Positions 1 through 64,000 of a stretch of 64,000 nucleotides of DNA are shown piece by piece. Source of the stretch: Bacteroidota bacterium (GTDB taxonomy: Bacteria > Bacteroidota > Bacteroidia > Bacteroidales > JACABE01); contig JAPLDQ010000012.1 of assembly GCA_026391675.1 (NCBI GenBank), positions 1 to 64,000 of the forward strand. Reading direction: 5' to 3'. Under the pieces are notes generated by a model. The model was not told the DNA's origin and did not search any database. It worked only from the letters and a program-made list of their open reading frames with translations. Both the position numbers and the translations under genes were made by a program. How positions within the stretch are numbered: position 1 is the stretch's first letter; each line of letters starts with the position of its first letter.

Positions 1-1
1 C

Positions 2-127
2 GAAATATTACAGGTGTTAGGTATATCTCTGCTTGACAAAACTCCTGTAAAAGAGCTGTTTACAAATATAGATTACAAAGATGTCAAAGAACTGAATTAT
101 AATCAACTGTCAATCAGTTTGATTTAA
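2..127 (+). mobile_element. 3' end of a probable IS4-like transposase gene (partial)
   Basis: An open frame enters from the left edge and stops with TAA at 125-127. It gives about 41 residues, including the stretches ISLLDKTPVKELF and KELNYNQL. From memory of the family, such tails (an SLFDKTP-like motif, then an NQL motif just before the stop) are typical of IS4-type DDE transposases in Bacteroidota. Only the C-terminus is present, so the catalytic residues lie outside the window. The frame overlaps the opposite-strand gene that ends at 110, so the insertion element probably ends close to 127-135. No terminal inverted repeat can be defined from one end alone. Confidence 0.6.
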
Positions 128-1540
128 GTGGACACTAATGATATTGCCTAATGAATAAGCATCTACCCCAACATTAACATTTACGGTAACTGTCCATATT
201 TTTGTGGTTGTACCATTTTGCGCTGTAACGGTGAATTGTTTTGGAGCTGTGAAGTTTTGAGCTACACCACTTGCAGGATTGACAGTTGCACCGGTTGATA
301 AAGTAATAGTTGGCACCAATGCTGTAACGGCTGTACCAAATGGCACATTAATGGTTACTGTTGCTGCAGTGCTGTTAACAACGGAGCTTCCAACCTGGTT
401 AGGAGTGGTAAATGTAAGTATTTCTGCAGCACTGCTTAAAGGACTTGCGTTATTCGTATATTTCAATATACCGTTTAAAGTTGTAGCATAATTACCTACC
501 CAACCATGATTAAGATCAGAAAAACCAACACCCAGACACTGGATATTCGTTCCGGCAGTTGGTTGTAATAAAGCATTGGTAAAATCCGTAAAGCTTGCGC
601 CGTCATTATTACTGTATGAAACGCCTTTGAGAGTGGAATAAGGAGAAGATGCTACCAGCATATTACCTGAATAAGGGACATAAGTCATGGCATATTGATA
701 GAAAGTACCGGTTGGTGCATATGTTGTCCACGTTACACCACCATCTGTGCTTTGTTTCCAGGTTAATGCTGTACCACCTGTAAGTATACCTGCAGCAATA
801 ATTTTACCTGTACCAGTAATATATATTTTCCCTGTAGTTATTGCTGTGAAAGGAGCAGTAGTTGTAATTGCCCAGTTTACGCCATAATTAGTAGTCTTAT
901 AAACTCTTCCCATATTGGTGATAAAAACAGCAGTACCACCTTCCAGTTTTGCAGCACATTCATAACCATTATATCCGAATTCACCGGATATTGGTACTGT
1001 AACATTTGCAGCTAAAGTTGGTGTCCAGGTAGTTCCACCATCAGTAGTATAATAAATATCAAATTTCCCTGCAACAGGATCTCCATAACAGAAACCATTA
1101 TTGGCATCCCAGAATAAAACACCATCAGCAAAAGTTGTAGATCCGGTATTCATAACACCGGTTACTAATGACCAGTTGGCACCGCCATCAGTTGTTTTCC
1201 AGAAAGAAGCAACACTGCTGACAGTATCCATTGCTACTGCAAATGCTTTGTTGTATGAAACGGCAGTTAATACATTTGGAAATACAGTAGTTCCAAAACC
1301 ATTATAGGTTCCTGCAGTCCAGGTGGTTCCACCATTCTGTGTCCTGGAAATTGCTTTAATACGATTTGTAGTACTTGAACCATTAAAACCATTTACCCAT
1401 ACAACATTTGAATCAACCACAGATACCTGGTCAACACCGGTAGAAGTACCGGGCATATTGGTATTTTGCTGTGTCCATGTTTGTGCATTCATACTAAAAG
1501 CAAATAGTATGAAAAGCGAAAAGAATAAGATTTTTCTCAT
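110..1540 (-). CDS. Secreted BNR/beta-propeller-like protein with DUF5018-like C-terminal domain, probably truncated by an IS
   Basis: 476 residues. A signal peptide (about 1-19, ending SMNAQ) is followed by repeated T-x-D-G-G-x-x-W blades at about 70, 116, 167 and 266, as in BNR/photosynthesis-stability-type beta propellers. Residues about 365-455 resemble a DUF5018-type beta-sandwich (FGTAVTALVPTITLSTGATV). Proteins of this kind in Bacteroidota usually end in a type IX secretion sorting domain that opens with a YPNP-like motif. Here the chain reaches NIISV and stops after six more residues (HLNQTD), exactly where the IS tail lies on the other strand. I infer that the sorting domain was lost and the protein is probably not anchored normally. 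A TAnnTTTG box lies 30 bp upstream. Confidence 0.7.
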   Translation of the reverse strand: MRKILFFSLFILFAFSMNAQTWTQQNTNMPGTSTGVDQVSVVDSNVVWVNGFNGSSTTNRIKAISRTQNGGTTWTAGTYNGFGTTVFPNVLTAVSYNKAFAVAMDTVSSVASFWKTTDGGANWSLVTGVMNTGSTTFADGVLFWDANNGFCYGDPVAGKFDIYYTTDGGTTWTPTLAANVTVPISGEFGYNGYECAAKLEGGTAVFITNMGRVYKTTNYGVNWAITTTAPFTAITTGKIYITGTGKIIAAGILTGGTALTWKQSTDGGVTWTTYAPTGTFYQYAMTYVPYSGNMLVASSPYSTLKGVSYSNNDGASFTDFTNALLQPTAGTNIQCLGVGFSDLNHGWVGNYATTLNGILKYTNNASPLSSAAEILTFTTPNQVGSSVVNSTAATVTINVPFGTAVTALVPTITLSTGATVNPASGVAQNFTAPKQFTVTAQNGTTTKIWTVTVNVNVGVDAYSLGNIISVHLNQTD

Positions 1541-1568
1541 ATTAAGTTAGTTTTTGATAAATAATCTA

Positions 1569-1576
1569 CAAATATA
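1569..1576 (-). promoter_or_regulatory. -7 box (TATATTTG) for the BNR-like gene
   Basis: Read on the minus strand the sequence is TATATTTG, a full match to the Bacteroidota -7 consensus TAnnTTTG, 29-36 bp before the ATG at 1540. No clear -33 TTTG is seen at the usual distance. Confidence 0.5.
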
Positions 1577-1616
1577 AGTAATAAAAAATATGAAGTAAAG
1601 AAAAACACCAAAATCT

Positions 1617-4073
1617 TTATAACGCTAAGCACATTGTCCATTTAAATGCCCAGTTATCCATAACTTTAGGGAGTTGATAAGCACCAAAACGGTAATAAAC
1701 ACCTATACCCATGCCGTAAAAATTCAGATTCAATAAATTATTTATACACAAACCTGATTCCAGATAAATTTTATCCGGTGATTTTAAATTCATATAACGG
1801 TGACTGACTGAATTATCTAAACTGCCGGTCAATGCATTTGTCAATACTACAACTTCCGGTTTAAAATTATTGTGCCTGTACAAAAGAAATCCGAAACTAT
1901 GCCTGAACATCATTGAAACATATCGATTCGTTGCAAATTCATTGAAGCGCATAGTATTGAATGAGTTTGGAATATCAAAGTAAGCATCATTATATCCTGC
2001 TCTGCTTCCAAATTGCAGGTTATAAGGCAGGTTATTATCTGCATATCCCGCATTAGCTGTAAATGTGGTTTTTCCTAAGTAGTTTGAATAAAAACTCTTT
2101 TGTATTTTAATTTCAACTTTCTGATAATCATATTCACCATCCAGAAAATTCCTGAATCCTTTGGTGTAATTCAGCCAGATTACCGGATAATTATTAGGAA
2201 CAGGAATAAGTCTGAATTTAACTTTCATAAACTTTTCTTTGTAAGCATATCGCATACTCAACTGTAAATCAGCATAATTAAACTGATTAACCAATAAAGT
2301 TGCTGCATCTTGTTTTATTGCAAATTCATAGTTATACAATGCTGTTTTCATGGTTTTCACCAAAGCTAAATTTATCTGCAAATATCTTAATGTCCGGAAT
2401 GAAACAGCAACAGATGATTTCTCTGTATTGTCGAAAAGTCTGGCGAAAAATTCGCGGTAATTGTCATCGAAAAGTGATTTCTTTTCATTAATAAACTGAG
2501 AACTTCCGCTTTCAGTTATATCATTTGAGTAAGCTATCTTAAGTTGTAAATCCCATGGCCTGTAGAAGATATAAGCAGCATCGCCACCATATTTATGGGC
2601 TTTATCACCAAAACCATAGCCCCAATAACCACCGAACGTAAATTTATCAGAAAGTTTTTCGCTTGTATGCATGCCCAAACCCAGTCTTAGTTTTTCATAT
2701 TCATTATATTTCAGAAACTTATCTATTTCAATATCAATAATACCCCAGGGGATTTTATTATTCATCAAAGCCTGTATTACATTCAGTTTCTTATCAAAAT
2801 TCATCACCTCACCTATACTATCGACAACATGATAGGTTTTTAATTCCTTTTTTGATAAAGAATCAATACGGTGGAGGTTCCAGAAGATTTCTGATTGTAA
2901 ATTAGCACTGTCTTTAATTTCCATTTCAATAATATTGAAAGTCTTTTTAGAAATCTCCGGTTTTAAGTTGATTTCATTCAAATAGCCACGTGCATCGAAA
3001 ATAAATGGATATGGAAATTGCTTCAGTTGAACTGATAAAATGGTATTCAACTGTACGGGAAACCATTGCTTTCCATCAATAAGCTGATATTTCTGCTGTA
3101 TGGTAATTTCAACATTAAGATCTTTTTTTTGCAATGAAGCAGGATGGGCCGTGGCATTTTCTATAGCCCAATGGAAATTATTGATATAGAGCAATCCTTT
3201 AAGCCCTTCAAAATTAGTTTTGGATTTTGGATGGTATGAAATGATGAATGTTGTATCCCTGTTATTATCAGCATAAATGGTATCTTCTATCTGGTAAAAA
3301 TATTTGGATGTACAGCCATTGCTTATTGGATTAACATAATTTTTATCAAAAATTGTAAACCTTTCGTTATAAAATGAAAAAGACTGTAATTGTGAACCAA
3401 CGAATGTAAATATCGGATTTTTGAAACCCGAGACCCTTGAAGCCACCACTTCTTCATAGTTTTTATCGGGTTGCAGGAATTTCCTTTTTGTAACACTTTC
3501 CATCAAAAACAAATGGATGGAATCAAAAACTTCTTTCATTTCCAGCGCTGCACTGTCAATGCGGCTGGTATCATTTTTCGCCCTGTCGGTAAAGGCATTA
3601 ATTACAGTATCCGTTTTAGAAGTACATATCAGTTTATTATATGAAGTATAACTAAATGATTGCTGTTTCTCAGGATTATTGAGATCCCTGTTTGCCAATA
3701 CATTGCGAATTATACGATGGGCGGGGTTTTCGCCTGCAACTATAGTAACTTCAGCAAGTTGAAATTGTTTTTCCTTTAACTTAATGACTAGATTGCTTTT
3801 ATTTTCGCTGATAATTATAATTTTGGTTTCGTAACCAACATAGGTGAGTTTGATGCTTGTAATGGTTTCGTTATGTTTCAGCGTAAATTTCCCATCAATA
3901 TCTGTTGATGTACCTTTAGCAGTGTTATTTACTGCAATATTAACAAAGGGCAAAGCTGCACCGGTAGTGGCATTGATTACTTTTCCGGTGATAGAATATG
4001 GCTGAGCTATTGTTATAAAAGTAAAGGAAAAAGATACAATTACTAAAATTATATAATTTCTAAATTTATACAT
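1617..4073 (-). CDS. DUF5686 family outer-membrane protein with carboxypeptidase-like regulatory domain
   Basis: 818 residues. A signal peptide (1-23) is followed by a CarbopepD_reg-type beta-sandwich at about 24-105 (ITGKVINATTGAALPFVNI, then GTSTDIDGKF). The rest matches the DUF5686 layout: a long central region and a C-terminal part rich in alternating aromatic strands, as expected for an outer-membrane beta barrel, ending AFKWTMCLAL. Function of the family is unknown; TonB-receptor-like surface roles have been suggested. The ATG directly follows the TAA of the fic gene (TAAATG), so the two are almost certainly one transcript with translational coupling. Usual family length is about 800-850 residues, so this copy looks intact. 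Confidence 0.85.
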   Translation of the reverse strand: MYKFRNYIILVIVSFSFTFITIAQPYSITGKVINATTGAALPFVNIAVNNTAKGTSTDIDGKFTLKHNETITSIKLTYVGYETKIIIISENKSNLVIKLKEKQFQLAEVTIVAGENPAHRIIRNVLANRDLNNPEKQQSFSYTSYNKLICTSKTDTVINAFTDRAKNDTSRIDSAALEMKEVFDSIHLFLMESVTKRKFLQPDKNYEEVVASRVSGFKNPIFTFVGSQLQSFSFYNERFTIFDKNYVNPISNGCTSKYFYQIEDTIYADNNRDTTFIISYHPKSKTNFEGLKGLLYINNFHWAIENATAHPASLQKKDLNVEITIQQKYQLIDGKQWFPVQLNTILSVQLKQFPYPFIFDARGYLNEINLKPEISKKTFNIIEMEIKDSANLQSEIFWNLHRIDSLSKKELKTYHVVDSIGEVMNFDKKLNVIQALMNNKIPWGIIDIEIDKFLKYNEYEKLRLGLGMHTSEKLSDKFTFGGYWGYGFGDKAHKYGGDAAYIFYRPWDLQLKIAYSNDITESGSSQFINEKKSLFDDNYREFFARLFDNTEKSSVAVSFRTLRYLQINLALVKTMKTALYNYEFAIKQDAATLLVNQFNYADLQLSMRYAYKEKFMKVKFRLIPVPNNYPVIWLNYTKGFRNFLDGEYDYQKVEIKIQKSFYSNYLGKTTFTANAGYADNNLPYNLQFGSRAGYNDAYFDIPNSFNTMRFNEFATNRYVSMMFRHSFGFLLYRHNNFKPEVVVLTNALTGSLDNSVSHRYMNLKSPDKIYLESGLCINNLLNLNFYGMGIGVYYRFGAYQLPKVMDNWAFKWTMCLAL

Positions 4074-5150
4074 TTACCTTTTTGTTAAAATATCAAACAA
4101 TGGCTGATTTATATAATAATTTGCGTTTCCGAGTTTTTCTTTTCGTAAAATTCCGTCTTCTGCAAGTTTATTCAGATAGTTTGCAGCGGTGAGCCTTGAT
4201 ACATTCAAATCGTTTACAATAAATTCTATTTTGGTATATGGGTGTTTAAACAAATTATTCAGCAAATCCTGACTGTAAAATTTATAGTTAGCTCTGATTT
4301 TATGTTTAAAATCAAGCATTAAATCACGAATTTCGGTAATCAGACTTATGGTTTCCATTGAAGTTTCTTCCACTCCTTTTATCATAAATAATATCCATTC
4401 TTCCCAGTTATTCTTATCCCTTACTTCCTGAAGCAGACGGTAATAATCTGTCTTATTACGGATAATATAACTGCTTAAATAAAGAATAGGCAGATTCTGT
4501 AATCCTGCAAGTATCAAATATAATATATTAATTATCCTGCCGGTTCTGCCATTACCATCATAAAAAGGATGTATGCTTTCAAACTGATAATGCATTATAG
4601 CCATTTTAACCAGAACGTCATAATTGCTAATTTCTTTGTTATTTATAAAGTTTTCTAAATTTGACATTAAACGTTTTATATCATTATAATCCTGTGGTGG
4701 TGTATATATTGTTTGTCCTGTTATAGCGCTCTTTAGTGTTGTACCCGGTAATTTTCTAAATCCTGCATCATTGCTCTCCAGTACTTCCTGAATTTGAAGT
4801 ATAATATTGTTTGTCAATAATCGTTTACTTTTAATCAATTCAAAACCCTTTTTCAAAGCCGAAATGTAATTTTGTACTTCTTTTGCATTTAACGATTTGA
4901 AGTTATCAAAATGAAGTGAGGATTTATACAAATCATCATGCGTGGTAATAATATTTTCGATGGCAGAACTATCTTTCGCTTCCTGTAATCCCAGTGTATT
5001 TATTAAAATATTTTGATTAGGGATATTAAAAGCAATTCCTTTCAATTCAGCTAAGGCAGCATGAGCTGAAGGTAAGCTTTTAAGCACTCTTGTAGTTTCA
5101 AGTTCCATTGCTAATGGAAGCTCTTTTAGCACCCATTTATCATTCTTCAT
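4074..5150 (-). CDS. Fic family protein (AMPylator type) with C-terminal winged helix
   Basis: 358 residues from the chosen ATG at 5150. Residues 194-205 are HPFYDGNGRTGR, a perfect Fic active-site motif; members transfer AMP from ATP to target side chains. An N-terminal inhibitory motif S-x-x-x-E-N sits at 61-66 (SSAIEN), the class II autoinhibited arrangement. Residues about 300-350 (TKIEFIVNDLNVSRLTAANYLNKL) look like a winged helix, which suggests DNA binding and autoregulation. The frame is open 25 codons further upstream, but a -7 box at 5178-5185 and a large palindrome lie within that stretch, so the 5150 start is preferred. The gene ends TAA directly against the ATG of the DUF5686 gene. 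Confidence 0.88.
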   Translation of the reverse strand: MKNDKWVLKELPLAMELETTRVLKSLPSAHAALAELKGIAFNIPNQNILINTLGLQEAKDSSAIENIITTHDDLYKSSLHFDNFKSLNAKEVQNYISALKKGFELIKSKRLLTNNIILQIQEVLESNDAGFRKLPGTTLKSAITGQTIYTPPQDYNDIKRLMSNLENFINNKEISNYDVLVKMAIMHYQFESIHPFYDGNGRTGRIINILYLILAGLQNLPILYLSSYIIRNKTDYYRLLQEVRDKNNWEEWILFMIKGVEETSMETISLITEIRDLMLDFKHKIRANYKFYSQDLLNNLFKHPYTKIEFIVNDLNVSRLTAANYLNKLAEDGILRKEKLGNANYYINQPLFDILTKR

Positions 5151-5152
5151 AA

Positions 5153-5206
5153 TGTATAGATTTTTTGATTTTCTATACAAAGATAATTCTTTTTGTATAG
5201 AAAATC
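5153..5206 (-). promoter_or_regulatory. Palindromic operator and promoter of the fic-DUF5686 operon
   Basis: GATTTTCTATACAAA (5167-5181) and TTTGTATAGAAAATC (5192-5206) form a perfect 15-bp inverted repeat with a 10-bp spacer. A third half-site TGTATAG lies at 5153-5159. The three 7-bp half-sites start at 5153, 5173 and 5194, spaced 20-21 bp, about two helical turns. On the minus strand TATCTTTG (complement of 5178-5185), a perfect -7 box, overlaps the left arm and spacer. A protein bound here would block the polymerase; the winged helix of the Fic protein itself is the natural candidate (inference). Confidence 0.75.
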
Positions 5207-5285
5207 GATTTTTCTTTACATACAAGATGAAATATATATAGTTTTTTTATTAATCTATGCTTATTAATAGTGCCAGATAAGAATT

Positions 5286-5981
5286 TTACACTGCAAAATA
5301 GCTTTCCAGTTGCTTAAGTGTATTTTCGTTGGTAATTAAATCATGTACAATAAGACCCTTTTCAAGGACAACAATACGTTCGCATACCTCGGTTACATGC
5401 ATTAAGTCATGGCTCGAAATAAGCATGGTAACTTCTTGCTTTGCCTTCAATTCGTGCAATATCCTTTTCAGCCGGATCTGGCTGCTAGGGTCCAGATTGG
5501 TAAAAGGTTCATCCAGAACCAATACTTCCGGATTGCCCATTAATGCAGCAATGATGCCTATTTTTTTCTGATTTCCTTTTGAGAAATCGCGGATATATTT
5601 CTTTTGTCCCAATATTTCTTCATTGAAAAAATCAGCATACTCGCTTAAAAATGCTGAAATATCACCTTTCGACATATTGTGGAGTTTGCCAATAAAATTA
5701 AAATATTCCTCTGCGGTAAGGAAATCAATTAAAAATGCTTCATCCAGATAAGAACCTGTATATTGTTTCCAGGCTTCATTTCCTTTAACATTCATCCCTT
5801 GTGAAAAGACTTCACCACCATTGGCTCTGATTAAATCAAGTATCAGTCTGAAAAATGTTGTTTTTCCTGCACCATTATTGCCAACCAATCCAAAGCTTTC
5901 ACCTTTGGCTATATTTAAATTATTGATATTTAAAACACAAACACCATTGTATATTTTTGTGAGATTATTTACTGTAATCAT
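5286..5981 (-). CDS. ABC transporter ATP-binding protein
   Basis: 231 residues. Walker A GNNGAGKT at 34-41, signature FSKGN at 132-136, Walker B VLVLDEP at 152-158 and an H-loop His at 191 are all present, so the ATPase should be active. It lies 26 bp downstream of the DUF5687 membrane gene on the same strand, and the two should form an ABC exporter-like pair. The substrate cannot be told from the sequence. The short length, without extra domains, fits a dimeric ATPase serving a separate permease. Confidence 0.9.
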   Translation of the reverse strand: MITVNNLTKIYNGVCVLNINNLNIAKGESFGLVGNNGAGKTTFFRLILDLIRANGGEVFSQGMNVKGNEAWKQYTGSYLDEAFLIDFLTAEEYFNFIGKLHNMSKGDISAFLSEYADFFNEEILGQKKYIRDFSKGNQKKIGIIAALMGNPEVLVLDEPFTNLDPSSQIRLKRILHELKAKQEVTMLISSHDLMHVTEVCERIVVLEKGLIVHDLITNENTLKQLESYFAV

Positions 5982-6007
5982 GATTTATATTTTTTATAAT
6001 TAAAAAT

Positions 6008-7489
6008 TTAACGTTGTCTGAAACCTTCAGCCATAATGTATTTCTTTTGATAAAATCGTTTGAGAATCAATTTTTGAATGGGTTTATTCAATGCTATCCC
6101 TAACAAACCAATACCAGATAATACAATTAATCCTAACTGTGGCATTCCCAGCAATGAAAAAGGGAGGTAAATCAAAACAGGTAATACCATCATAGGAAGC
6201 ACAATAATAAAATTGGACATTCCCACTCCCTGATAATTAAATTTGGCACTTTTGCTTAAGTCAAGATATTTTTTATTGTTCATGGCAAAATAAAGCACCA
6301 GATTCAAATTAAAACCAAGGTTAAACAAAAAACAGGCTGTATTGATATACAATAACTTAATATCAAAAAATAAATAAGGAATGGTAAGCAGAAAAGAAAT
6401 AACAGTAACAGTTGCCAGCAAAGTATATTTTGCCTGAAAATATTTCTGAAAATCAAAGCTTTTGGTAATCAATGCATCAAAATAACTGCTTTCCCAGCTA
6501 ATCAGGTAATTCCCGTAAGACATCATAAAACCACCGCTGATGAATATGCCAACAAAAATAAGCAGGCCTCCCAGCGTATTATAATGTGGCGATGGATAAA
6601 AGAAGAAACCATACAACAAAAATAAGGGCGTCATATAAATAATGGATTTTGGACGTTTATTACGGGTCATTAATTTTATTTCAAGATTCATCAATTCACC
6701 AATTACGCCAAAGCGGTTAAAAAAACTGATGCCGGAAGTGCTCACAACTTTTTTAGTTGAATTTTTACTGACTTCTTCAAGATAAGCTGCATCTTTAAGG
6801 AAACTGAAATTAATATAATATATAGCTGCAAAAGCCATTATAGGAAATATAATCAGGTAGGGATGTATAATAATGGATGTAAATATTTTTTCTGAAATAG
6901 CTTTAAGCGAAAAAATATGATAACGGTCTAGCAATATCAATGAAAGCAATATTAATCCAAGGCCAACAGCTATCAATGGTTTACTGCCAAACTGGCGTTT
7001 TACATAAGTAATGATATAGTTATCGAAAAACACAATAAAAAACAACATAATCAACCAGAGAATGGCAAGCCCGAAACTATAATTTGATGTTACTGATATT
7101 AAGGCAAAGGGTATAAAAATGACAAAATAAGCATAGTTTAAAGGATTCACCAATGAACGTCCCAATAAGTAATGCATAAGACCTGACCTTTTTACCGGAA
7201 GATGTAAATAAGGCTGAATGCTCAAAGTAGGTAAATTTTGTCCTAAAAATCTAACAATCAGATCAATTCCCATAAAATACAACAGAAAACTATTGAATTT
7301 ATTCACAGGATTTTCATCAGGAAAAATCTCCATTAATATTTTATCTGCAAAAATTCCCAAAAAGAGAAAATTCAGCACAAAATAGAAGATAAAAATGCCC
7401 ATTATTATATTCATTGCGAGGTTTTTCTGCCAAATGGAAGACCTCAGCGATTCCTTCCATTTGTTCTGATAAAGCAACTTATAAATCAT
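6008..7489 (-). CDS. DUF5687 family multi-pass membrane protein, putative ABC permease
   Basis: 493 residues with roughly ten to twelve hydrophobic segments (for example NIIMGIFIFYFVLNFLFLG near the N-terminus, IAVGLGLILLSLILL and LPMMVLPVLIYLPFSL). The pattern matches DUF5687, a Bacteroidota family usually encoded beside an ABC ATPase, as here. It is the upstream gene of the pair and probably the membrane half of the transporter. Cytoplasmic loops are short and basic (TRNKRPKS). No signal peptide or soluble domain is seen. Substrate unknown. Confidence 0.82.
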   Translation of the reverse strand: MIYKLLYQNKWKESLRSSIWQKNLAMNIIMGIFIFYFVLNFLFLGIFADKILMEIFPDENPVNKFNSFLLYFMGIDLIVRFLGQNLPTLSIQPYLHLPVKRSGLMHYLLGRSLVNPLNYAYFVIFIPFALISVTSNYSFGLAILWLIMLFFIVFFDNYIITYVKRQFGSKPLIAVGLGLILLSLILLDRYHIFSLKAISEKIFTSIIIHPYLIIFPIMAFAAIYYINFSFLKDAAYLEEVSKNSTKKVVSTSGISFFNRFGVIGELMNLEIKLMTRNKRPKSIIYMTPLFLLYGFFFYPSPHYNTLGGLLIFVGIFISGGFMMSYGNYLISWESSYFDALITKSFDFQKYFQAKYTLLATVTVISFLLTIPYLFFDIKLLYINTACFLFNLGFNLNLVLYFAMNNKKYLDLSKSAKFNYQGVGMSNFIIVLPMMVLPVLIYLPFSLLGMPQLGLIVLSGIGLLGIALNKPIQKLILKRFYQKKYIMAEGFRQR

Positions 7490-7624
7490 AGATTTGAGTT
7501 TTCAAGATTTAAGGACGAAATTATAATAATTTATCAAATTTTATTAAAAAAATTAGTTGAAAGGATTATTTTACCTGTTAAAACAGGGCTTTTTACATGA
7601 CATCCAATAAGAATATCAGGCATT

Positions 7625-9985
7625 TTATTTTGTTGAGATTTTCTCGGCATTTCCCAGTGTTTGTAAACTGAATTCTACCTTAATATTTTCATTGTCATTG
7701 ATTTGAGTATCAAACAAAATCTGATGAGTTGCCTTATCAATTTCAGGAATTGAATTCAGCGTAAATGTATTGATCTGCTTCCCTTTATCATCATATATTC
7801 TTAACAGCTTTGTTCCATTGCAAATAAGGGTTTGTCCAGCTTTCAGTTCAATCGGAACAGCTAATTCCAGATAATTATCAATCTGGATTTTAGTATTGCT
7901 GATATTCCCGCTTTCGCCTTTTACAAAAATCTTAAACTGCAATGCCTGTTTATTGTCCTTTTGTTCATACTTCCAGACAGAATGTGTTGGTTCTCCGGGT
8001 TGCTTCTCCTCTTTTTCGTGAATGAAAGTTTCTGAATAATTGTATTGATACAGTTTCCATTCTCCATCTTTAAGCATTTCAAGATGAAAATCTTTTTTAG
8101 GATTTTTCATGCGTTCTCTTTGTTCTGCAGAAAAAGCATTTCCTAAGCGGGCAGTTTCCCATTCTTTTATCAAATCGAGCAATGCCAGTCCATCAGGATT
8201 TTCTTCTATAGCCGACTGGCTGCTGCACATGGCAAAACCTGCATCATAAGCAGCAGCCTTGGCCAGCATCCATTCCATTTCACTTTTGGTAGTATTTTTA
8301 GTAAGCAGATACCAGCCCAGCATATGAGGCATAAAATTCCGGTCGAAAAGTAATTGATTATTGATTCTGTATTCCTGCATACTTTCTTTAAAACCACCGT
8401 ACCAGGGTTCTCCCCAGTTGCAGAATGTATTGATATGCCAGTAAAAGCATTTGGAAATACTTGTTCCGTTCAGAACGGTATGATTCAGATTTTTATAAAA
8501 ATCCCAGGCAAACAAATTAACGGCATAATCGCCTTGTCCTGAAGCCAGACAACCTTCATATCCATCAAAATCAAGATGATCTATACCTGTTTCATTGAAT
8601 AATTTTGCAAGGTTTTTAGCTATTTCCCTTTGCAAATCCAGATTTGGGAAAAACACTTCGTAAGCATGATCGTAAAGTTTACCTAAAGTATCATTTAAAT
8701 GATGAGCAGCAACTTTAGTACTAAATGCACCTCTCTGACATTCCTGCAAAATAAAAGGAGGAGTTTTGGTAACACTTTTATATCGGATTATTTCATTGCC
8801 TATTTTAACGGAATGCAAAAAATTAAACGTTTCATTATCGAAATATTCAGCAGTGGAAACAGGAATTGAAGTTGTGGTTTCATCTATATTGGCTGTCAGC
8901 AAACCAAAACCAGTTAAAGCAAGTCTGAAATCAGGATGAGGACTTACGTAAGCATCATTGGTGTTTATAAAATTAGTCAGGGTATGAACGCCCAGGTGTA
9001 AGCCGGCAGCTTTTGCCTTGTCAGCACATATTTTCAGTCCTTTCTTACCATGAGGAAACCTTGTAGTGTCTAGATCATAATGGCCCCAGTTATTGAAAGG
9101 TCCGATATGATACAATGAAATTAATCCTGCTCTTTTGGTATAGCTGAGCATTTTATCAATATTGGCTTCAGTATAATCAGCTATCAGATAGGAATGTCCG
9201 CGGCGAAATGCCTTATGTGTCCATACTCCGTTAATTATCGGGTGTGGCAAGCCTTCTGCCAGTTCTATTTTCTCAATCCAGTCGAGCGTTAAGGGTTCAT
9301 CACAACTGAACAAAGCGATTTTGCTTCCGACCACATTGTCTCCTTTTATTGGTATAATGGGTGTATTTTTGTTTTTACCATCCCAGGTATCAACAAAACG
9401 TTGAATTTCCCGGTTAATGGAATATGCCTGTATGCTGCTGCCCCATTTCTGCGATAGTGCTGCCTGTCCTCTGCTGAATGTTGTTCCTTCTTTAGAATAA
9501 TCTCCACCATCAGTTTTTACATTCAAAACCTGTAAGCCTACAGCCACTTTTTCATCTCTAACAATGCCGATAATTTCACCTATGTTTTTAGAAATCAATA
9601 AAGGTATTGGCCCCCAGACTACTGCTTCAATTTTAGCAGACGGTTCAGCTTTAACTATTTCAAGTGTAAGATGCGAATTTTTGATAACTACCTTAATATC
9701 AATATTTACAGCAACTGAATTATAATTCAAAGAAATTATATTTGTTTTTTTATTGAATTGCAGCGATGAAGGCAGATAGCGATGGGTTTGAGAAATCAGG
9801 CTGAGTAATGGTGAGATTGTATCTTTTGATAAATAATTCTGTTGTGTTTTAATATTAGTGATTTCTGTGAAATATCCTTTATTATCAAGGCTGATTTTTA
9901 AATCTCCGGCTTTGAAGATATTCTGGGAAACTGAAAAAAGGCTGATAGTTAAAAGGAATAATAAGAGTAATGAAAGCTTTTTCAT
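7625..9985 (-). CDS. Secreted glycoside hydrolase-like TIM-barrel protein
   Basis: 786 residues with a signal peptide (1-20). An N-terminal beta-rich region (about 25-240) precedes a probable TIM barrel: LISLYHIGPFNNWGHYDLD, then LHLGVHTLTNF, then a strand ending HLDFDGYEG, whose Asp residues sit where clan GH-D enzymes (GH27/31/36) carry the nucleophile. A small beta insertion (KIGNEIIRYKS, about residues 390-420) interrupts the barrel, and a C-terminal beta domain follows. I do not recognise the exact CAZy family. The neighbouring galactoside and xylose genes fit a polysaccharide-degrading role, but that is context only. Confidence 0.55.
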   Translation of the reverse strand: MKKLSLLLLFLLTISLFSVSQNIFKAGDLKISLDNKGYFTEITNIKTQQNYLSKDTISPLLSLISQTHRYLPSSLQFNKKTNIISLNYNSVAVNIDIKVVIKNSHLTLEIVKAEPSAKIEAVVWGPIPLLISKNIGEIIGIVRDEKVAVGLQVLNVKTDGGDYSKEGTTFSRGQAALSQKWGSSIQAYSINREIQRFVDTWDGKNKNTPIIPIKGDNVVGSKIALFSCDEPLTLDWIEKIELAEGLPHPIINGVWTHKAFRRGHSYLIADYTEANIDKMLSYTKRAGLISLYHIGPFNNWGHYDLDTTRFPHGKKGLKICADKAKAAGLHLGVHTLTNFINTNDAYVSPHPDFRLALTGFGLLTANIDETTTSIPVSTAEYFDNETFNFLHSVKIGNEIIRYKSVTKTPPFILQECQRGAFSTKVAAHHLNDTLGKLYDHAYEVFFPNLDLQREIAKNLAKLFNETGIDHLDFDGYEGCLASGQGDYAVNLFAWDFYKNLNHTVLNGTSISKCFYWHINTFCNWGEPWYGGFKESMQEYRINNQLLFDRNFMPHMLGWYLLTKNTTKSEMEWMLAKAAAYDAGFAMCSSQSAIEENPDGLALLDLIKEWETARLGNAFSAEQRERMKNPKKDFHLEMLKDGEWKLYQYNYSETFIHEKEEKQPGEPTHSVWKYEQKDNKQALQFKIFVKGESGNISNTKIQIDNYLELAVPIELKAGQTLICNGTKLLRIYDDKGKQINTFTLNSIPEIDKATHQILFDTQINDNENIKVEFSLQTLGNAEKISTK

Positions 9986-10057
9986 TTATAATAGATTTAA
10001 GTAATTAAAACATTGTTATAAAATTTTCTATTTTCAGAATATTTCTATTTTCGTGTT

Positions 10058-10092
10058 TCAACCCGTCGGGTACTTCGTACCCGACGGGTTGA
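10058..10092. repeat. Hairpin repeat, CCCGTCGGGT type
   Basis: A perfect inverted repeat: TCAACCCGTCGGGTAC (10058-10073), TTC loop, GTACCCGACGGGTTGA (10077-10092). It lies between two genes, has no T-run on either side, and has the same design as the hairpins near 14.1-14.8, 20.5 and 42.8 kb, so I read it as a REP-like element rather than a terminator. Confidence 0.7.
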
Positions 10093-10116
10093 TTAACTTC
10101 ATATCCAAAAATTTTA

Positions 10117-10449
10117 TTATTCTTTTCTTAGTTTTTTATTATCCAGGTGGCGGTTTGCATCTCTCAGGTTTTTTTTCTCCAGATTTTTCTGCAATGCATC
10201 CGTTAAATCCACGCCAGTTTGATTAGCGATACAAATCAACACAAACAGTACATCAGCCAGCTCATCTGCAAGATTCTTATCATTATCTGAAGACTTAAAT
10301 GATTGCTCTCCGTATTGGCGGGCAATGATACGTGCCACCTCTCCTACTTCTTCAGTAAGCAGAGCCATATTGGTCAACTCGTTAAAATAGCGGACACCTG
10401 TAGTATTTATCCATTTATCAATGATATCCTGTGCCTCTTGTATGGTCAT
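10117..10449 (-). CDS. MazG-like nucleotide pyrophosphohydrolase
   Basis: 110 residues, the usual length of single-domain MazG-like NTP pyrophosphatases. The all-alpha metal-binding pattern is present: EEVGEVA at about 32-38 and ADELADVLFVL at about 61-71, giving the E-x-x-E and E-x-x-D ligands for magnesium. Such enzymes hydrolyse non-canonical or excess nucleoside triphosphates to the monophosphate and pyrophosphate in the cytoplasm. It starts 11 bp after the IPExxxVDY gene and is probably cotranscribed with it. Confidence 0.85.
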   Translation of the reverse strand: MTIQEAQDIIDKWINTTGVRYFNELTNMALLTEEVGEVARIIARQYGEQSFKSSDNDKNLADELADVLFVLICIANQTGVDLTDALQKNLEKKNLRDANRHLDNKKLRKE

Positions 10450-10460
10450 GTGAAGGGTAT

Positions 10461-10982
10461 TTAAAAAAATTTGGTTCTGGCTGAACTGATTTTACTTTTT
10501 GCTATTAGTTCCTTTTCTCTTTCAATCCTTTCTATTTCAGTAATATGCAGTTCAATATCCGTCATCAGATTATCAATTTCAGTTTTGTTAAAATTCAGTT
10601 CTTCTGTAATTGCCAAAACGTTTGGTATTTTCTTAATTTGTTTGATAAGTGATTTTAAATTAATATTATGGCTGCTGCCAACTGAAAAAAGGAAATAATC
10701 TATTTCTTTCATTTCATTAAACATAATACCATCAATACTTCTGTTTGAAATAAAATAGAAACAAGTATAATTTTCAGTATCATTGAAATAATAAAAAGGA
10801 AAACCCAGAGTTGTTTCAGTATTTTTCTGAAGAACCTTAAGGTCATCAAAACGGATAAAATTGAAATTTGCAATTTTATTCAAAAAATGAACTATTCTGT
10901 AATCGTGTAAATGACATGCGATTCCAATAACAGAAAAATCATTTTCATATGCAGCCGATATGTTTGCCTTTTTTGTTGCCAT
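10461..10982 (-). CDS. IPExxxVDY family protein
   Basis: 173 residues. The N-terminal half (FSVIGIACHLHDYRIVHFLNK) and the central stretch FNEMKEIDYFLF match the layout of the IPExxxVDY family, with F-N-E in place of I-P-E and I-D-Y in place of V-D-Y. The family is small, cytoplasmic, confined to Bacteroidota and of unknown function. The C-terminal 45 residues are charged and probably helical (DIELHITEIERIEREKELIAK). It lies immediately upstream of the MazG-like gene. No catalytic motif is visible. Confidence 0.72.
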   Translation of the reverse strand: MATKKANISAAYENDFSVIGIACHLHDYRIVHFLNKIANFNFIRFDDLKVLQKNTETTLGFPFYYFNDTENYTCFYFISNRSIDGIMFNEMKEIDYFLFSVGSSHNINLKSLIKQIKKIPNVLAITEELNFNKTEIDNLMTDIELHITEIERIEREKELIAKSKISSARTKFF

Positions 10983-11033
10983 ATAGAATAATTCAAAAAG
11001 TAAAAATAATAAATTATCAGATAATAAATAAAA

Positions 11034-12686
11034 TTATTTCTTCCAGAGTTTTTCAATTTCCTCCAGCGTTTTACCTTTTGTTTCGGGAACTAATTTCCAG
11101 ATAAATAAACTGGCTAAAATACCCATAATTCCGTAAATCCAGTATGCAAATCCGTGATGAAAAACAGTTGTCAGCCAGTTGTTATCATTCATCATCGGAA
11201 ATGTCCAGGTAATCAATAAATTGGCAATCCATTGGGCAGCAACTGCAATAGACATGGCTCCTCTGATACTGTTAGGGAATATTTCCGAAAGCAACACCCA
11301 GGTAACAGGTCCCCAGCTCATTGCAAAACCGGCTGTATATATCAGCATAAATACCAAAGCAATCAATCCCTGACTTTGCAGATAAAAACTGAATCCAAGT
11401 GCAAACATGCTCAAACCCATGCATAAAGCTCCGATTATCATTAATGGTTTTCTTCCGAATTTATCAACTGTAAATATTGCCAGCACCGTAAATACAAGAT
11501 TTATCAGACCGACAATAATAGTCTGTAAAAGTGAAGTGTCAGTACTGGAACCCATATTCCTGAAGATATTACCGGCATAATAAAGCACCACATTTATGCC
11601 TACAAATTGTTGAAATACACTCAGTAATATCCCTATAAAAATTACAAAAAAGCCATACGAAAGCCATGGAACCTTGGTTTCGTGCAATGAATCTTTAATT
11701 TCTTTAAGAATGATATCTGCACTTTCTTTACCTGAAATTCTTTTCAGAACTTTTAAGGCTTCTTCATCCTTGTTTTTCATAACCAGATATCTTGGTGTTT
11801 CCGGTACAAAAATCAATAAAATAAGGAAAATAGCAGCTGGAATCACACCGGAGAAAAACATCCAGCGCCATCCTTCTGTTACCAGCCATTGGCTGTCACC
11901 GCTGCGGGCAATAAACCAGTTTACAAAATAGATCACCAGCATTCCGAAGATAATGGCAAACTGATTCCATGAAACCAGTTTACCCCTGATTTTGGCAGGA
12001 GCAATTTCGGCAATATACAATGGTGACAGCATAGAGGCGAGCCCTACTCCTATTCCGCCGATAATACGATAAACTACAAATGAATAAACATCCAATGTGC
12101 CGAAAACATTAAATGCTTCGGGATGCCAAGCACCAATTGCCGATAATGTAAATGCTACAGCAGAAATAACCAGACCTTTCTTACGGCCTATTGATTTTGA
12201 TACAAAGCCTGATAAAGCACCTCCAATGATACAACCAATCAAAGCACTTGCCACAACAAATCCTTTAACTGCATCCATCATATCTTTGAGCGCATCAGTA
12301 TTCGTAGAAATTGTTTTACTGAAATAAGTTACAACCCAAACTGTAAGTATAATTATTAAAATTCCGCTTACAACACTCCCTTTTTTCACACCTAACAATC
12401 TGATAATCTGACCTGAAACAATAATTAATACCAGATAAAAAACGATTACTACTATTAATTTATACTGACTAATCATTTGCATTGCATAGGTCAGATTATT
12501 GGGGTCGAGCATCTTAACAATATAAAAGTCTACCAGCGATTTCTCAGCACCATTTACAACTGCTGTATCATATCCAAATAATAAACCACCTAAAGTTGCC
12601 ACCAAAGTTAAAAGCATAATATATAAAGGATTCCCTTTATTCTGCAATGCATTATTTGCTGTTGTTGAAGTATTTATAAAAGCCAT
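11034..12686 (-). CDS. xylE: Sugar porter of the major facilitator superfamily, probable D-xylose:H+ symporter
   Basis: 550 residues, about 60 longer than E. coli XylE. Sugar-porter motifs are present: GGLLFGYDTAVVNG in TM1, GRKKG after TM2, PLYIAEIAPAKIRG, QQFVGINVVLYY in TM7, and the C-terminal PETKGKTLEEIE. Between TM1 and the usual TM2 lies an extra segment (about 60-140) with two strong hydrophobic stretches (76-92 and 102-122), suggesting 14 rather than 12 helices. The gene is 12 bp downstream of xylA, which fixes xylose as the likely substrate. Confidence 0.85.
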   Translation of the reverse strand: MAFINTSTTANNALQNKGNPLYIMLLTLVATLGGLLFGYDTAVVNGAEKSLVDFYIVKMLDPNNLTYAMQMISQYKLIVVIVFYLVLIIVSGQIIRLLGVKKGSVVSGILIIILTVWVVTYFSKTISTNTDALKDMMDAVKGFVVASALIGCIIGGALSGFVSKSIGRKKGLVISAVAFTLSAIGAWHPEAFNVFGTLDVYSFVVYRIIGGIGVGLASMLSPLYIAEIAPAKIRGKLVSWNQFAIIFGMLVIYFVNWFIARSGDSQWLVTEGWRWMFFSGVIPAAIFLILLIFVPETPRYLVMKNKDEEALKVLKRISGKESADIILKEIKDSLHETKVPWLSYGFFVIFIGILLSVFQQFVGINVVLYYAGNIFRNMGSSTDTSLLQTIIVGLINLVFTVLAIFTVDKFGRKPLMIIGALCMGLSMFALGFSFYLQSQGLIALVFMLIYTAGFAMSWGPVTWVLLSEIFPNSIRGAMSIAVAAQWIANLLITWTFPMMNDNNWLTTVFHHGFAYWIYGIMGILASLFIWKLVPETKGKTLEEIEKLWKK

Positions 12687-12698
12687 ATCATTAATGTA

Positions 12699-14027
12699 TT
12701 AAATATAGAGGTTGATTAACTGTTCGAACATTTCCTGCTTACCGCTTCTCATTTCAGGTTCACCATTTTCGATTGCATAAGTTCTTAAATCTTCCAGGAT
12801 TAATTTGCCTTGTTCAAAATCTAATCCTTTACCGCTGTCATAACTTGCGTAACGTTCCTTTTTCCATATCAGCAGATCTGAATTGGTAATGATTTCATTT
12901 GCAATAATTAATGCTCTTGCAAATACATCCATAGCAGAAATATGGGCAATAAACAAATCTTCAGGATCGGTGGAATTTCTTCTGATTTTGGCATCAAAAT
13001 TTATACCGCCATTGGTAAAACCACCGGCATTGATAATTACAAGCATGGCTTCAACGGTTTCATAAATATTCAGGACAAACTGGTCGGTATCCCAGCCGTT
13101 CTGGTAATCCCCTCGGTTGGCATCGATGCTGCCCAATAAACCGGCATCAGCAGCAGCTTGCAGTTCATGCTGAAAAGTATGTCCCGCCAGTGTTGCATGA
13201 TTCACTTCAATATTAAGTTTAAAATCCTTATCCAGTCCATAATAACGCAAAAATCCAATCACAGTTTCCGTATCAAAATCATACTGATGCTTGGTAGGTT
13301 CCATGGGTTTGGGTTCGATCAGGAAAGTGCCTTTGAATCCCTGTTTGCGTGCATAATCACGGGCCATGGTGAGGAAACGGCCCAAATGTTCCTTTTCGCG
13401 TTTCATATCGGTGTTTAACAACGACATATAACCTTCCCTTCCGCCCCAGAATACATAATTCTGTCCGCCAAGTGCAATGGTTGCATCAATGGCATTTTTA
13501 ACCTGGGTTCCGGCATGACTCAATACATGAAAATCGGGATTGGTAGAAGCGCCGTTCATATACCTCGGATTGGAGAAAACATTGGCAGTTCCCCATAACA
13601 GCTTAATACCGGATGCAGCTTGCTTTTGTTTGGCATATTCCACCATTGTCATCAGCCGTTTTTCTGATTCAATAATGGTTTCGGCTTCTTCAACCAGATC
13701 AAAATCATGAAAGCAGTAAAAGGGAACACCCAGTTTACTGATAAACTCAAAGGCAAAATCCATTTTGGCTTTAGCTTTGATAATCGGGTCTTTGGTATCA
13801 GCCCATGGGTAAATTTTGGTTCCGGGACCAAATGGATCGGCACCAGTTCCACAGAAACTATGCCAGTAGGCTATTGCAAAACGCAGGTATTCTTTCATGG
13901 TTTTGCCGCCAATCAGCTGATTTTCGTTATACCATTTATAAGTTAAAGGGTTTTGTGAAGTTCTGCCTTCAAATTTAATTTTTCCAATTCCTTTGAAGAA
14001 TTCGATGTCTCCTGTATGATATTCCAT
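12699..14027 (-). CDS. xylA: Xylose isomerase
   Basis: 442 residues, typical of the long (class II) xylose isomerases. It interconverts D-xylose and D-xylulose in the cytoplasm using two divalent metals. Recognisable blocks are [17 protein letters not shown] (catalytic His), [26 protein letters not shown] (metal Glu and Lys), [16 protein letters not shown] and [19 protein letters not shown]. The chain looks complete. It is the first gene of a xylA-xylE unit; the xylulokinase gene lies upstream on the same strand but is separated from it by an 800-bp transposase insertion. Confidence 0.97.
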
Positions 14028-14072
14028 AATATTTGTTGATTTTATTATTTATTCTATTTTTTTAAATTACCG

Positions 14073-14105
14073 AAACCTTCCAGGTTTTAAAAACCTGGAA
14101 GGTTT
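14073..14105. repeat. Hairpin repeat, CCTTCCAGG type, between xylA and the RAYT gene
   Basis: Perfect palindrome: AAACCTTCCAGGTTTT (14073-14088), one-base loop, AAAACCTGGAAGGTTT (14090-14105). It lies just beyond the 3' end of the transposase gene and 46 bp upstream of the xylA start. The same core appears inside the transposase gene and at 20497-20527. Confidence 0.85.
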
Positions 14106-14122
14106 AAGCTAAATATAATATT

Positions 14123-14773
14123 TTATATTTCTAAAAATTTCTCAATTTCAATTATTTCTATTTTTTGATTATGAACTGCTTTAAAATTAGCAATATCATC
14201 AAACCAAGCAATAATAGTTTCGCGTTCCAATTTAGTTGGCTTAATTGATATACAGCTTAAATAACTACTCCATGCATATTCCATGGGATGGGTACAAAAT
14301 CCATGATGAACAGGATTATTGTGTATATATAATAATACTTGTTTTAAATAATTTTCATTATTAATCAATTTCCTTTTAAAGTTTTTCTCAAATAAACTGC
14401 CATGACGATTGTACCTCTTGTTGAATGCTTTGGTATATGCATTAAATAAATTGGAAAAATGCTGATGGATTGGTTTAAAACCTTCCAGGTTTTGAAAACC
14501 TGGAAGGTTTTTTTGAGTATTCAAAACCCTTGAAGGGCTTCCGCTATCAATATTTATATGGATTTCTCTTTCTTCCTTAATTCTTATCAGCAAATGAAAA
14601 TGATTAGGCATCAAAACCCAGGCAAAAGTATCTGCAAAAGAAGCAATGTATTTATCATATAATTTAAGAAAATACTCATAGTTATCAGTAACCTTAAATA
14701 AATCACAACTATTTATTCCTCTGTTATATATATGATAATATTGTCCGTCTTCAATTTTTTCGACTTCCTGCAT
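14123..14773 (-). CDS. REP-associated tyrosine transposase (RAYT, IS200-like Y1 family)
   Basis: 216 residues. GQYYHIYNRG at 10-19 and the metal-binding HFH at 58-60 within MPNHFHLLIRI mark a Y1 transposase; the C-terminal half (NAYTKAFNKRYNRHGSLFEKNF, then LLYIHNNPVHHG) is the usual RAYT helix carrying the catalytic Tyr. Such enzymes act on flanking hairpins, and here hairpins stand on both sides (14073-14105 and 14816-14848). Between the HxH block and the catalytic helix is an unusual segment, residues about 76-100, encoded largely by another hairpin at 14477-14511 that keeps the frame open. It sits between xylA and xylB, which would otherwise be neighbours. Confidence 0.88.
   Translation of the reverse strand: MQEVEKIEDGQYYHIYNRGINSCDLFKVTDNYEYFLKLYDKYIASFADTFAWVLMPNHFHLLIRIKEEREIHINIDSGSPSRVLNTQKNLPGFQNLEGFKPIHQHFSNLFNAYTKAFNKRYNRHGSLFEKNFKRKLINNENYLKQVLLYIHNNPVHHGFCTHPMEYAWSSYLSCISIKPTKLERETIIAWFDDIANFKAVHNQKIEIIEIEKFLEI
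14477..14511. repeat. Hairpin repeat inside the RAYT coding sequence
   Basis: Perfect palindrome: AAAACCTTCCAGGTTTT (14477-14493), G, AAAACCTGGAAGGTTTT (14495-14511). It is translated in frame as residues 88-99 (KNLPGFQNLEGF). Eleven bases further is a smaller palindrome, CCCTTGAAGGG (14527-14537), so the insertion may be composite. Confidence 0.85.
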
Positions 14774-14815
14774 TTTATTTTCTATTGCTGTTTTTTTATT
14801 ATTAATCTTTCTTTT

Positions 14816-14848
14816 AACCCTTCCTGGGTATAAAACCCTGGAAGGGTT
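14816..14848. repeat. Hairpin repeat at the upstream end of the RAYT gene
   Basis: AACCCTTCCTGGGT (14816-14829) and ACCCTGGAAGGGTT (14835-14848) pair with one mismatch around a 5-base loop. It lies between the RAYT start and the xylB stop codon (6 bp away) and forms the second boundary of the transposase unit. It could also help terminate xylB transcription, but there is no T-run. Confidence 0.75.
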
Positions 14849-14854
14849 GTGATT

Positions 14855-16345
14855 TTATAAATTATCTAACTGTATTTCCAAAACTTTTATCCATTTTTCC
14901 ATTGCATTTTTTGTTGCATTTAAATCTTTAGTTTCAGGTTTGCAAACATTGATTACATTTAAATTTTTAAAAGCAACCTTTTCATTTGCATAAATTCCGC
15001 ATCCGATACCTGCTCCTATAGCTGCACCTGCAGCTCCATCAGTATCATAGAGCTCAATAACAGAGCCTGTTGCATTTGCAAGCGTTTGCCTGAAAACCGG
15101 ACTTAAAAACAAATTGGCATTGCCCGCTTTTATGGTTGTGGTCTGAACTCCTGTGCTGTTTAATATCCGCATTCCGTAAGCAAAAGAAAAAGCAATTCCC
15201 TCAATGGCAGCACGTATCAATTCATTCTGCCCGTGAATATTAAAGTTTATATTATGCAATGATGCATCCACCATTTTATTTCCAAGCATTCTTTCGGAAC
15301 CGTTGCCTAAAGGAATAAATATCAATCCATCAGAACCTATAGCAGCTTTTTCGGCCATTTGATTCAGTTCATCATAGCTGTAGTTTCCGCCTAAGATTCG
15401 TTTAACCCATGAATACAATATGCCTGTACCATTGATACAGAGCATCACTCCATATCTGGGTTTGTTAACAGCATGATTTACATGTACAAAAGTATTTACT
15501 CTGGAAGCAGGGTCGAAAAGGATTTTATCATTAACGCCATAAACAACGCCTGAAGTGCCTGCGGTTGCTGCTACTTCTCCCGGATTAAGAACATTCAGCG
15601 ACAAAGCATTATTGGGTTGGTCTCCTGAGCGATAAGCAACCGGAATACCTTCCGGAATTCCCAATAAATCAGAAGCTGTCTTATTCACTTTTCCCTGTAT
15701 GCCCATAATAGGAACTAAATCCGGTATAAGTTCTTTATCAATACCATAATAATCCAGCAATGTTTCTGAAATTTTCTCCTTTTTGAAATTCCACAATATT
15801 CCTTCTGATAAACCTGCAGAGGTTGTTTTACATTCTCCGGTAAGCATCATGGCAATATAATCGCCGGGAAGCATCATTTTATATATTTTTTTGTAAATCT
15901 CAGCCTCGTTTTCCTTAACCCATTTCAGTTTGGAAGCAGTAAAATTTCCGGGTGAATTCAGCAATTCTTCCAGGCATTTTTCTTCGCCTATTTCTTCAAA
16001 TGCATTATTCCCATAAGGAACAGCCCGGCTATCGCACCAGATAATGGATGGTCGCAGCACTTTCAATGCTTTATCTACCAATACCAAGCCATGCATCTGA
16101 TAGGAAATCCCAATTGCGCTGATTTCACGAGCTTTTACACCAGGAATTGCAAGTATCATCTTCGTAACTTTCCCGATATATTCCCACCAGATTCCAGGGT
16201 CCTGTTCTGCCCAACCAGCCTGTGGTGCGTTAATCTTCATTTCAGTATCGGGATATTGCACTCTTGCAATACAATTTCCTGTTGCTGCATCTATCAATGA
16301 TGCTTTTATAGATGAACTTCCTACATCGTAACCAAGTAAGGTCAT
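14855..16345 (-). CDS. xylB: Xylulokinase
   Basis: 496 residues from the ATG at 16345; the frame is open 21 codons upstream, but family proteins begin with MxLLGxDxGTSS-like sequence, as here (MTLLGYDVGSSSIK). FGGY-kinase features: the phosphate-1 loop at the start, AEQDPGIWWE, WCDSRAVPYG, and SGDQPNNALSLNVLNPGE with the catalytic Asp. The ATP-binding half holds GTSGVVYG and DGAAGAAIGAG. It phosphorylates D-xylulose to D-xylulose 5-phosphate for the pentose phosphate pathway. It is upstream of xylA on the same strand, separated from it by the RAYT unit. Confidence 0.93.
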   Translation of the reverse strand: MTLLGYDVGSSSIKASLIDAATGNCIARVQYPDTEMKINAPQAGWAEQDPGIWWEYIGKVTKMILAIPGVKAREISAIGISYQMHGLVLVDKALKVLRPSIIWCDSRAVPYGNNAFEEIGEEKCLEELLNSPGNFTASKLKWVKENEAEIYKKIYKMMLPGDYIAMMLTGECKTTSAGLSEGILWNFKKEKISETLLDYYGIDKELIPDLVPIMGIQGKVNKTASDLLGIPEGIPVAYRSGDQPNNALSLNVLNPGEVAATAGTSGVVYGVNDKILFDPASRVNTFVHVNHAVNKPRYGVMLCINGTGILYSWVKRILGGNYSYDELNQMAEKAAIGSDGLIFIPLGNGSERMLGNKMVDASLHNINFNIHGQNELIRAAIEGIAFSFAYGMRILNSTGVQTTTIKAGNANLFLSPVFRQTLANATGSVIELYDTDGAAGAAIGAGIGCGIYANEKVAFKNLNVINVCKPETKDLNATKNAMEKWIKVLEIQLDNL

Positions 16346-16465
16346 AGTTTTTAAAATATAATTACCGGATATTGAAAACTGAGACTCAAAAGTAATAATA
16401 AAAAACAATCCGTTACTAAATTGATTTAGGAAAAATAAAATAATATTTCTTTATAGTAATGTTTC

Positions 16466-16495
16466 CTTGCTATAATGATGTTTTTTGTACATTTG
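16466..16495 (+). promoter_or_regulatory. Promoter of the GH63-like gene
   Basis: TTG at 16467-16469 and TACATTTG at 16488-16495 are separated by 18 bp, matching the Bacteroidota pattern TTG-N(18-21)-TAnnTTTG. The start codon follows 18 bp downstream, giving a very short leader. Confidence 0.65.
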
Positions 16496-16513
16496 ATGCT
16501 TTAAATTTAATTT

Positions 16514-17827
16514 ATGAAAATAGCATTTTTGCAGTTTTTTATACTTATTACTTTTACTGCTTCATCTCAGCAGCTGGTCAATATAGCAGTACCTACGGCA
16601 GTTCAGCATAGAATGGAAATGGCCATTCAAAAAGCAAATGCATTGCCTATACCAGCCTGGTGTAATACCCCGGATTTGAAGCTAAAAAGAAAAATTGTAA
16701 TAGAGAAATGCATTAAAACGCTATACCATAATTATATGGCTCCTGAAGGAGATGTCTTATACGAAGGAATTATGCCATCCTTAACTATCTATAAAGGTTT
16801 ATGGTCATGGGACAGCTGGAAACATGCCTATGCACTTAGTTTTATTGATAAGGAACTGGCAGAAAACTCTGTCAGAAGCATGTATATTTATCAGAATGAA
16901 GCAGGAATGATAGCAGATTGCATCTTTTCAGACAAAAAAAATAACAACTGGCGAAATACTAAATCACCCTTGTCAGCCTGGGCAATATATCAGATTTATC
17001 TCGCAACAAAAGATACTGCTTTTCTAAAAGAAATGTATCCAAGAATGCTGAAATACCACAATTGGTGGTATGCCGACAGGGATCATGATAAAAACGGTAT
17101 TTGTGAATACGGCAGTACCGACGGAACTGAACAGGCTGCACGCTGGGAATGCTGGGATAATGCTATCCGTTTCGACAGTATTCAAATGCTGAAAAACAAG
17201 GCAGATGCTTACTCTATTAATATTGAATCTGTTGATTTAAATTCATACTTATTTCTTGAAAAAGAAATACTGATAAAGATTGCAAAATTGTTAAATGACA
17301 AAGTAACAGCTAAAAAGTTAACTGCTGAGAAAAATGATTTGGGAATGAAAATCAGAAAATTGTTTTTCAATACATCAGATGGTTTTTTTTATGATATAAA
17401 GATATCTGATAAATCATTTATATATAGCAAAGAAGCCAGCGGATGGCTGCCACTTTATGCAGGAATAGCAACAAAAAAGCAAGCTGAACAGGTAAAAAAT
17501 ATTATGATGAACGAAAAGATGTTCAATACCTTCCTCCCTTTACCAGTAGCAAGTAATGATAATCCCAGATACGAAGCTGACGGCTACTGGAGAGGTCCGG
17601 TTTGGCTTGATCAGTTTTATTTTGGCTATATAGGATTGAGAAAATACGGTTATGATAAAGAGGCTGAAGCATTGTTGTTAAAATTACTGGAAAATGGGAA
17701 AAATATTGTCAATGCCAATGAAGCATCCTTAAATGAATATTATAATTCAAAAACCGGAGAAGGATTGGGAACCCAGTATTTTGGCTGGACAGCAGCACAT
17801 ATGCTGTTATTAATGATTGATAAATAA
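16514..17827 (+). CDS. Secreted GH63/MGH1-like glycoside hydrolase
   Basis: 437 residues with a signal peptide (1-18, ITFTASSQ). The body is an (alpha/alpha)6 barrel type: GLWSWDSWKHAYAL carries the likely acid Asp, DGTEQAARWECWDNAIRFD lies mid-protein, and ASLNEYYNSKTGEGLGTQYFGWTAAHML near the end carries the likely base Glu, a layout shared with GH63 and trehalase-like enzymes. The substrate is not predictable. It starts the run of galactoside genes and is followed 82 bp later by a beta-galactosidase with its own promoter. Confidence 0.75.
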   Translation: MKIAFLQFFILITFTASSQQLVNIAVPTAVQHRMEMAIQKANALPIPAWCNTPDLKLKRKIVIEKCIKTLYHNYMAPEGDVLYEGIMPSLTIYKGLWSWDSWKHAYALSFIDKELAENSVRSMYIYQNEAGMIADCIFSDKKNNNWRNTKSPLSAWAIYQIYLATKDTAFLKEMYPRMLKYHNWWYADRDHDKNGICEYGSTDGTEQAARWECWDNAIRFDSIQMLKNKADAYSINIESVDLNSYLFLEKEILIKIAKLLNDKVTAKKLTAEKNDLGMKIRKLFFNTSDGFFYDIKISDKSFIYSKEASGWLPLYAGIATKKQAEQVKNIMMNEKMFNTFLPLPVASNDNPRYEADGYWRGPVWLDQFYFGYIGLRKYGYDKEAEALLLKLLENGKNIVNANEASLNEYYNSKTGEGLGTQYFGWTAAHMLLLMIDK

Positions 17828-17853
17828 GCTAATATTTAAATCCCGGTTTTTCT

Positions 17854-17883
17854 TTTGCCAAACAGTTGTTTTTTGTAAATTTG
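17854..17883 (+). promoter_or_regulatory. Promoter of the GH35 gene
   Basis: TTTG at 17854-17857 and TAAATTTG at 17876-17883, 18 bp apart, match the Bacteroidota consensus well. The GH35 start codon is 26 bp downstream. Confidence 0.7.
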
Positions 17884-17909
17884 AAACCTTAATCTAAAAT
17901 CAATTACAG

Positions 17910-20468
17910 ATGAAGAAAATCTTACTATTTACATTTTTTTTCATATTCCTTCAGTTATCACAAGCCCAGCAGGCTCAGCACAGTTTTAAAATAGGTGAAG
18001 GCAGTTTTCTGCTGGATGGCAAGCCATTTCAGATTATAAGCGGTGAGATGCACTTTGCCCGTATCCCCCGCGAATACTGGCATGATCGATTAAGGATGGC
18101 GAAAGCCATGGGATTGAATACCATTTGCACCTATGTTTTCTGGAATTATCATGAAACAGAAAAGGGAAAATATAATTTCAGCGGCAATGCCGATGTTGCT
18201 GCTTTTGTAAAAGCCGCTCAGGAAGAAGGCTTATGGGTGATAGTCCGTCCGAGTCCATACGCCTGCGCCGAATGGGAATTTGGTGGTTATCCATGGTGGC
18301 TGATTAAGGAAAAAGATCTGAAAGTAAGAAGCCGTGATCCTAAATTTCTGGAAATGAGTAAAAACTATATCAATGCTTTTGGGAAAGAGCTTGCTCCTTT
18401 GCAAATTACCAAGGGAGGACCTATTATCATGGTTCAGGTTGAAAATGAATATGGTTCTTATGATAAAGATAAGGAATATCTTACAATCAATAAAAATTAT
18501 CTGAAAGATGCCGGTTTTGATGTTGATTTTTACACCTGTGACGGTCCTTCCCAGATGCCTGATGGTTATTTGCCGGGATTGTTACCGGCAGTGAATGGCT
18601 GGGATGATCCCAAAGGAGTAAAGAATCTTATTGATAAATATAATAATAATCACGGTCCTTATTTTATAGCGGAATGGTATCCTGCCTGGTTTGATTCATG
18701 GGGGGAAGAACATCATACGGTTCCCTTTAAAAATTTTATTGATACCTACGACAGCGTTTTGGCCAATGGATTATCCATTAATATTTACATGGTTCATGGC
18801 GGAACAACCAGAGCTTTCTGGAATGGTGCCAATATGCCGCCCTACCGCCCCCAAACTGCAAGTTATGATTATGATGCTCCGATAAATGAAGCAGGAAATG
18901 TTACACCTAAATTTCTGGCCATGCGGAATGTTATAAAAAAACATCTCTCAGCTGAAGCCCTGGCTCAGTTACCAGAGATTCCTCAACCAAAGAAAACGAT
19001 TTCAACTCCTTTAATAAAACTGGATCAGACAACAGCATTATATGATAATCTTCCAAAACCTGTTGAATCAGCCAATCCGCTTTCATTTGAAGATATCAAT
19101 CAGGGCTATGGCTATGTTTTGTATAGAAGCGATTTAATAGGACCATCGGAAGGATACCTGAACATCAAATATGTCAGGGATTATGCCCTTGTTTTTATAG
19201 ATGGGAAAAGAGTTGCCATATTAGACAGACGTTTAAATCAGGATTCGGTTTTTATTAAACTTCCGGCTGGAAAACTAAGGCTTGACATTCTTGTTGAGAA
19301 TCTGGGCAGAATTAATTACGGTACTTATCTGAATGACAATCGAAAAGGAATTACTGAAATAGTAACTTTCAAAGGAAAAGAAATTAAAAACTGGAAAATC
19401 TACGGATTGCCGATGAATGATATTTCCATGCTGAAATTTGGCAAAGCAACTCAATTTCAGAGTCCTGTTATCAGAAAAGGGAAGTTTTTCTTAACTGAAA
19501 CAGGAGATACCTATCTTGATTTTTCGAGATGGGGCAAAGGTTGCGTATGGTTAAACGGCCACAATCTGGGACGTTACTGGAATATCGGGCCATCACAAAC
19601 AGTTTATGTTCCTGCTCCCTGGCTTAAAAAAGGTGAAAATGAAATTATCATTTTTGAAGAATTAAAATATAATGTCAGCGAAATTAAAGGCATTGAAAAC
19701 CCTATACTGGATGTTCTTGGAGCACCGCATATCAAAGCTACTGGCAGTATCGACAAAGCTGGCAAGAAACCGCTGCTGATGTTAAGCTGTAAAGATACAA
19801 CTGTAAGGATATTTTATACCCTAAACGATTTTTACACCTTGAATAATAAAAATCCAACGGATAAATCCTTAAAATATAATAAACCATTGATTTTCAACAA
19901 ACCAGCTCGCGTATCAGTAATTGGACAAAAAGTTGATAATTATTCTGATGAAGTACTGAAAATCAACGTATATCCATCATTATCCACTGCCTGTAAAGTC
20001 AGCACAATAAATAAATTTAAGGAAAAATACAGTGCTGGTGGCGAACAGGCACTGGTAGATGGCTTTATGGGAAGTGATAATTATAAGGATGGTTTCTGGC
20101 AGGGTTATGAAGGCAATGATTTTCATGCCATTGTTGATCTGGGAGAAAACAAGGATATTTCAACCATAAGGGTAAATTTTCTACAGGATGTAAAATCATG
20201 GATATTTTCCCCAACTCAGGTTGAATTCAGTGTTTCGACTGATGGCCGGAACTTCACAACTATAGCTACAGAAAACTATACGAATGACAATACAAAACAG
20301 GATATTTCTTTTACTAGAATTTTAACTGATTATAAAACTTCTGTAATGGCCGGTAAAAAAGTCAGATATATTGCTGTAAAGGCTAAGAATATAGGCGCTT
20401 GTCCGCCTGAACATCCCGGAGCCGGTGGAAAAGCCTGGCTTTTTGTGGATGAGATAACGGTGGAGTAA
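17910..20468 (+). CDS. Secreted GH35 beta-galactosidase with C-terminal discoidin-like domain
   Basis: 852 residues with a signal peptide (1-19). The GH35 TIM barrel spans about 30-340: GEMHFARIPREYWHDRL, then VQVENEYGSY with the acid/base Glu at 180, then IAEWYPAWFDSWG with the nucleophile Glu at 255. Galactose-binding-like beta domains follow (about 390-610, WGKGCVWLNGHNLGRYWNIGP), then a chitobiase-type C-terminal segment and an F5/8 type C-like domain (about 690-852). It releases terminal beta-galactose outside the cytoplasm, feeding the transporter and kinase downstream. Confidence 0.93.
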   Translation: MKKILLFTFFFIFLQLSQAQQAQHSFKIGEGSFLLDGKPFQIISGEMHFARIPREYWHDRLRMAKAMGLNTICTYVFWNYHETEKGKYNFSGNADVAAFVKAAQEEGLWVIVRPSPYACAEWEFGGYPWWLIKEKDLKVRSRDPKFLEMSKNYINAFGKELAPLQITKGGPIIMVQVENEYGSYDKDKEYLTINKNYLKDAGFDVDFYTCDGPSQMPDGYLPGLLPAVNGWDDPKGVKNLIDKYNNNHGPYFIAEWYPAWFDSWGEEHHTVPFKNFIDTYDSVLANGLSINIYMVHGGTTRAFWNGANMPPYRPQTASYDYDAPINEAGNVTPKFLAMRNVIKKHLSAEALAQLPEIPQPKKTISTPLIKLDQTTALYDNLPKPVESANPLSFEDINQGYGYVLYRSDLIGPSEGYLNIKYVRDYALVFIDGKRVAILDRRLNQDSVFIKLPAGKLRLDILVENLGRINYGTYLNDNRKGITEIVTFKGKEIKNWKIYGLPMNDISMLKFGKATQFQSPVIRKGKFFLTETGDTYLDFSRWGKGCVWLNGHNLGRYWNIGPSQTVYVPAPWLKKGENEIIIFEELKYNVSEIKGIENPILDVLGAPHIKATGSIDKAGKKPLLMLSCKDTTVRIFYTLNDFYTLNNKNPTDKSLKYNKPLIFNKPARVSVIGQKVDNYSDEVLKINVYPSLSTACKVSTINKFKEKYSAGGEQALVDGFMGSDNYKDGFWQGYEGNDFHAIVDLGENKDISTIRVNFLQDVKSWIFSPTQVEFSVSTDGRNFTTIATENYTNDNTKQDISFTRILTDYKTSVMAGKKVRYIAVKAKNIGACPPEHPGAGGKAWLFVDEITVE

Positions 20469-20496
20469 GAGTTATGAGTTATGAGTTATGAACTCT

Positions 20497-20527
20497 AACC
20501 TTCCAGGTTTTAAAAACCTGGAAGGTT
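20497..20527. repeat. Hairpin repeat, CCTTCCAGG type
   Basis: AACCTTCCAGGTTTT (20497-20511), A, AAAACCTGGAAGGTT (20513-20527), a perfect palindrome with the same core as the RAYT hairpins 6 kb away. Upstream at 20470-20491 is the short tandem GAGTTAT repeat. Just downstream, 20539-20556 (CCTACAGCCTAAAGGCTT) is nearly the reverse complement of 58500-58517. Confidence 0.8.
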
Positions 20528-20587
20528 TAGATAAAAAACCTACAGCCTAAAGGCTTCAGTCTAAATACCTAAAAACACTAAACAAAA

Positions 20588-21499
20588 ATGCTACCAACAT
20601 TAGTCATATTAGCAGCCGGCATGGGCAGCCGTTTTGGAGGGAATAAACAAATAGAACGTTTAGGTCCTTCAGGTGAAACAATAATGGATTATTCCGTTTT
20701 TGATGCCATCAGAGCAGGCTTTACAAAAGTCGTTTTTGTGATTAAGGAAAGTTTTAAGGAAGATTTTATTGTGACTTTTAATACAAAACGTTACAATCAT
20801 AATATTCAGGTTGAATACGCTTTTCAGGAAATTGACAACATCCCGGCCGGATATTCTGTTCCTTTAAACAGAACTAAACCCTGGGGTACCAATCATGCCC
20901 TGATGATGGCAGATAGTCTGGTAAAAGCACCGTTTGCAGTCATTAATGCTGATGATTTTTACGGTAGAACATCTTTTGAAACGGTAGCAGATTTTTTAAA
21001 ATCAAATCAATATAAATCATATGAATATTGTGTTATCGGATTTGACATTTTAAATACGCTGGTGGAATCCGGTGGAACATCCAGAGCTGAATGTATTACT
21101 GATCATGACAATAATCTTGTTTTTATTGAAGAAAGGACTGAAGTTCAATCCATAAATGGTATTATTAAAGGGCTGGACATGAATAAAAATGCTGTTGAAA
21201 TGAATGAGAATACCATCGTTTCTATGAATTTCTGGGGATTTACTCCTGATTATTTCCAATATAGCAAGCAGCATTTCAATACTTTTCTTGATAATAATAT
21301 AGATAATCCTGTTGCAGAATTTATGATACCTTCAGTTGTAAATGAATTGATAAAAAAAATGACCGTTAATGTAAAAGTTTTAAATTCGCATGCTGAATGG
21401 TTTGGAGTTACCTATCAGAATGATAAAGCTTTTGTGCAGGAAAAATTAATGCATTTGATTAAAAAAGGTGAATATCCAATTGATTTGTGGTCAAAATAA
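20588..21499 (+). CDS. Sugar-1-phosphate nucleotidyltransferase
   Basis: 303 residues, cytoplasmic. The N-terminal LAAGMGSRFGGNKQ (8-21) is the nucleotide-binding loop of the NDP-sugar pyrophosphorylase fold, followed by the G-E-T segment (LGPSGETIMDYSVFDA) and NADDFYG (about 119-125) with the metal-binding Asp. It joins a nucleoside triphosphate and a sugar 1-phosphate. Lying directly upstream of galM, a symporter and galK, with no galT in the window, it may make UDP-galactose from galactose 1-phosphate (inference). The specificity could equally be UDP- or dTDP-glucose. Confidence 0.8.
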   Translation: MLPTLVILAAGMGSRFGGNKQIERLGPSGETIMDYSVFDAIRAGFTKVVFVIKESFKEDFIVTFNTKRYNHNIQVEYAFQEIDNIPAGYSVPLNRTKPWGTNHALMMADSLVKAPFAVINADDFYGRTSFETVADFLKSNQYKSYEYCVIGFDILNTLVESGGTSRAECITDHDNNLVFIEERTEVQSINGIIKGLDMNKNAVEMNENTIVSMNFWGFTPDYFQYSKQHFNTFLDNNIDNPVAEFMIPSVVNELIKKMTVNVKVLNSHAEWFGVTYQNDKAFVQEKLMHLIKKGEYPIDLWSK

Positions 21500-21509
21500 A
21501 ATAAAGAAT

Positions 21510-22556
21510 ATGTCAGTAAAAGTAGAAAGTTTCGGTTATATGCCCGATGGCAGGGAAGCAAAATTGATAACTATTTTTGGTCACAATGGAATTAGCTGCA
21601 GTATTTGCAATTATGGTTCAAAATTAATTCGCCTTTTTGTTCCTGACAATAAAGGGAAATTAAAGGATATTGTATTGGGATACAATTCTTTGCAAGACTA
21701 TATCAATGGGCAAAGATATTTCGGTAGCAATCCCGGTAGGGTTTCAGGCAGAATCAGCAACTCCAGCTTTTCATTAAACGGTAAAACCTTTGATTTGCCT
21801 AAAAACGAAAACGGCAATCATCTTCATGGCGGCATTAAAGGTTTTGATTCCGTGCTTTGGGATTATGAAATTAACGGAGAAATGGTTTCCTTTACTTATT
21901 TCAGTCCTGATGGTGAAGAAGGCTATCCTGGCAATCTTAAAACCAGAATAGATTATCAATGGATAGATGGGAATGAGCTTTTGATTACTTATCATGCTGA
22001 AACAGATCAGGATACACCGGTATGTATTACCCATCACTCCTATTTTAATTTATCCGGTGAAGATTTCGAAAAAATCGGACATCATATTATACAAATCAAT
22101 GCTGACAAATACCTGGAAACCAATAAAGAATTATTACCCACAGGCGTTTTATTATCCGTTGAAGGTACTGCCCTTGATTTACGAAAGCCTCTGGAATTGA
22201 AGAAAGGGCTGGAATCAACTGACGAATGCATTACTTCGGTCGGAGGCTTTGACCATTGCTATGTTTTGGAGAATCAGAGTAATGAAATGAAAGCTGCAGC
22301 CTTAGTAAAAGATCCGCTCTCTGGCAGAAAAATGGAAGTGTTTTCAACCTATCCATGTATTGTTTTCTATTCAGGAAACTGGTGCAATGGTTTAATAGCG
22401 GGCAAAAGCGGTAAAATTGCCGGTGACAAATCAGCCTTTTGTCTGGAACCTCAGCTTTATACCAATGCTGTCAATATCAGGGAATTTCCTTCGAATATTC
22501 TTCGTGCCAATCAGAAATATCTACATAAAATCAGTTATAAATTCTCAACCATTTAA
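21510..22556 (+). CDS. galM: Aldose 1-epimerase (mutarotase)
   Basis: 348 residues, starting at the ATG at 21510 that is preceded by an A-rich leader just after the upstream stop; an in-frame ATG at 21468 lies inside the previous gene and is less likely. Family blocks: NPGRVSGRISNSSF, NGNHLHGGIKGFD, THHSYFNLSGE (catalytic His) and CLEPQLYTNAVN (catalytic Glu). It converts beta- to alpha-galactose, the form used by GalK. It belongs to the same operon as the nucleotidyltransferase, the symporter and galK (gaps of 10, 11 and 1 bp). Confidence 0.93.
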   Translation: MSVKVESFGYMPDGREAKLITIFGHNGISCSICNYGSKLIRLFVPDNKGKLKDIVLGYNSLQDYINGQRYFGSNPGRVSGRISNSSFSLNGKTFDLPKNENGNHLHGGIKGFDSVLWDYEINGEMVSFTYFSPDGEEGYPGNLKTRIDYQWIDGNELLITYHAETDQDTPVCITHHSYFNLSGEDFEKIGHHIIQINADKYLETNKELLPTGVLLSVEGTALDLRKPLELKKGLESTDECITSVGGFDHCYVLENQSNEMKAAALVKDPLSGRKMEVFSTYPCIVFYSGNWCNGLIAGKSGKIAGDKSAFCLEPQLYTNAVNIREFPSNILRANQKYLHKISYKFSTI

Positions 22557-22567
22557 TAATTAAGATT

Positions 22568-24160
22568 ATGCATTTTAATACCATTGATTACATCGTACTT
22601 TTCGGATACATTATCCTTGTAATTTCTATCGGATTACTGGTTTCCAGAAGAGACAAAAAAGTGGAAAGAAAGGCTTCTGACTATTTCCTTGCCAATAAAG
22701 GACTGACATGGTGGGTCATCGGGGCATCATTGATAGCTTCCAATATTTCAGCAGAACAGTTTATTGGCATGTCGGGTTCAGGATTTAAAATTGGATTGGG
22801 AATTGCATCCTATGAATGGATGGCTGCATTAACACTTGTGATAGTTGCCGTCTTTTTTATGCCTGTCTTTCTGAAACAGGGAATCTATACCATGCCTCAG
22901 TTTCTTGAACAACGCTACGATAAAAGGGTTAAAACCGTTATGGCAATATTTTGGGTAATGACATTTATCTTTGTTAATCTGACTTCTGTATTGTATTTGG
23001 GCGCACTGGCCATAAAAAATGTTACCGGAGGAGAATCATTAAGCATAATGGGATTTACAGCTGATCCTCTGGTTCTGGGTATAATATTATTGGGCAGTTT
23101 TACTGCTTTATATTCTGTATATGGCGGTTTTAAAGCAGTTGCCTATACGGATGTAATTCAGGTTACATTTCTGGTAGGTGGCGGATTACTAACCACTTAT
23201 CTTGCATTAAAAGCGCTGGGCGGCAGTGCATTTGACGGTTTTATAAAAATAACCCATGATGCGCCTGAGAAATTTCACATGATACTCGATAAAAGCAATC
23301 CGAATTATATCGATTTGCCCGGCATTGGTGTATTGATTGGTGGCATGTGGGTTGCCAATCTGTATTACTGGGGCTGCAACCAATATATCATTCAAAGGGC
23401 TCTGGCTGCCAAAAGCATTAAAGAAGCTCAGAGGGGCCTGGTATTTGCAGGATTTATCAAAATCCTCTTACCGCTTATCGTTGTAATTCCAGGCATAGTG
23501 GCTTTTGTGATGAAAGCTCCCATTGACAAGCCTGACGAAGCCTATCCTTGGCTGCTGCAGAACTTTATTCCAACCGGTGTTAAAGGACTTTGTTTTGCTG
23601 CATTGGTTGCAGCTATTGCCGGTTCACTGGCAGCTATGATGAACAGTATTTCTACCATTTTCACACTGGATATTTACAAAGCCATTATCAATAAAAATGC
23701 TTCGGAGCGAAACCAGGTCTATATCGGAAGAACTGCCAGCGTTGTGGCAATTGTAATTGCCATGATTATAGCTCCATTGCTCAGAAATCTGGATCAGGCA
23801 TTTCAGTATATTCAGGAATTTACGGGTTTTGTGAGTCCGGGTGCACTGGCCATATTCCTGATGGGAATGTTTTGGAAACGTGCAACTTCCAATGGTGCAC
23901 TGGCAGCAGCAATCAGTACATTTGTCCTGTCTTTCCTCATAAAATTCTTTATACCCACGCTGCCGTTTATGGACAGAATGGGCATCATTTTATTATTATG
24001 TATGCTGATTATTGTCGTGGTTTCCTTGCTGGAAGGCTATAAAATCAGCCCGAAAGCCATCAAAATTGACAAAGCACTATTTGCCACAACCAAAGGTTTT
24101 AAAATACTGGCAGTTATTATTATTATTATTTTGACTTTCTTATATACTTATTTCTGGTAA
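22568..24160 (+). CDS. Sodium/sugar symporter (SSS family, SGLT-like)
   Basis: 530 residues with about 14 hydrophobic helices. SSS features: LLVSRRDKKVERKASDYFLANKGLTWWVIGASLIA at the N-terminus with SNISAEQFIGMSGSG, then AVYGGFKAVAYTDVIQ-like sequence in the middle (YSVYGGFKAVAYTDVIQ) and ALVAAIAGSLAAMMNS later. It resembles vSGLT-type galactose/glucose carriers and lies between galM and galK (1-bp gap to galK), so galactose uptake is the likely role. It sits in the inner membrane and is driven by the sodium gradient. Confidence 0.9.
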   Translation: MHFNTIDYIVLFGYIILVISIGLLVSRRDKKVERKASDYFLANKGLTWWVIGASLIASNISAEQFIGMSGSGFKIGLGIASYEWMAALTLVIVAVFFMPVFLKQGIYTMPQFLEQRYDKRVKTVMAIFWVMTFIFVNLTSVLYLGALAIKNVTGGESLSIMGFTADPLVLGIILLGSFTALYSVYGGFKAVAYTDVIQVTFLVGGGLLTTYLALKALGGSAFDGFIKITHDAPEKFHMILDKSNPNYIDLPGIGVLIGGMWVANLYYWGCNQYIIQRALAAKSIKEAQRGLVFAGFIKILLPLIVVIPGIVAFVMKAPIDKPDEAYPWLLQNFIPTGVKGLCFAALVAAIAGSLAAMMNSISTIFTLDIYKAIINKNASERNQVYIGRTASVVAIVIAMIIAPLLRNLDQAFQYIQEFTGFVSPGALAIFLMGMFWKRATSNGALAAAISTFVLSFLIKFFIPTLPFMDRMGIILLLCMLIIVVVSLLEGYKISPKAIKIDKALFATTKGFKILAVIIIIILTFLYTYFW

Positions 24161-24161
24161 A

Positions 24162-25313
24162 ATGAATACAGACCAACTCATCAAAGTTTTTAAAGCTAAA
24201 TTTTCCGGAGATTATGCAGTATTTTCAGCGCCGGGACGCATCAATATCATCGGTGAACATACCGATTACAACAATGGTTTTGTATTGCCCGGAGCCATTG
24301 ATAAAACAATTGATCTGGTAATTAAAATAAATCATAACAGCAACATTATCAATGTTATTGCCAATGATTTAAAAGAAGAAGAAAGTATAACTAAAGACAC
24401 AACTAAAACCAAATATCACTGGACAAAATATATTTTAGGTGTAGTATGCGAACTTACCAAACTGGGATGCAATATTCCGGGTTTTGATTGTGTTTTTGGT
24501 GGTAATGTTCCGGTTGGCAGCGGCATGTCATCTTCGGCTGCTTTGGAATCTGCTGTGGGACTTGCCTTAAATGAACTGCTCGGTTTAAAACTCAGCCGTA
24601 TTCAGCTGGCTAAAGCCGGACAAATGGCTGAACACAATTATGTTGGCGTCCGTTGCGGTATTATGGATCAGTTTGCCTCCCTTTTCGGGGAAAAAGGCAA
24701 ATTGGTAAAACTCGATTGCCGTTCGCTGGAATATGAGATGATTCCTTTTAATCCTGAAAATTACAGCATCGTATTAATGGATACCAGAGTTTCTCACAGT
24801 CTTGCTTCATCAGAATACAATAAGAGAAGGGCTAGTTGCGAAGAAGGCGTTGGTATTATCTCAGCAAAATATCCTGAAGTCAAAAGCCTGAGGGATGTTA
24901 CGTTTAATATGCTGGAAGAATTTATAGATGATATGCAAATTGAAACCTATAAGCGCTGCCTTTATGTAATTGGAGAAACAGTGCGAATGCAAAAAGCCTG
25001 TGATGCTTTGAAAACCAATGATTTTATTACACTTGGTAATTTGATGTTTGAATGCCATGATGGTTTGCAGCTTTTATATGAAGTAAGTTGCAAAGAACTT
25101 GATTTCCTTGTTTATACAGCCGGAAAATTTGACGGAGCCATTGGCAGCCGCATGATGGGCGGTGGTTTCGGCGGTTGTACCATAAGTCTGGTGGAAACGG
25201 CAAAAGAAAAGGATTTTATTGAGCATTCCTCTAATAAATTCAAAACTGAATTCGGATATTTACCTCATGTTCATGAAGTAAAAATTGCAGAAGGTGCAAG
25301 AAGAATAATCTGA
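24162..25313 (+). CDS. galK: Galactokinase
   Basis: 383 residues. All three GHMP-kinase signatures are present: GRINIIGEHTDYNNGFVLP (galactose-binding), PVGSGMSSSAALE (ATP loop) and MMGGGFGGCT near the C-terminus. VRCGIMDQF contains the catalytic Asp region. It phosphorylates alpha-D-galactose at C1. Last gene of the galactose operon. The usual Leloir partners galT and galE are not in the window. Confidence 0.96.
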   Translation: MNTDQLIKVFKAKFSGDYAVFSAPGRINIIGEHTDYNNGFVLPGAIDKTIDLVIKINHNSNIINVIANDLKEEESITKDTTKTKYHWTKYILGVVCELTKLGCNIPGFDCVFGGNVPVGSGMSSSAALESAVGLALNELLGLKLSRIQLAKAGQMAEHNYVGVRCGIMDQFASLFGEKGKLVKLDCRSLEYEMIPFNPENYSIVLMDTRVSHSLASSEYNKRRASCEEGVGIISAKYPEVKSLRDVTFNMLEEFIDDMQIETYKRCLYVIGETVRMQKACDALKTNDFITLGNLMFECHDGLQLLYEVSCKELDFLVYTAGKFDGAIGSRMMGGGFGGCTISLVETAKEKDFIEHSSNKFKTEFGYLPHVHEVKIAEGARRII

Positions 25314-25391
25314 GCTTAATCAATTTATTAATAACTCATCAGATGACTTCTGCAATAGTAATTTCGTTAATTTAATTTAAATTATCGATAC

Positions 25392-25399
25392 TATGTTTG
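25392..25399 (+). promoter_or_regulatory. -7 box (TATGTTTG) of the superoxide dismutase gene
   Basis: TATGTTTG fits TAnnTTTG. Transcription would begin at about 25404-25406, where an earlier in-frame ATG lies, which supports the downstream start at 25452. Confidence 0.55.
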
Positions 25400-25451
25400 T
25401 TTCATGAAATCAAAATCCTTAGCTGATTGTTTAATTAGAAAAATTATTATC

Positions 25452-26180
25452 ATGAAAAATAAAATTTCCATCTTGTTTTCAGTTGTATTTTTCTTTACAA
25501 CATTTATGGCTTTCAGCCAGATAAACACTCCGGATTACAGTAAAAGACCTCCGGTTTTTATGTATAAAGGCCAGGCATTTTATCAGTTGCCATATGCTTT
25601 TAACGCATTGGAACCTTATATTGATAAGGAAACCATGTTTGTTCATTACGATAAACATCACAAAACTTATTTTACCAAATATGTGGATGCCATGGAAGGT
25701 AAACCTGAATTAAACGGTAAAATCGAAGATGTATTTAAAAAAATCAGTCAATATTCAGAAGGTATAAAAAACAGTGCCGGAGGCTATTACAACCATATGA
25801 TGTATTTCCAGCTGATGTTACCCGGTGGCAGTAAATTACCTCAGGGCAAACTGGCACAGGCCATTGATAAAAAATTCGGAAGTGCAGAAGCATTAAAGAA
25901 ACTGATTACTGATGCAGCGGTAAACCGTTTTGGTAGTGGCTGGGCATGGCTCGTTGTAGATGCAAACGGAGAATTATTTGTTTGTTCAACCGCCAATCAG
26001 GACAATCCATTGATGGATATTGCCAAGGAAAAAGGAACGCCAATTATTGCATTGGATGTATGGGAACATGCGTATTATCTCAAATACCAAAACAAACGTA
26101 AAGATTACATTGACAGTTTCTGGAACGTACTCAACTGGGACGAAGTGGCTAAACTTTACGAAGCTGCAATTAAGCACTGA
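25452..26180 (+). CDS. sod: Exported Fe/Mn superoxide dismutase
   Basis: 242 residues from the ATG at 25452, which begins a signal peptide (MKNKISILFSVVFFFTTFMAFSQ region, cleaved near residue 23). Metal ligands are visible: His in MFVHYDKHHKTYF, His in NHMMYFQLMLPGG, and the Asp and His of ALDVWEHAYYLKY. GSGWAWLVVD and STANQDNPLMD are family blocks. It dismutates superoxide; the signal peptide implies the periplasm, while most bacterial Fe/Mn enzymes are cytoplasmic. Iron versus manganese cannot be settled by eye. Confidence 0.92.
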   Translation: MKNKISILFSVVFFFTTFMAFSQINTPDYSKRPPVFMYKGQAFYQLPYAFNALEPYIDKETMFVHYDKHHKTYFTKYVDAMEGKPELNGKIEDVFKKISQYSEGIKNSAGGYYNHMMYFQLMLPGGSKLPQGKLAQAIDKKFGSAEALKKLITDAAVNRFGSGWAWLVVDANGELFVCSTANQDNPLMDIAKEKGTPIIALDVWEHAYYLKYQNKRKDYIDSFWNVLNWDEVAKLYEAAIKH

Positions 26181-26228
26181 TTAGCGTAAGTCAGGATTAA
26201 TAAAATCTCTTTAAAAAGGAGAAAATCT

Positions 26229-26672
26229 TTAATTAGTCACAAGAATTGTGAACATTGGCAACAGCCTGTGATCATTTTTATAATTTATGGCAATATTTTC
26301 TACCCAGATTTTCTTAATTATTGTTTCTGTATTAGGGTCTTTTTTATTAGCTAAAGTTTCTGTATCTGTATACTTTATGTTAGCTATCATCTGAGGTGTA
26401 AATAAATTATTGACGGCATACATTTTTTCTGTTAAATCTTTACCTTTACTCATTTGCATGGTAAAGCTCATATTTGTAATGGTATCTTTATCAAACACAA
26501 TTATTTTAAGTTTTCCTTCTTTAAGTAATTGGTCTCTGGATATTTTTACATTTACATTTTCACCGCAAAATGTATTTCCAATAAAGATTTTAACAGGAAG
26601 TTGTGCGTTTTGAGAAAATCCAAAACTACAGAACAATACTGCAATGGCTAATAAAAATTTCTTTTTTTTCAT
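26229..26672 (-). CDS. Hypothetical secreted protein
   Basis: 147 residues with a clear signal peptide (1-20, LFCSFGFSQ). The mature part is predicted beta-rich. The pattern VKISRDQLLKEGKLKIIVFDKD faintly recalls the repeated domains of gliding protein GldM, but this is weak and I do not assign a function. There is one Cys in the mature chain (TFCGEN). It is convergent with the superoxide dismutase gene across a 48-bp gap, so the two are not an operon. Confidence 0.6.
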   Translation of the reverse strand: MKKKKFLLAIAVLFCSFGFSQNAQLPVKIFIGNTFCGENVNVKISRDQLLKEGKLKIIVFDKDTITNMSFTMQMSKGKDLTEKMYAVNNLFTPQMIANIKYTDTETLANKKDPNTETIIKKIWVENIAINYKNDHRLLPMFTILVTN

Positions 26673-26826
26673 TTCTTGAATTTTAGGTTTTTAAAATAAC
26701 GTAACTTAAATCAAATAAGTATTTGAATAACAACATAAAACCTACTTAATACACATTCCTGATATTATATTACTAAGAAAACGAGCCTTTATTAAAAAGG
26801 AAAATGACGAACTTTTGTTAAATAAC

Positions 26827-28182
26827 TTATTGTCCGCTTAGCAATTTATCAAATTCAGGCATCCCATGCAAAGCACTCAGCATCGGATCGTTTTGCAATT
26901 TGTTTTTATTGGAAAAACCAAATTTTATTGCTGTTTGCAAAGCTGCGATTGCCTTTTCCTTTTGATCAGTATTGGCATACAAACAAGCCATGGCATAATA
27001 ACAATCAGAATTTTCAGGATCCACTTTCTGGTAGATATGGGTATATAAAGCTGCATATTTCCAGTTCTGACTTTGCAGTGCACGGTTTGAATAACTGTAG
27101 CAACTCAGACTGATGTATGTTTTTAAGCGCTTTGCCATATTGCTGTTCAAACTGTTTTTGTCAGAAGATGCCATGTCCAGTTTTTTCAACTCAGCATTCC
27201 ACCAAACATCGTTTTTAGTATCAAAAGCAGAAACAAACTCCTGTTGTTTCTGGCTTTCAATAGCTTCAAGGGCAGATTCCTCCTTAAAAAACTCTAAGAC
27301 TTCAGGCTTCTGGGCTAAACTGCTGAATGTAGCTTTAAGTTGTGAAACATCGGTCAACTGATCTAATACAGCAATCGTCCGCTTCATGATATGAAATGCT
27401 TTAACAAGGGAATCCAGAGTATTGGCTTCAATAAGTTTGTTGGCCTTTACTGTATTTGTATTTAAATAGTCATTAACAAGCGATTTATCCTTAACAGCAT
27501 TTATTTCCAACATGGTAAATGCTTCATTCAATATGGTTTGCGGTGGCCATTCATGTTTTCCTTCAAAAAGCATAAAATAAGCATTGGCTTTCATCTGCTG
27601 TAAGGTATTATCCAGCTTTTTCATTTCCAGATAATTCATATCACCATAGGATGAAATGCCGATAAAAGGATATGCAGGAGCATTTCCTGGCTGATAACCG
27701 GCAGAACAGGCAATAACTCCTTTTACACCTTCCATTGAGGTTGCCAGTGATGCTGCAATCCTTGCCCCACCAGAAAAACCGACGAGATAAATTCTGTTGG
27801 TATCTATAGCCAGCTTGGTTTTAGTATCCCATAATAACTGAGCTATTACATAATTCAAATCATCAGGACTCAGGCCATTGCGGGAATTATTTGAGCCAAT
27901 TACCACATAGCCATATTTTTCTGCAATTGATGTAAGTAAAGATACAGGCAAACTGCCATCACCATGAGGATCAAAGGCATAAATTACCGGAAATTGCTTT
28001 TTAATATCATATTTCTTTGGCAGATAAAGACAATAGGACTGGTCTGCATTGGATTTACACTCAACTTTATTAATAATTTCGCCTGCCTTATATCTTTTCA
28101 GAAACATTTCCTTAGGATTGGGCGCAGCTTTGCATGAAATAATGAAAATCAATGCAATAAAATATAAATATGATTTTTGCAT
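26827..28182 (-). CDS. Lipoprotein alpha/beta hydrolase with TPR-like C-terminus
   Basis: 451 residues from the ATG at 28182, giving a lipoprotein signal with lipobox FIISC (Cys at residue 17). Residues about 45-240 form an alpha/beta hydrolase: FPVIYAFDPHGDG, then VGFSGGARIA with the nucleophile Ser, and the later His in EGKHEWPP. The C-terminal third has helical repeats (NWKYAALYTHIYQKVDPENSDCYYAMACLY, then KEKAIAALQTAIKFGF) of TPR type. Probably anchored in the envelope; the substrate is unknown. A TATTTTTG -7 box on the minus strand lies at 28220-28227. Confidence 0.75.
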   Translation of the reverse strand: MQKSYLYFIALIFIISCKAAPNPKEMFLKRYKAGEIINKVECKSNADQSYCLYLPKKYDIKKQFPVIYAFDPHGDGSLPVSLLTSIAEKYGYVVIGSNNSRNGLSPDDLNYVIAQLLWDTKTKLAIDTNRIYLVGFSGGARIAASLATSMEGVKGVIACSAGYQPGNAPAYPFIGISSYGDMNYLEMKKLDNTLQQMKANAYFMLFEGKHEWPPQTILNEAFTMLEINAVKDKSLVNDYLNTNTVKANKLIEANTLDSLVKAFHIMKRTIAVLDQLTDVSQLKATFSSLAQKPEVLEFFKEESALEAIESQKQQEFVSAFDTKNDVWWNAELKKLDMASSDKNSLNSNMAKRLKTYISLSCYSYSNRALQSQNWKYAALYTHIYQKVDPENSDCYYAMACLYANTDQKEKAIAALQTAIKFGFSNKNKLQNDPMLSALHGMPEFDKLLSGQ

Positions 28183-28219
28183 TTTAAAAAGTATTAATGA
28201 ATTCAATTAAATGATAAAA

Positions 28220-28227
28220 CAAAAATA
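28220..28227 (-). promoter_or_regulatory. -7 box (TATTTTTG) of the lipoprotein hydrolase gene
   Basis: The minus strand reads TATTTTTG, 38-45 bp before the chosen start. Next to it at 28240-28267 is a degenerate CACTAAGGCACAAAGGCACAAAG repeat of the type also seen near 39.9 and 40.1 kb; the rest of the gap to 28380 is AT-rich, with a CATAATT repeat run at 28350-28378. Confidence 0.5.
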
Positions 28228-28380
28228 CATTTTTTTATAATAGCCACTAAGGCACAAAGGCACAAAGTTGTAAATAATAAATCAGAATTATTAATTCTTA
28301 TCATCTTAGTGTATTTGTGGTAAATAAAATCAAATTACTTTAATTTAATTCATCACTCATAATTCATAATTCATAACTAT

Positions 28381-29499
28381 TTAAATCCCGAGCAATTCCT
28401 TTAAAGGTTCATTACCTTTGAACAGCATTTTTACCGGATTCTCAATCATTTCTTTTACTTTTATGAGAAATCCGACAGATTCACGTCCGTCAATAACCCT
28501 GTGGTCGTATGAAAGTGCAATATACATCATGGGTTGTATCTTAACTTCACCATTAATAGCTACAGGACGTTCAATGATATTGTGCATTCCCAGAATAGCG
28601 CTTTGAGGCGGGTTGATGATAGGTGTTGACATCATGCTACCAAATACACCTCCGTTGGTAATGGTAAAAGTGCCTCCCTCCATTTCTTCCAGGGTAATTT
28701 TATTATCCTTTGCTTTTGCAGCCAATTCTTTAATTTTAATTTCAATTTCGGCCAGGCTTAGACTTTCGGCATTACGGATAACAGGAACAATCAGGCCTTT
28801 CGGACCACTTACCGCTATGCTGATGTCAGCATATTCAGGTGTAATTATTTCATCCTTTTCTATCATGGCATTTACATTCGGATAAAAGCGCAAGGCTTCA
28901 GTAACCGCTTTTGTAAAAAACGACATAAAACCAATACCAACTCCGTATTTTTCCTTGAAACTATCATTGTATTGCTTTTTGATAGCAAGTAAAGCACTCA
29001 TATTGATCTCATTGAAAGTTGTAAGCATAGCCGTTTGATTTTTCACAGCTACCAGTCTTTCTGAAAGTTTTGTACGTAGCATAGTCATTTTTTGACGGCT
29101 AACTTCCCTTGAAAAATCAGGCTTTTTGGTTTTAACAGGTGATGGAGAAGCTTTCACAGCTTCCTTAACAGGAAGAACTTCTTCTAAAACTTTGGGTTTT
29201 TCAACTACAACTTCTTCTTTTACAACTATAGGCAATGGTTTTTCTACCGGTTTTTCAGCAACTGCAGTTGTATCGATAGAACAAACAAGGTCTCCGATAC
29301 TCAGTGTATCACCCTGACTGGCAATAAAAGTAATTTTACCGTTTTCTGTTGCATAAATTGTTAATATGGCCTTATCGGAATCTATTTCCGCAATTTCTTC
29401 ATCTTTTTCAACAATTTGGCCATCTTCTACCAACCAGCCTGATAAAACAACCTGCGTAATAGATTCTCCCTGATCCGGAACCTTAACTTCAATTATCAT
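28381..29499 (-). CDS. odhB: Dihydrolipoamide succinyltransferase (E2 of 2-oxoglutarate dehydrogenase) lacking the E3-binding domain
   Basis: 372 residues from the ATG at 29499. The lipoyl domain is at 1-76 with the lipoylated Lys at 43 (EIDSDKA). A Pro/Val/Glu-rich linker covers about 77-128. The CoA-transferase domain begins at once ([17 protein letters not shown], about 133 on) and has the catalytic YDHRVIDG near the end. The 35-residue peripheral subunit-binding domain that normally lies between them is not visible, which also explains the shorter length (usually about 400). It follows odhA by 20 bp. The enzyme passes succinyl groups to CoA in the TCA cycle. Confidence 0.9.
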
Positions 29500-29519
29500 A
29501 TTCTTTATATTTTTATAAA

Positions 29520-32285
29520 CTATTCTTTTTCCACACAATGCATATCACAACCGGTCATAGCCCATTCACAAATGCATTTACCCATTGATTTTTCAATAAT
29601 TTTTTGCTGTCCTGATTTGTGTACTTTACTTGAACCTGTTGCCGGACTTCCGCTGGCGCTTCTAGCCGCAAATAAGATTAATGGAATATAATTGATTTGC
29701 TGACGAATGAATGACCAGGCACCCATGTTTTCAGGTTCTTCCTGTACCCAAAGCCAGTGTTTTGCATTTTTATATTTTTGTTGTATGGCTTTCCATTGCT
29801 TATGAACAACAGGATATAACTGTTCAACCCTTACTATTGCAATATTTCCTTTACTGTTGAGTTCCTGTTCATTCATCAGATCATAATAAATTTTCCCGCT
29901 GCAGAATACAACCCTGTCAACTTTTGCGGGATCTGCAGCTGCATCGTCAATAATCTCCTTAAATCCGCCAAGTGTAAAATCCTCAATTTTTGAAACACAT
30001 CTTGTATTTCGCAATAAGCTTTTAGGGGTAAAAATTATTAATGGTTTTCGGAATTTTCTTGCTAATTGTCTTCTGAGGATATGAAAGAAGTTGGCAGGTG
30101 TTGAACAGTTGGCAATCTGCATATTATTATCAGCACATAATGTTAAAAATCTTTCTATACGTGCACTTGAATGCTCTGGCCCCTGACCTTCGAAACCATG
30201 AGGCAACAACATTACAAGGTCATTCATCACTTTCCATTTGTCTTCTGCACTGCTTATAAACTGATCGATAATTATTTGCGCACCGTTAAAGAAATCGCCA
30301 AACTGGGCTTCCCAGATGGTAAGTGTATCGGGTGATGCCAGTGCATATCCATATTCAAATCCAAGCACACCATATTCTGAAAGCAAAGAATTGTAAATTT
30401 CAAATTTCGCCTGCTTTTCGCTCAGGTGATTTAAAGGAATATATTTATCATCTGAATTATCGATGGTAAGTTCTGCATGACGATGCGAAAACGTTCCCCT
30501 GCCTACATCCTGACCGCTTAAGCGCACCAGATGACCTTCTTCCAGCAAGCTGCCGTAAGCCAGTAATTCGCCCATGGCCCAATCAAGTTTGCCTTCTCCC
30601 AGCAACATTTGCTTTCTGTCGTCATACAATTTATGCAATTTAGTGAAAAATGGAATTTCTTCGGGCAGGTAACAAATTGCATTCGCAACTTTCAGCAATG
30701 CGTCCCTGTCAACAGCAGTTGATGGCGAAGATTCAAAATCAGCTGGTTTTGCCTTTAAAATTGCTTTCCATTCATTTTCAAGAAAAGAGGTGATACGCGT
30801 TTTTTCAATATCTTTTGACTGTAGCAGATTCTTTTCGAGTAAATCGTTGATTTTTTTTTCTATTTCTTTGGCTTCGGATGCTTGGATAACACCTTTTTCC
30901 AGTAACTGTTCAATATAAATTTCCCTTGGATTGGGATGTTTTTCGATGATTTTATAAAGGATAGGCTGGGTAAAACGAGGTTCATCCCCTTCATTGTGGC
31001 CATATTTACGATAGCACAGCAAATCAATAAATACATCTTTATGAAATTTCTGACGGTATTCCATGGCAAACTGCATGGCATAAACCACTTCTTCCACATC
31101 ATCACCATTTACATGAAAAATTGGCGACTGAATAATTTTGGCGATATCTGTACAATAGTTACTTGATCTGGCGTCCAGGTAATTGGTAGTAAAACCAATC
31201 TGATTATTGATAACAAGATGTATAGTACCACCGGTTTTATAACCTGCCAGTTCTGACATCTGTAAAACCTCATAAACAATGCCCTGCCCTGCCAACGATG
31301 CATCTCCATGCATAAGTATAGGTACGATTTTGCTGTTATCTCCTTCATAATCCAGATCGATGCGGGCACGGACAATACCTTCTACCACAGGATTAACTGC
31401 TTCGAGGTGGGAAGGATTTGGCGATAAGGTAAGTTTTACATTTTCACCACTTTTGGTAATTGTATGCGAAGTAAAACCCAAGTGGTATTTTACATCACCC
31501 ATTATGGTATCATCGTCATACTCCTTACCTTCAAATTCACTGAAAATATCTTTGGAAGACTTATGTAAAATATTGGCCAGCACGTTTAATCTGCCTCTGT
31601 GCGGCATGCCGATAACAAATTCTTTTACGCCCAATTGAGAACCTTTTTCTACCAGTGCATTTAATGCCGGTATGGATGATTCTGCACCTTCGAGTGAAAA
31701 ACGTTTCTGACCGGGAAATTTTTTATGAATGAATTTTTCAAAGAGAACGGCTTCACTCAGTTTCTGCAATATCTGCATTTTCTCATCCTTACTGAAATCA
31801 GGTTGATTTTTAGTGCTTTCCATGCGTGAACGCAGCCAGTCGGAAATCTCAGGAGTACGTATATAGCGGTATTCAACACCTAAAGTATGACAATAAGTGG
31901 TTTGCAGATGTGCAATAATATCCTTTAATTTGGCAGTACCGATACCGATTTTATTTCCGGCTTTAAATTCTTTTTCCAGATCTTCGCTCGTCAGTTCGAA
32001 GTTCTCTATATCCAGTGTCGGGCTGTATTTTCTGCGGGTTCTTACCGGGTTGGTTTTTGTAAAATAATGACCTCTTTCGCGATAGGCATTGATAAGATTT
32101 ATAACCTTGAATTCTGAAGGATAGGCTTCTGATTCATTTCCGCTGAAATCAGCTTTTGAAAAATCGAAACCCTCAAAAAACTTCTGCCAGCCGTAATCAA
32201 TACTGTCAGGTTTGTTTTTATAAATCCTGTAAAGTTCTTCTATTTCTTTGATGTCAATATTGCTCAGATAAGAGTTCGCGTCCAT
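29520..32285 (-). CDS. odhA: 2-oxoglutarate dehydrogenase E1 component
   Basis: 921 residues. It decarboxylates 2-oxoglutarate using thiamine diphosphate. Landmarks: [21 protein letters not shown] at the N-terminus, the [15 protein letters not shown] block, [14 protein letters not shown] with NNQIGFTT (cofactor site), and [21 protein letters not shown]. The C-terminal [23 protein letters not shown] is the normal family end, but 18 residues follow with four Cys (904, 906, 913 and 917; C-x-C-x6-C-x3-C). It forms an operon with odhB; the E3 gene (lpd) is not in the window. Confidence 0.95.
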
Positions 32286-32360
32286 AATCGTTTTTTCATT
32301 TGCATCTATAAAACAAAGTTTTATGTTAAATGTTCGTAGCGTGTGAATTAAAAATAATCA

Positions 32361-32504
32361 CTGTTGACTGAGTAAATTATTTAAGGTTTTGGCTAAAGCC
32401 CAGCATAATCAGCATATTCATTAGCCCCAGACTTAAGTCTGGGGCTAACGAATTCAACTAGCTGAAAGGCTTTAGCCAAAATAGTTTAATCGGTCAATAA
32501 TGAA
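32361..32504. repeat. 140-bp nested palindromic repeat, copy 1
   Basis: The outer arms are TTTTGGCTAAAGCC (32387-32400) and GGCTTTAGCCAAAA (32468-32481); the inner hairpin is TTAGCCCCAGACTTAAGTCTGGGGCTAA around 32421-32448. The whole element, with about 25 bp of flank on each side, is closely similar to the reverse complement of 41187-41331. It fills most of the gap between odhA and the small gene at 32564. Confidence 0.85.
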
Positions 32505-32515
32505 AATAATCTTAT

Positions 32516-32545
32516 TTTGTTAGCTGTTGAAAATCACTATATTTG
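32516..32545 (+). promoter_or_regulatory. Promoter of the 57-residue protein gene
   Basis: TTTG at 32516-32519 and TATATTTG at 32538-32545 are 18 bp apart. The ATG at 32564 follows 18 bp later. Confidence 0.65.
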
Positions 32546-32563
32546 CCGTAAATTAAAAACCAA

Positions 32564-32737
32564 ATGAAAAAATACCGCGTAGTTAAAGTCTCCTGCATGT
32601 GGACTAACGAAAAATTAAGCAGAAAAGTTGAAAATATCTTAAATGAGTATGTTAAGGACGGTTTTGAAATTGTAAAAATCTCATTTTCACACAATATTTG
32701 GCGTAGAGAAGTGGCTTATTTAACTTTTTGCAGATAA
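32564..32737 (+). CDS. Small DUF4177-like protein
   Basis: 57 residues, beginning MKKYRVVKVSCMW and containing LNEYVKDGFEIVKISFSHN before a final YLTFCR. The beta-alpha-beta pattern, with a helix ending in N-x-x-x-x-x-G-[FW]-E and followed by a strand, is that of DUF4177 proteins, which are about 55-70 residues long and of unknown function. A well-formed promoter lies directly upstream. The opposite strand also has an open frame here, but it has no such support. Confidence 0.7.
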   Translation: MKKYRVVKVSCMWTNEKLSRKVENILNEYVKDGFEIVKISFSHNIWRREVAYLTFCR

Positions 32738-32843
32738 AAACTTAGAAAATTTAAGAAAGAATATAGTTTTTCATAATTATGAAAGTATTGTATTATTTTT
32801 TTTATTCCCTTACTTCATTTGATAGTAATTACAAATAAATTTC

Positions 32844-32851
32844 TATCTTTG
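32844..32851 (+). promoter_or_regulatory. -7 box (TATCTTTG) of the first ORF6N gene
   Basis: TATCTTTG lies 31-38 bp upstream of the start. The surrounding 55 bp are repeated almost exactly upstream of the second ORF6N gene (box at 33454-33461), so the promoter was duplicated with the gene. Confidence 0.6.
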
Positions 32852-32881
32852 AATTACTATTAATCACTAATCTCCCACTAA

Positions 32882-33397
32882 ATGCAACTACTAAAAATTC
32901 AAAGCAAAATACATGAAATCAGAGGATTGAAAGTTATGTTAGACTTTGATCTTGCTGAACTTTATGAAGTACCTACCAAAGTATTAAAACAAGCTGTAAA
33001 GCGGAATATTGAACGATTTCCATCAGATTTCTTATTTGAAATTACCAGAGATGAATATAATATTCTAAGGTCACAAATTGTGACCTTAGAATATGGAAAA
33101 GGAAAACACAGCAAATACTTATCCTATGCCTTCACAGAACAAGGAGTCGCAATGTTGGCAAGCGTACTCAACAGTCCGAAAGCTATTGAAGTTAATATTG
33201 CCATTGTAAGGGCATTTGTATTTGTAAGGCAATATGCTTTATCTCATAAAGATTTAACTAATAAACTAAAAGAGCTTGAAAACAAATACAATAAGCAATT
33301 CAAAGATGTTTATGAAGCGCTGAATTACCTGCTTAATAAAGAGAAACTGGAAGTTGAGCAAAAAGAACGCAGAAGAATAGGTTACAAAAAGGATTAA
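32882..33397 (+). CDS. ORF6N domain protein, paralogue 1
   Basis: 171 residues. The ORF6N DNA-binding domain spans about 1-115 (IRGLKVMLDFDLAELYEVPTKVLKQAVKRN, then YAFTEQGVAML), followed by a coiled-coil tail (about 125-171, LTNKLKELENKYNKQF). ORF6N and KilA-N proteins are common in phages and phase-variable loci; the role here is unknown. It begins and ends almost identically to the next gene, but the middle differs and contains a 35-bp perfect palindrome (33060-33094) encoding LRSQIVTLEY. The pair looks like a tandem duplication with a divergent centre. Confidence 0.85.
   Translation: MQLLKIQSKIHEIRGLKVMLDFDLAELYEVPTKVLKQAVKRNIERFPSDFLFEITRDEYNILRSQIVTLEYGKGKHSKYLSYAFTEQGVAMLASVLNSPKAIEVNIAIVRAFVFVRQYALSHKDLTNKLKELENKYNKQFKDVYEALNYLLNKEKLEVEQKERRRIGYKKD
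33060..33094. repeat. Palindrome inside ORF6N gene 1
   Basis: ATATTCTAAGGTCACAA, one central A, TTGTGACCTTAGAATAT: arms of 17 bp with no mismatch. The core GGTCACAAATTGTGACC recurs in the second gene at 33717-33741 with different, but again self-complementary, flanks. Confidence 0.9.
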
Positions 33398-33453
33398 AAT
33401 TTATGAAATAGCTATAATTATAAAATTAAAACTACTGATAATAAATAAATTCC

Positions 33454-33461
33454 TATCTTTG
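33454..33461 (+). promoter_or_regulatory. -7 box (TATCTTTG) of the second ORF6N gene
   Basis: TATCTTTG, 31-38 bp before the start at 33492, in a copy of the 55-bp leader found before the first paralogue. Confidence 0.6.
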
Positions 33462-33491
33462 AAATACTATTAATCACTAATCTCTTACTAA

Positions 33492-34046
33492 ATGCAACTA
33501 TTAAAAATTCAAAGCAAAATACATGATATCAGAGGATTAAAAGTCATGTTAGACTATGATCTTGCAGAACTTTATGAAGTACCGACCAAAGTTTTAAATC
33601 AAGCTGTTAAAAGAAATATAACTCGTTTTCCTGAAGATTTTATGTTTCGACTTTCTGCAATAGAATGGGAAATTATGCGGTTACATTATGAAACTGCATT
33701 TGAAGCGAATCAAATCATGCGGTCACAAATTGTGACCGCATCAGCCAGAAAGCGGAATATTTCCCTTCCTCCTTTTGCTTTTACCGAGCAGGGATTGGCA
33801 ATGTTAAGCGGAATATTAAATTCAGAAAAAGCAATACTGGTTAATATTGCCATTATGAGAGCCTTTGTATTCATACGTCAATATGCTTTAACTCATAAAG
33901 ATTTAACTGATAAACTAAAAGAACTCGAAAACAAATATAATAAACAATTCAAAGATGTGTATGAAGCATTAAACTATCTGTTAAATAAAAATAAACAGGA
34001 AGTTGAGCAAAAAGAGCGTAAAAAAATAGGTTTCAAAAAGGATTAA
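33492..34046 (+). CDS. ORF6N domain protein, paralogue 2
   Basis: 184 residues. The first 45 and last 60 residues are nearly the same as in paralogue 1; the central part is 13 residues longer and quite different (FMFRLSAIEWEIMRLHYETAFEANQIM) until the shared RSQIVT motif, after which it reads SARKRNISLPPFAFTEQGLAML. The tail is the same coiled coil. This looks like a variable segment between constant ends, as in recombining or phase-variable regulators (inference). A terminator follows at 34091-34119. Confidence 0.85.
   Translation: MQLLKIQSKIHDIRGLKVMLDYDLAELYEVPTKVLNQAVKRNITRFPEDFMFRLSAIEWEIMRLHYETAFEANQIMRSQIVTASARKRNISLPPFAFTEQGLAMLSGILNSEKAILVNIAIMRAFVFIRQYALTHKDLTDKLKELENKYNKQFKDVYEALNYLLNKNKQEVEQKERKKIGFKKD
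33717..33741. repeat. Palindrome inside ORF6N gene 2
   Basis: ATGCGGTCACAA, one central A, TTGTGACCGCAT: perfect 12-bp arms. It shares the 17-base core with the palindrome in gene 1, while the outer bases differ on both arms in a compensating way. A weaker relative, ATGCGGTTACATTATGAAACTGCAT, lies at 33675-33699. Confidence 0.9.
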
Positions 34047-34090
34047 CAAAACTTTTGTTTTCAATGAAAGCAATATTTAATTTATTCACG

Positions 34091-34119
34091 AAAAAGCAAT
34101 AATTTATGTTGCTTTTTTT
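34091..34119 (+). terminator. Rho-independent terminator after the ORF6N genes
   Basis: AAAAAGCAA (34091-34099), 9-base loop, TTGCTTTTT (34109-34117) and continuing Ts. It lies 45 bp downstream of the second ORF6N stop. Confidence 0.65.
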
Positions 34120-34147
34120 ATCAAAATTACTACCCAAAATCTCAAAA

Positions 34148-34175
34148 AAAATAAGTAGATTTGTACACTTATTTT
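34148..34175 (+). promoter_or_regulatory. Promoter and inverted repeat upstream of the AOR gene
   Basis: AAAATAAGT (34148-34156) and ACTTATTTT (34167-34175) form a 9-bp inverted repeat around the -7 box TAGATTTG (34156-34163). The sequence TTTGTACACTT within it recurs, in the same orientation, at 38085-38095 ahead of another gene, which suggests a shared regulator. Confidence 0.55.
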
Positions 34176-34205
34176 ATCGAAAACAAACAACAATAAAATA
34201 TATTT

Positions 34206-36362
34206 ATGAACCTTCACGAAATTAAGGCTAATCGCAAGATTATAGCCAGTTACAAGTATCAGTTAGCACCTGTGGAAAAGGGCTACAACAACAGAACATT
34301 GTATGTAAATGTTGGCGAAAATCAAATCAAGGAAAAAGCTGTGAGCCAGGAAATGAAAGAAAAATTCATCGGTGGCAAAGGCTTTGGCTTAAAATTATTA
34401 TGGGATGCTACAAAACCCAATACCAAATGGAACGATCCCGAAAATGAAATCGTTATTGCAGGTGGTCCTATCTGCGGTATTACCCAGTATTCAGGTACAG
34501 GAAAATCAATAGTAGTAGGTATTTCACCACAGACTGACTCCATCATGGACAGCAATGTGGGTGGTTTCTTTGGTCCTTACTCAAAGTTTTCAGGTTTTGA
34601 TGCTGTTGAATTACAAGGCATCGCAAAACAAAATGTAATTGTTTACATCAATGGTATTGATGGCGTGGTTGAAATTTTCGAAGCACCTGAAGGACTGGCA
34701 TACGACAGCCATTTATTGGGCGAAGAATTACATGAAATGTTTGCCGATAATGAAAGAGATAAATACAACGTAGCTGTTGTATCGAGTGGTAAAGCTGCTG
34801 AGCAGTCATTAATCGGTATGCTCAACTTTACTTTTTATGATATGAAACGTAAGGTAGTTCGCTTGAAACAAGCCGGTCGCGGTGGTTTAGGAACCATTTT
34901 CCGTCAGAAAAACATACTGGCACTGGTAGCAAAAGTTCCCGGTGTTAAGGGTAACTTAAACAATGTGGTAAACCTCGAAGCCATTATGGAACGTGGCCGC
35001 AAATTCAACAAAGAAATGCGCGAACTGGATGATTCACAATGCGAAATGCGTTCAAAAGGTACCGCTCACCTGGTTGAAGTCATGGATGCTTATGATTTGT
35101 TACCAACTCATAATTTTAAATTCGGTAAACATCCTGATGCCTATAAAATCAATTCAGAAGTTTGGAAAAGCTTTTTCACACAAGGCGTTCCTGATGGTTG
35201 CTGGATTGGTTGCAACATGGCCTGTGCCAAAGGTGTTGATAATTATGAATTAAGAAGCGGTCCTTACAAAGGACAGAAAGTAATTGTTGACGGTCCTGAA
35301 TATGAAAACGTAGGTGGACTGGGTTCTAATTGCGGTATCTTTAATCCTGATTATATCATTGAATCCAATTTCTACTGCGATACTTACGGTATATGCACCA
35401 TTACCTGGGGAACCCTGATGGCTTTCGTTATGGAATGCTGGGAAAAAGGCATCTTAAACGAAGAACGCACCGGTGGTTTAAAATTTAACTGGGGTAATGC
35501 CGATGATGCTATGGAAGCATTACATCAATTGGCCCGCGGCGAAGGTTTCGGCAAAATTGCCGGTATGGGAACCCGTAAAATGAAAGAATATTTTGCTGAA
35601 AAAGGCTGGGGCGATTTGAAATTAATGAATGATTTCGGCATGGAAAACAAAGGACTGGAATATTCCCAGTATGTTTCTAAAGAATCATTGGCTCAACAGG
35701 GCGGTTACGCTATGACCAATAAAGGACCTCAGCACGACGAAGCCTGGTTGATTTTTATGGATATGGTTAACAATCAGATACCAACATTTGAAAACAAAGC
35801 TGAAGCTTTGCATTATTTCCCTATGTTCCGCACCTGGTTCGGTTTGATGGGCTTATGCAAATTGCCATGGAACGACGTGGAACCTGAAAACAACAAAGAA
35901 ACTGCTGAACCTGCAAAAGTTCCTGAACATGTTGATAATTACATTACCATTTACAATGCAGTTACAGGTGGAAATATTGACAAATATGAATTAATCCGCC
36001 AGTCCGAAAGGGTTTATAATTTCCAGCGTATTTTCAATATCCGCAGGGGATTTGGTTTAAGAAAACACGATGCACAACCTTACCGTGCAGCTGGTCCTGT
36101 AACTGTTGAAGAATACTTATCACGTCAGGAACGTTACGACAAGCAAATGAAAGAGCTGATAGGCGTTAACCCTGAAGGCAAAACCAATGAAGAAAAAGTA
36201 GCCATCACCCGCGCTTACCGCGAAGACCGCTATGAACAACTGTTGGATGCTGTATACAAACGCCGTGGATGGAACAAAAATGGCGTTCCTACAATAGAAC
36301 ACCTGAAAAATCTGGGTATGGATTTACCTCAGTTATTGGAAGTAATAACTCCTCTACAATAA
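34206..36362 (+). CDS. Aldehyde ferredoxin oxidoreductase family enzyme (tungstopterin, 4Fe-4S)
   Basis: 718 residues, about 100 more than the archaeal type enzymes (about 605). The N-terminal pterin-binding domain is recognisable (TLYVNVGENQ, FIGGKGFGLKLL, GPICGITQYSGTGKS, SNVGGFFGPYSKFSGFD). The cluster ligands appear as C332, C336 and C340 (CWIGCNMAC, C-x3-C-x3-C instead of the usual C-x2-C-x3-C) and C551 (GLCKLPWND). Family members oxidise aldehydes to acids, passing electrons to ferredoxin. A C-terminal extension (about 590-718) is rich in charged residues (VTVEEYLSRQERYDKQM). It stands alone between its own promoter and terminator; the exact substrate is unknown. Confidence 0.88.
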   Translation: MNLHEIKANRKIIASYKYQLAPVEKGYNNRTLYVNVGENQIKEKAVSQEMKEKFIGGKGFGLKLLWDATKPNTKWNDPENEIVIAGGPICGITQYSGTGKSIVVGISPQTDSIMDSNVGGFFGPYSKFSGFDAVELQGIAKQNVIVYINGIDGVVEIFEAPEGLAYDSHLLGEELHEMFADNERDKYNVAVVSSGKAAEQSLIGMLNFTFYDMKRKVVRLKQAGRGGLGTIFRQKNILALVAKVPGVKGNLNNVVNLEAIMERGRKFNKEMRELDDSQCEMRSKGTAHLVEVMDAYDLLPTHNFKFGKHPDAYKINSEVWKSFFTQGVPDGCWIGCNMACAKGVDNYELRSGPYKGQKVIVDGPEYENVGGLGSNCGIFNPDYIIESNFYCDTYGICTITWGTLMAFVMECWEKGILNEERTGGLKFNWGNADDAMEALHQLARGEGFGKIAGMGTRKMKEYFAEKGWGDLKLMNDFGMENKGLEYSQYVSKESLAQQGGYAMTNKGPQHDEAWLIFMDMVNNQIPTFENKAEALHYFPMFRTWFGLMGLCKLPWNDVEPENNKETAEPAKVPEHVDNYITIYNAVTGGNIDKYELIRQSERVYNFQRIFNIRRGFGLRKHDAQPYRAAGPVTVEEYLSRQERYDKQMKELIGVNPEGKTNEEKVAITRAYREDRYEQLLDAVYKRRGWNKNGVPTIEHLKNLGMDLPQLLEVITPLQ

Positions 36363-36368
36363 TAACGA

Positions 36369-36394
36369 AAAACCCGCTTTAGCGGGTTTTTTTT
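36369..36394 (+). terminator. Rho-independent terminator of the AOR gene
   Basis: AAAACCCGCT (36369-36378), TT loop, AGCGGGTTTT (36381-36390), then more Ts. It starts 7 bp after the stop codon. The stem is GC-rich, in contrast to the AT-rich surroundings. Confidence 0.85.
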
Positions 36395-36401
36395 ATTTCA
36401 T

Positions 36402-37361
36402 TTACATATTCCTGTAAACCAGATTCTCAAATAATCTTATTTTTACCTGAATTGCTGACAGATTTGATATAGAACTTATTACCGGCATTTGATAAAAAGT
36501 ATAATATTGCCAACTCATTCTACCTGTTTCAGATTTATATTCCTGATTGATTTCAATAAAATTATCAATTTTATTAATGAGTTTGTTTCCTTTTAAAACA
36601 TTATTACAATATCCATAATAGTCTGATAATAAAGATTGAACATCATTTGCTCTTCCTTTGTCAAACATAATTCTTTGGCTAATATCTGAACTTGTTATAG
36701 TTCTTATTTCTGAATAATTGCGAAAAGGACTTCCACCATTTGTTTCAATCGCCAATTCCTTTTTTAATTCTTCTATCTTATCTATAATAGTTTGAGTTTT
36801 TTTATGAAATTCCATTAAAGATGATGTCTTATTGCTGTCTCTCTGTTCAATTATCTTACTATTCATTTCATTGAGTTCTGAAGCAACAAATTCAAAATTA
36901 GTATTGCTCTGAATCATCCCGTTTTTAACATTATTGCTTATACCCCTGTTTCCAAAACCAAATGTAACAGCACATAAAATTATAAGTAAATTAATGGTGG
37001 ATAATTGTACTTTACGCTTTTCAGCATTTGTAAACAATTCCGTTAAATACCACACAAAGAGCAAAATCATTAGTATGGTAAATGAAAAGTAATATATCAT
37101 ATATCCTCCCGGATAATGTAAAATCAAGAACAAAATACCTAAATTAAATAATATTGCAAAAGAAGCTGCAATTATTGGGAAAACCGATTTTGTTTCAAAA
37201 AAAGTCAACAAACCCTTTAGAATCAGAAAAATTGGGAACAATAGTCCCATTCCCAAAAGCATCATAATATTTTGACCCGGAATTTGTTGAAATTTCATAA
37301 TCACAGCTAATGCTATTATTAAAGATGTTAAACCGCCAAAAATATTAGTTGTTTTCTTCAT
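36402..37361 (-). CDS. Hypothetical membrane protein with coiled-coil region
   Basis: 319 residues from the ATG at 37361; an ATG 13 codons upstream is less likely because the MKK start leads straight into a membrane segment. There are four hydrophobic segments in the first 130 residues (GGLTSLIIALAVIM, MMLLGMGLLFPIFLIL, FPIIAASFAILFNLGILFL, MIYYFSFTILMILLFVWYL) and one at about 150 (INLLIILCAVTFGFG), then a mostly helical, charged exterior domain with the segment KKTQTIIDKIEELKKEL. I do not recognise the family. It is convergent with the AOR gene and shares its terminator region. Confidence 0.6.
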   Translation of the reverse strand: MKKTTNIFGGLTSLIIALAVIMKFQQIPGQNIMMLLGMGLLFPIFLILKGLLTFFETKSVFPIIAASFAILFNLGILFLILHYPGGYMIYYFSFTILMILLFVWYLTELFTNAEKRKVQLSTINLLIILCAVTFGFGNRGISNNVKNGMIQSNTNFEFVASELNEMNSKIIEQRDSNKTSSLMEFHKKTQTIIDKIEELKKELAIETNGGSPFRNYSEIRTITSSDISQRIMFDKGRANDVQSLLSDYYGYCNNVLKGNKLINKIDNFIEINQEYKSETGRMSWQYYTFYQMPVISSISNLSAIQVKIRLFENLVYRNM

Positions 37362-37431
37362 TTTAATAGAATTTATTGTTTTTTTGAAACAAATATACAT
37401 GAAAAAATAATCTGTTTCTACTTATTGAAAA

Positions 37432-37470
37432 TTATTTCAATAAAATTGAAATAAATTAATACTAAATTTG
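37432..37470 (+). promoter_or_regulatory. Promoter with inverted repeat before the AhpD-like gene
   Basis: TTATTTCAAT (37432-37441), 3-bp spacer, ATTGAAATAA (37445-37454) is a perfect 23-bp inverted repeat just upstream of the -7 box TAAATTTG (37463-37470). It occupies the -33 region, so a bound protein would control access of the polymerase. The start codon is at 37497. Confidence 0.6.
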
Positions 37471-37496
37471 TGGCTTAATCATTAAAAATAAAAATT

Positions 37497-38027
37497 ATGT
37501 CTCTTTTAAAATTAGTAGAACAAGAAGAAGCTACGGGAAAAGTAGCTGAAATATACGAAAAAATGACAAGTACTATGGGATTTATCCCCAATGCATTTAA
37601 AATTTTCAGTCCGAGCGAGCATGTAATAAACCAACAGGTAACCAACCTGTTTTACTATTTCCGTCACCCTAAACTGAGCGGTAAATTATTGTCGTTTATC
37701 CGTTTACTGGTTTCTGAAAAGGAAAAATGCGAATATTGCGTTAGTATGAACACCGGCATTTTGTTTCAATATGGTGTTTTACCGGATATGATCAGTGAAA
37801 TTTTTAAAGACCCCTCCAAAGCACCGCTGGAAGAAAACGAACTGGCCTTGTTGTTATTTATCCTTAAGGTAGTTAAGGATTCCAACTCCACGACCAAAGA
37901 AGATATGGATAAACTCCACAGTTTAGGCTGGTCCGATGCCGAAATCCTTGATGCCACTTACCACGGAGCCACCAGCGTAGCTTCCGACATGGTATTTAAT
38001 GCGTTTAAGCTGGAATTGGATAAATAA
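37497..38027 (+). CDS. AhpD-like carboxymuconolactone decarboxylase family protein
   Basis: 176 residues, all-alpha. The redox motif is C78-E-Y-C81 (EKCEYCVSMN), with the expected neighbouring residues for AhpD-type alkylhydroperoxidases, which cycle a disulfide to reduce peroxides or peroxiredoxin partners. It begins MSLLKLVEQEEATGKVAEIYEKM, typical of the subgroup. It is monocistronic, with an inverted repeat in its promoter that suggests regulation, possibly by peroxide stress (inference only). Confidence 0.8.
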   Translation: MSLLKLVEQEEATGKVAEIYEKMTSTMGFIPNAFKIFSPSEHVINQQVTNLFYYFRHPKLSGKLLSFIRLLVSEKEKCEYCVSMNTGILFQYGVLPDMISEIFKDPSKAPLEENELALLLFILKVVKDSNSTTKEDMDKLHSLGWSDAEILDATYHGATSVASDMVFNAFKLELDK

Positions 38028-38051
38028 ATCAACAATATAAAAACCTATTAT

Positions 38052-38097
38052 AAAAGTGTACAAATCTTACTAATTTTGTTTGACTTTGTACACTTTT
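38052..38097 (+). promoter_or_regulatory. Inverted repeat and -7 box upstream of the 126-residue gene
   Basis: AAAAGTGTACAAA (38052-38064) and TTTGTACACTTTT (38085-38097) are perfect 13-bp arms with a 20-bp spacer that holds TAATTTTG (38071-38078), a -7 box. The TTTGTACACTT half also occurs before the AOR gene. The T-run after the right arm means it may double as a terminator for the AhpD-like gene. Confidence 0.55.
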
Positions 38098-38146
38098 TTA
38101 TAGATAAGGTTTATATAAACTGGTTACATATTAAAACTATCAGAAA

Positions 38147-38527
38147 ATGATGCTGGATTATATTGATAATATTAATGCTTACGGCGATAATGTGGTCCGG
38201 CTTTACGACTTTGACCGTCTGCAGGCTGTGAAGTTCAGACAATGCTTACAGGAAACAATAATTATAAATAATAAAGAGCTCGACCTGAGCAGCTGTGACT
38301 TTATTGAAGGGAGAAACTGCAATCTGATACTGCGTATTTCTGAAGAAGACGAAGGAATAACTACATCCGACGATATAAATTTCTATTGCGACCTTACCTT
38401 TAAAGGATATGAACAAATGATAGCATTACTGGCTCTGTTTTGTACAAAAGAAACCAAAGGCCATCAATATTTATATGATGTTGATTCCTTAACAGATTTT
38501 CTGTTTTCACCATGCGGGACATGGTAA
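38147..38527 (+). CDS. Hypothetical protein
   Basis: 126 residues, acidic, no signal peptide or membrane segment, and I do not recognise the family. Visible features are LYDFDRLQAVKFRQCLQETI near the N-terminus, a probable beta-rich centre (NLILRISEEDEGI, INFYCDLTFKGYEQMIALL), and a C-terminal SPCGTW. There are five Cys in total, including the one two residues from the end. It is preceded by a palindromic promoter region shared in part with the AOR gene, which hints at coregulation. Confidence 0.6.
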   Translation: MMLDYIDNINAYGDNVVRLYDFDRLQAVKFRQCLQETIIINNKELDLSSCDFIEGRNCNLILRISEEDEGITTSDDINFYCDLTFKGYEQMIALLALFCTKETKGHQYLYDVDSLTDFLFSPCGTW

Positions 38528-38600
38528 AGCTTTAACTTTACAACACATTAATCTTTGTTATTTTCTTAAACAATTTGTAATTTTTAAAAATCAATAAACC

Positions 38601-39398
38601 ATGAATAAAAAAGCCATTATTCTTAATACAAGCATGCTATTTGTTATTGCTACATTGTGGCAACAGACTTTGCATGAGTTGGGCCATTTTATAGCTGCCA
38701 TATTGCTTCATTCGAAAGACATTTCAATTTATCATAATTATGTTCAGCATGATTCTTCAGCACTTACATTATCAGCAAGATTGATAATTGCAGCATCTGG
38801 ACCTTTATTCAGTCTGGTATTGGGTATATTCTTTCATATCGTCTGTGCATCTTTTAAAAAAAGAAATTTGCTTTTTCTTTTCTTTCTGTTTATGAGTGTA
38901 TTTGGCTACATCAATTTCGGTGGTTACTTACTGGTATCCCCATTTTTCACTGGAGGTGATACCGGTTTTATTTTCCTCAGCTTAGGTTTTCCAATTTGGC
39001 TGACTATTACAATGGCTATAATTGGCGCTGTTTTCCTGTTTTTTATTGTAAAGATATTAAGTAGATTTTTTGTTGAAATGGCAACAGAAGAAATAATGAA
39101 TAACAAATCTGAACGGAGAATTTTTATTGGTTCATTGGTAAAATATCCTTTATTTCTCGGTATTATAATTACAGCATTATTAAATCTGCCTGTTGTAACA
39201 TTTTTAAGCTTATTGTATCCAATTTTCAGTCCTTTTACCTTGTTCTGGAGCTATGGTTATTTATTGGATTCCCAATATCCTTCAACAAATGCAAATAAAG
39301 CGTTTGATAAACTAACAACGATATCTCCCCTCATCATTATTGCTTTTATCCTGACAATCATTTGTAACCGTTTATTCGTAATTGGAATTCATTGGTAA
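38601..39398 (+). CDS. Membrane protein with M50-like HExxH motif
   Basis: 265 residues with six or seven hydrophobic segments. The first holds TLHELGHFIAAILL (HExxH at about 26-30), which with the following SGPLFSLVLGI (about 72-82) resembles the site-2/M50 zinc metalloprotease layout, as in M50B-like or PqqD-type integral proteins. A third metal ligand (the NPDG motif of S2P) is not visible, so catalysis is uncertain. Function unknown. Confidence 0.65.
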   Translation: MNKKAIILNTSMLFVIATLWQQTLHELGHFIAAILLHSKDISIYHNYVQHDSSALTLSARLIIAASGPLFSLVLGIFFHIVCASFKKRNLLFLFFLFMSVFGYINFGGYLLVSPFFTGGDTGFIFLSLGFPIWLTITMAIIGAVFLFFIVKILSRFFVEMATEEIMNNKSERRIFIGSLVKYPLFLGIIITALLNLPVVTFLSLLYPIFSPFTLFWSYGYLLDSQYPSTNANKAFDKLTTISPLIIIAFILTIICNRLFVIGIHW

Positions 39399-39482
39399 TT
39401 CAATGAACTAAAAATTGATAAATTTCAACAAAATCTTTAGCCATTTGTTATTTATATTTTAGAAATTTAAAATGATAATATT

Positions 39483-39923
39483 ATGGCAAGTGTCAGTACC
39501 TATCTTAACTTTCCCCGTCATACCGAGGAAGTTTTCAATTTTTATAAATCAGTTTTTGGTGGTGAGTTCAGCGGTGGCGGTATAGCCCGTCTCGGCGACT
39601 TCCCTCCTTCGGAAGGCATGCCACAACTGGCAGAAGAAGACAAAAACCTCATCATGCATATTGAATTACCCATACTCGGCTGTCATTTGCTGATGGGAAC
39701 AGATGCACCAGAATCCATGGGTTTTAGTGTTAAATATGGCAATAATGTATACATCAACCTGGATCCTGATTCTAAAGCTGAAACGAAAAGGCTTTTCGAT
39801 GCTTTATCAGCCGGCGGCAAAATAGAAATGGAACTTCAGGAAATGTTCTGGGGCGCCTACTATGGCAGCTGTACCGATAAATACGGCATTCAATGGATGT
39901 TTAACTGCACCGCAAAACAATAA
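39483..39923 (+). CDS. VOC family protein (PhnB-like)
   Basis: 146 residues. The pattern VSTYLNFPRHTEEVFNFYKSVFGGEF at the start, a central HIELPILGCHLLMGTDAP, and the final MFWGAYYGSCTDKYGIQWMFNC are diagnostic of the PhnB/YjdN branch of the vicinal-oxygen-chelate superfamily. Most members have no established substrate. The next genes are of the same kind of small, often coregulated protein (SRPBCC, YdeI-like). Confidence 0.88.
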   Translation: MASVSTYLNFPRHTEEVFNFYKSVFGGEFSGGGIARLGDFPPSEGMPQLAEEDKNLIMHIELPILGCHLLMGTDAPESMGFSVKYGNNVYINLDPDSKAETKRLFDALSAGGKIEMELQEMFWGAYYGSCTDKYGIQWMFNCTAKQ

Positions 39924-39927
39924 TAAA

Positions 39928-40094
39928 TTGCCACAAAGGCACGAAGACACAAAGTTTTATTTATTGTTCTTCGTGTTTTTGTAAAATCGTAATTAAATAT
40001 AATATTTTATTGTAAAATAAAACAATAATCAGCTATAGGGGCTTTAGACACTAAATTATAATTTTTATTAGTGCCTTTGTGTCTTTGTAGCAAA
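39928..40094. repeat. Inverted CACAAAG-type repeats bounding a 184-bp gap
   Basis: ATTGCCACAAAGGCAC begins the left end (39927-39954), and GTGCCTTTGTGTCTTTGTAGCAA (40071-40093) is the right end in inverted orientation. Nothing coding is visible between them. A similar run (CACTAAGGCACAAAGGCACAAAG) lies at 28243-28265. Confidence 0.6.
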
Positions 40095-40107
40095 ATAAAT
40101 AAGATAT

Positions 40108-40515
40108 ATGAAAATAACTGTTAAAACAAAAGTTCTTGCTCCTATTGAAAAAGCATGGCAATGCTGGACAACTCCTGAAGATATCGTAAAATGGAATTTT
40201 GCCAGCGACGAGTGGCATTGCCCTAAGGCTGAAAATGATTTCCGTCAGCATGGTAAATTTGTTTACCGTATGGAAGCCAAAGACGGAAGTTTTGGCTTTG
40301 ATTTCTGGGGCATCTACGACAATATCGAAAATCAGAAATTAATAGAAATTACCATGGGAGATAACAGAAAACTAAGCATAAGTTTTATTGCTGATGGTGA
40401 TTCTACATTAGTTATTGAAAATTTTGAAGCAGAAGCAATAAACACTGAAGAATTACAAAGAACCGGCTGGCAGGCGATACTGGATAATTTTAAAAAACAT
40501 GTGGAATCTAAATAA
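40108..40515 (+). CDS. SRPBCC (AHSA1-like) domain protein
   Basis: 135 residues. The sequence MKITVKTKVLAPIEKAWQCWTTPEDIVKWNFA is the first strand and helix of the START/AHSA1 fold, and the C-terminal helix (LQRTGWQAILDNFKKHVES) is likewise typical. The fold binds hydrophobic ligands; no specific function can be inferred. A YdeI-like gene starts 19 bp downstream and is probably in the same operon. Confidence 0.88.
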   Translation: MKITVKTKVLAPIEKAWQCWTTPEDIVKWNFASDEWHCPKAENDFRQHGKFVYRMEAKDGSFGFDFWGIYDNIENQKLIEITMGDNRKLSISFIADGDSTLVIENFEAEAINTEELQRTGWQAILDNFKKHVESK

Positions 40516-40534
40516 TAAAAACACAATTTAATAA

Positions 40535-41155
40535 ATGGGAAAAACAGATATTAGAATTGATGCTTATATTGAAAAAGCTGAAACATTTGCCCGTCCTATC
40601 TTAACACATTTACGTGCGTTGGTGCATGAAGCCAATCCTGATGTAGTGGAAACCATCAAATGGGGATTTGCTTCATTTGATTACAAAGGAACCTATTGCA
40701 GTATGGCTTCCTTCAAGCAGCATGTTGTTTTTGGCTTCTGGAAATCAGATTTGATTAAAGATACTAAAGGTTATCTGGTTAAACGTTCCTATCAGGGTGG
40801 CGAGGCCATGGGAAATCTTGGCAGAATAACAAAACTTGAAGATTTACCTCCTGATGAAATTTTGATGGATTTTATACTTCAAGCCAAAAAGTTAAATGAT
40901 GATGGCATTAAAATAGCTGCCCGTCCCAAAGCTGAAAAAACAGAACTGATTATACCTGATTATTTTACAGCAGCCCTGCAATCTAACAAAAAAGCAATGG
41001 AAGTTTTTGAAAAATTCAGCTATTCCGCTAAAAAAGAATATGTTGTGTGGATTACCGAAGCCAAAACCGAAAAAACCAGACTTGAAAGATTGAACACTGC
41101 GGTTGAATGGATTAGTGAAGGCAAAATCAGAAACTGGAAATATATTAAGTGCTAA
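40535..41155 (+). CDS. YdeI/OmpD-associated family protein with DUF1801-like domain
   Basis: 206 residues. The first part (LRALVHEANPDVVETIKWGFASFDYKG, then ASFKQHVVFGFWKSDL) is DUF1801-like, a small alpha/beta domain. The second (LIIPDYFTAALQSNKKAMEVFEKFSYSAKKEYVVWITEAKTEKTRLERL) is the OmdA/YdeI domain, which is linked to resistance to some peptides in Enterobacteria. It is cytoplasmic by sequence. It lies next to the SRPBCC gene, and the second copy of the 140-bp repeat follows. Confidence 0.85.
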   Translation: MGKTDIRIDAYIEKAETFARPILTHLRALVHEANPDVVETIKWGFASFDYKGTYCSMASFKQHVVFGFWKSDLIKDTKGYLVKRSYQGGEAMGNLGRITKLEDLPPDEILMDFILQAKKLNDDGIKIAARPKAEKTELIIPDYFTAALQSNKKAMEVFEKFSYSAKKEYVVWITEAKTEKTRLERLNTAVEWISEGKIRNWKYIKC

Positions 41156-41186
41156 ACTTTGTGAAACTGATTTAATCAAAACATTC

Positions 41187-41331
41187 ACTATTGACCGACT
41201 AAACTATTTGGGCTAAAGCCCTTTAACTAGTTGCATTATTCATTAGCCCCAGCCTTAAGGCTGGGGCTAATGAATATGATGATTATGCCAGGCTTTAGCC
41301 CAAATCTAAAAATAATTTAATCGTTTAATAG
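41187..41331. repeat. 140-bp nested palindromic repeat, copy 2 (inverted)
   Basis: The outer arms are TTTGGGCTAAAGCC and GGCTTTAGCCCAAA; the inner hairpin TTAGCCCCAGCCTTAAGGCTGGGGCTAA is flanked by ATTCA and TGAAT. It is the inverse of 32361-32504, including flanks (ATTGACCGACTAAACTATTT matches the other end of copy 1). No coding frame is visible in it. Confidence 0.85.
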
Positions 41332-41399
41332 AGTAAAATATTAACGGATTAACAGATAAAAATTTTACTTTTGCTTTAACTTTATAGCATAAAAAAATA

Positions 41400-41558
41400 T
41401 TGGAAACGCAAGTAAAATATAATCTGAATTGTCCTTGCAAAAGGATAAAGCAATGTCAGCGCCATGCCAATTTTGATGAATGAAGTAAATTTCATCATGC
41501 AGATGGAAGTCTGACCAATTGCGAAATAAAAAAGATAAATAATTCACTTTCAGCATGA
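41400..41558 (+). pseudogene. Cys-rich mini-gene with in-frame TGA, overlapping the ogt start
   Basis: Reading from TTG at 41400, the frame gives METQVKYNLNCPCKRIK, then QCQRHANFDE, a TGA at 41481-41483, then SKFHHADGSLTNCEIKK, and ends with TGA at 41556-41558, overlapping the ATG of the ogt-like gene by ATGA. Small proteins of this type have, from memory, C-P-C, C-x-R-H, and a pair C-x-x-C before a His-rich stretch. Here the first Cys of that pair is Phe (TTT) and the second is the TGA. Both are one base from a Cys codon, so decay is more likely than selenocysteine, but the conserved downstream part is striking. Confidence 0.55.
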
Positions 41559-42109
41559 ATCAGATACAGATACAATACTACAATACAACATACGGAGAAC
41601 TGATTTTAGGCAGTTTTAAAAATAAATTATGCTTATGCGACTGGCGCTACCGTAAAATGAGAGCTGCTATTGATTTCAGAATCATAAAAGGACTGGATGC
41701 TGAATTTGTTGAAAAAGAGAATAAGGTTATAAAAAACTGCATTCAGCAACTGGAGGAATATTTTGCCGGAGAAAGAACGCAGTTCGATATTCCGCTATTA
41801 ATGACAGGCACTGATTTTCAAAAGAAAGTATGGAATGAGCTATTAAAAATAGAATATGGCAGCACTTCCAGCTATCTGCAACTGGCAGAAAAAATCGGTG
41901 ATAAAAATGCCGTCCGAGCGGTAGCCAATGCCAATGGTGCCAATGCAATTTCCATTATAATTCCCTGTCACCGTATCATTGGCAGCAAAGGTGAACTGAT
42001 TGGCTATGCAGGTGGAATTAAATGCAAGGAAAAATTATTAAAACTGGAAAAACGGCTGGCCAAAACGGAAGATATTATAACTCCGGTTCAGTATAGTCTT
42101 GATTTGTAA
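41555..42109 (+). CDS. ogt: Methylated-DNA--protein-cysteine methyltransferase
   Basis: 184 residues. It repairs O6-alkylguanine by transferring the alkyl group to its own Cys. The active-site motif IIPCHRIIG lies at about 135-143, followed by the invariant GYAGGIKCKEKLL; AVANANGANA is the DNA-binding helix region. The N-terminal half contains an unremarkable Ada-like domain. The ATG overlaps the stop of the small Cys-rich reading frame upstream. Confidence 0.92.
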   Translation: MNQIQIQYYNTTYGELILGSFKNKLCLCDWRYRKMRAAIDFRIIKGLDAEFVEKENKVIKNCIQQLEEYFAGERTQFDIPLLMTGTDFQKKVWNELLKIEYGSTSSYLQLAEKIGDKNAVRAVANANGANAISIIIPCHRIIGSKGELIGYAGGIKCKEKLLKLEKRLAKTEDIITPVQYSLDL

Positions 42110-42127
42110 TAATTTTATCAATATAAT

Positions 42128-42748
42128 ATGGAAAATTTTGACAAACAGTTGCATTGGGAAAACATTTATAAAAGCAAGCAACTGACAGAAGTAAGCTGGT
42201 ATCAGCCGATACCGCACACTTCACTGAATTTAATTAAGGACTGTATGCTTCCTTTCACTGCTAAAGTAATTGATATCGGTGGTGGTGATAGTTTTTTGGC
42301 TGACTATTTGCTTGAACTGGGATATCAGGATATTACAGTACTTGACATTTCAGAAACTGCTATTGAAAGGGCTAAAAAGAGACTTGGTGATAATGCAGCT
42401 AAAGTAAAATGGATCGTTTCTGATATTACAGCTTTCAAACCAACTGAAAAATATGATTGCTGGCACGACAGGGCTGCATTTCACTTTCTGACAAATGAAA
42501 ATGAAATTGGTAACTATCTTCAATGCGTTCAACATGCCATTAATACTGACGGAATTTTAATAATCGGATGCTTTTCTGAAAATGGCCCCCGTAAATGCAG
42601 CGGAATAACAATACAACAATATTCGGAAACTTCACTCTCTGCATGTTTTGCACCTTCTTTTGAAAAAATTGATTGTTTTACAATTGACCATAAAACACCC
42701 TTTGATACTCTGCAGAATTTTATTTTCGGCAGATTCAGAAAAAAATAA
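42128..42748 (+). CDS. Class I SAM-dependent methyltransferase
   Basis: 206 residues. The SAM-binding motif I is VIDIGGGDSFLADYLLELG (about 48-66), followed by the acidic loop VLDISETAIERAKKRLG (motif II) and motif III-like YDCWHDRAAFHFL. The start (HWENIYKSKQLTEVSWYQ) is typical of a Bacteroidota and Proteobacteria subgroup of small Methyltransf_25-like enzymes with unknown substrate. It is 18 bp from ogt and probably cotranscribed with it. Confidence 0.85.
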   Translation: MENFDKQLHWENIYKSKQLTEVSWYQPIPHTSLNLIKDCMLPFTAKVIDIGGGDSFLADYLLELGYQDITVLDISETAIERAKKRLGDNAAKVKWIVSDITAFKPTEKYDCWHDRAAFHFLTNENEIGNYLQCVQHAINTDGILIIGCFSENGPRKCSGITIQQYSETSLSACFAPSFEKIDCFTIDHKTPFDTLQNFIFGRFRKK

Positions 42749-42766
42749 GGAGCAGATATCATTGGA

Positions 42767-42799
42767 AAATCTGGCAGGTTTAAAAAACCTGCCAGATTT
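42767..42799. repeat. Hairpin repeat, CTGGCAGGTT type
   Basis: AAATCTGGCAGGTTT (42767-42781), 3-bp loop, AAACCTGCCAGATTT (42785-42799), perfect. It sits in the 72-bp gap between two convergent genes. It has the size and shape of the RAYT-associated hairpins, but a different stem sequence. Confidence 0.75.
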
Positions 42800-42820
42800 A
42801 AACAAATTCAAGAACTATAA

Positions 42821-43324
42821 TTATACAAACACTATCTGGGTTCCATGTCCGTATGACATTTCATACAACTGACCCACGGTAATAATATCTTTTACCTGTT
42901 CGCTGAAATCAGCTTTTGTAAGTTTAAACATTTCAACTGCCAGTTTACAGGCATAAATTTCGCCACCACCGGCTGTAATCATTTCAAGAAATTCATCAAC
43001 AGGAGGTATATCCAATTTATCCATCTCGCTTTTCATCATGGCAGAAACTCCGGCTTCCACACCCGGAATAAGACCCAATAATGTCGGGAAAGGCAGACCA
43101 CCGGGCATACGCATGGCCGGATTACCAACGGTAGCAGTTTTTAAATGTTTCATTTGTTTTTTTGTGATGGCATCCAGACCAAAAAAGGTAAAAAACAATT
43201 TGGTTTCTATACCTTCCATAACGGCACCATTGGCCATAATCAGTGCAGCATATACATCTTCAATGCTGCCTTTGGCACAAATAATCAATATTTTTTTCAA
43301 TGGATTTTCAACTGTATTATTCAT
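42821..43324 (-). CDS. DsrE/DsrF/DrsH-like family protein
   Basis: 167 residues. The Rossmann-like start PLKKILIICAKGSIEDVYAALIMANGAVMEGIETKLFFTFFGLD is that of DsrE-like sulfur-transfer proteins. A conserved Cys at about 124 lies in YACKLAVEMFKL. The family moves persulfide sulfur in sulfur oxidation and tRNA thiolation. It lies in an operon of related functions with the TusE/DsrC, DUF1641 and SQR-like genes upstream of it. Confidence 0.88.
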   Translation of the reverse strand: MNNTVENPLKKILIICAKGSIEDVYAALIMANGAVMEGIETKLFFTFFGLDAITKKQMKHLKTATVGNPAMRMPGGLPFPTLLGLIPGVEAGVSAMMKSEMDKLDIPPVDEFLEMITAGGGEIYACKLAVEMFKLTKADFSEQVKDIITVGQLYEMSYGHGTQIVFV

Positions 43325-43354
43325 ATCAATATGTTTTAAAGTTTTTTAAATAAT

Positions 43355-43666
43355 TTACACACAACTAGATGGTTTTGGAATACCGGCTATTTTTGAAGAT
43401 ATTTTCAAAGGGCCTCCGGGGAATAAATCGTAAAAGCCTTTAATATCAACGATACCAGATTTTCCAACGCTGCGGATACTCAGCGCTTCGCCTTTTTTAA
43501 ATCTTTCACGTAAAAACTCAATGATTTTAAAATGATTATCGCTCAGTGTAAGATTGTACTCTTTGGCTATTTCCAAAGCCATTTCTTTTGTCCATTGATC
43601 AGGATTATTAAAATAACCTTCATCATTAACATCTACATTTACTCCGCAAATTTGTTTTGTTGCCAT
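43355..43666 (-). CDS. TusE/DsrC/DsvC family sulfur relay protein
   Basis: 103 residues. It ends KIAGIPKPSSCV, with the penultimate Cys (Cys-A) that carries the sulfur atom in DsrC and TusE. The second Cys of dissimilatory DsrC, ten residues before, is absent, so this is a single-Cys TusE-type protein. GYFNNPDQWTKEMALEIAKEY and FLRERFKKGEALSIRSVGK are further family blocks. A persulfide relay partner for DsrE and the SQR-like enzyme is likely. Confidence 0.9.
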   Translation of the reverse strand: MATKQICGVNVDVNDEGYFNNPDQWTKEMALEIAKEYNLTLSDNHFKIIEFLRERFKKGEALSIRSVGKSGIVDIKGFYDLFPGGPLKISSKIAGIPKPSSCV

Positions 43667-43690
43667 AATTTTAATTTTTTAGTTATTAAT

Positions 43691-44359
43691 TTATACGTTT
43701 TTTTGACTCATATTTTTCATAAAATTTATCATCATACCCATACCACGACGCATTTCGGGCGTATGCATTTCCTTATAAACCTGCCACATGGAGTATTCAG
43801 GAACATTTTCGGTTTCCAGCTTATTGAATACTTTAACCGCAGTGTTAATGGCCTTGAGCATTTCGGGCTGGGTAATGTTTTTAACGGTTTCAAGAATATT
43901 CACCACATTATCGGCTAAAAGACTGATATCTTCAGGGCTGAAATGCGTCACCACATTATCAATCATTCTCGAAATCTGGTTGAGATAGATAAAATATCCC
44001 TTCTGTTCAAATTCTGCCAGTTTATGGGTGATTTCAATAATTACTTCATTGGCAATAGGTCCGGCATCGCGCATAAAATCGAGCGTACTTTCGAGCATCT
44101 GAAGCAGTTCATTGAAATTCTTCACATTCTTTACCAGGCGAATCATCAGAAGTTTTACTTCTTCGGGATTGATTTCCACCGCACGATTATCCAGTTCACT
44201 GACTGCAGAATGATAAATATCTGTTGCTACTATCGAAATGTCCGACATCAGATCATTAACCGAAGAGGTCTGGGCATTCTGAGTTTTCAGGTATTCCAGC
44301 ACATCATCCAGCTTACGGTTGATATCATTGATCTGTTTTTGCATTGTTTGTTCTTCCAT
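43691..44359 (-). CDS. DUF1641 family protein
   Basis: 222 residues, predicted mostly helical. DUF1641-type features: LNDILEYLKT-like helix near the start (LDDVLEYLKTQ), then repeated long helices (LMIRLVKNVKNFNELLQMLESTLDFM, LADNVVNILETVKNI) and the final MRRGMGMMINFMKN. The family is found next to SQR-like oxidoreductases and sulfur-transfer proteins in many bacteria and archaea; its function is unknown. It is 12 bp from the SQR-like gene. Confidence 0.85.
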   Translation of the reverse strand: MEEQTMQKQINDINRKLDDVLEYLKTQNAQTSSVNDLMSDISIVATDIYHSAVSELDNRAVEINPEEVKLLMIRLVKNVKNFNELLQMLESTLDFMRDAGPIANEVIIEITHKLAEFEQKGYFIYLNQISRMIDNVVTHFSPEDISLLADNVVNILETVKNITQPEMLKAINTAVKVFNKLETENVPEYSMWQVYKEMHTPEMRRGMGMMINFMKNMSQKNV

Positions 44360-44371
44360 TTTGTTTTTCGA

Positions 44372-45610
44372 TTAATAGGATTGAACTTTTTTACCTGCCA
44401 GTGACATGTCTGCTTTCATAGGTAATTCTTTACCTTTCAGCAAAATATGCCAGTAAATCCAACGAAACATTATTTTTCCATAATGGTTGATTTTGGTGTT
44501 TTTCAACAAGCCGAAAGGTCCGATACCCGGTAATGGAAAAGTTCCCGGTAATGGTTCTGTAGTATAGTTGAAATCAATGAGGGCACCTTTACCATAGCCG
44601 GTTTCGATATAACAGTTGGCATGACCATCAAATTTGGCTTTCAGTTCACGGCCTTCGATAAATTCCATTATGTTTTCCATTAATATTTCTGATGCAAAAT
44701 GGGCCACAGATCCTGCCTTGGAAGCCGGAATATTGGATGCATCGCCCAATACAAAAATATTTTTATGGTTTTCCATTTGTAAAGTCTGTTTATCAACAGG
44801 TACAAGATTCAGATCACCTGCCAGTCCGCTTTTGCTGAGGAAATCAGCACCCATATTTACAGGAACAATCACCAGAGCATCAAAATCAACTTCCTTTTCA
44901 TCATATGAAATCAGTTTCTGAGCATCGTTATCCACTCTTTCGATATAAAAGTCAGGAATAATTTTTACGTTCTTCTCAATAAGCAATTCACTCAGCATTT
45001 TAGTGGCAATAGGTTTGGTAAATGCACCGGGTAAAGGTGTTACGAATGAAATATCAACTTTATCACGCATACCGTGTTCAGTAAAGAATGCTTCTGCCAG
45101 ACAAACAAATTCAATGGGTGCAACCGGGCATTTGAACGGCATTTCTGCAATGGCCATAACCAGTTTACCACCCTGCCAGGTTTTAAAGAATTTTTGTAAA
45201 GCCAGAGCACCTTCCAGCGTATAAAAATCAAAAATCTTATTGTACCATAATTTATCTTTCAAACCGGGTGTTTCTTCAGGTCTCGTTTGAACACCTGTTG
45301 CAATAAGAAGCAAATCGTAATTAAACACTTTGCCATTTTCTAATTTTACCTGATTTTTATCAGCATCCACTATATCTATTGTCTCAAAAACCATTTCAAC
45401 GCCGGCAGGGATAAAATCTGCCTTTGGTTTTATCACATCCTGTTTTTGATAAATACCAAAAGGAATAAATAAAAATCCGGGCTGGTAATAATGCGTTTTA
45501 AACTGATCAATTATGGTAATACTCCATTCTTCGATATCCAATGCTTTACGCAATTTATTTGCCATCATGGTTCCGGCAGTACCTGCTCCAAGAATCACTA
45601 TTTTTTTCAT
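44372..45610 (-). CDS. FAD-dependent oxidoreductase, sulfide:quinone oxidoreductase-like
   Basis: 412 residues. The FAD dinucleotide motif GAGTAGTMMANKL is at 8-20, the second (ATGVQTRPEETPG) at about 104-116, and the late FAD motif FVLGDASNIP at 286-295. Candidate redox Cys residues are 161 (FKCPVAPIE), 170 and 333 (ANCYIETG), the first and last at positions expected for SQR. It would oxidise sulfide or persulfide and reduce a quinone at the membrane. First gene of the sulfur operon and divergent from the FNR-like regulator. Confidence 0.88.
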   Translation of the reverse strand: MKKIVILGAGTAGTMMANKLRKALDIEEWSITIIDQFKTHYYQPGFLFIPFGIYQKQDVIKPKADFIPAGVEMVFETIDIVDADKNQVKLENGKVFNYDLLLIATGVQTRPEETPGLKDKLWYNKIFDFYTLEGALALQKFFKTWQGGKLVMAIAEMPFKCPVAPIEFVCLAEAFFTEHGMRDKVDISFVTPLPGAFTKPIATKMLSELLIEKNVKIIPDFYIERVDNDAQKLISYDEKEVDFDALVIVPVNMGADFLSKSGLAGDLNLVPVDKQTLQMENHKNIFVLGDASNIPASKAGSVAHFASEILMENIMEFIEGRELKAKFDGHANCYIETGYGKGALIDFNYTTEPLPGTFPLPGIGPFGLLKNTKINHYGKIMFRWIYWHILLKGKELPMKADMSLAGKKVQSY

Positions 45611-45692
45611 AATTAGATGATTTTTTATTATTAAGTTTGTACGAGAATTTTGGTAAAATTAGATATGAATTTTTGATTGTTAATCATTTCAC

Positions 45693-45727
45693 AATATGAT
45701 AAAAATCATATTATGATAATTATCATA
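45693..45727. promoter_or_regulatory. Two FNR/CRP-type operators in the divergent gap
   Basis: AATATGATAAAAATCATATT (45693-45712) and TATGATAATTATCATA (45712-45727) are each perfect inverted repeats. Their cores, ATGAT-N4-ATCAT, match the FNR consensus TTGAT-N4-ATCAA at eight of ten fixed positions, and their centres are 17 bp apart. They lie 11-45 bp before the regulator gene and 83-117 bp before the SQR-like gene. Confidence 0.75.
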
Positions 45728-45737
45728 CCATTAAAAA

Positions 45738-46454
45738 ATGAATATGGATAAAAATCCTGAGAATAAAGTCTTATTGTCCTGTTCCTGTGAAAACTGCGAG
45801 CTGAAAAGTTTATTCTTTAATCATTTTGAAAAAGCTGAACTTGATAAGATATGCTCAGATAAAATTGAAAGAACGTATAAAAAAGGTCAAACAATTTTTA
45901 AACAGGGTGATGAAATTAAGGACTTTATATACTTGAAAAGCGGTTTGGTTAAATTATTCAGACAAACAGAAAATAATAAGGAACAAATCATTGCCATAGC
46001 TAAACCATTGGATTTTGTTAGTATATTGGGTGTATTTTCAACAAAATTTTTCAGTTATTCAGTAACAGCATTAGAAGAATCAGTTACCTGTTCCATTGAT
46101 ATTAAAACAATTACCGAATTAGCCTTATCCAGTTCACACCTGGCTTTTAATATTCTTGAAAAGATAAGCAGTACCACAGATAGAATAATAATTGATATGA
46201 TGAATATCCGCGAAAAGCATTTACGTGGTAGAATTGCTGTTATTTTGCTTCAGTTTGCTGAAAATATTTATCAGAAAAATGAATTTGAATTGCCCATTTC
46301 ACGCAAAGAACTGGCTGAATATATTGGTATGACTACCGAAAACGTTATCCGGATATTGTCGGAATTCAGAAAAGACAAACTCATCAAAATTAACGGTAAA
46401 GGAATTGAAATATCTGATTATTTAAGACTTAAACAAATTGCTGACTTTGGTTAA
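45738..46454 (+). CDS. Crp/Fnr family transcriptional regulator
   Basis: 238 residues. An N-terminal Cys cluster (C15, C17, C20 and C39) resembles FNR iron-sulfur ligands but with different spacing (C-x-C-x2-C). The cyclic-nucleotide-type beta-roll spans about 45-130 (KGQTIFKQGDEIKDFIYLKSGLVKLF). The C-terminal helix-turn-helix is SRKELAEYIGMTTENVIRILSEF. It probably senses oxygen or redox state and binds the two nearby palindromes, controlling itself and the sulfur operon (inference). Confidence 0.9.
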   Translation: MNMDKNPENKVLLSCSCENCELKSLFFNHFEKAELDKICSDKIERTYKKGQTIFKQGDEIKDFIYLKSGLVKLFRQTENNKEQIIAIAKPLDFVSILGVFSTKFFSYSVTALEESVTCSIDIKTITELALSSSHLAFNILEKISSTTDRIIIDMMNIREKHLRGRIAVILLQFAENIYQKNEFELPISRKELAEYIGMTTENVIRILSEFRKDKLIKINGKGIEISDYLRLKQIADFG

Positions 46455-46457
46455 ATC

Positions 46458-47513
46458 TTAATCTTCATTTTCTTTTAGTGCATCCCATCCCTGAGCTGTC
46501 AATGGAATAGCCGCACCCGATGAAGTAATAAGATTGGCTCCGCTGTTTTTATCTGTAATATGCCCGATAATATGCACATCTTTAAGGCTTTTCAGCTTCT
46601 CAAAATCACTGATTTCAGCAGTAAACAACACTTCATAATCTTCACCACCGCTTAAGGCAGCTATTGTTGGAATCAGTTTAAATTCTTCAGCAAGTATGGA
46701 AGTGCTGGCATCAATCGGAATTTTATCTTCATATAAACTACAACCTTTATCTGATTGCTTGCAAATATGAAGGATTTCAGAAGCCAGACCATCTGAAATG
46801 TCAATCATAGCAGTTGGTTTAATATTATTTTCTTTCAAAAGCTTAATAATATCAAGTCTGGCTTCAGGTTTTAACTGACGTTGAAGTATATAATCGTAAC
46901 CCAGCAATTCCGGTTGAGAAGCAGGATTGGCTTTATACACTTCTTTTTCGCGTTCAAGCAATAACAGACCCAGATAAGCTGCGCCCAGATTGCCGCTCAC
47001 GCATAATAAATTACTTTCCTGAGCACCGTTGCGGTATACAATATCTTCCTTTGCAGCTTCGCCAAGAATAGTCATGGAAATAAACAATCCGGAAGTACTT
47101 GAAGTGGTATCACCACCAACCAGATCAACCTTATATTTTTCGCAGGCGAGTTTAATGCCGTCATAAAGTTCTTCCAGGGCTTCAACAGAAAAACGATTGG
47201 AAACAGCAATGGCAACCAGTAATTGTTTTGGCGTGCCATTCATTGCTACTATATCAGAAAAATTCACAACAGCTGCTTTATATCCCAGATGTTTCAAAGG
47301 AGTGTAAGACAAATCAAAATGAATACCTTCAACCAGTAAATCGGTAGAAACCAGCATTTGTTTTTCCTTATTATCAATAACTGCAGCATCATCACCTACT
47401 CCTTTAATGGTGGAAGCATTCCTATTTTTCAGGTCTTTGCATAAATGGTCAATTAATCCAAATTCGCCCAATTCTCCTAATTCTGTTCTTTTTTTTGATC
47501 TGTCTTCAAACAT
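46458..47513 (-). CDS. thiL: Thiamine-monophosphate kinase
   Basis: 351 residues. It phosphorylates thiamine phosphate to thiamine diphosphate with ATP. Motifs: GVGDDAAVI near residue 40, STDLLVEGIHFDLSYTP (metal and substrate binding), VGGDTTSSTSGLFISMTILGE, MIDISDGLASE, and SGGEDYEVLF. It is convergent with the regulator gene (3-bp gap). A TAATTTTG -7 box on the minus strand is at 47537-47544. Thiamine diphosphate is the OdhA cofactor, so this is a functional though distant link. Confidence 0.95.
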   Translation of the reverse strand: MFEDRSKKRTELGELGEFGLIDHLCKDLKNRNASTIKGVGDDAAVIDNKEKQMLVSTDLLVEGIHFDLSYTPLKHLGYKAAVVNFSDIVAMNGTPKQLLVAIAVSNRFSVEALEELYDGIKLACEKYKVDLVGGDTTSSTSGLFISMTILGEAAKEDIVYRNGAQESNLLCVSGNLGAAYLGLLLLEREKEVYKANPASQPELLGYDYILQRQLKPEARLDIIKLLKENNIKPTAMIDISDGLASEILHICKQSDKGCSLYEDKIPIDASTSILAEEFKLIPTIAALSGGEDYEVLFTAEISDFEKLKSLKDVHIIGHITDKNSGANLITSSGAAIPLTAQGWDALKENED

Positions 47514-47536
47514 GCTGTGATATATAAATTTGGCTG

Positions 47537-47544
47537 CAAAATTA
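47537..47544 (-). promoter_or_regulatory. -7 box (TAATTTTG) of thiL
   Basis: The minus strand reads TAATTTTG 24-31 bp before the thiL start. The rest of the 323-bp thiL-sufB gap is AT-rich; apart from this and the sufB promoter at 47761-47791 I see no gene in it. Confidence 0.45.
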
Positions 47545-47760
47545 CCAAAGTTTTCAAAATAAATGGCTAAAAATTTGTATTAAATTGATTTACTATAATT
47601 TAGAAGTTAGAAATTAATAATTAGAAATAAAAAGATTTAGTTTGTTTGATTTTTTATTATCCGTTAAATTTAATTTATTTCTGATTAGAGTATATGCAAA
47701 ACAGCGAAACATTTACCCTGTTTCATTGTTATATTTTTAGCAAAATAAATCTTAATATTA

Positions 47761-47791
47761 TTGTAACAGAACTTCAAAAATTATACATTTG
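47761..47791 (+). promoter_or_regulatory. Promoter of the suf operon
   Basis: TTG at 47761-47763 and TACATTTG at 47784-47791, 20 bp apart, match the Bacteroidota consensus. The sufB start is 45 bp further on. Confidence 0.6.
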
Positions 47792-47836
47792 CATTTTATT
47801 TGTAATTAATCTAAATTATACAATTTCATACTATTC

Positions 47837-49285
47837 ATGACAAACGAAAAGAACCATATTCTTAAAGAAGTAACCAACAGCGAATACAAATGGGGCTTTA
47901 TTACTGACATTGAAGCAGACGAAGCTCCCAGAGGGCTTTCTGAAGATACTGTCCGCTTTATTTCAGCTAAAAAAAACGAGCCTGAATTTTTATTGGAATT
48001 TCGTTTAAAAGCATTCAGGAAATGGAAAGAAATGGAACAACCCCAATGGGCTCATTTAAAAATACCAACTATTGATTATCAGGATATTATTTATTATTCT
48101 GCACCTAAAAAGAATAAAGAGCTATCAAGTCTGGATGAAGTTGATCCTGTTTTACTTGAAACCTTTAAAAAATTAGGCATTTCGCTGGACGAGCAAAAAA
48201 AGCTGTCCGGTGTGGCCGTTGACGCTGTAATTGACAGTGTTTCTGTAAAAACTACTTTTACCGAAACGTTGTCAAAACAAGGTATTATATTTTGTTCTTT
48301 CAGTGATGCAGTTCAGCATCACCCTGATTTAATCAAGCAATACATGGGTTCTGTTGTGCCTTATGGTGATAATTATTTTGCAGCACTTAATTCAGCTGTT
48401 TTCAGCGATGGGTCATTTTGCTATATTCCAAAAGGTGTTAAATGTCCGGTAGAATTATCTACCTATTTCCGTATCAATGCAGCCAATACCGGTCAGTTTG
48501 AAAGAACGCTGATTATTGCTGATGAAGGTGCTTATGTAAGTTATATGGAAGGCTGTACAGCACCTCAGCGTGATGAAAATCAATTGCATGCTGCTATAGT
48601 AGAGATAGTGGCAATGAAAGATGCAGAAGTTAAATATTCAACAGTTCAGAACTGGTATCCCGGAGATAAAAATGGTTTGGGCGGGATTTTTAATTTTGTT
48701 ACCAAACGTGGAATCTGCAAAGGAAGTAATTCAAAAATTTCATGGACACAGGTAGAAACAGGCTCAGCCATTACCTGGAAATATCCAAGCTGCATCTTAT
48801 TGGGAGATAACTCTGTAGGTGAATTCTATTCTGTGGCAATCACCAATAATCACCAGCAGGCTGATACCGGCAGTAAGATGATACATTTAGGTAAAAATAC
48901 AAAGAGTACCATTATTTCAAAGGGGATTTCGGCAGGATTCAGCAATAACAGCTATCGTGGATTGGTTAAGATTGCTAAAAATGCTGTAAATTCAAGAAAT
49001 TATTCACAATGCGATTCATTGCTGATGGGTGACAAATGCGGTGCCCATACCTGGCCTTATATCAAGGCTGAAAACTCTTCATCCATAATTGAACATGAAG
49101 CAACTACTTCCAAGATTTCTGAAGACCAGTTGTTCTATTGCCAGCAAAGGGGAATTTCAACTGAAAGTGCGATTGGTTTGATTGTTAATGGTTATGCCAA
49201 GGAAGTTTTAAATAAATTACCGATGGAATTTGCTGTTGAAGCACAAAAATTACTATCGATTAGTCTGGAAGGCAGCGTTGGATAG
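47837..49285 (+). CDS. sufB: Fe-S cluster assembly protein SufB
   Basis: 482 residues. SufB forms the scaffold with SufC and SufD on which iron-sulfur clusters are built. Landmarks: [25 protein letters not shown] at the start, [55 protein letters not shown], and [22 protein letters not shown] with the conserved Cys. First gene of the suf operon. Unusually, the next gene is not sufC but a small membrane protein gene bounded by direct repeats. Confidence 0.97.
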
Positions 49286-49297
49286 TTATGAGTTATG

Positions 49298-49616
49298 AAT
49301 TATAAGTTATAAATTATTCGCAATTATGGATGGAAACAGCAGATTTATATATAAATGGGGGGAAAAAAGAGTTCAAAATAAATGGAAGTATTACTTTATT
49401 TATGGTTCACTTCTAAAGGGGGGAGAACTTACAATAATATTAACTTTTGTTAATTTAATAATGAAAGATTTTTCATTATTAAAATTCATTTTAAGTTTAC
49501 TCATCTCTTTAATTTTCGGCTTTTTTTATGGTATATGGAAATGGAAATACAATGAAAAAAAATATCAAAGCAATTTAAAAACAGTAAAAAAATAATTATA
49601 AATTATAAGTTATAAA
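49298..49616. repeat. 16-bp direct repeats flanking the small membrane gene
   Basis: AATTATAAGTTATAAA occurs at 49298-49313 and again at 49601-49616, bracketing the 89-residue frame. Similar GAGTTATGAGTTATGAA sequence precedes the left copy and is also found at 20470-20491 and, inverted, at 28350-28378. Confidence 0.75.
49326..49595 (+). CDS. Small two-helix membrane protein inserted between sufB and sufC
   Basis: 89 residues. A basic N-terminus (NSRFIYKWGEKRVQNKWKYY) is followed by two hydrophobic segments (GELTIILTFVNLIM and LLKFILSLLISLIFGFFYGIW) and a basic tail. I do not recognise the family. It could be a chance frame in the insertion, but the codon pattern and charge distribution look genuine. 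It is not part of any known Suf system, and it is enclosed by 16-bp direct repeats. Confidence 0.5.
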   Translation: MDGNSRFIYKWGEKRVQNKWKYYFIYGSLLKGGELTIILTFVNLIMKDFSLLKFILSLLISLIFGFFYGIWKWKYNEKKYQSNLKTVKK

Positions 49617-49681
49617 CATTGAATACTTTATAAAAATACGTTATAAACATTCAGCTTTATGAACTTTATAAACTGCAAAAT

Positions 49682-50434
49682 ATGTTACTTAAAATTAAAA
49701 ACTTACATGCCTCAATCAATGGCAAAGAAATTTTAAAAGGTGTAAATCTGGAAGTTAATAAAGGCGAAGTACATGCCATAATGGGACCCAACGGAACGGG
49801 TAAAAGTACGCTGGCTTCGGTAATTGCCGGACGCGAAGTATTTGAAGTAACCAAAGGGGAAGTGCTTTACAAAGGCAAAAATTTACTGGATATACCTGTA
49901 GAAGCGCGTGCCTGTGAAGGCATTTTTCTGGGATTTCAATATCCTGTTGAAATTCCCGGTGTTAGCATGACAAATTTTATGCGTACTGCTGTGAATGAAC
50001 AACGCAAATACCATGGTTTAGATCCAATTCCTTCAGGTGAATTCCTTCGCTTGATGGAAGAAAAGAAGAAGATGGTTGAAATTACCGCCAAACTTACCAA
50101 CCGTTCAGTAAACGAAGGATTTTCGGGTGGTGAAAAGAAGAAAAATGAAATATTTCAAATGGCCATGTTAAATCCGACATTGTCTGTATTGGACGAAACA
50201 GACTCAGGACTTGATATTGATGCCTTACGCATAGTGGCAAATGGCGTTAACAAATTGCGCAGCAAGGAAAATGCAACAATAGTTATCACACATTACCAGC
50301 GATTACTGGATTATATCGTTCCTGATTTTGTACATGTATTGTTCGAAGGCAGAATAGTGAAATCAGGAGGTAAAGAACTCGCACTGGAACTGGAAAGCAA
50401 AGGTTACGAATGGATTAAGGATGGGATTTCATAA
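49682..50434 (+). CDS. sufC: Fe-S cluster assembly ATPase SufC
   Basis: 250 residues. Walker A GPNGTGKST at about 38-46, signature FSGGEKKKNE at about 144-153, Walker B LSVLDETDSGLDID. The FQYPVEIPGVSMTNFM segment is specific to SufC. It drives cluster assembly with SufB and SufD in the cytoplasm. A GxxExxY gene follows before sufD. Confidence 0.97.
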   Translation: MLLKIKNLHASINGKEILKGVNLEVNKGEVHAIMGPNGTGKSTLASVIAGREVFEVTKGEVLYKGKNLLDIPVEARACEGIFLGFQYPVEIPGVSMTNFMRTAVNEQRKYHGLDPIPSGEFLRLMEEKKKMVEITAKLTNRSVNEGFSGGEKKKNEIFQMAMLNPTLSVLDETDSGLDIDALRIVANGVNKLRSKENATIVITHYQRLLDYIVPDFVHVLFEGRIVKSGGKELALELESKGYEWIKDGIS

Positions 50435-50444
50435 ATAATTTATT

Positions 50445-50904
50445 ACACAGAGTTTCACAGAGTTAAAAAAGAGAAATATAATTAACATTATACTTTAAAT
50501 GGAAGAAAATCTGATTACTGAAAAAATAATTGGATGCGCAATTGAAGTTCATCGAAGCTTAGGACCAGGATTATTAGAGTCAGCTTATGAAGAATGTTTA
50601 TATTATGAACTTTGTAATAAAGGATTAAATGTTGAAAGACAAAAGCCAGTCCCTGTAATATATAAAGATATAAAACTTGATTATGGTTATAGGATTGACT
50701 TATTGGTTGAGAATAGAATTGTCATAGAATTAAAAGTTGTTGATGCATTTAATCCTGTCCATGAAGCCCAAATATTAACTTATATGAAGTTTGCTAAAAA
50801 ATCTACCGGTTTATTAATAAATTTCAATGTGAGTTTATTGAAAAATGGAATAAAAAGATATAAACTTTAACAACCTTTGTGTAACTCTGTGAAAATCTCT
50901 GTGT
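50445..50904. mobile_element. Inverted-repeat-bounded cassette containing a GxxExxY gene
   Basis: The left end ACACAGAGTTTCACAGAGTTA (50445-50465) is matched at the right end by its complement TAACTCTGTGAAA (50882-50894) plus a two-base insertion and CTCTGTGT (50897-50904). The unit is about 460 bp and contains one gene. The right end continues with a further TTCTCTGTGAAAC copy at 50905-50917. No target duplication was found by eye. I infer a mobile or once-mobile cassette between sufC and sufD. Confidence 0.65.
50499..50870 (+). CDS. GxxExxY family protein, probable PD-(D/E)xK nuclease-like
   Basis: 123 residues. The name-giving motif is G24-L-L-E27-S-A-Y30. D67 in YRIDLLV and E77-L-K79 in VIELKV form the D...ExK pattern of PD-(D/E)xK nucleases. 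The family is widespread in Bacteroidota in many copies and has no assigned role. It is located within an inverted-repeat-bounded unit between sufC and sufD. A host function in cluster assembly is unlikely. Confidence 0.85.
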   Translation: MEENLITEKIIGCAIEVHRSLGPGLLESAYEECLYYELCNKGLNVERQKPVPVIYKDIKLDYGYRIDLLVENRIVIELKVVDAFNPVHEAQILTYMKFAKKSTGLLINFNVSLLKNGIKRYKL

Positions 50905-50969
50905 TTCTCTGTGAAACATTGATTATCTGCAGATTACACAATCAGTTTGAATTATAAATATTATTATAA

Positions 50970-52382
50970 ATGAAAAATAACTTGAATTCATTTCCTTTAA
51001 GTGATAAATTTATCCATGATTTTGGAGTATATCAGGCTGATATTAAGCGATATGATAATGAAAAAATAGCCCTTTGCCGTGACCAGGCATTTGAACATTT
51101 TTTAAAAATTGGTTTGCCTACCCGTAATCTGGAAGATTGGAAAAATACAGATTTGAGCGAGGTTTACAACGAAAGCTATAATCATTTTTATCATGAATTT
51201 GAAAAAGTTGAAGATATAGATAAGGTTTTTCAGTGCAATGTTCCGCATTTGAACACCATAATGCTGGCTATGCTGAATGGCAGATATGTTTCAAAAGATG
51301 AACAGTTAAAAGTACTACCCAATGGTGTTATTTATGGAAGTTTTGAAGCTGCTTTGCAGCAATATCCTGATCTGGTTGCCAAACACTACGCCAAATATGC
51401 TGATTATACAAAGAATGGATTTACTGCCATAAATACAGCCATGGCTCAGGATGGTTTTTTTATTTATGTTCCTGATGGAATTGAAGTAAAAAAGCCTGTT
51501 CAGATTGTGAATGTAATTCATCATGAACATAATATATGCATACAAACCCGTAACCTCATTGTATTGGGTAAAAATGCAAAACTTACACTTATCCATTGCG
51601 ATGATTCCTATAACCATCAGAAAAGTTTAAGCAATACCATTTCCGAAATCGTACTGGGCGAAAATGCCAGTCTGGACCATTACAAAATGCAAAATGTAAA
51701 CAATGATTCTACATTGATAAATTTTGCATATTTCCATATGGATGCCAATGCCAGATTATGCAGTAATGGCCTGAGCCTGAATGGTGGAATTCTGAAAAAC
51801 AACAATTACGTTAAAATGAATGGCGAGGGTAGCGAATGCAATATTTATGGCTTGTATCTGATGGACAGAAAACAACATATTGATAATCTTGTATATGTTG
51901 AACATCTTAAACCTCACTGCACCAGTAATGAGCTTTTTAAAGGAATTATCGATGATTCAGCTTCAGCTGTATTTAACGGACATGTTATTGTAAGCAAGGA
52001 TGCACAGAAAACCAATGCTTTTCAGAGTAATAAAAACATATTATTAACTGACAAGGCTAAAGTAAATACCAAACCCTTCCTTGAAATCTATGCTGATGAT
52101 GTAAAATGCAGCCATGGTGCTACAGTCGGACAGCTGGATACTGAAGCCATGTTCTATATCCGTTCCAGAGGCATCTCGGAACACAATGCACAAATGTTGC
52201 TGATGTATGCTTTTGCTGATGAAGTTATCCAAAAAATAAGTATCGAAGCATTGAAACACCGTCTGGAAGACATGGTAAAAAAACGTTTAAGGGGCGAACT
52301 CTCTGTATGCGAGCAATGTGTGTTACATTGCAGTAATCCTGAAAAAGAATACAGCTTTGAAATTGACCTGACGAAAATATAA
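50970..52382 (+). CDS. sufD: Fe-S cluster assembly protein SufD
   Basis: 470 residues, similar in fold to SufB. The N-terminal GLPTRNLEDWKNTDLSEVY is the SufD LPtrkdE-W block, FIYVPDGIEVKKPVQIVN is typical, and the C-terminal KTNAFQSNKNILLTDKAKVNTKPFLEIYADDVKCSHGATVG carries the His that works with the SufB Cys. The final YADDVKCSHGATVGQLD is well conserved. It would be third in the suf operon, but is separated from sufC by 535 bp. sufS and sufE are not in the window. Confidence 0.96.
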   Translation: MKNNLNSFPLSDKFIHDFGVYQADIKRYDNEKIALCRDQAFEHFLKIGLPTRNLEDWKNTDLSEVYNESYNHFYHEFEKVEDIDKVFQCNVPHLNTIMLAMLNGRYVSKDEQLKVLPNGVIYGSFEAALQQYPDLVAKHYAKYADYTKNGFTAINTAMAQDGFFIYVPDGIEVKKPVQIVNVIHHEHNICIQTRNLIVLGKNAKLTLIHCDDSYNHQKSLSNTISEIVLGENASLDHYKMQNVNNDSTLINFAYFHMDANARLCSNGLSLNGGILKNNNYVKMNGEGSECNIYGLYLMDRKQHIDNLVYVEHLKPHCTSNELFKGIIDDSASAVFNGHVIVSKDAQKTNAFQSNKNILLTDKAKVNTKPFLEIYADDVKCSHGATVGQLDTEAMFYIRSRGISEHNAQMLLMYAFADEVIQKISIEALKHRLEDMVKKRLRGELSVCEQCVLHCSNPEKEYSFEIDLTKI

Positions 52383-52476
52383 TATTTTCAATTTTTTAAG
52401 AATTTAAATAAGGCAGTTTTATAAATTTTTGCTTATTTTGCAAAGGATATCATAAATTTACAAAAAACAGCAGATC

Positions 52477-54096
52477 ATGAAGTTGGTTATTCGCGTCAGA
52501 TATTTTATTATATTTTTACTATTTTTCATTCAGATTAGTATAGCTTTTGCCAGCAATACTAAACTAAATACCATTCCTATTGATACCGTTAAAATTAGTG
52601 GAAAAGACTTTCAGGCCAATTTAGACAGTTTATTGAACAACTTCTTTGTAAGCCAGTCACTCAAAATTAATACGAATAGATTCAACTTTTCTGATTCCAA
52701 TGATGAAACAGATATAATTCCAAATTTTTCAGATTCTGTATATATTCAGCGTTTGCAATCCTTACCTTCAGTAATTGACATGACTTACAATGACAAGGTT
52801 CGTGCTTTTATTGAATTGTATGTGAATAAGAAACGTAAGAATGTTAAGGTAATGCTTGGTTTATCGCAATATTACTTTCCTATTTTTGAAGAAATCCTCG
52901 ACCAGCAGGGTGTTCCTCAGGAGCTAAAATACCTGACCATAATTGAATCTGCGTTGAATCCAAGAGCAGTGTCAAGAGTTGGAGCTTCAGGTTTATGGCA
53001 GTTTATGTATACAACCGGGAAAATTTATGATCTGCAGGTTAACTCACTGGTTGATGAACGCCGCGACCCCATAAAAGCAAGCTATGCTGCTGCCAAATAC
53101 CTTAAAGATCTCTATGGGATTTATAAAGACTGGACGCTGGCCCTTGCAGCATATAACTGTGGTCCGGGTAATGTAAATAAAGCTATAAAACGATCAAAGG
53201 GCAAAACCAATTTCTGGGAAATTTATGATTATCTGCCTCAGGAAACCAGGGGTTATGTTCCTGCTTTTATTGCAGCTAACTATATGATGAATTACTATAA
53301 GGAACATAATCTTTTCCCTCAGAAAATTGACTTTCCGACACTTACTGATACTGTAATGGTTGGTACTGACATGAATTTAAAAGAAATTTCAGAAGCCCTG
53401 AATGTTCCTTTGCAACAATTAAGGGATTTAAACCCTCAATATAAAAATGATATCATACCCGGTAAAAGTGAGGCCTATTCTCTGAAATTACCAATAAATC
53501 TGGTTACTACATTTATTCAGATGGAAGATACCATTACGGCTAAATCCAAAGAATCCATGCTTAAGTATTCTGAGGTTACCCCTTCCCGTAATTATTTACA
53601 AATAAGTCCATCTGACGATATTATCAAAATAAGTTATAAAGCCCAGAAAGGTGATAATTTTTCAAGTATAGCTAAAAAATACAAAGTGGATGCTGATGCG
53701 CTGAAAGAATGGAACCACATGCGCAAGAAAAAAATTAAACCCGGACAGAAACTGGTTATTTATACAACAAAAAAAGGTAAATCTGAAAAGAAAGAACCTA
53801 AACCTTTTGTTTCCGGAAGCAGTGAAGTAAAAACTGATACAGCAATACACGAAAAACCAGAATCAGAAAATAAAGAAGTTAACGCTAAAAACAAAGAAGC
53901 AAAAACTTCTAAGAAAGAAAATGGCGAAGCCAAGCCTAAAACTATAACTTATAAAGTTAAAAAAGGGGATACTATTTCTTCGATTTCCAGAAAATTTGAT
54001 AATGTCTCTGTTAAAGATATTATTGAATGGAATAAATTAGGCAAAAATGGCGTAATTACTCCGGGTCAGGAATTAAAAATCAAAATCCAGAATTAG
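52477..54096 (+). CDS. Lytic transglycosylase with LysM domains (MltD-like)
   Basis: 539 residues with a signal peptide (about 1-25). The SLT domain covers about 130-270: E157 in TIIESALNPRAVSRVGASGLWQF is the catalytic acid, followed by DERRDPIKASYAAAKYL and LALAAYNCGPGNVNKAI. LysM-like peptidoglycan-binding segments lie at about 285-330, 385-430 and 488-535, the last two with a low-complexity Lys/Glu linker between them. It cleaves peptidoglycan glycan strands in the periplasm. The SGNH gene starts 27 bp downstream, so a cell-envelope operon is likely. Confidence 0.92.
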   Translation: MKLVIRVRYFIIFLLFFIQISIAFASNTKLNTIPIDTVKISGKDFQANLDSLLNNFFVSQSLKINTNRFNFSDSNDETDIIPNFSDSVYIQRLQSLPSVIDMTYNDKVRAFIELYVNKKRKNVKVMLGLSQYYFPIFEEILDQQGVPQELKYLTIIESALNPRAVSRVGASGLWQFMYTTGKIYDLQVNSLVDERRDPIKASYAAAKYLKDLYGIYKDWTLALAAYNCGPGNVNKAIKRSKGKTNFWEIYDYLPQETRGYVPAFIAANYMMNYYKEHNLFPQKIDFPTLTDTVMVGTDMNLKEISEALNVPLQQLRDLNPQYKNDIIPGKSEAYSLKLPINLVTTFIQMEDTITAKSKESMLKYSEVTPSRNYLQISPSDDIIKISYKAQKGDNFSSIAKKYKVDADALKEWNHMRKKKIKPGQKLVIYTTKKGKSEKKEPKPFVSGSSEVKTDTAIHEKPESENKEVNAKNKEAKTSKKENGEAKPKTITYKVKKGDTISSISRKFDNVSVKDIIEWNKLGKNGVITPGQELKIKIQN

Positions 54097-54123
54097 TTTG
54101 CTGATATTTTTGAAAGTATAGAG

Positions 54124-55617
54124 ATGAAGCCAGTTAAAGTATTGTTATTTCAACTTATTGTATTTTCCTTACTGGCTTTTTTGATACTTATATTTCCAAA
54201 AAACGGAATAAAAATATCAAAAAATATTAGCCTTTATTTCACAAACTTTAATGAATTATTTTCATTAAAAAAAACAACCTATGCTGATATTTCAGCCATT
54301 GCCAATGATCCGTTGGACAGCACCAAAGCCATCGTAAATATTGATTCGCTGTTTAATGATACAGCTAAAGCTTCTTCCAATGCCTTACTTAAAAATATCC
54401 GTAAAATAGAATATCCGAATAATGACCCTTCCGTTTTATATCCTGTTTTCCAAACCTTATCAAAATTAAAAGACAGTAAGGAGTTGATCAGAATATTGCA
54501 TTATGGAGATTCACAAATTGAAGGTGATAGAATTACAGGCTTTTTACGTTTTAAATTGCAGTCAAAATTTGGTGGCAATGGTGTTGGTTTAATGCCGTTA
54601 ATGAATCCGACAGCTTCTGCTTCACTACAGACTTCTAATTCTGATGACTGGATCAAATATACACTTATTGGTAAATCAGGCCCCCATATCCATCAAATGC
54701 GTTACGGAGCCATGCTCAGCTTTGCCAGATTTGCACCTGCAGTTAAAGACTCAACTTATACTGACACAACTTATTTTAAAGGAAATCTCTACATGAGTAA
54801 ATCCACTCAGGGATATAGCAATACGCGCGATTTTCAGAAACTACGTTTGTTTTACGGCTTTAACAAAAAGGATGTAAAACTTAATTTATCGGCTAATAAA
54901 GAATTACTGACCTCAGAAATATTACCTCAGAATCAGGATTTAAAAGTATTTGAGTATAATTTCAAAACATCACCTTCATCCATGACAATACAACTCAAAG
55001 GTAAGGACAGTCCTGATGTATATGGATTTTCCCTTGATGCTGAAAATGGCGTGGCTGTTGATAATATTCCTTTACGTGGCAGTTCCGGTTATGGCTTTTC
55101 GCAAATGAATTTCAGTTTCTTAAAAAAGTTTTACGACTTGCTGAATGTTAAACTGGTTATTATGCAATTTGGTGTGAATGCTGTTCCGGAAGATGAGAAA
55201 ACGATTATTCCTGACTATAATTATTATGAAAGGGGATTTTACAGCCAGCTGAAAACCATTAAAGAAATCAATAAGGATATTTGTATTATCGTTATCGGGA
55301 TTTCAGATCGTTCAAGAAAATCCGGAGATAGTTATGAAACCAATCCCAATATCGAAAAAATTATTAAAGCTCAGAAAAATGCAGCATTCAGAGCCGGCTG
55401 TGCCTATTGGGATTTGTTTGAAGCCATGGGAGGACAGAATTCCATGCCAAGTTGGGTATTTGCCAAACCGGCTCTTGCAAATAAGGATTTCACCCATTTT
55501 AATGAAAAAGGTGCACGAATGGTTGCTGAAATGTTTTATAATGCGCTGATTTATGACTATTTACAATACCTGAAGTTAAGTCAAAGCAATAATAGTAAAT
55601 TGTCACTGAACAAATGA
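54124..55617 (+). CDS. SGNH hydrolase-fold protein 1 (O-acylation cassette)
   Basis: 497 residues. One membrane segment at the N-terminus (about 5-25) anchors it. SGNH blocks: GDSQIEGDRITGFLR (Ser block I) at about 127-141, FGVNAVPEDE (block III) near 355, and DFTHFNEKGARMVAEMF (Asp-x-x-His) near 458. The fold carries out O-acetyl transfer or de-acetylation on glycans. Its stop overlaps the start of the next SGNH gene (ATGA), and it probably works with that protein and the MBOAT protein downstream. Confidence 0.8.
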   Translation: MKPVKVLLFQLIVFSLLAFLILIFPKNGIKISKNISLYFTNFNELFSLKKTTYADISAIANDPLDSTKAIVNIDSLFNDTAKASSNALLKNIRKIEYPNNDPSVLYPVFQTLSKLKDSKELIRILHYGDSQIEGDRITGFLRFKLQSKFGGNGVGLMPLMNPTASASLQTSNSDDWIKYTLIGKSGPHIHQMRYGAMLSFARFAPAVKDSTYTDTTYFKGNLYMSKSTQGYSNTRDFQKLRLFYGFNKKDVKLNLSANKELLTSEILPQNQDLKVFEYNFKTSPSSMTIQLKGKDSPDVYGFSLDAENGVAVDNIPLRGSSGYGFSQMNFSFLKKFYDLLNVKLVIMQFGVNAVPEDEKTIIPDYNYYERGFYSQLKTIKEINKDICIIVIGISDRSRKSGDSYETNPNIEKIIKAQKNAAFRAGCAYWDLFEAMGGQNSMPSWVFAKPALANKDFTHFNEKGARMVAEMFYNALIYDYLQYLKLSQSNNSKLSLNK

Positions 55618-56852
55618 AAATAATTGTAATTTCCATATTATTCTTTTTTAATCAAATATGCAATTTGTCGGCACAGGATACACCTTATAAAGCTATAAAC
55701 TATAGTTTTATCCATCAAACAGCTGACAGCATTTATTTTTTCGGAAAAGCAACATCTGATTTTTATACCATTTGCAGCAATCTGAATCAAATGATAACAA
55801 AAGGAAACGGACAATTGCGGGTGTTACAGATTGGCGATTCGCATATTCAGGCAGATCATTTTTCAGGCAGATTACGTGAAAACCTTCAAAGTTTTGCATT
55901 GGGAATCCAGGGCAGCCGCGGCTTTATTTTTCCTTATAATGTAGCAGCTACCAATAATCCTGATAATTATAAGGTTAAATACACCGGAAAATGGCAGCAT
56001 TGCAGGAATATTCAGAGCCTGAACAATTGCGAGCTGGGTATTGCAGGTATATCAGTTACAACATCCGACTCGGCTTCAAGCATTCAAATCATTCTGAATA
56101 ATAAAAACTATCCGCATCAGGATTTTAATAAAGTTAAAATATTCCATAATACAGGTGATAGTGTTTTTACGGTTAAATTAAATGAAAATCAACTGATTAA
56201 CGGTAAATTTGACAATTTGGGTTTCACAACTTTTACAACAACTTCTCATTTTGATACCCTTAATCTTTTTTTACAGAAAACCGACAGTTTACAACATAAT
56301 TTTACCTTATATGGTATTGAACTTGACAACGATGACCCGGGTGTAATTTACTCAGCCGTAGGAGTTAATGGGGCCGAAATAAATTCTTTCTTAAAATGCA
56401 GTTTATTGGAATCCCAGCTTAAAATAATACATCCTGACTGGATTATTATTTCACTGGGGACTAATGATGCCTATGGAAAAAATTTTGATGGTGCTATTTT
56501 TGAAAATAATTACAATCAACTGATAAAAAGAATTAAAAATGCATTGCCCAATAGTTTTATATTATTAACCACACCGGCAGATAGTTACAGAAAAAAACGC
56601 TATCCAAATCCTGATATGACATTAGCAAAAAATATTATTTTAAACATTGCGAAACAAAATCATTGTGCAGCCTGGGATTTATATGAAATTATGGGTGGTT
56701 TTAAATCCATGAAACTTTGGCAAAATGCAGGCTTATCGGCAAACGATAAAGTGCATTGCAGTAAAGCAGGCTATGTTTTACAGGGCGATTTGCTGTTTAA
56801 TGCGATACTAAAAGCTTATGACAAATATATTGAATCAGGCAATAGGCAATAG
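55614..56852 (+). CDS. SGNH hydrolase-fold protein 2
   Basis: 412 residues with a signal peptide (about 1-20, ending LSAQ). Blocks: IGDSHIQADHFSGRLREN at about 73-90 (nucleophile Ser in GDS), SLGTNDAYGKN (block III) at about 280-290, and DKVHCSKAGYVLQGDLLFNA (Asp-x-x-His) near 378. The two proteins are paralogues in the catalytic regions but differ elsewhere, so they probably act in sequence or on different sites. The start overlaps the previous stop by 4 bp. Confidence 0.8.
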   Translation: MKIIVISILFFFNQICNLSAQDTPYKAINYSFIHQTADSIYFFGKATSDFYTICSNLNQMITKGNGQLRVLQIGDSHIQADHFSGRLRENLQSFALGIQGSRGFIFPYNVAATNNPDNYKVKYTGKWQHCRNIQSLNNCELGIAGISVTTSDSASSIQIILNNKNYPHQDFNKVKIFHNTGDSVFTVKLNENQLINGKFDNLGFTTFTTTSHFDTLNLFLQKTDSLQHNFTLYGIELDNDDPGVIYSAVGVNGAEINSFLKCSLLESQLKIIHPDWIIISLGTNDAYGKNFDGAIFENNYNQLIKRIKNALPNSFILLTTPADSYRKKRYPNPDMTLAKNIILNIAKQNHCAAWDLYEIMGGFKSMKLWQNAGLSANDKVHCSKAGYVLQGDLLFNAILKAYDKYIESGNRQ

Positions 56853-56979
56853 GCATTAGGGATTAGGAAAAAAGTGAAAATTACGAATTACGAATTAGAA
56901 ATATAAAATTAGTATCCGGAAATAACTTAATAACTTAATAACCTAATAACCAATAACTTTACAAAATTTTAACTCATCC

Positions 56980-58494
56980 ATGGATTACATTAAGGACATA
57001 TTCACTTACGACCCCAGTGCACCAATGATATTTACCCGTTTCTATTTCTGGGTATTTTTTGCGGTTGTATTGACGGTATATTCTGTAGTATATAAGAAAA
57101 AACCTGCCCGCAATGCCTATTTATTACTGGTTAGTTCATTTTTCTATTACAAATCAGGAGGGTATTTCTTTATCATTCTGGCGTTTACGACCTTATTTGA
57201 TTTTGCGGTGGGCTTATGGATAGGCAGAGCCAAAACACAAAACAGAAGAAAACTCTACCTTACCCTGAGTGTTATCATGAATCTGGGTGTACTGGCTTAT
57301 TTTAAATACAGCTATTTCTTAATCGATTCCATCAACAATATTTTCCATTCTGATTTAAAAGTTGTCAATTATCTTGCATTCTGGACCAATGGAATTGCAG
57401 GAACACATCTGGATATCACGTCCATTATTTTACCTGTTGGAATTTCTTTTTATACCTTTCAATCCATCAGTTATACCGTTTCCGTTTACCGGAGAAAGAT
57501 TGAACCCCTGCATAATATCCTGGATTATGGCTGTTTTGTCACCTTTTTCCCCCAGTTGGTGGCTGGTCCTATTGTTAAAGCCTACGACTTTATCCCACAA
57601 TTATACAAAGATTTTTCGCTTTCAAAAAAGGAATTTGGTTATGCTTTATTTCTGATTATGAATGGTTTAATAAAGAAAATGTTAATCTCCGATTATATTT
57701 CCATTAATTTCGTCGACCGTGTATTCGACAGTCCCATGTCCTACTCCGGTTTTGAAAATTTAATGGCAGTATATGGTTATACCATTCAGATTTATTGTGA
57801 TTTTTCCGGTTATACCGATATTGCTATTGGTGTGGCTTTTTTACTGGGATTCCGACTACCCCTTAATTTTAATTCTCCTTATAAAGCTGCTAATATTACA
57901 GATTTCTGGCATCGCTGGCATATTTCCCTGTCCACCTGGTTACGCGATTATTTGTACATTCCATTGGGTGGCAACAGAAAAGGCAAAATCCGTACCTATA
58001 TTAATTTACTTTTAGTAATGCTGATAGGCGGATTGTGGCACGGTGCAGCTGTAAGATTTATTATCTGGGGAGCATTGCATGGATTGGGTTTGACTTTTCA
58101 TAAATTATGGATTAAATTCTTCCCTGCAAAAGAAAAAATCAGTTTCTGGAGCAAGTTCTGGGCAGCTTTTCTTACTTTCCATTTTGTGATATTTGCATGG
58201 ATATTCTTCCGTGCCGACAGTATGCGAAGTGTTTCATCAGTGCTTTCTCAGATTTTCTATCATTTCAACTGGAAACTGATACCCGGTATAATCGTATCCT
58301 ATAAAAATGTTTTTTCCTTAATATTACTGGCTTTTCTTATTCATTGGTTACCTGTAAAAACAAAAGACTGGTATAAAAATTACTTTATTGGAATTCCTTA
58401 TGCTTTAAAGGCTGTTGTAATTGTTTTGGTTGTTTTTATGCTTTTTCAGGTAAAATCAGCTGAGATACAGCCTTTTATTTATTTTCAGTTTTAA
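56980..58494 (+). CDS. MBOAT family O-acyltransferase (AlgI/PatA-like)
   Basis: 504 residues with about eleven hydrophobic helices. The active-site His is in GGLWHGAAVRFIIWGALHG, and the upstream block FWHRWHISLSTWLRDYLYIPLGGNRKG is diagnostic of the AlgI/DltB-like MBOAT branch. It moves acyl groups across the inner membrane for transfer to a glycan. The two SGNH genes immediately upstream are the expected periplasmic partners. The 127-bp gap from the last SGNH gene contains runs of the simple repeat AATAACTTAATAAC and similar. Confidence 0.92.
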   Translation: MDYIKDIFTYDPSAPMIFTRFYFWVFFAVVLTVYSVVYKKKPARNAYLLLVSSFFYYKSGGYFFIILAFTTLFDFAVGLWIGRAKTQNRRKLYLTLSVIMNLGVLAYFKYSYFLIDSINNIFHSDLKVVNYLAFWTNGIAGTHLDITSIILPVGISFYTFQSISYTVSVYRRKIEPLHNILDYGCFVTFFPQLVAGPIVKAYDFIPQLYKDFSLSKKEFGYALFLIMNGLIKKMLISDYISINFVDRVFDSPMSYSGFENLMAVYGYTIQIYCDFSGYTDIAIGVAFLLGFRLPLNFNSPYKAANITDFWHRWHISLSTWLRDYLYIPLGGNRKGKIRTYINLLLVMLIGGLWHGAAVRFIIWGALHGLGLTFHKLWIKFFPAKEKISFWSKFWAAFLTFHFVIFAWIFFRADSMRSVSSVLSQIFYHFNWKLIPGIIVSYKNVFSLILLAFLIHWLPVKTKDWYKNYFIGIPYALKAVVIVLVVFMLFQVKSAEIQPFIYFQF

Positions 58495-58582
58495 AAAATC
58501 AGGCTTTAGGCTGTAGGATATTAGGCTGTGTTTAAAAATCGTTTCAATTAAATTTGAAACAGTTAAAAATGAAAGTTTGTAT

Positions 58583-60403
58583 TTACATCTTTTCAATTTT
58601 ACCAATATCCGTTTTTAGTTCTTTTTTCTTCATCTTTTCAATCAATATTGAAGGTTTAAATGAAAATTTAAATTTATTACGTAGCAGTTTTACGTTTTCA
58701 CAGGCAGTAAATTTAAATGAAGCAGCTTCATTTTGCTTTGCTTTTAAGAATGTAGTTATCCAGATTACGGTATTATCATTAAAAGTTATATTTGACGTAC
58801 TCCTGACAGATATTAGCGGATAATCATAGATATAGAAGGTATTTCCTTCGATGCGGATATTCTGATGTACCATGCTTTTCGGTTGCAGCTCATGATTTTC
58901 TGGAGCAATTGCAATAATGTAATTATCAGGAGCTGAATTGTAACCGCATTCCATAAACTTATTGTTTCTGATGAGGACATCCTGCACAGCACCTGATTCG
59001 TACCAGGATGAAGCATCATCCGCAATAAGTATGGCATGCATTCCCATTCGATAAAAGCTGTTATTTTCTATAAGTATTTTTCTCCGGCTTGTTAACAGTA
59101 AACCACGGGTATTGCCTCGCTCGAAACGACTGTTTTTTATGCAAACTTCAGGAGCCCAGCTTATATTTTCAATACAATATCCTGTTTTTATATTATCCGG
59201 CAGATTTCCATCAGTTTCAACTTCCATTTCCCGTTTATTAATTAATGCGGCAAATTTTAGTTTAGCATATCCCAGTGGCATCAGCGTTTGTGAATTGATA
59301 AATGCAATGCTGTCGCCGACAAAAAAAGCAGGAAAACCATAGGTCTGATGGTGCATAAACCTGACTATTATTTTTTTATCATTTTTGATTTCCATTATTT
59401 GCAGATGTGTACCATGAACATTTACAGGGTCATCGTGAGAGCCAATGCACACACAACTATCTATCAAAATCCTGCCTTTACAGCCTGAAAAATGAAAACA
59501 ATCTGCAAATGTAGCAATGTATCGTCCTGAATTTTTACGTGGAGCAACATTTACTTTCAAAAGAGAAATATTCTCTGAAAACTGGGATACTATACCCAAA
59601 CCATGCATATAATACATATTGATATTTTCCAGTCTGATATTCATGCTCAGGTTGATAAATGCACCACAATTATCCCTGTATGGATCACGGATAGTGAGAA
59701 CATCTCCTGCCTGATAATCGTTAGTTGAAAATTTTCCTTCAAACTTTAGATGCAGTGGACTGGTTTCAGTAGCCCTGCTATCAATAAAAGGCCTGAAAGA
59801 TGAATATTTCATTACTTCCTGTTTAGGAGAATATAGTATGGTATGCCAGGCATTTAATTTCCATCCCTCACCATAAAAGCTGATTTTACCATTTACTATG
59901 CTGAATCTTGAATCGGGATGAATATCCGCTTCAATTGCATTTTCTGAAACATCAGTAATGCAGAGCTCTGACATGGTTGGACGCTCATAATCAAAACTGA
60001 TGTTTTTCAATTGTATATTTTCGCAGTTGATGAATGCAAATGCAATCATTTTACCATGCAGAACTATCAGGGTATTAGAGCCTTCTATAGTAATATTTTT
60101 AACATTTTCCATCAGGAATGCTATATTCTTATCTTTGGACAAAGTATCGTCTTCCGTACAATTGGAAATATAGAATTCCCGATGTTCGGCATTTTTGGGC
60201 CATACATCTATCCTTCCTTCAGGAAGGACAAGACTCACATTGTTTAGCGTTTTGCATAAATCAATGGCTTTGCGGATTGCTGTAGCTGCATCTTCCAAAC
60301 AGTCCGGTTTTACTCCAAAATCAGTCAAAAGAACTTTTTGCTGGGCAAATATTCCACTTGAAAATAACAATAAAAAAAGGATAAGATTAAAGATTTTTTT
60401 CAT
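58583..60403 (-). CDS. GH110-like alpha-galactosidase (parallel beta-helix)
   Basis: 606 residues with a signal peptide (1-20, SSGIFAQ). It has a right-handed beta-helix with the GH110 patterns: FGVKPDCLEDAATAIRKAIDLCK at the start, DCFHFSGCKGRILIDSCVCIGSHDDPVNVHGTHL in the middle (Asp cluster at the active site), and a later coil of imperfect repeats (KNSRFERGNTRGLLLTSRRKILIENNSF). GH110 enzymes remove terminal alpha-1,3-linked galactose. This fits the beta-galactosidase and galactose uptake genes of the 16-25 kb region as an outer-envelope glycan degrader. Confidence 0.85.
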   Translation of the reverse strand: MKKIFNLILFLLLFSSGIFAQQKVLLTDFGVKPDCLEDAATAIRKAIDLCKTLNNVSLVLPEGRIDVWPKNAEHREFYISNCTEDDTLSKDKNIAFLMENVKNITIEGSNTLIVLHGKMIAFAFINCENIQLKNISFDYERPTMSELCITDVSENAIEADIHPDSRFSIVNGKISFYGEGWKLNAWHTILYSPKQEVMKYSSFRPFIDSRATETSPLHLKFEGKFSTNDYQAGDVLTIRDPYRDNCGAFINLSMNIRLENINMYYMHGLGIVSQFSENISLLKVNVAPRKNSGRYIATFADCFHFSGCKGRILIDSCVCIGSHDDPVNVHGTHLQIMEIKNDKKIIVRFMHHQTYGFPAFFVGDSIAFINSQTLMPLGYAKLKFAALINKREMEVETDGNLPDNIKTGYCIENISWAPEVCIKNSRFERGNTRGLLLTSRRKILIENNSFYRMGMHAILIADDASSWYESGAVQDVLIRNNKFMECGYNSAPDNYIIAIAPENHELQPKSMVHQNIRIEGNTFYIYDYPLISVRSTSNITFNDNTVIWITTFLKAKQNEAASFKFTACENVKLLRNKFKFSFKPSILIEKMKKKELKTDIGKIEKM

Positions 60404-60983
60404 TAAACTGATAGTATATCTTTATTTGTAATCAACTGTTGTTTAATTTTTTATATTATAAACGGCTGTAGTTTAATATAGCATTGGTTAAAAAGCTATA
60501 AGAAAATATCACATCTTTTTATTTTGTAATGCAGTATATTTCTTGTCATGCTGTGTTTTAACATTTTGAACTATGCTTGAAGGTACGCTGACAAATTAAT
60601 TAAATCATTGCTTTCTTAATCTCTGCGGCACTTTGCGCCTTCTTTGCGAATCTCTGCGGTAAAAAAAAGTTTAAACGCGGAGAACCGCTGAGTTTTACGC
60701 GGAGAACCGCAAAGATTAAAGGATCATATAGTTTAAACTTTAATGTTATATTTATTATATGATCTTAAATATCAACAATAAACTAAAACTTGTCATTTGT
60801 AACGAAGTGAAGCATCTCATAAATCTGTATTATTTTATTATTGAGATTCCTCACTTCGTTCGGAATGACAAAACAAGCATTTGTCGAACTAAATAAACCG
60901 TGCTGTTCCTATGTTTTCAGTAAAACGTGTGTTTCACTTTCACAGGCTATACTAAACTACATCCTTAAAAAAAATATTCAATA
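60404..60983. repeat. Repeat-rich intergenic region
   Basis: No gene is visible in 580 bp. At 60615-60720 a degenerate inverted unit is made of TCTGCGG and CGCGGAGAACCGC copies (60676-60688 and 60699-60711), with TTAATCTCTGCGG and CCGCAAAGATTAA as outer arms. At 60790-60870 a long imperfect palindrome pairs TTGTCATT, AACGAAGTGA and ATCTCAT with ATTGAGAT, TCACTTCGTT and AATGACA. The second type occurs in many Bacteroidota. Confidence 0.65.
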
Positions 60984-61403
60984 TTATACTGCTAAATTAA
61001 CAGATAAGGTAATTTTAGTATTCAGCAGATTTGATATAGGACAGGTTTCTTTCGCTATTTGAGCAAGTTCTTCAAATTTATCAGCGCTAATTCCTTTAAT
61101 TTCGCCTGTAAGATCCAGATGGATATTTGTTACAGCACCATCTTCAAAGGTAACAGTAGCCACTGTATCCAGATTATCTGCTGTAAAACCGGCATCACCC
61201 AGCAGGAAACTCAGTTTCATGGTAAAACAGCCTGAATGTGCAGCAGCAATTAATTCTTCAGGGTTTGTACCTATACCTTCTTCAAATCTTGATTTAAAGG
61301 AATATTGGGTTTTGTTTAAAACTAAACTTGCAGTAGTTAAGCTTCCTTTTCCGTCTTTTCCGCTGCCTTTCCAATTGGCAGCTGCTTTTCTTGTAAATTT
61401 CAT
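60984..61403 (-). CDS. osmC: OsmC family peroxiredoxin
   Basis: 139 residues. The two redox Cys are in AAHSGCFTMKLS (about residue 59) and KETCPISNLLN (about residue 124), the standard OsmC pair. It reduces organic hydroperoxides; the N-terminal FTRKAAANWKGSGKDGKGSLTTAS is the usual start. A TAATTTTG box (minus strand) lies at 61453-61460. It is monocistronic. Confidence 0.95.
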   Translation of the reverse strand: MKFTRKAAANWKGSGKDGKGSLTTASLVLNKTQYSFKSRFEEGIGTNPEELIAAAHSGCFTMKLSFLLGDAGFTADNLDTVATVTFEDGAVTNIHLDLTGEIKGISADKFEELAQIAKETCPISNLLNTKITLSVNLAV

Positions 61404-61487
61404 GATTTTATTTTTTGAAGTTTATTAATAAATGTTTGGATTATTCATTCAACAAAATTAGCTATTTATTCTCCAAATTATACTTAA

Positions 61488-62705
61488 TTAAGCTTTAGGA
61501 TTTTTTTTAAAGTTCTTTTTAAAGAATTTCCTTTTGGGTGCTGATTCAGGGGCTTTAGCTTCCCATTTTGGTGCATTACCGATTTCAGCAGGAACTTCCA
61601 GTTTTGGAATTACGCTGTCAATCAATTGTTCAATCTTTATCAGCTTGTATTTTTCTCTGGGTGTAACCAGTGTAATGGCTTCACCTTTGGCATTCTGCCT
61701 TGCAGTACGTCCTACTCGGTGTACATAATCATCCGTATCATGCGGTACATCGTAATTGATGACCATATTGATTTCCTTTACATCAATACCGCGGCTCATA
61801 ACATCAGTTGCCACTAAAATTCGGATTTGTTTAGAGCGGAAAGCACTCAGTACCTCTTCGCGCTTTTGCTGATCGAGGTTTGAGGAGATGCCCTGTGCCG
61901 GGAAGCCATTCTGTCTGAGGGATTTCACAATATCATTTACCTTGCTTTTGGCAGAAGTAAAAATAAGGATGCTGTCATAGTCCTGGCGCTCCTTCAAAAT
62001 ATAATTGATCAGGTTGACTTTCTGCTCTTCATAAATCAGATATACTTTCTGGTCAACCCCTTCTGCCGGTTTCGACATGGATAAGGATATTTCGACAGGA
62101 TGGTGTAATACTTTCTTTGCCAGTGAACGGATATTTCCTGCCATGGTAGCACTGAACATCAGGGTTTGCCTTTCTTTGGGCAGATGCGAAATTATAGACA
62201 ATATATCGTCAACAAATCCCATATCCAGCATTTTATCGGCTTCATCCAACACAAGATGTTTGATTTTTTTGAAATTGATGTAGCCCATATTCAGATGTGA
62301 CAGTAATTTACCCGGTGTGGCTACAATAATATCTGTTCCGTTTTTTAAGGCTTCTTTTTGCGATTCCCAGTCTTTCCCATCACCACCACCATATACTGCA
62401 ATGGAACCAGCTGCTACAAAATAGGAAAAGCCCTGTATCTGTTGATCAATCTGTATGGCCAGTTCTCTGGTAGGCACTATTATTAAGGTATCTATGCTAT
62501 GATCGGTTTTCCCGATCAACTTATCTAAAATTGGTAAAACAAAAGCTGCAGTTTTGCCGGTTCCTGTTTGCGCACAGGCAATCAAATCCTTGTTTTCGAG
62601 TATTACAGGAATTACCTGCTCCTGAATGGGTGTAGCTGTTTCAAAGCCTAAATAAGATATGGCTTCCAGTATTTTTGGATCCAGCTTTAGTTCTGTAAAA
62701 TTCAT
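61488..62705 (-). CDS. DEAD-box RNA helicase
   Basis: 405 residues with all core motifs: AQTGTGKT (45-52), PTRELAIQ, TPGKLL, DEADKMLD, SAT, FTSAKSKV, ATDVMSRGID and HRVGRTAR. The short basic tail (KWEAKAPESAPKRKFFKKNFKKNPKA, about 380-405) is typical of RhlE-type enzymes of Bacteroidota. It unwinds RNA, probably in ribosome assembly or mRNA turnover. It stands alone. Confidence 0.95.
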   Translation of the reverse strand: MNFTELKLDPKILEAISYLGFETATPIQEQVIPVILENKDLIACAQTGTGKTAAFVLPILDKLIGKTDHSIDTLIIVPTRELAIQIDQQIQGFSYFVAAGSIAVYGGGDGKDWESQKEALKNGTDIIVATPGKLLSHLNMGYINFKKIKHLVLDEADKMLDMGFVDDILSIISHLPKERQTLMFSATMAGNIRSLAKKVLHHPVEISLSMSKPAEGVDQKVYLIYEEQKVNLINYILKERQDYDSILIFTSAKSKVNDIVKSLRQNGFPAQGISSNLDQQKREEVLSAFRSKQIRILVATDVMSRGIDVKEINMVINYDVPHDTDDYVHRVGRTARQNAKGEAITLVTPREKYKLIKIEQLIDSVIPKLEVPAEIGNAPKWEAKAPESAPKRKFFKKNFKKNPKA

Positions 62706-62778
62706 CTGTTTTTTGTAAATGATTTAATATTGCCGTTAGCATACTTCTTGTTTAGCATAAAAAAAAAGTTTAATATTA

Positions 62779-63132
62779 CTAAAATTGAGGGTTTTTATAC
62801 TTTTTTATTTTTGTTGGTTTACGTGAAGCATGAATAATGCCAAGAATATGAATAACTTCGCCTTTGATCTTATAAATAATAATCCAGCTGAGGCAAACGG
62901 CTTTTCTATAAATATGATTTTTTGTTGGTATTTCTAAACATTCTCGGAAAACATAAGGGTTTAATGCAATCTTATCAATAGTTTTAAAGATTGCATCTCC
63001 CACTTTTATTGCATTCATTGGTTGATGATTTATAAATGCAATAAAGCCTGTTATTTCCTCTATATTTCTGATAGCAGTAGCTGAGATCTCTACTTTGTAA
63101 GATTTTGCAATTGTTTCTTTTTTAGTTCCCAT
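62779..63132 (-). CDS. ParE/RelE-like toxin
   Basis: 117 residues. The ParE/RelE layout is visible: SYKVEISATAIRNIEEITGFI at the start, FRECLEIPTKNHIYRKAVCLSWIIIYKIKG, then VIHILGIIHASRKPTKI. Members inhibit gyrase or cleave mRNA. The start overlaps the end of the upstream small gene by 43 bp, the usual arrangement of a toxin after its antitoxin. Confidence 0.8.
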   Translation of the reverse strand: MGTKKETIAKSYKVEISATAIRNIEEITGFIAFINHQPMNAIKVGDAIFKTIDKIALNPYVFRECLEIPTKNHIYRKAVCLSWIIIYKIKGEVIHILGIIHASRKPTKIKKYKNPQF

Positions 63133-63341
63133 TTGCTTTTTGCTTCAGTTAAACTAGTAAAAGTATCGTTTTCGGCATTATTAACCCACTTCTTAAAGTT
63201 TATAATGCTCATTTCTTCACCTTGTAAAGCATAAGAATCAATTGCATCATCTTTTACAATGCGTAACACCTTATTTAATTCCAGGTCTTGCAATAATTTC
63301 AATGCATTGTTGTTTTTAACTTCTATTGTAATTGTTCTCAT
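63090..63341 (-). CDS. Putative antitoxin of the ParE/RelE-like pair
   Basis: 83 residues, small, acidic to neutral. The beginning ITIEVKNNNALKLLQDLELNKVLRIV resembles the antitoxins that pair with ParE in Bacteroidota, and a C-terminal helix (KWELKKKQLQNL) could wrap the toxin. I cannot assign a DNA-binding fold. The overlap with the toxin gene supports co-translation. Confidence 0.68.
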   Translation of the reverse strand: MRTITIEVKNNNALKLLQDLELNKVLRIVKDDAIDSYALQGEEMSIINFKKWVNNAENDTFTSLTEAKSKWELKKKQLQNLTK

Positions 63342-63549
63342 CTTATTTTAATTTTAGCTAAACAGAACATACTATCTGCAAAGTTAAGCAAAATACTGAC
63401 TAATTATATTATAAAAAGCTATTTTTTCGGAAAGTTGGAATAAGTGCTATTAAAAAAACTAAGCAAAAGTTTGTTCTTTTATTTAATCATCCAATTTTAA
63501 GAAATTATTAATTTTCATACATATAATCGGACTTAGTAATTTATTTTCC

Positions 63550-63557
63550 TATTTTTG
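63550..63557 (+). promoter_or_regulatory. -7 box (TATTTTTG) of the response regulator gene
   Basis: TATTTTTG lies 38-45 bp before the start at 63595. Nothing else is seen in the 253-bp gap. Confidence 0.5.
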
Positions 63558-63594
63558 TAAAGCTGTTGCGAATTAACGTTGCAAAGCATTTATT

Positions 63595-64000
63595 ATGAAA
63601 GCAGAAGATTTTATCCTGTTACTGGTTGATGATGAATCGGATATTTTGGAATTTTTAGGTTATAATCTGCGTAAGGAAGGCTATACGGTACATACCGCTG
63701 AAAATGGCAGGGAAGCCATTGAGAAGGCTAGTCATTTACATCCGCATTTAATTATTTTAGATGTAATGATGCCCAAAATGGATGGTATCGAAACTTGTGC
63801 TGAAATCAGAAAAAATCCCACACTTGCAAATACCCTGATTGTTTTTCTTACTGCCAGAGGTGAAGATTACTCACAGATAGCAGGTTTTGAAGCAGGTGCT
63901 GATGACTATATAACCAAACCCATCAAGCCAAAGATTATTATAAGTCGTGTAAAAGCATTGCTCCGCAGGTACCGCAATGACCAGCCTGTTGAAAACAGGC
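63595..64000 (+). CDS. Response regulator (N-terminal part; runs off the window)
   Basis: 135 codons are present and the frame continues past the edge. The receiver domain is complete in its main features: acidic pair D12-D13, phosphorylatable D56 (IILDVMMPKMDG), the Thr in VFLTARGED and the Lys of YITKPIKP. The region after it (IIISRVKALLRR) is the usual linker to an OmpR-type DNA-binding domain, which would follow. The matching sensor kinase is not in the window. Confidence 0.92.
   Translation, partial: MKAEDFILLLVDDESDILEFLGYNLRKEGYTVHTAENGREAIEKASHLHPHLIILDVMMPKMDGIETCAEIRKNPTLANTLIVFLTARGEDYSQIAGFEAGADDYITKPIKPKIIISRVKALLRRYRNDQPVENR

Follow-up and report, generated by a model that had tools for sequence, protein, structure and literature searches.

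REPtrons, in which RAYT/TnpA-REP genes go together with REP/BIME repeats (excerpts of PMC2817692 and PMC8266576), are the described systems closest to the arrangement reported here. A second precedent is provided by the Rpn proteins (YhgA-like, PF04754): according to excerpts of PMC5350276, rpnC is located between panC and panD, where two separate introductions took place, and a heading of that paper terms RpnA a non-specific DNA endonuclease. A REP survey from 2025 covered two Flavobacterium genomes; in the accessible part of its text the terms “nuclease”, “RAYT” and “CACAGAG” are all absent (PMC12306157). For the protein family considered here, GxxExxY (PF13366), the literature we found assigns no role, two papers naming it just once each and in passing; an excerpt of PMC9756366 names PF13366. 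Among the best matches of our search, drawn mostly from open-access articles without preprints, we found neither a link between GxxExxY/PF13366 and repeats nor a description of the element.

We analyzed a stretch of 64,000 nucleotides from a Bacteroidota bacterium (contig JAPLDQ010000012.1), here called the window, in which inverted arrays of short repeats stand on both sides of a GxxExxY gene. We consider it probable that this cassette is a copy of a widespread small inserting bacterial element that consists of a nuclease gene and its own phased repeat arrays.

The GxxExxY cassette in the window

A sequence-only reading of the window had described inverted CACAGAG repeats bounding a single nuclease-like gene between sufC and sufD. 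Both the arrangement and its position were recovered: the ORF matches TIGR04256 (GxxExxY) with 157.5 bits (curated cut-off 35) and PF13366 with 150.6 bits (cut-off 22), and NCBIfam matches identify the neighbors as sufB, sufC and sufD (Table 1). The inverted arrays themselves stood, their layout had to be corrected to two clear units on the left and four on the right, the latter with a start-to-start spacing of 10-12-10. The longest inverted pair of the cassette measures 26 nt and is 85% complementary. By analogy with the outer ends of other cassettes, the element probably begins a few bases left of 50445, at around 50440. The ORF list contains no second ORF in the cassette, and an Rfam search over 50300–51000 gave zero matches.

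Table 1. Features of the cassette, its neighbors and the gene-less elements in the window
Feature	Position	Strand	Remarks
Gene-less closed mini-element	28244..28322		CACTAAG/CACAAAG ... CTTAGTG/ATTTGTG; by eye
Gene-less element	39930..40091		CACAAAG/CACGAAG units, inverted CTTTGTG; by eye; between ORF ending at 39923 and ORF starting at 40108
sufC	49682..50434	+	Host gene, left border of insertion site; TIGR01978, 356 bits
Possible left outer end	50440..50445	+	TTATTA; analogy with TTTAAC-like outer consensus
Left array	50446..50462	+	Two CACAGAG units, 50446–50452 and 50456–50462
GxxExxY gene	50499..50870	+	123 aa; PD-(D/E)XK nuclease family (D67, E77, K79, Q91, Y95)
Right array	50875..50913	-	Four inverted units, 50875–50881, 50885–50891, 50897–50903 and 50907–50913
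sufD	50970..52382	+	Host gene, right border of insertion site; TIGR01981, 279 bits
Gene-less abutted pair	60621..60714		Four inverted units followed, after an A/T-rich gap, by four direct ones (CGCGGAG type); within longer GTCAT-type repeat

Similar repeats elsewhere in the window, also noted in the first reading, are present as the gene-less elements listed in Table 1. When allowing at most one mismatch, the window contains 6 tandem pairs of the form CRCARAGNNNCRCARAG, compared with an expectation of 0.13, and none of 100 shuffles arrives at 6; three of the pairs belong to the GxxExxY cassette and three to the abutted pair. For single CACARAG words the window shows no enrichment: 14 were counted and 12.1 expected, and 35 of 100 shuffles attain 14. 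Chance or base composition as the source of the arrays is ruled out by the window shuffles together with the control-ORF comparisons described below.

The protein models as a PD-(D/E)XK nuclease that is nearest to a Cas4. An AlphaFold2 model (pLDDT 95.3) has its best structural match in 4ic1 SSO0001, which we take to be a Cas4, with a Z-score of 10.1 over 99 residues (next entry 7.9). With Foldseek, alkaline and lambda exonucleases follow after 4ic1, no match falling under an E-value of 0.001. D67 and K79 are kept in all 34 aligned sequences and E27, E77, Q91 and Y95 in at least 90% of them; a QxxxY motif is typical of the Cas4/RecB-type nuclease group. On the sequence level PADLOC returns a weak Cas4 profile match (best E 0.0017, 16.7 bits), the genes beside the window gene being sufC and sufD and not cas genes. 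Pfam and NCBIfam scans of the window protein yield no Cas4 family at E ≤ 0.001, and PDB sequences searched with a GxxExxY profile give 0 matches up to E 10. In 9 of 11 close pairs dN/dS lies between 0.02 and 0.13, four of these nine having a dS above 1 (L004/L043, misaligned, and L087/L088, saturated, were left out).

One GxxExxY lineage without flanking arrays (L042 and L044) has lost Q91 and Y95, L044 also E77. It is possibly a domesticated, inactive form; that missing arrays and missing residues coincide is suggestive, but seen in a single lineage.

Repeat arrays at other GxxExxY genes

Among 198 genomes sampled from one phylum, 101 contain GxxExxY genes, 99 of them with a match above the curated cut-off. 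The genome of the window alone has four at four places, one of which (L003) contains an internal stop. Using the window protein as query, we obtained no match in 50,697 phage records and only 8 in 72,556 plasmids, and only 2 viral contigs yielded a relative. This rarity on phages and plasmids sets the cassette apart from most transposons and speaks against our reading.

The sequence-only reading had supposed that GxxExxY proteins may be mobilised by these repeats or act on them, which a lack of such repeats around other GxxExxY genes would have refuted; the comparison shows, on the contrary, a linkage of gene and array. At least two units C[AG]CN[AG]A[GT] at a distance of 8–13 bp from each other were counted as an array. 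Among the initial 46 loci, 42 have an array within 250 bp of the gene. For further loci from many phyla an array in any orientation was detected within this distance in 68 of 77, compared with 66 of 692 control ORFs taken from the same loci; the rule was drafted after viewing flanks of both locus sets, so that this count is not blind. The 77 loci are what remains of 82 (80 named genome loci and 2 viral contigs) after removal of 5 with flanks under 100 bp. A left array on the plus strand jointly with a right array on the minus strand is found at 35 of the 77 loci and at 4 of the 692 control ORFs. Array density drops from 7.8 per kb within 100 bp of the gene to 0.1–0.2 past 1 kb. Nine of the 77 loci lack an array by the rule, several of them carrying variant units by eye.

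Independently of the unit rule we aligned each left flank to the reverse complement of the right flank. In this motif-free test an inverted-repeat score of at least 26 was reached by 51 of 79 loci, compared with 24 of 718 controls and 102 of 929 cross-locus pairs. All these loci are the best-scoring ones (80 of 574 confirmed, and from the 198-genome sample top matches only), so that the GxxExxY family at large may differ.

Divergent GxxExxY genes (L158, L217–L221) were judged by eye only. Very different flanking units in a roughly similar layout are found at L158 and L218–L221, e.g. CGGAATNAA (L158), ACAAATNGA (L219) and AAATCCNAT; the gene of L217, which is part of a large Sphingomonas replicon, has fabD and fabG as annotated neighbors on its two sides.

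The 179 gene-flanking arrays contain two (81), three (55), four (42) or, once, five units. In four-unit arrays the spacing from outer to inner unit is most often 10-11-10 (17 of 42), followed by 9-11-9 (6). The consensus of 170 outer ends leans towards TTTAAC and is weak, with at most 0.49 bit per position. Of the 46 pairs of arrays that abut each other (right array, then left array) at a distance of no more than 60 bp, 27 have a gap of 11–13 bp; 12 of these 27 stem from one genome (G103) and mostly from one MITE family. Closed pairs (plus, then minus) show no peak at 11–13 bp. Abutted ends might reflect circle junctions or elements that arrived in tandem. At one locus (L107) the GxxExxY gene is flanked on one side by five tandem gene-less units of about 100 bp, and on the opposite side a further such unit begins.

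Filled and empty sites and the letters of the repeat unit

Orthologous empty sites, a check suggested in the first reading, are present at three different places. In five genomes of the same family the sufC/sufD junction contains the cassette in 2 and a short spacer in 3. Of 8 congeners compared at the junction before scpB, 4 have the cassette, 1 has a degraded remnant in which both ends are kept, and 3 are empty. The clearest case comes from Flavobacterium, the genus being inferred from named relatives, and is the junction where methionine aminopeptidase (map) adjoins a methyltransferase-like gene. The methyltransferase-like gene was found in 147 of 150 genomes, and 90 of these together with the named locus L108 gave 91 loci. 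Among them 38 are empty, meaning that stop and start codons overlap or lie at most 25 bp apart, 33 contain a GxxExxY gene, 3 contain gene-less arrays, 15 something other, and 2 are undetermined; the gene-less group comprises 2 loci assigned by rule and L246 added by eye, which reduced the others from 16 to 15. Insertion of the cassette is well supported by this comparison of presence and absence at the same site. No target-site duplication was recognised by eye at the map site, and no base-exact pair of an empty and a filled site was found among the sites compared.

At one locus of this junction (L302) the gene of the cassette is largely deleted, likely a route to gene-less forms. At four further loci (L259, L262, L283 and L291) some 800 bp without GxxExxY separate the two genes; in the first three of these loci we noticed by eye the start of an ORF resembling a zinc ribbon (MNCKTC).

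On a tree of the flanking genes (89 rows) parsimony requires at least 19 changes between filled and empty, 13 for clade A and 13 for clade B of the GxxExxY genes at this junction, so the state of the site has changed repeatedly; these counts lump together gains, losses and transfer of the flanks, and support is poor for 31 of 86 inner branches. Empty sites group together on the tree (0 of 500 shuffles give so low a count). Clades A and B barely do so (54 and 48 of 500), and transfer of whole junctions between species is therefore possible.

This repeated change at one site bears on the main rival of our reading, a homing-like cassette whose nuclease cuts the empty allele, upon which the cassette is copied by homologous recombination from a donor chromosome, while the arrays protect the filled allele or regulate the enzyme. 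Such a route accounts for recurrent sites and agrees with the at least 19 flips between filled and empty, with sites common to related species, with the lack of a recognised target duplication, and with some pairs in which, by eye, the spacer of the empty relatives is absent beside the cassette. It fits poorly with two GxxExxY clades as well as gene-less arrays at the same site and with four GxxExxY genes at four places in the genome of the window, and it does not predict dispersed gene-less copies. On balance we regard homing as rather unlikely.

Returning to the inserting element, we analyzed whether the letters of the repeat unit follow the protein. At the map junction, with clade membership assigned by best BLAST match, the seventh letter of the unit is G in 94 of 110 units of clade A (17 cassettes; A in 14, T in 2) and T in 77 of 79 units of clade B (16 cassettes, 14 with units; A in 2). 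Exceptions are L223 and L234 of clade B, which have no callable unit, and L228 of clade A, the units of which end only in A. Across a tree of 135 proteins, 110 with a callable unit, letters 2, 5 and 7 need 14, 21 and 3 changes compared with shuffled means of 30.9, 29.8 and 13.4 (0 of 300 shuffles as low for each letter). Letter 4 shows no clear fit to this tree (7 of 300 shuffles as low).

The covariation of unit and protein shown by this comparison persists between cassettes with unrelated neighbors: after removing 77 of 5,995 pairs for a common neighbor gene, protein identity correlates with unit match (Mantel r 0.42, 0 of 500 permutations). Among the pairs kept, letters 2, 5 and 7 are all identical in 2% of the 864 pairs with 30–45% protein identity and in 58% of the 225 pairs above 70%. 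Unit and gene therefore travel or evolve together across sites. We infer direct recognition of the unit by the nuclease as the reason; joint inheritance without contact could be enough. The four GxxExxY genes in the genome of the window have tandem units on at least one side, by eye of the types CACAGAG, CGCAGAG, CACTGAT and CGCAGAT. Since the units differ between these genes and between the two clades at the map site, a genome-wide repeat that merely happens to lie near GxxExxY was rejected.

Gene-less arrays, proposed mechanism and known systems

The comparison further shows that arrays are in excess where the gene is present. Within the 198 genomes of the phylum, at least three copies of CRCARAGNNNCRCARAG are found in 29 of the 101 that contain GxxExxY (2 of the 101 below the curated cut-off) and in 0 of the 97 that lack it. 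The pattern, which covers CRCARAG units only, is matched 468 times in genomes with the gene (reversed control 16), including gene-flanking arrays and 73 matches from the genome of the window, compared with 27 times in genomes without it (control 24). In five genomes picked for many matches, 36 of 39 stretches of 0.6–1.5 kb around tandem-pair matches contain no GxxExxY match.

In the genome of the window we counted 37 exact matches of CACAGAGNNNCACAGAG and none of the reversed pattern. Most of the copies inspected sit in a MITE of about 155 bp with the terminal inverted repeat AGAGGCTGTCTCAAAA, all 18 copies of which lie near array matches by coordinates. This MITE (L005–L033, L312–L319, L326–L329) carries an abutted pair of GxxExxY-type arrays inside; a longer parent was not seen among these loci. 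In a second MITE-like family with GTCATTC-type ends (window 60540–60800; L320–L324) the abutted arrays are of the CGCAGAG type, and a third, similar MITE family with an abutted pair is present in G103 (L176–L191). As many gene-less copies in the genome of the window lie inside MITEs with other ends, they are no proof of arrays moved by GxxExxY, and another transposase may have moved those inside MITEs. Solo CACAGAG pairs were not accepted as direct products of GxxExxY, since most of those inspected lie in a MITE with its own ends.

From this it could be argued that gene and arrays are passengers, moved throughout by an unrelated transposase or integrase, with GxxExxY doing another job such as repair or defence. 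The arrays inside MITEs with AGAGGCTGTCTCAAAA or GTCATTC-type ends, the similar MITE in G103 and the weak Cas4 matches of PADLOC (best E 0.0017) are in line with this explanation. In the gene-bearing flanks inspected, which were read unsystematically, we saw neither another terminal repeat nor a second gene, and a passenger would not be required to have unit letters that covary with its protein. We consider a passenger improbable, and more so than homing.

Of the cassettes, 82 of 97 are located between neighbors on the same strand, some of the 97 sharing a site and thus not being independent, compared with 535 of 761 ORF pairs elsewhere, for which a longer minimum ORF was used. Of the 82, 73 are co-oriented with their neighbors, as if the gene were transcribed from the host operon. 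That the arrays are operators or terminators which allow a host-beneficial, itself immobile nuclease gene to sit in operons would agree with this orientation and the low dN/dS, but is hardly credible given the excess of tandem pairs in genomes with the gene, their control level in genomes without it and the recurrent presence and absence at orthologous sites.

For the inserting element we propose the following mechanism, in which the nuclease may bind, cut or move its repeats. The element would comprise one PD-(D/E)XK gene whose product has a Cas4/lambda-exonuclease-like core, with an array of up to four 7-bp units on either side, the two arrays being inverted and their units spaced by roughly one turn of the helix; each nuclease subfamily has its own unit sequence. 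Nuclease protomers would bind the units side by side on one face of the DNA, four phased units per end, pair both ends and cleave at the A/T-rich outer ends or close to them. DNA released or copied in this way would then enter a new site, in most cases between genes on the same strand and without recognised target duplication, with host repair completing the joining; gene-less copies would use the protein in trans. The broader claim, on which we are evenly divided, is that many phyla contain a class of mobile elements that would need, apart from host repair, nothing but a small Cas4-fold nuclease and helically phased arrays of the 7-bp unit recognised by it; these would spread the gene as well as gene-less copies, with no known type of transposase or recombinase involved. 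A common protein family would gain a testable function through its tie to repeats and dispersed gene-less arrays a likely partner gene, and the covariation of unit and protein offers ready-made specificity swaps.

The element resembles insertion sequences and MITEs in being small and inverted-ended, in having gene-bearing and gene-less forms and in its orthologous empty sites. It differs from them in that the nuclease is the sole gene of the window cassette, in having arrays of sub-repeats instead of one terminal inverted repeat, and in that no duplication was recognised. With Cas4/RecB-type nucleases (4ic1 SSO0001, lambda exonuclease) it shares the predicted fold and the D...ExK and QxxxY residues; the window gene differs in having no adjoining cas gene and in encoding only 123 aa. 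The likeness to Rpn is that of a PD-(D/E)XK nuclease gene arriving repeatedly in an operon junction (excerpts of PMC5350276). The Pfam family is another one, since the window protein does not match PF04754 and a Pfam scan at E ≤ 0.001 gives PF13366 only, and in the accessible text of PMC5350276 repeat arrays were not found (“inverted” 0 times, “repeat” once, in the reference list).

With REPtrons, as described in the excerpts of PMC2817692 and PMC8266576, the cassette shares the layout of one gene enclosed by inverted repeats, the covariation of these repeats with the protein, a repeat number that tracks the presence of the gene, and gene-less repeats in inverted pairs and tandem rows. The differences concern protein, repeats and mobility. 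The REPtron protein is a HUH tyrosine transposase related to IS200/IS605, whereas GxxExxY is of the PD-(D/E)XK type; at E ≤ 0.001 the window protein matches only TIGR04256 and PF13366, and thus no HUH family. REPtron repeats are GTAG-tagged hairpins, in contrast to the up to four direct 7-bp units with a spacing of about 10 bp in GxxExxY arrays. Finally, tnpA-REP genes are mostly present in one copy with no evidence of mobility in these excerpts, whereas GxxExxY has several copies per genome and clear presence and absence of the cassette. The GxxExxY cassette is therefore REPtron-like in its working and not a member of the REPtrons, its protein not being HUH and its repeats not being REPs; it would be their nuclease-based counterpart.
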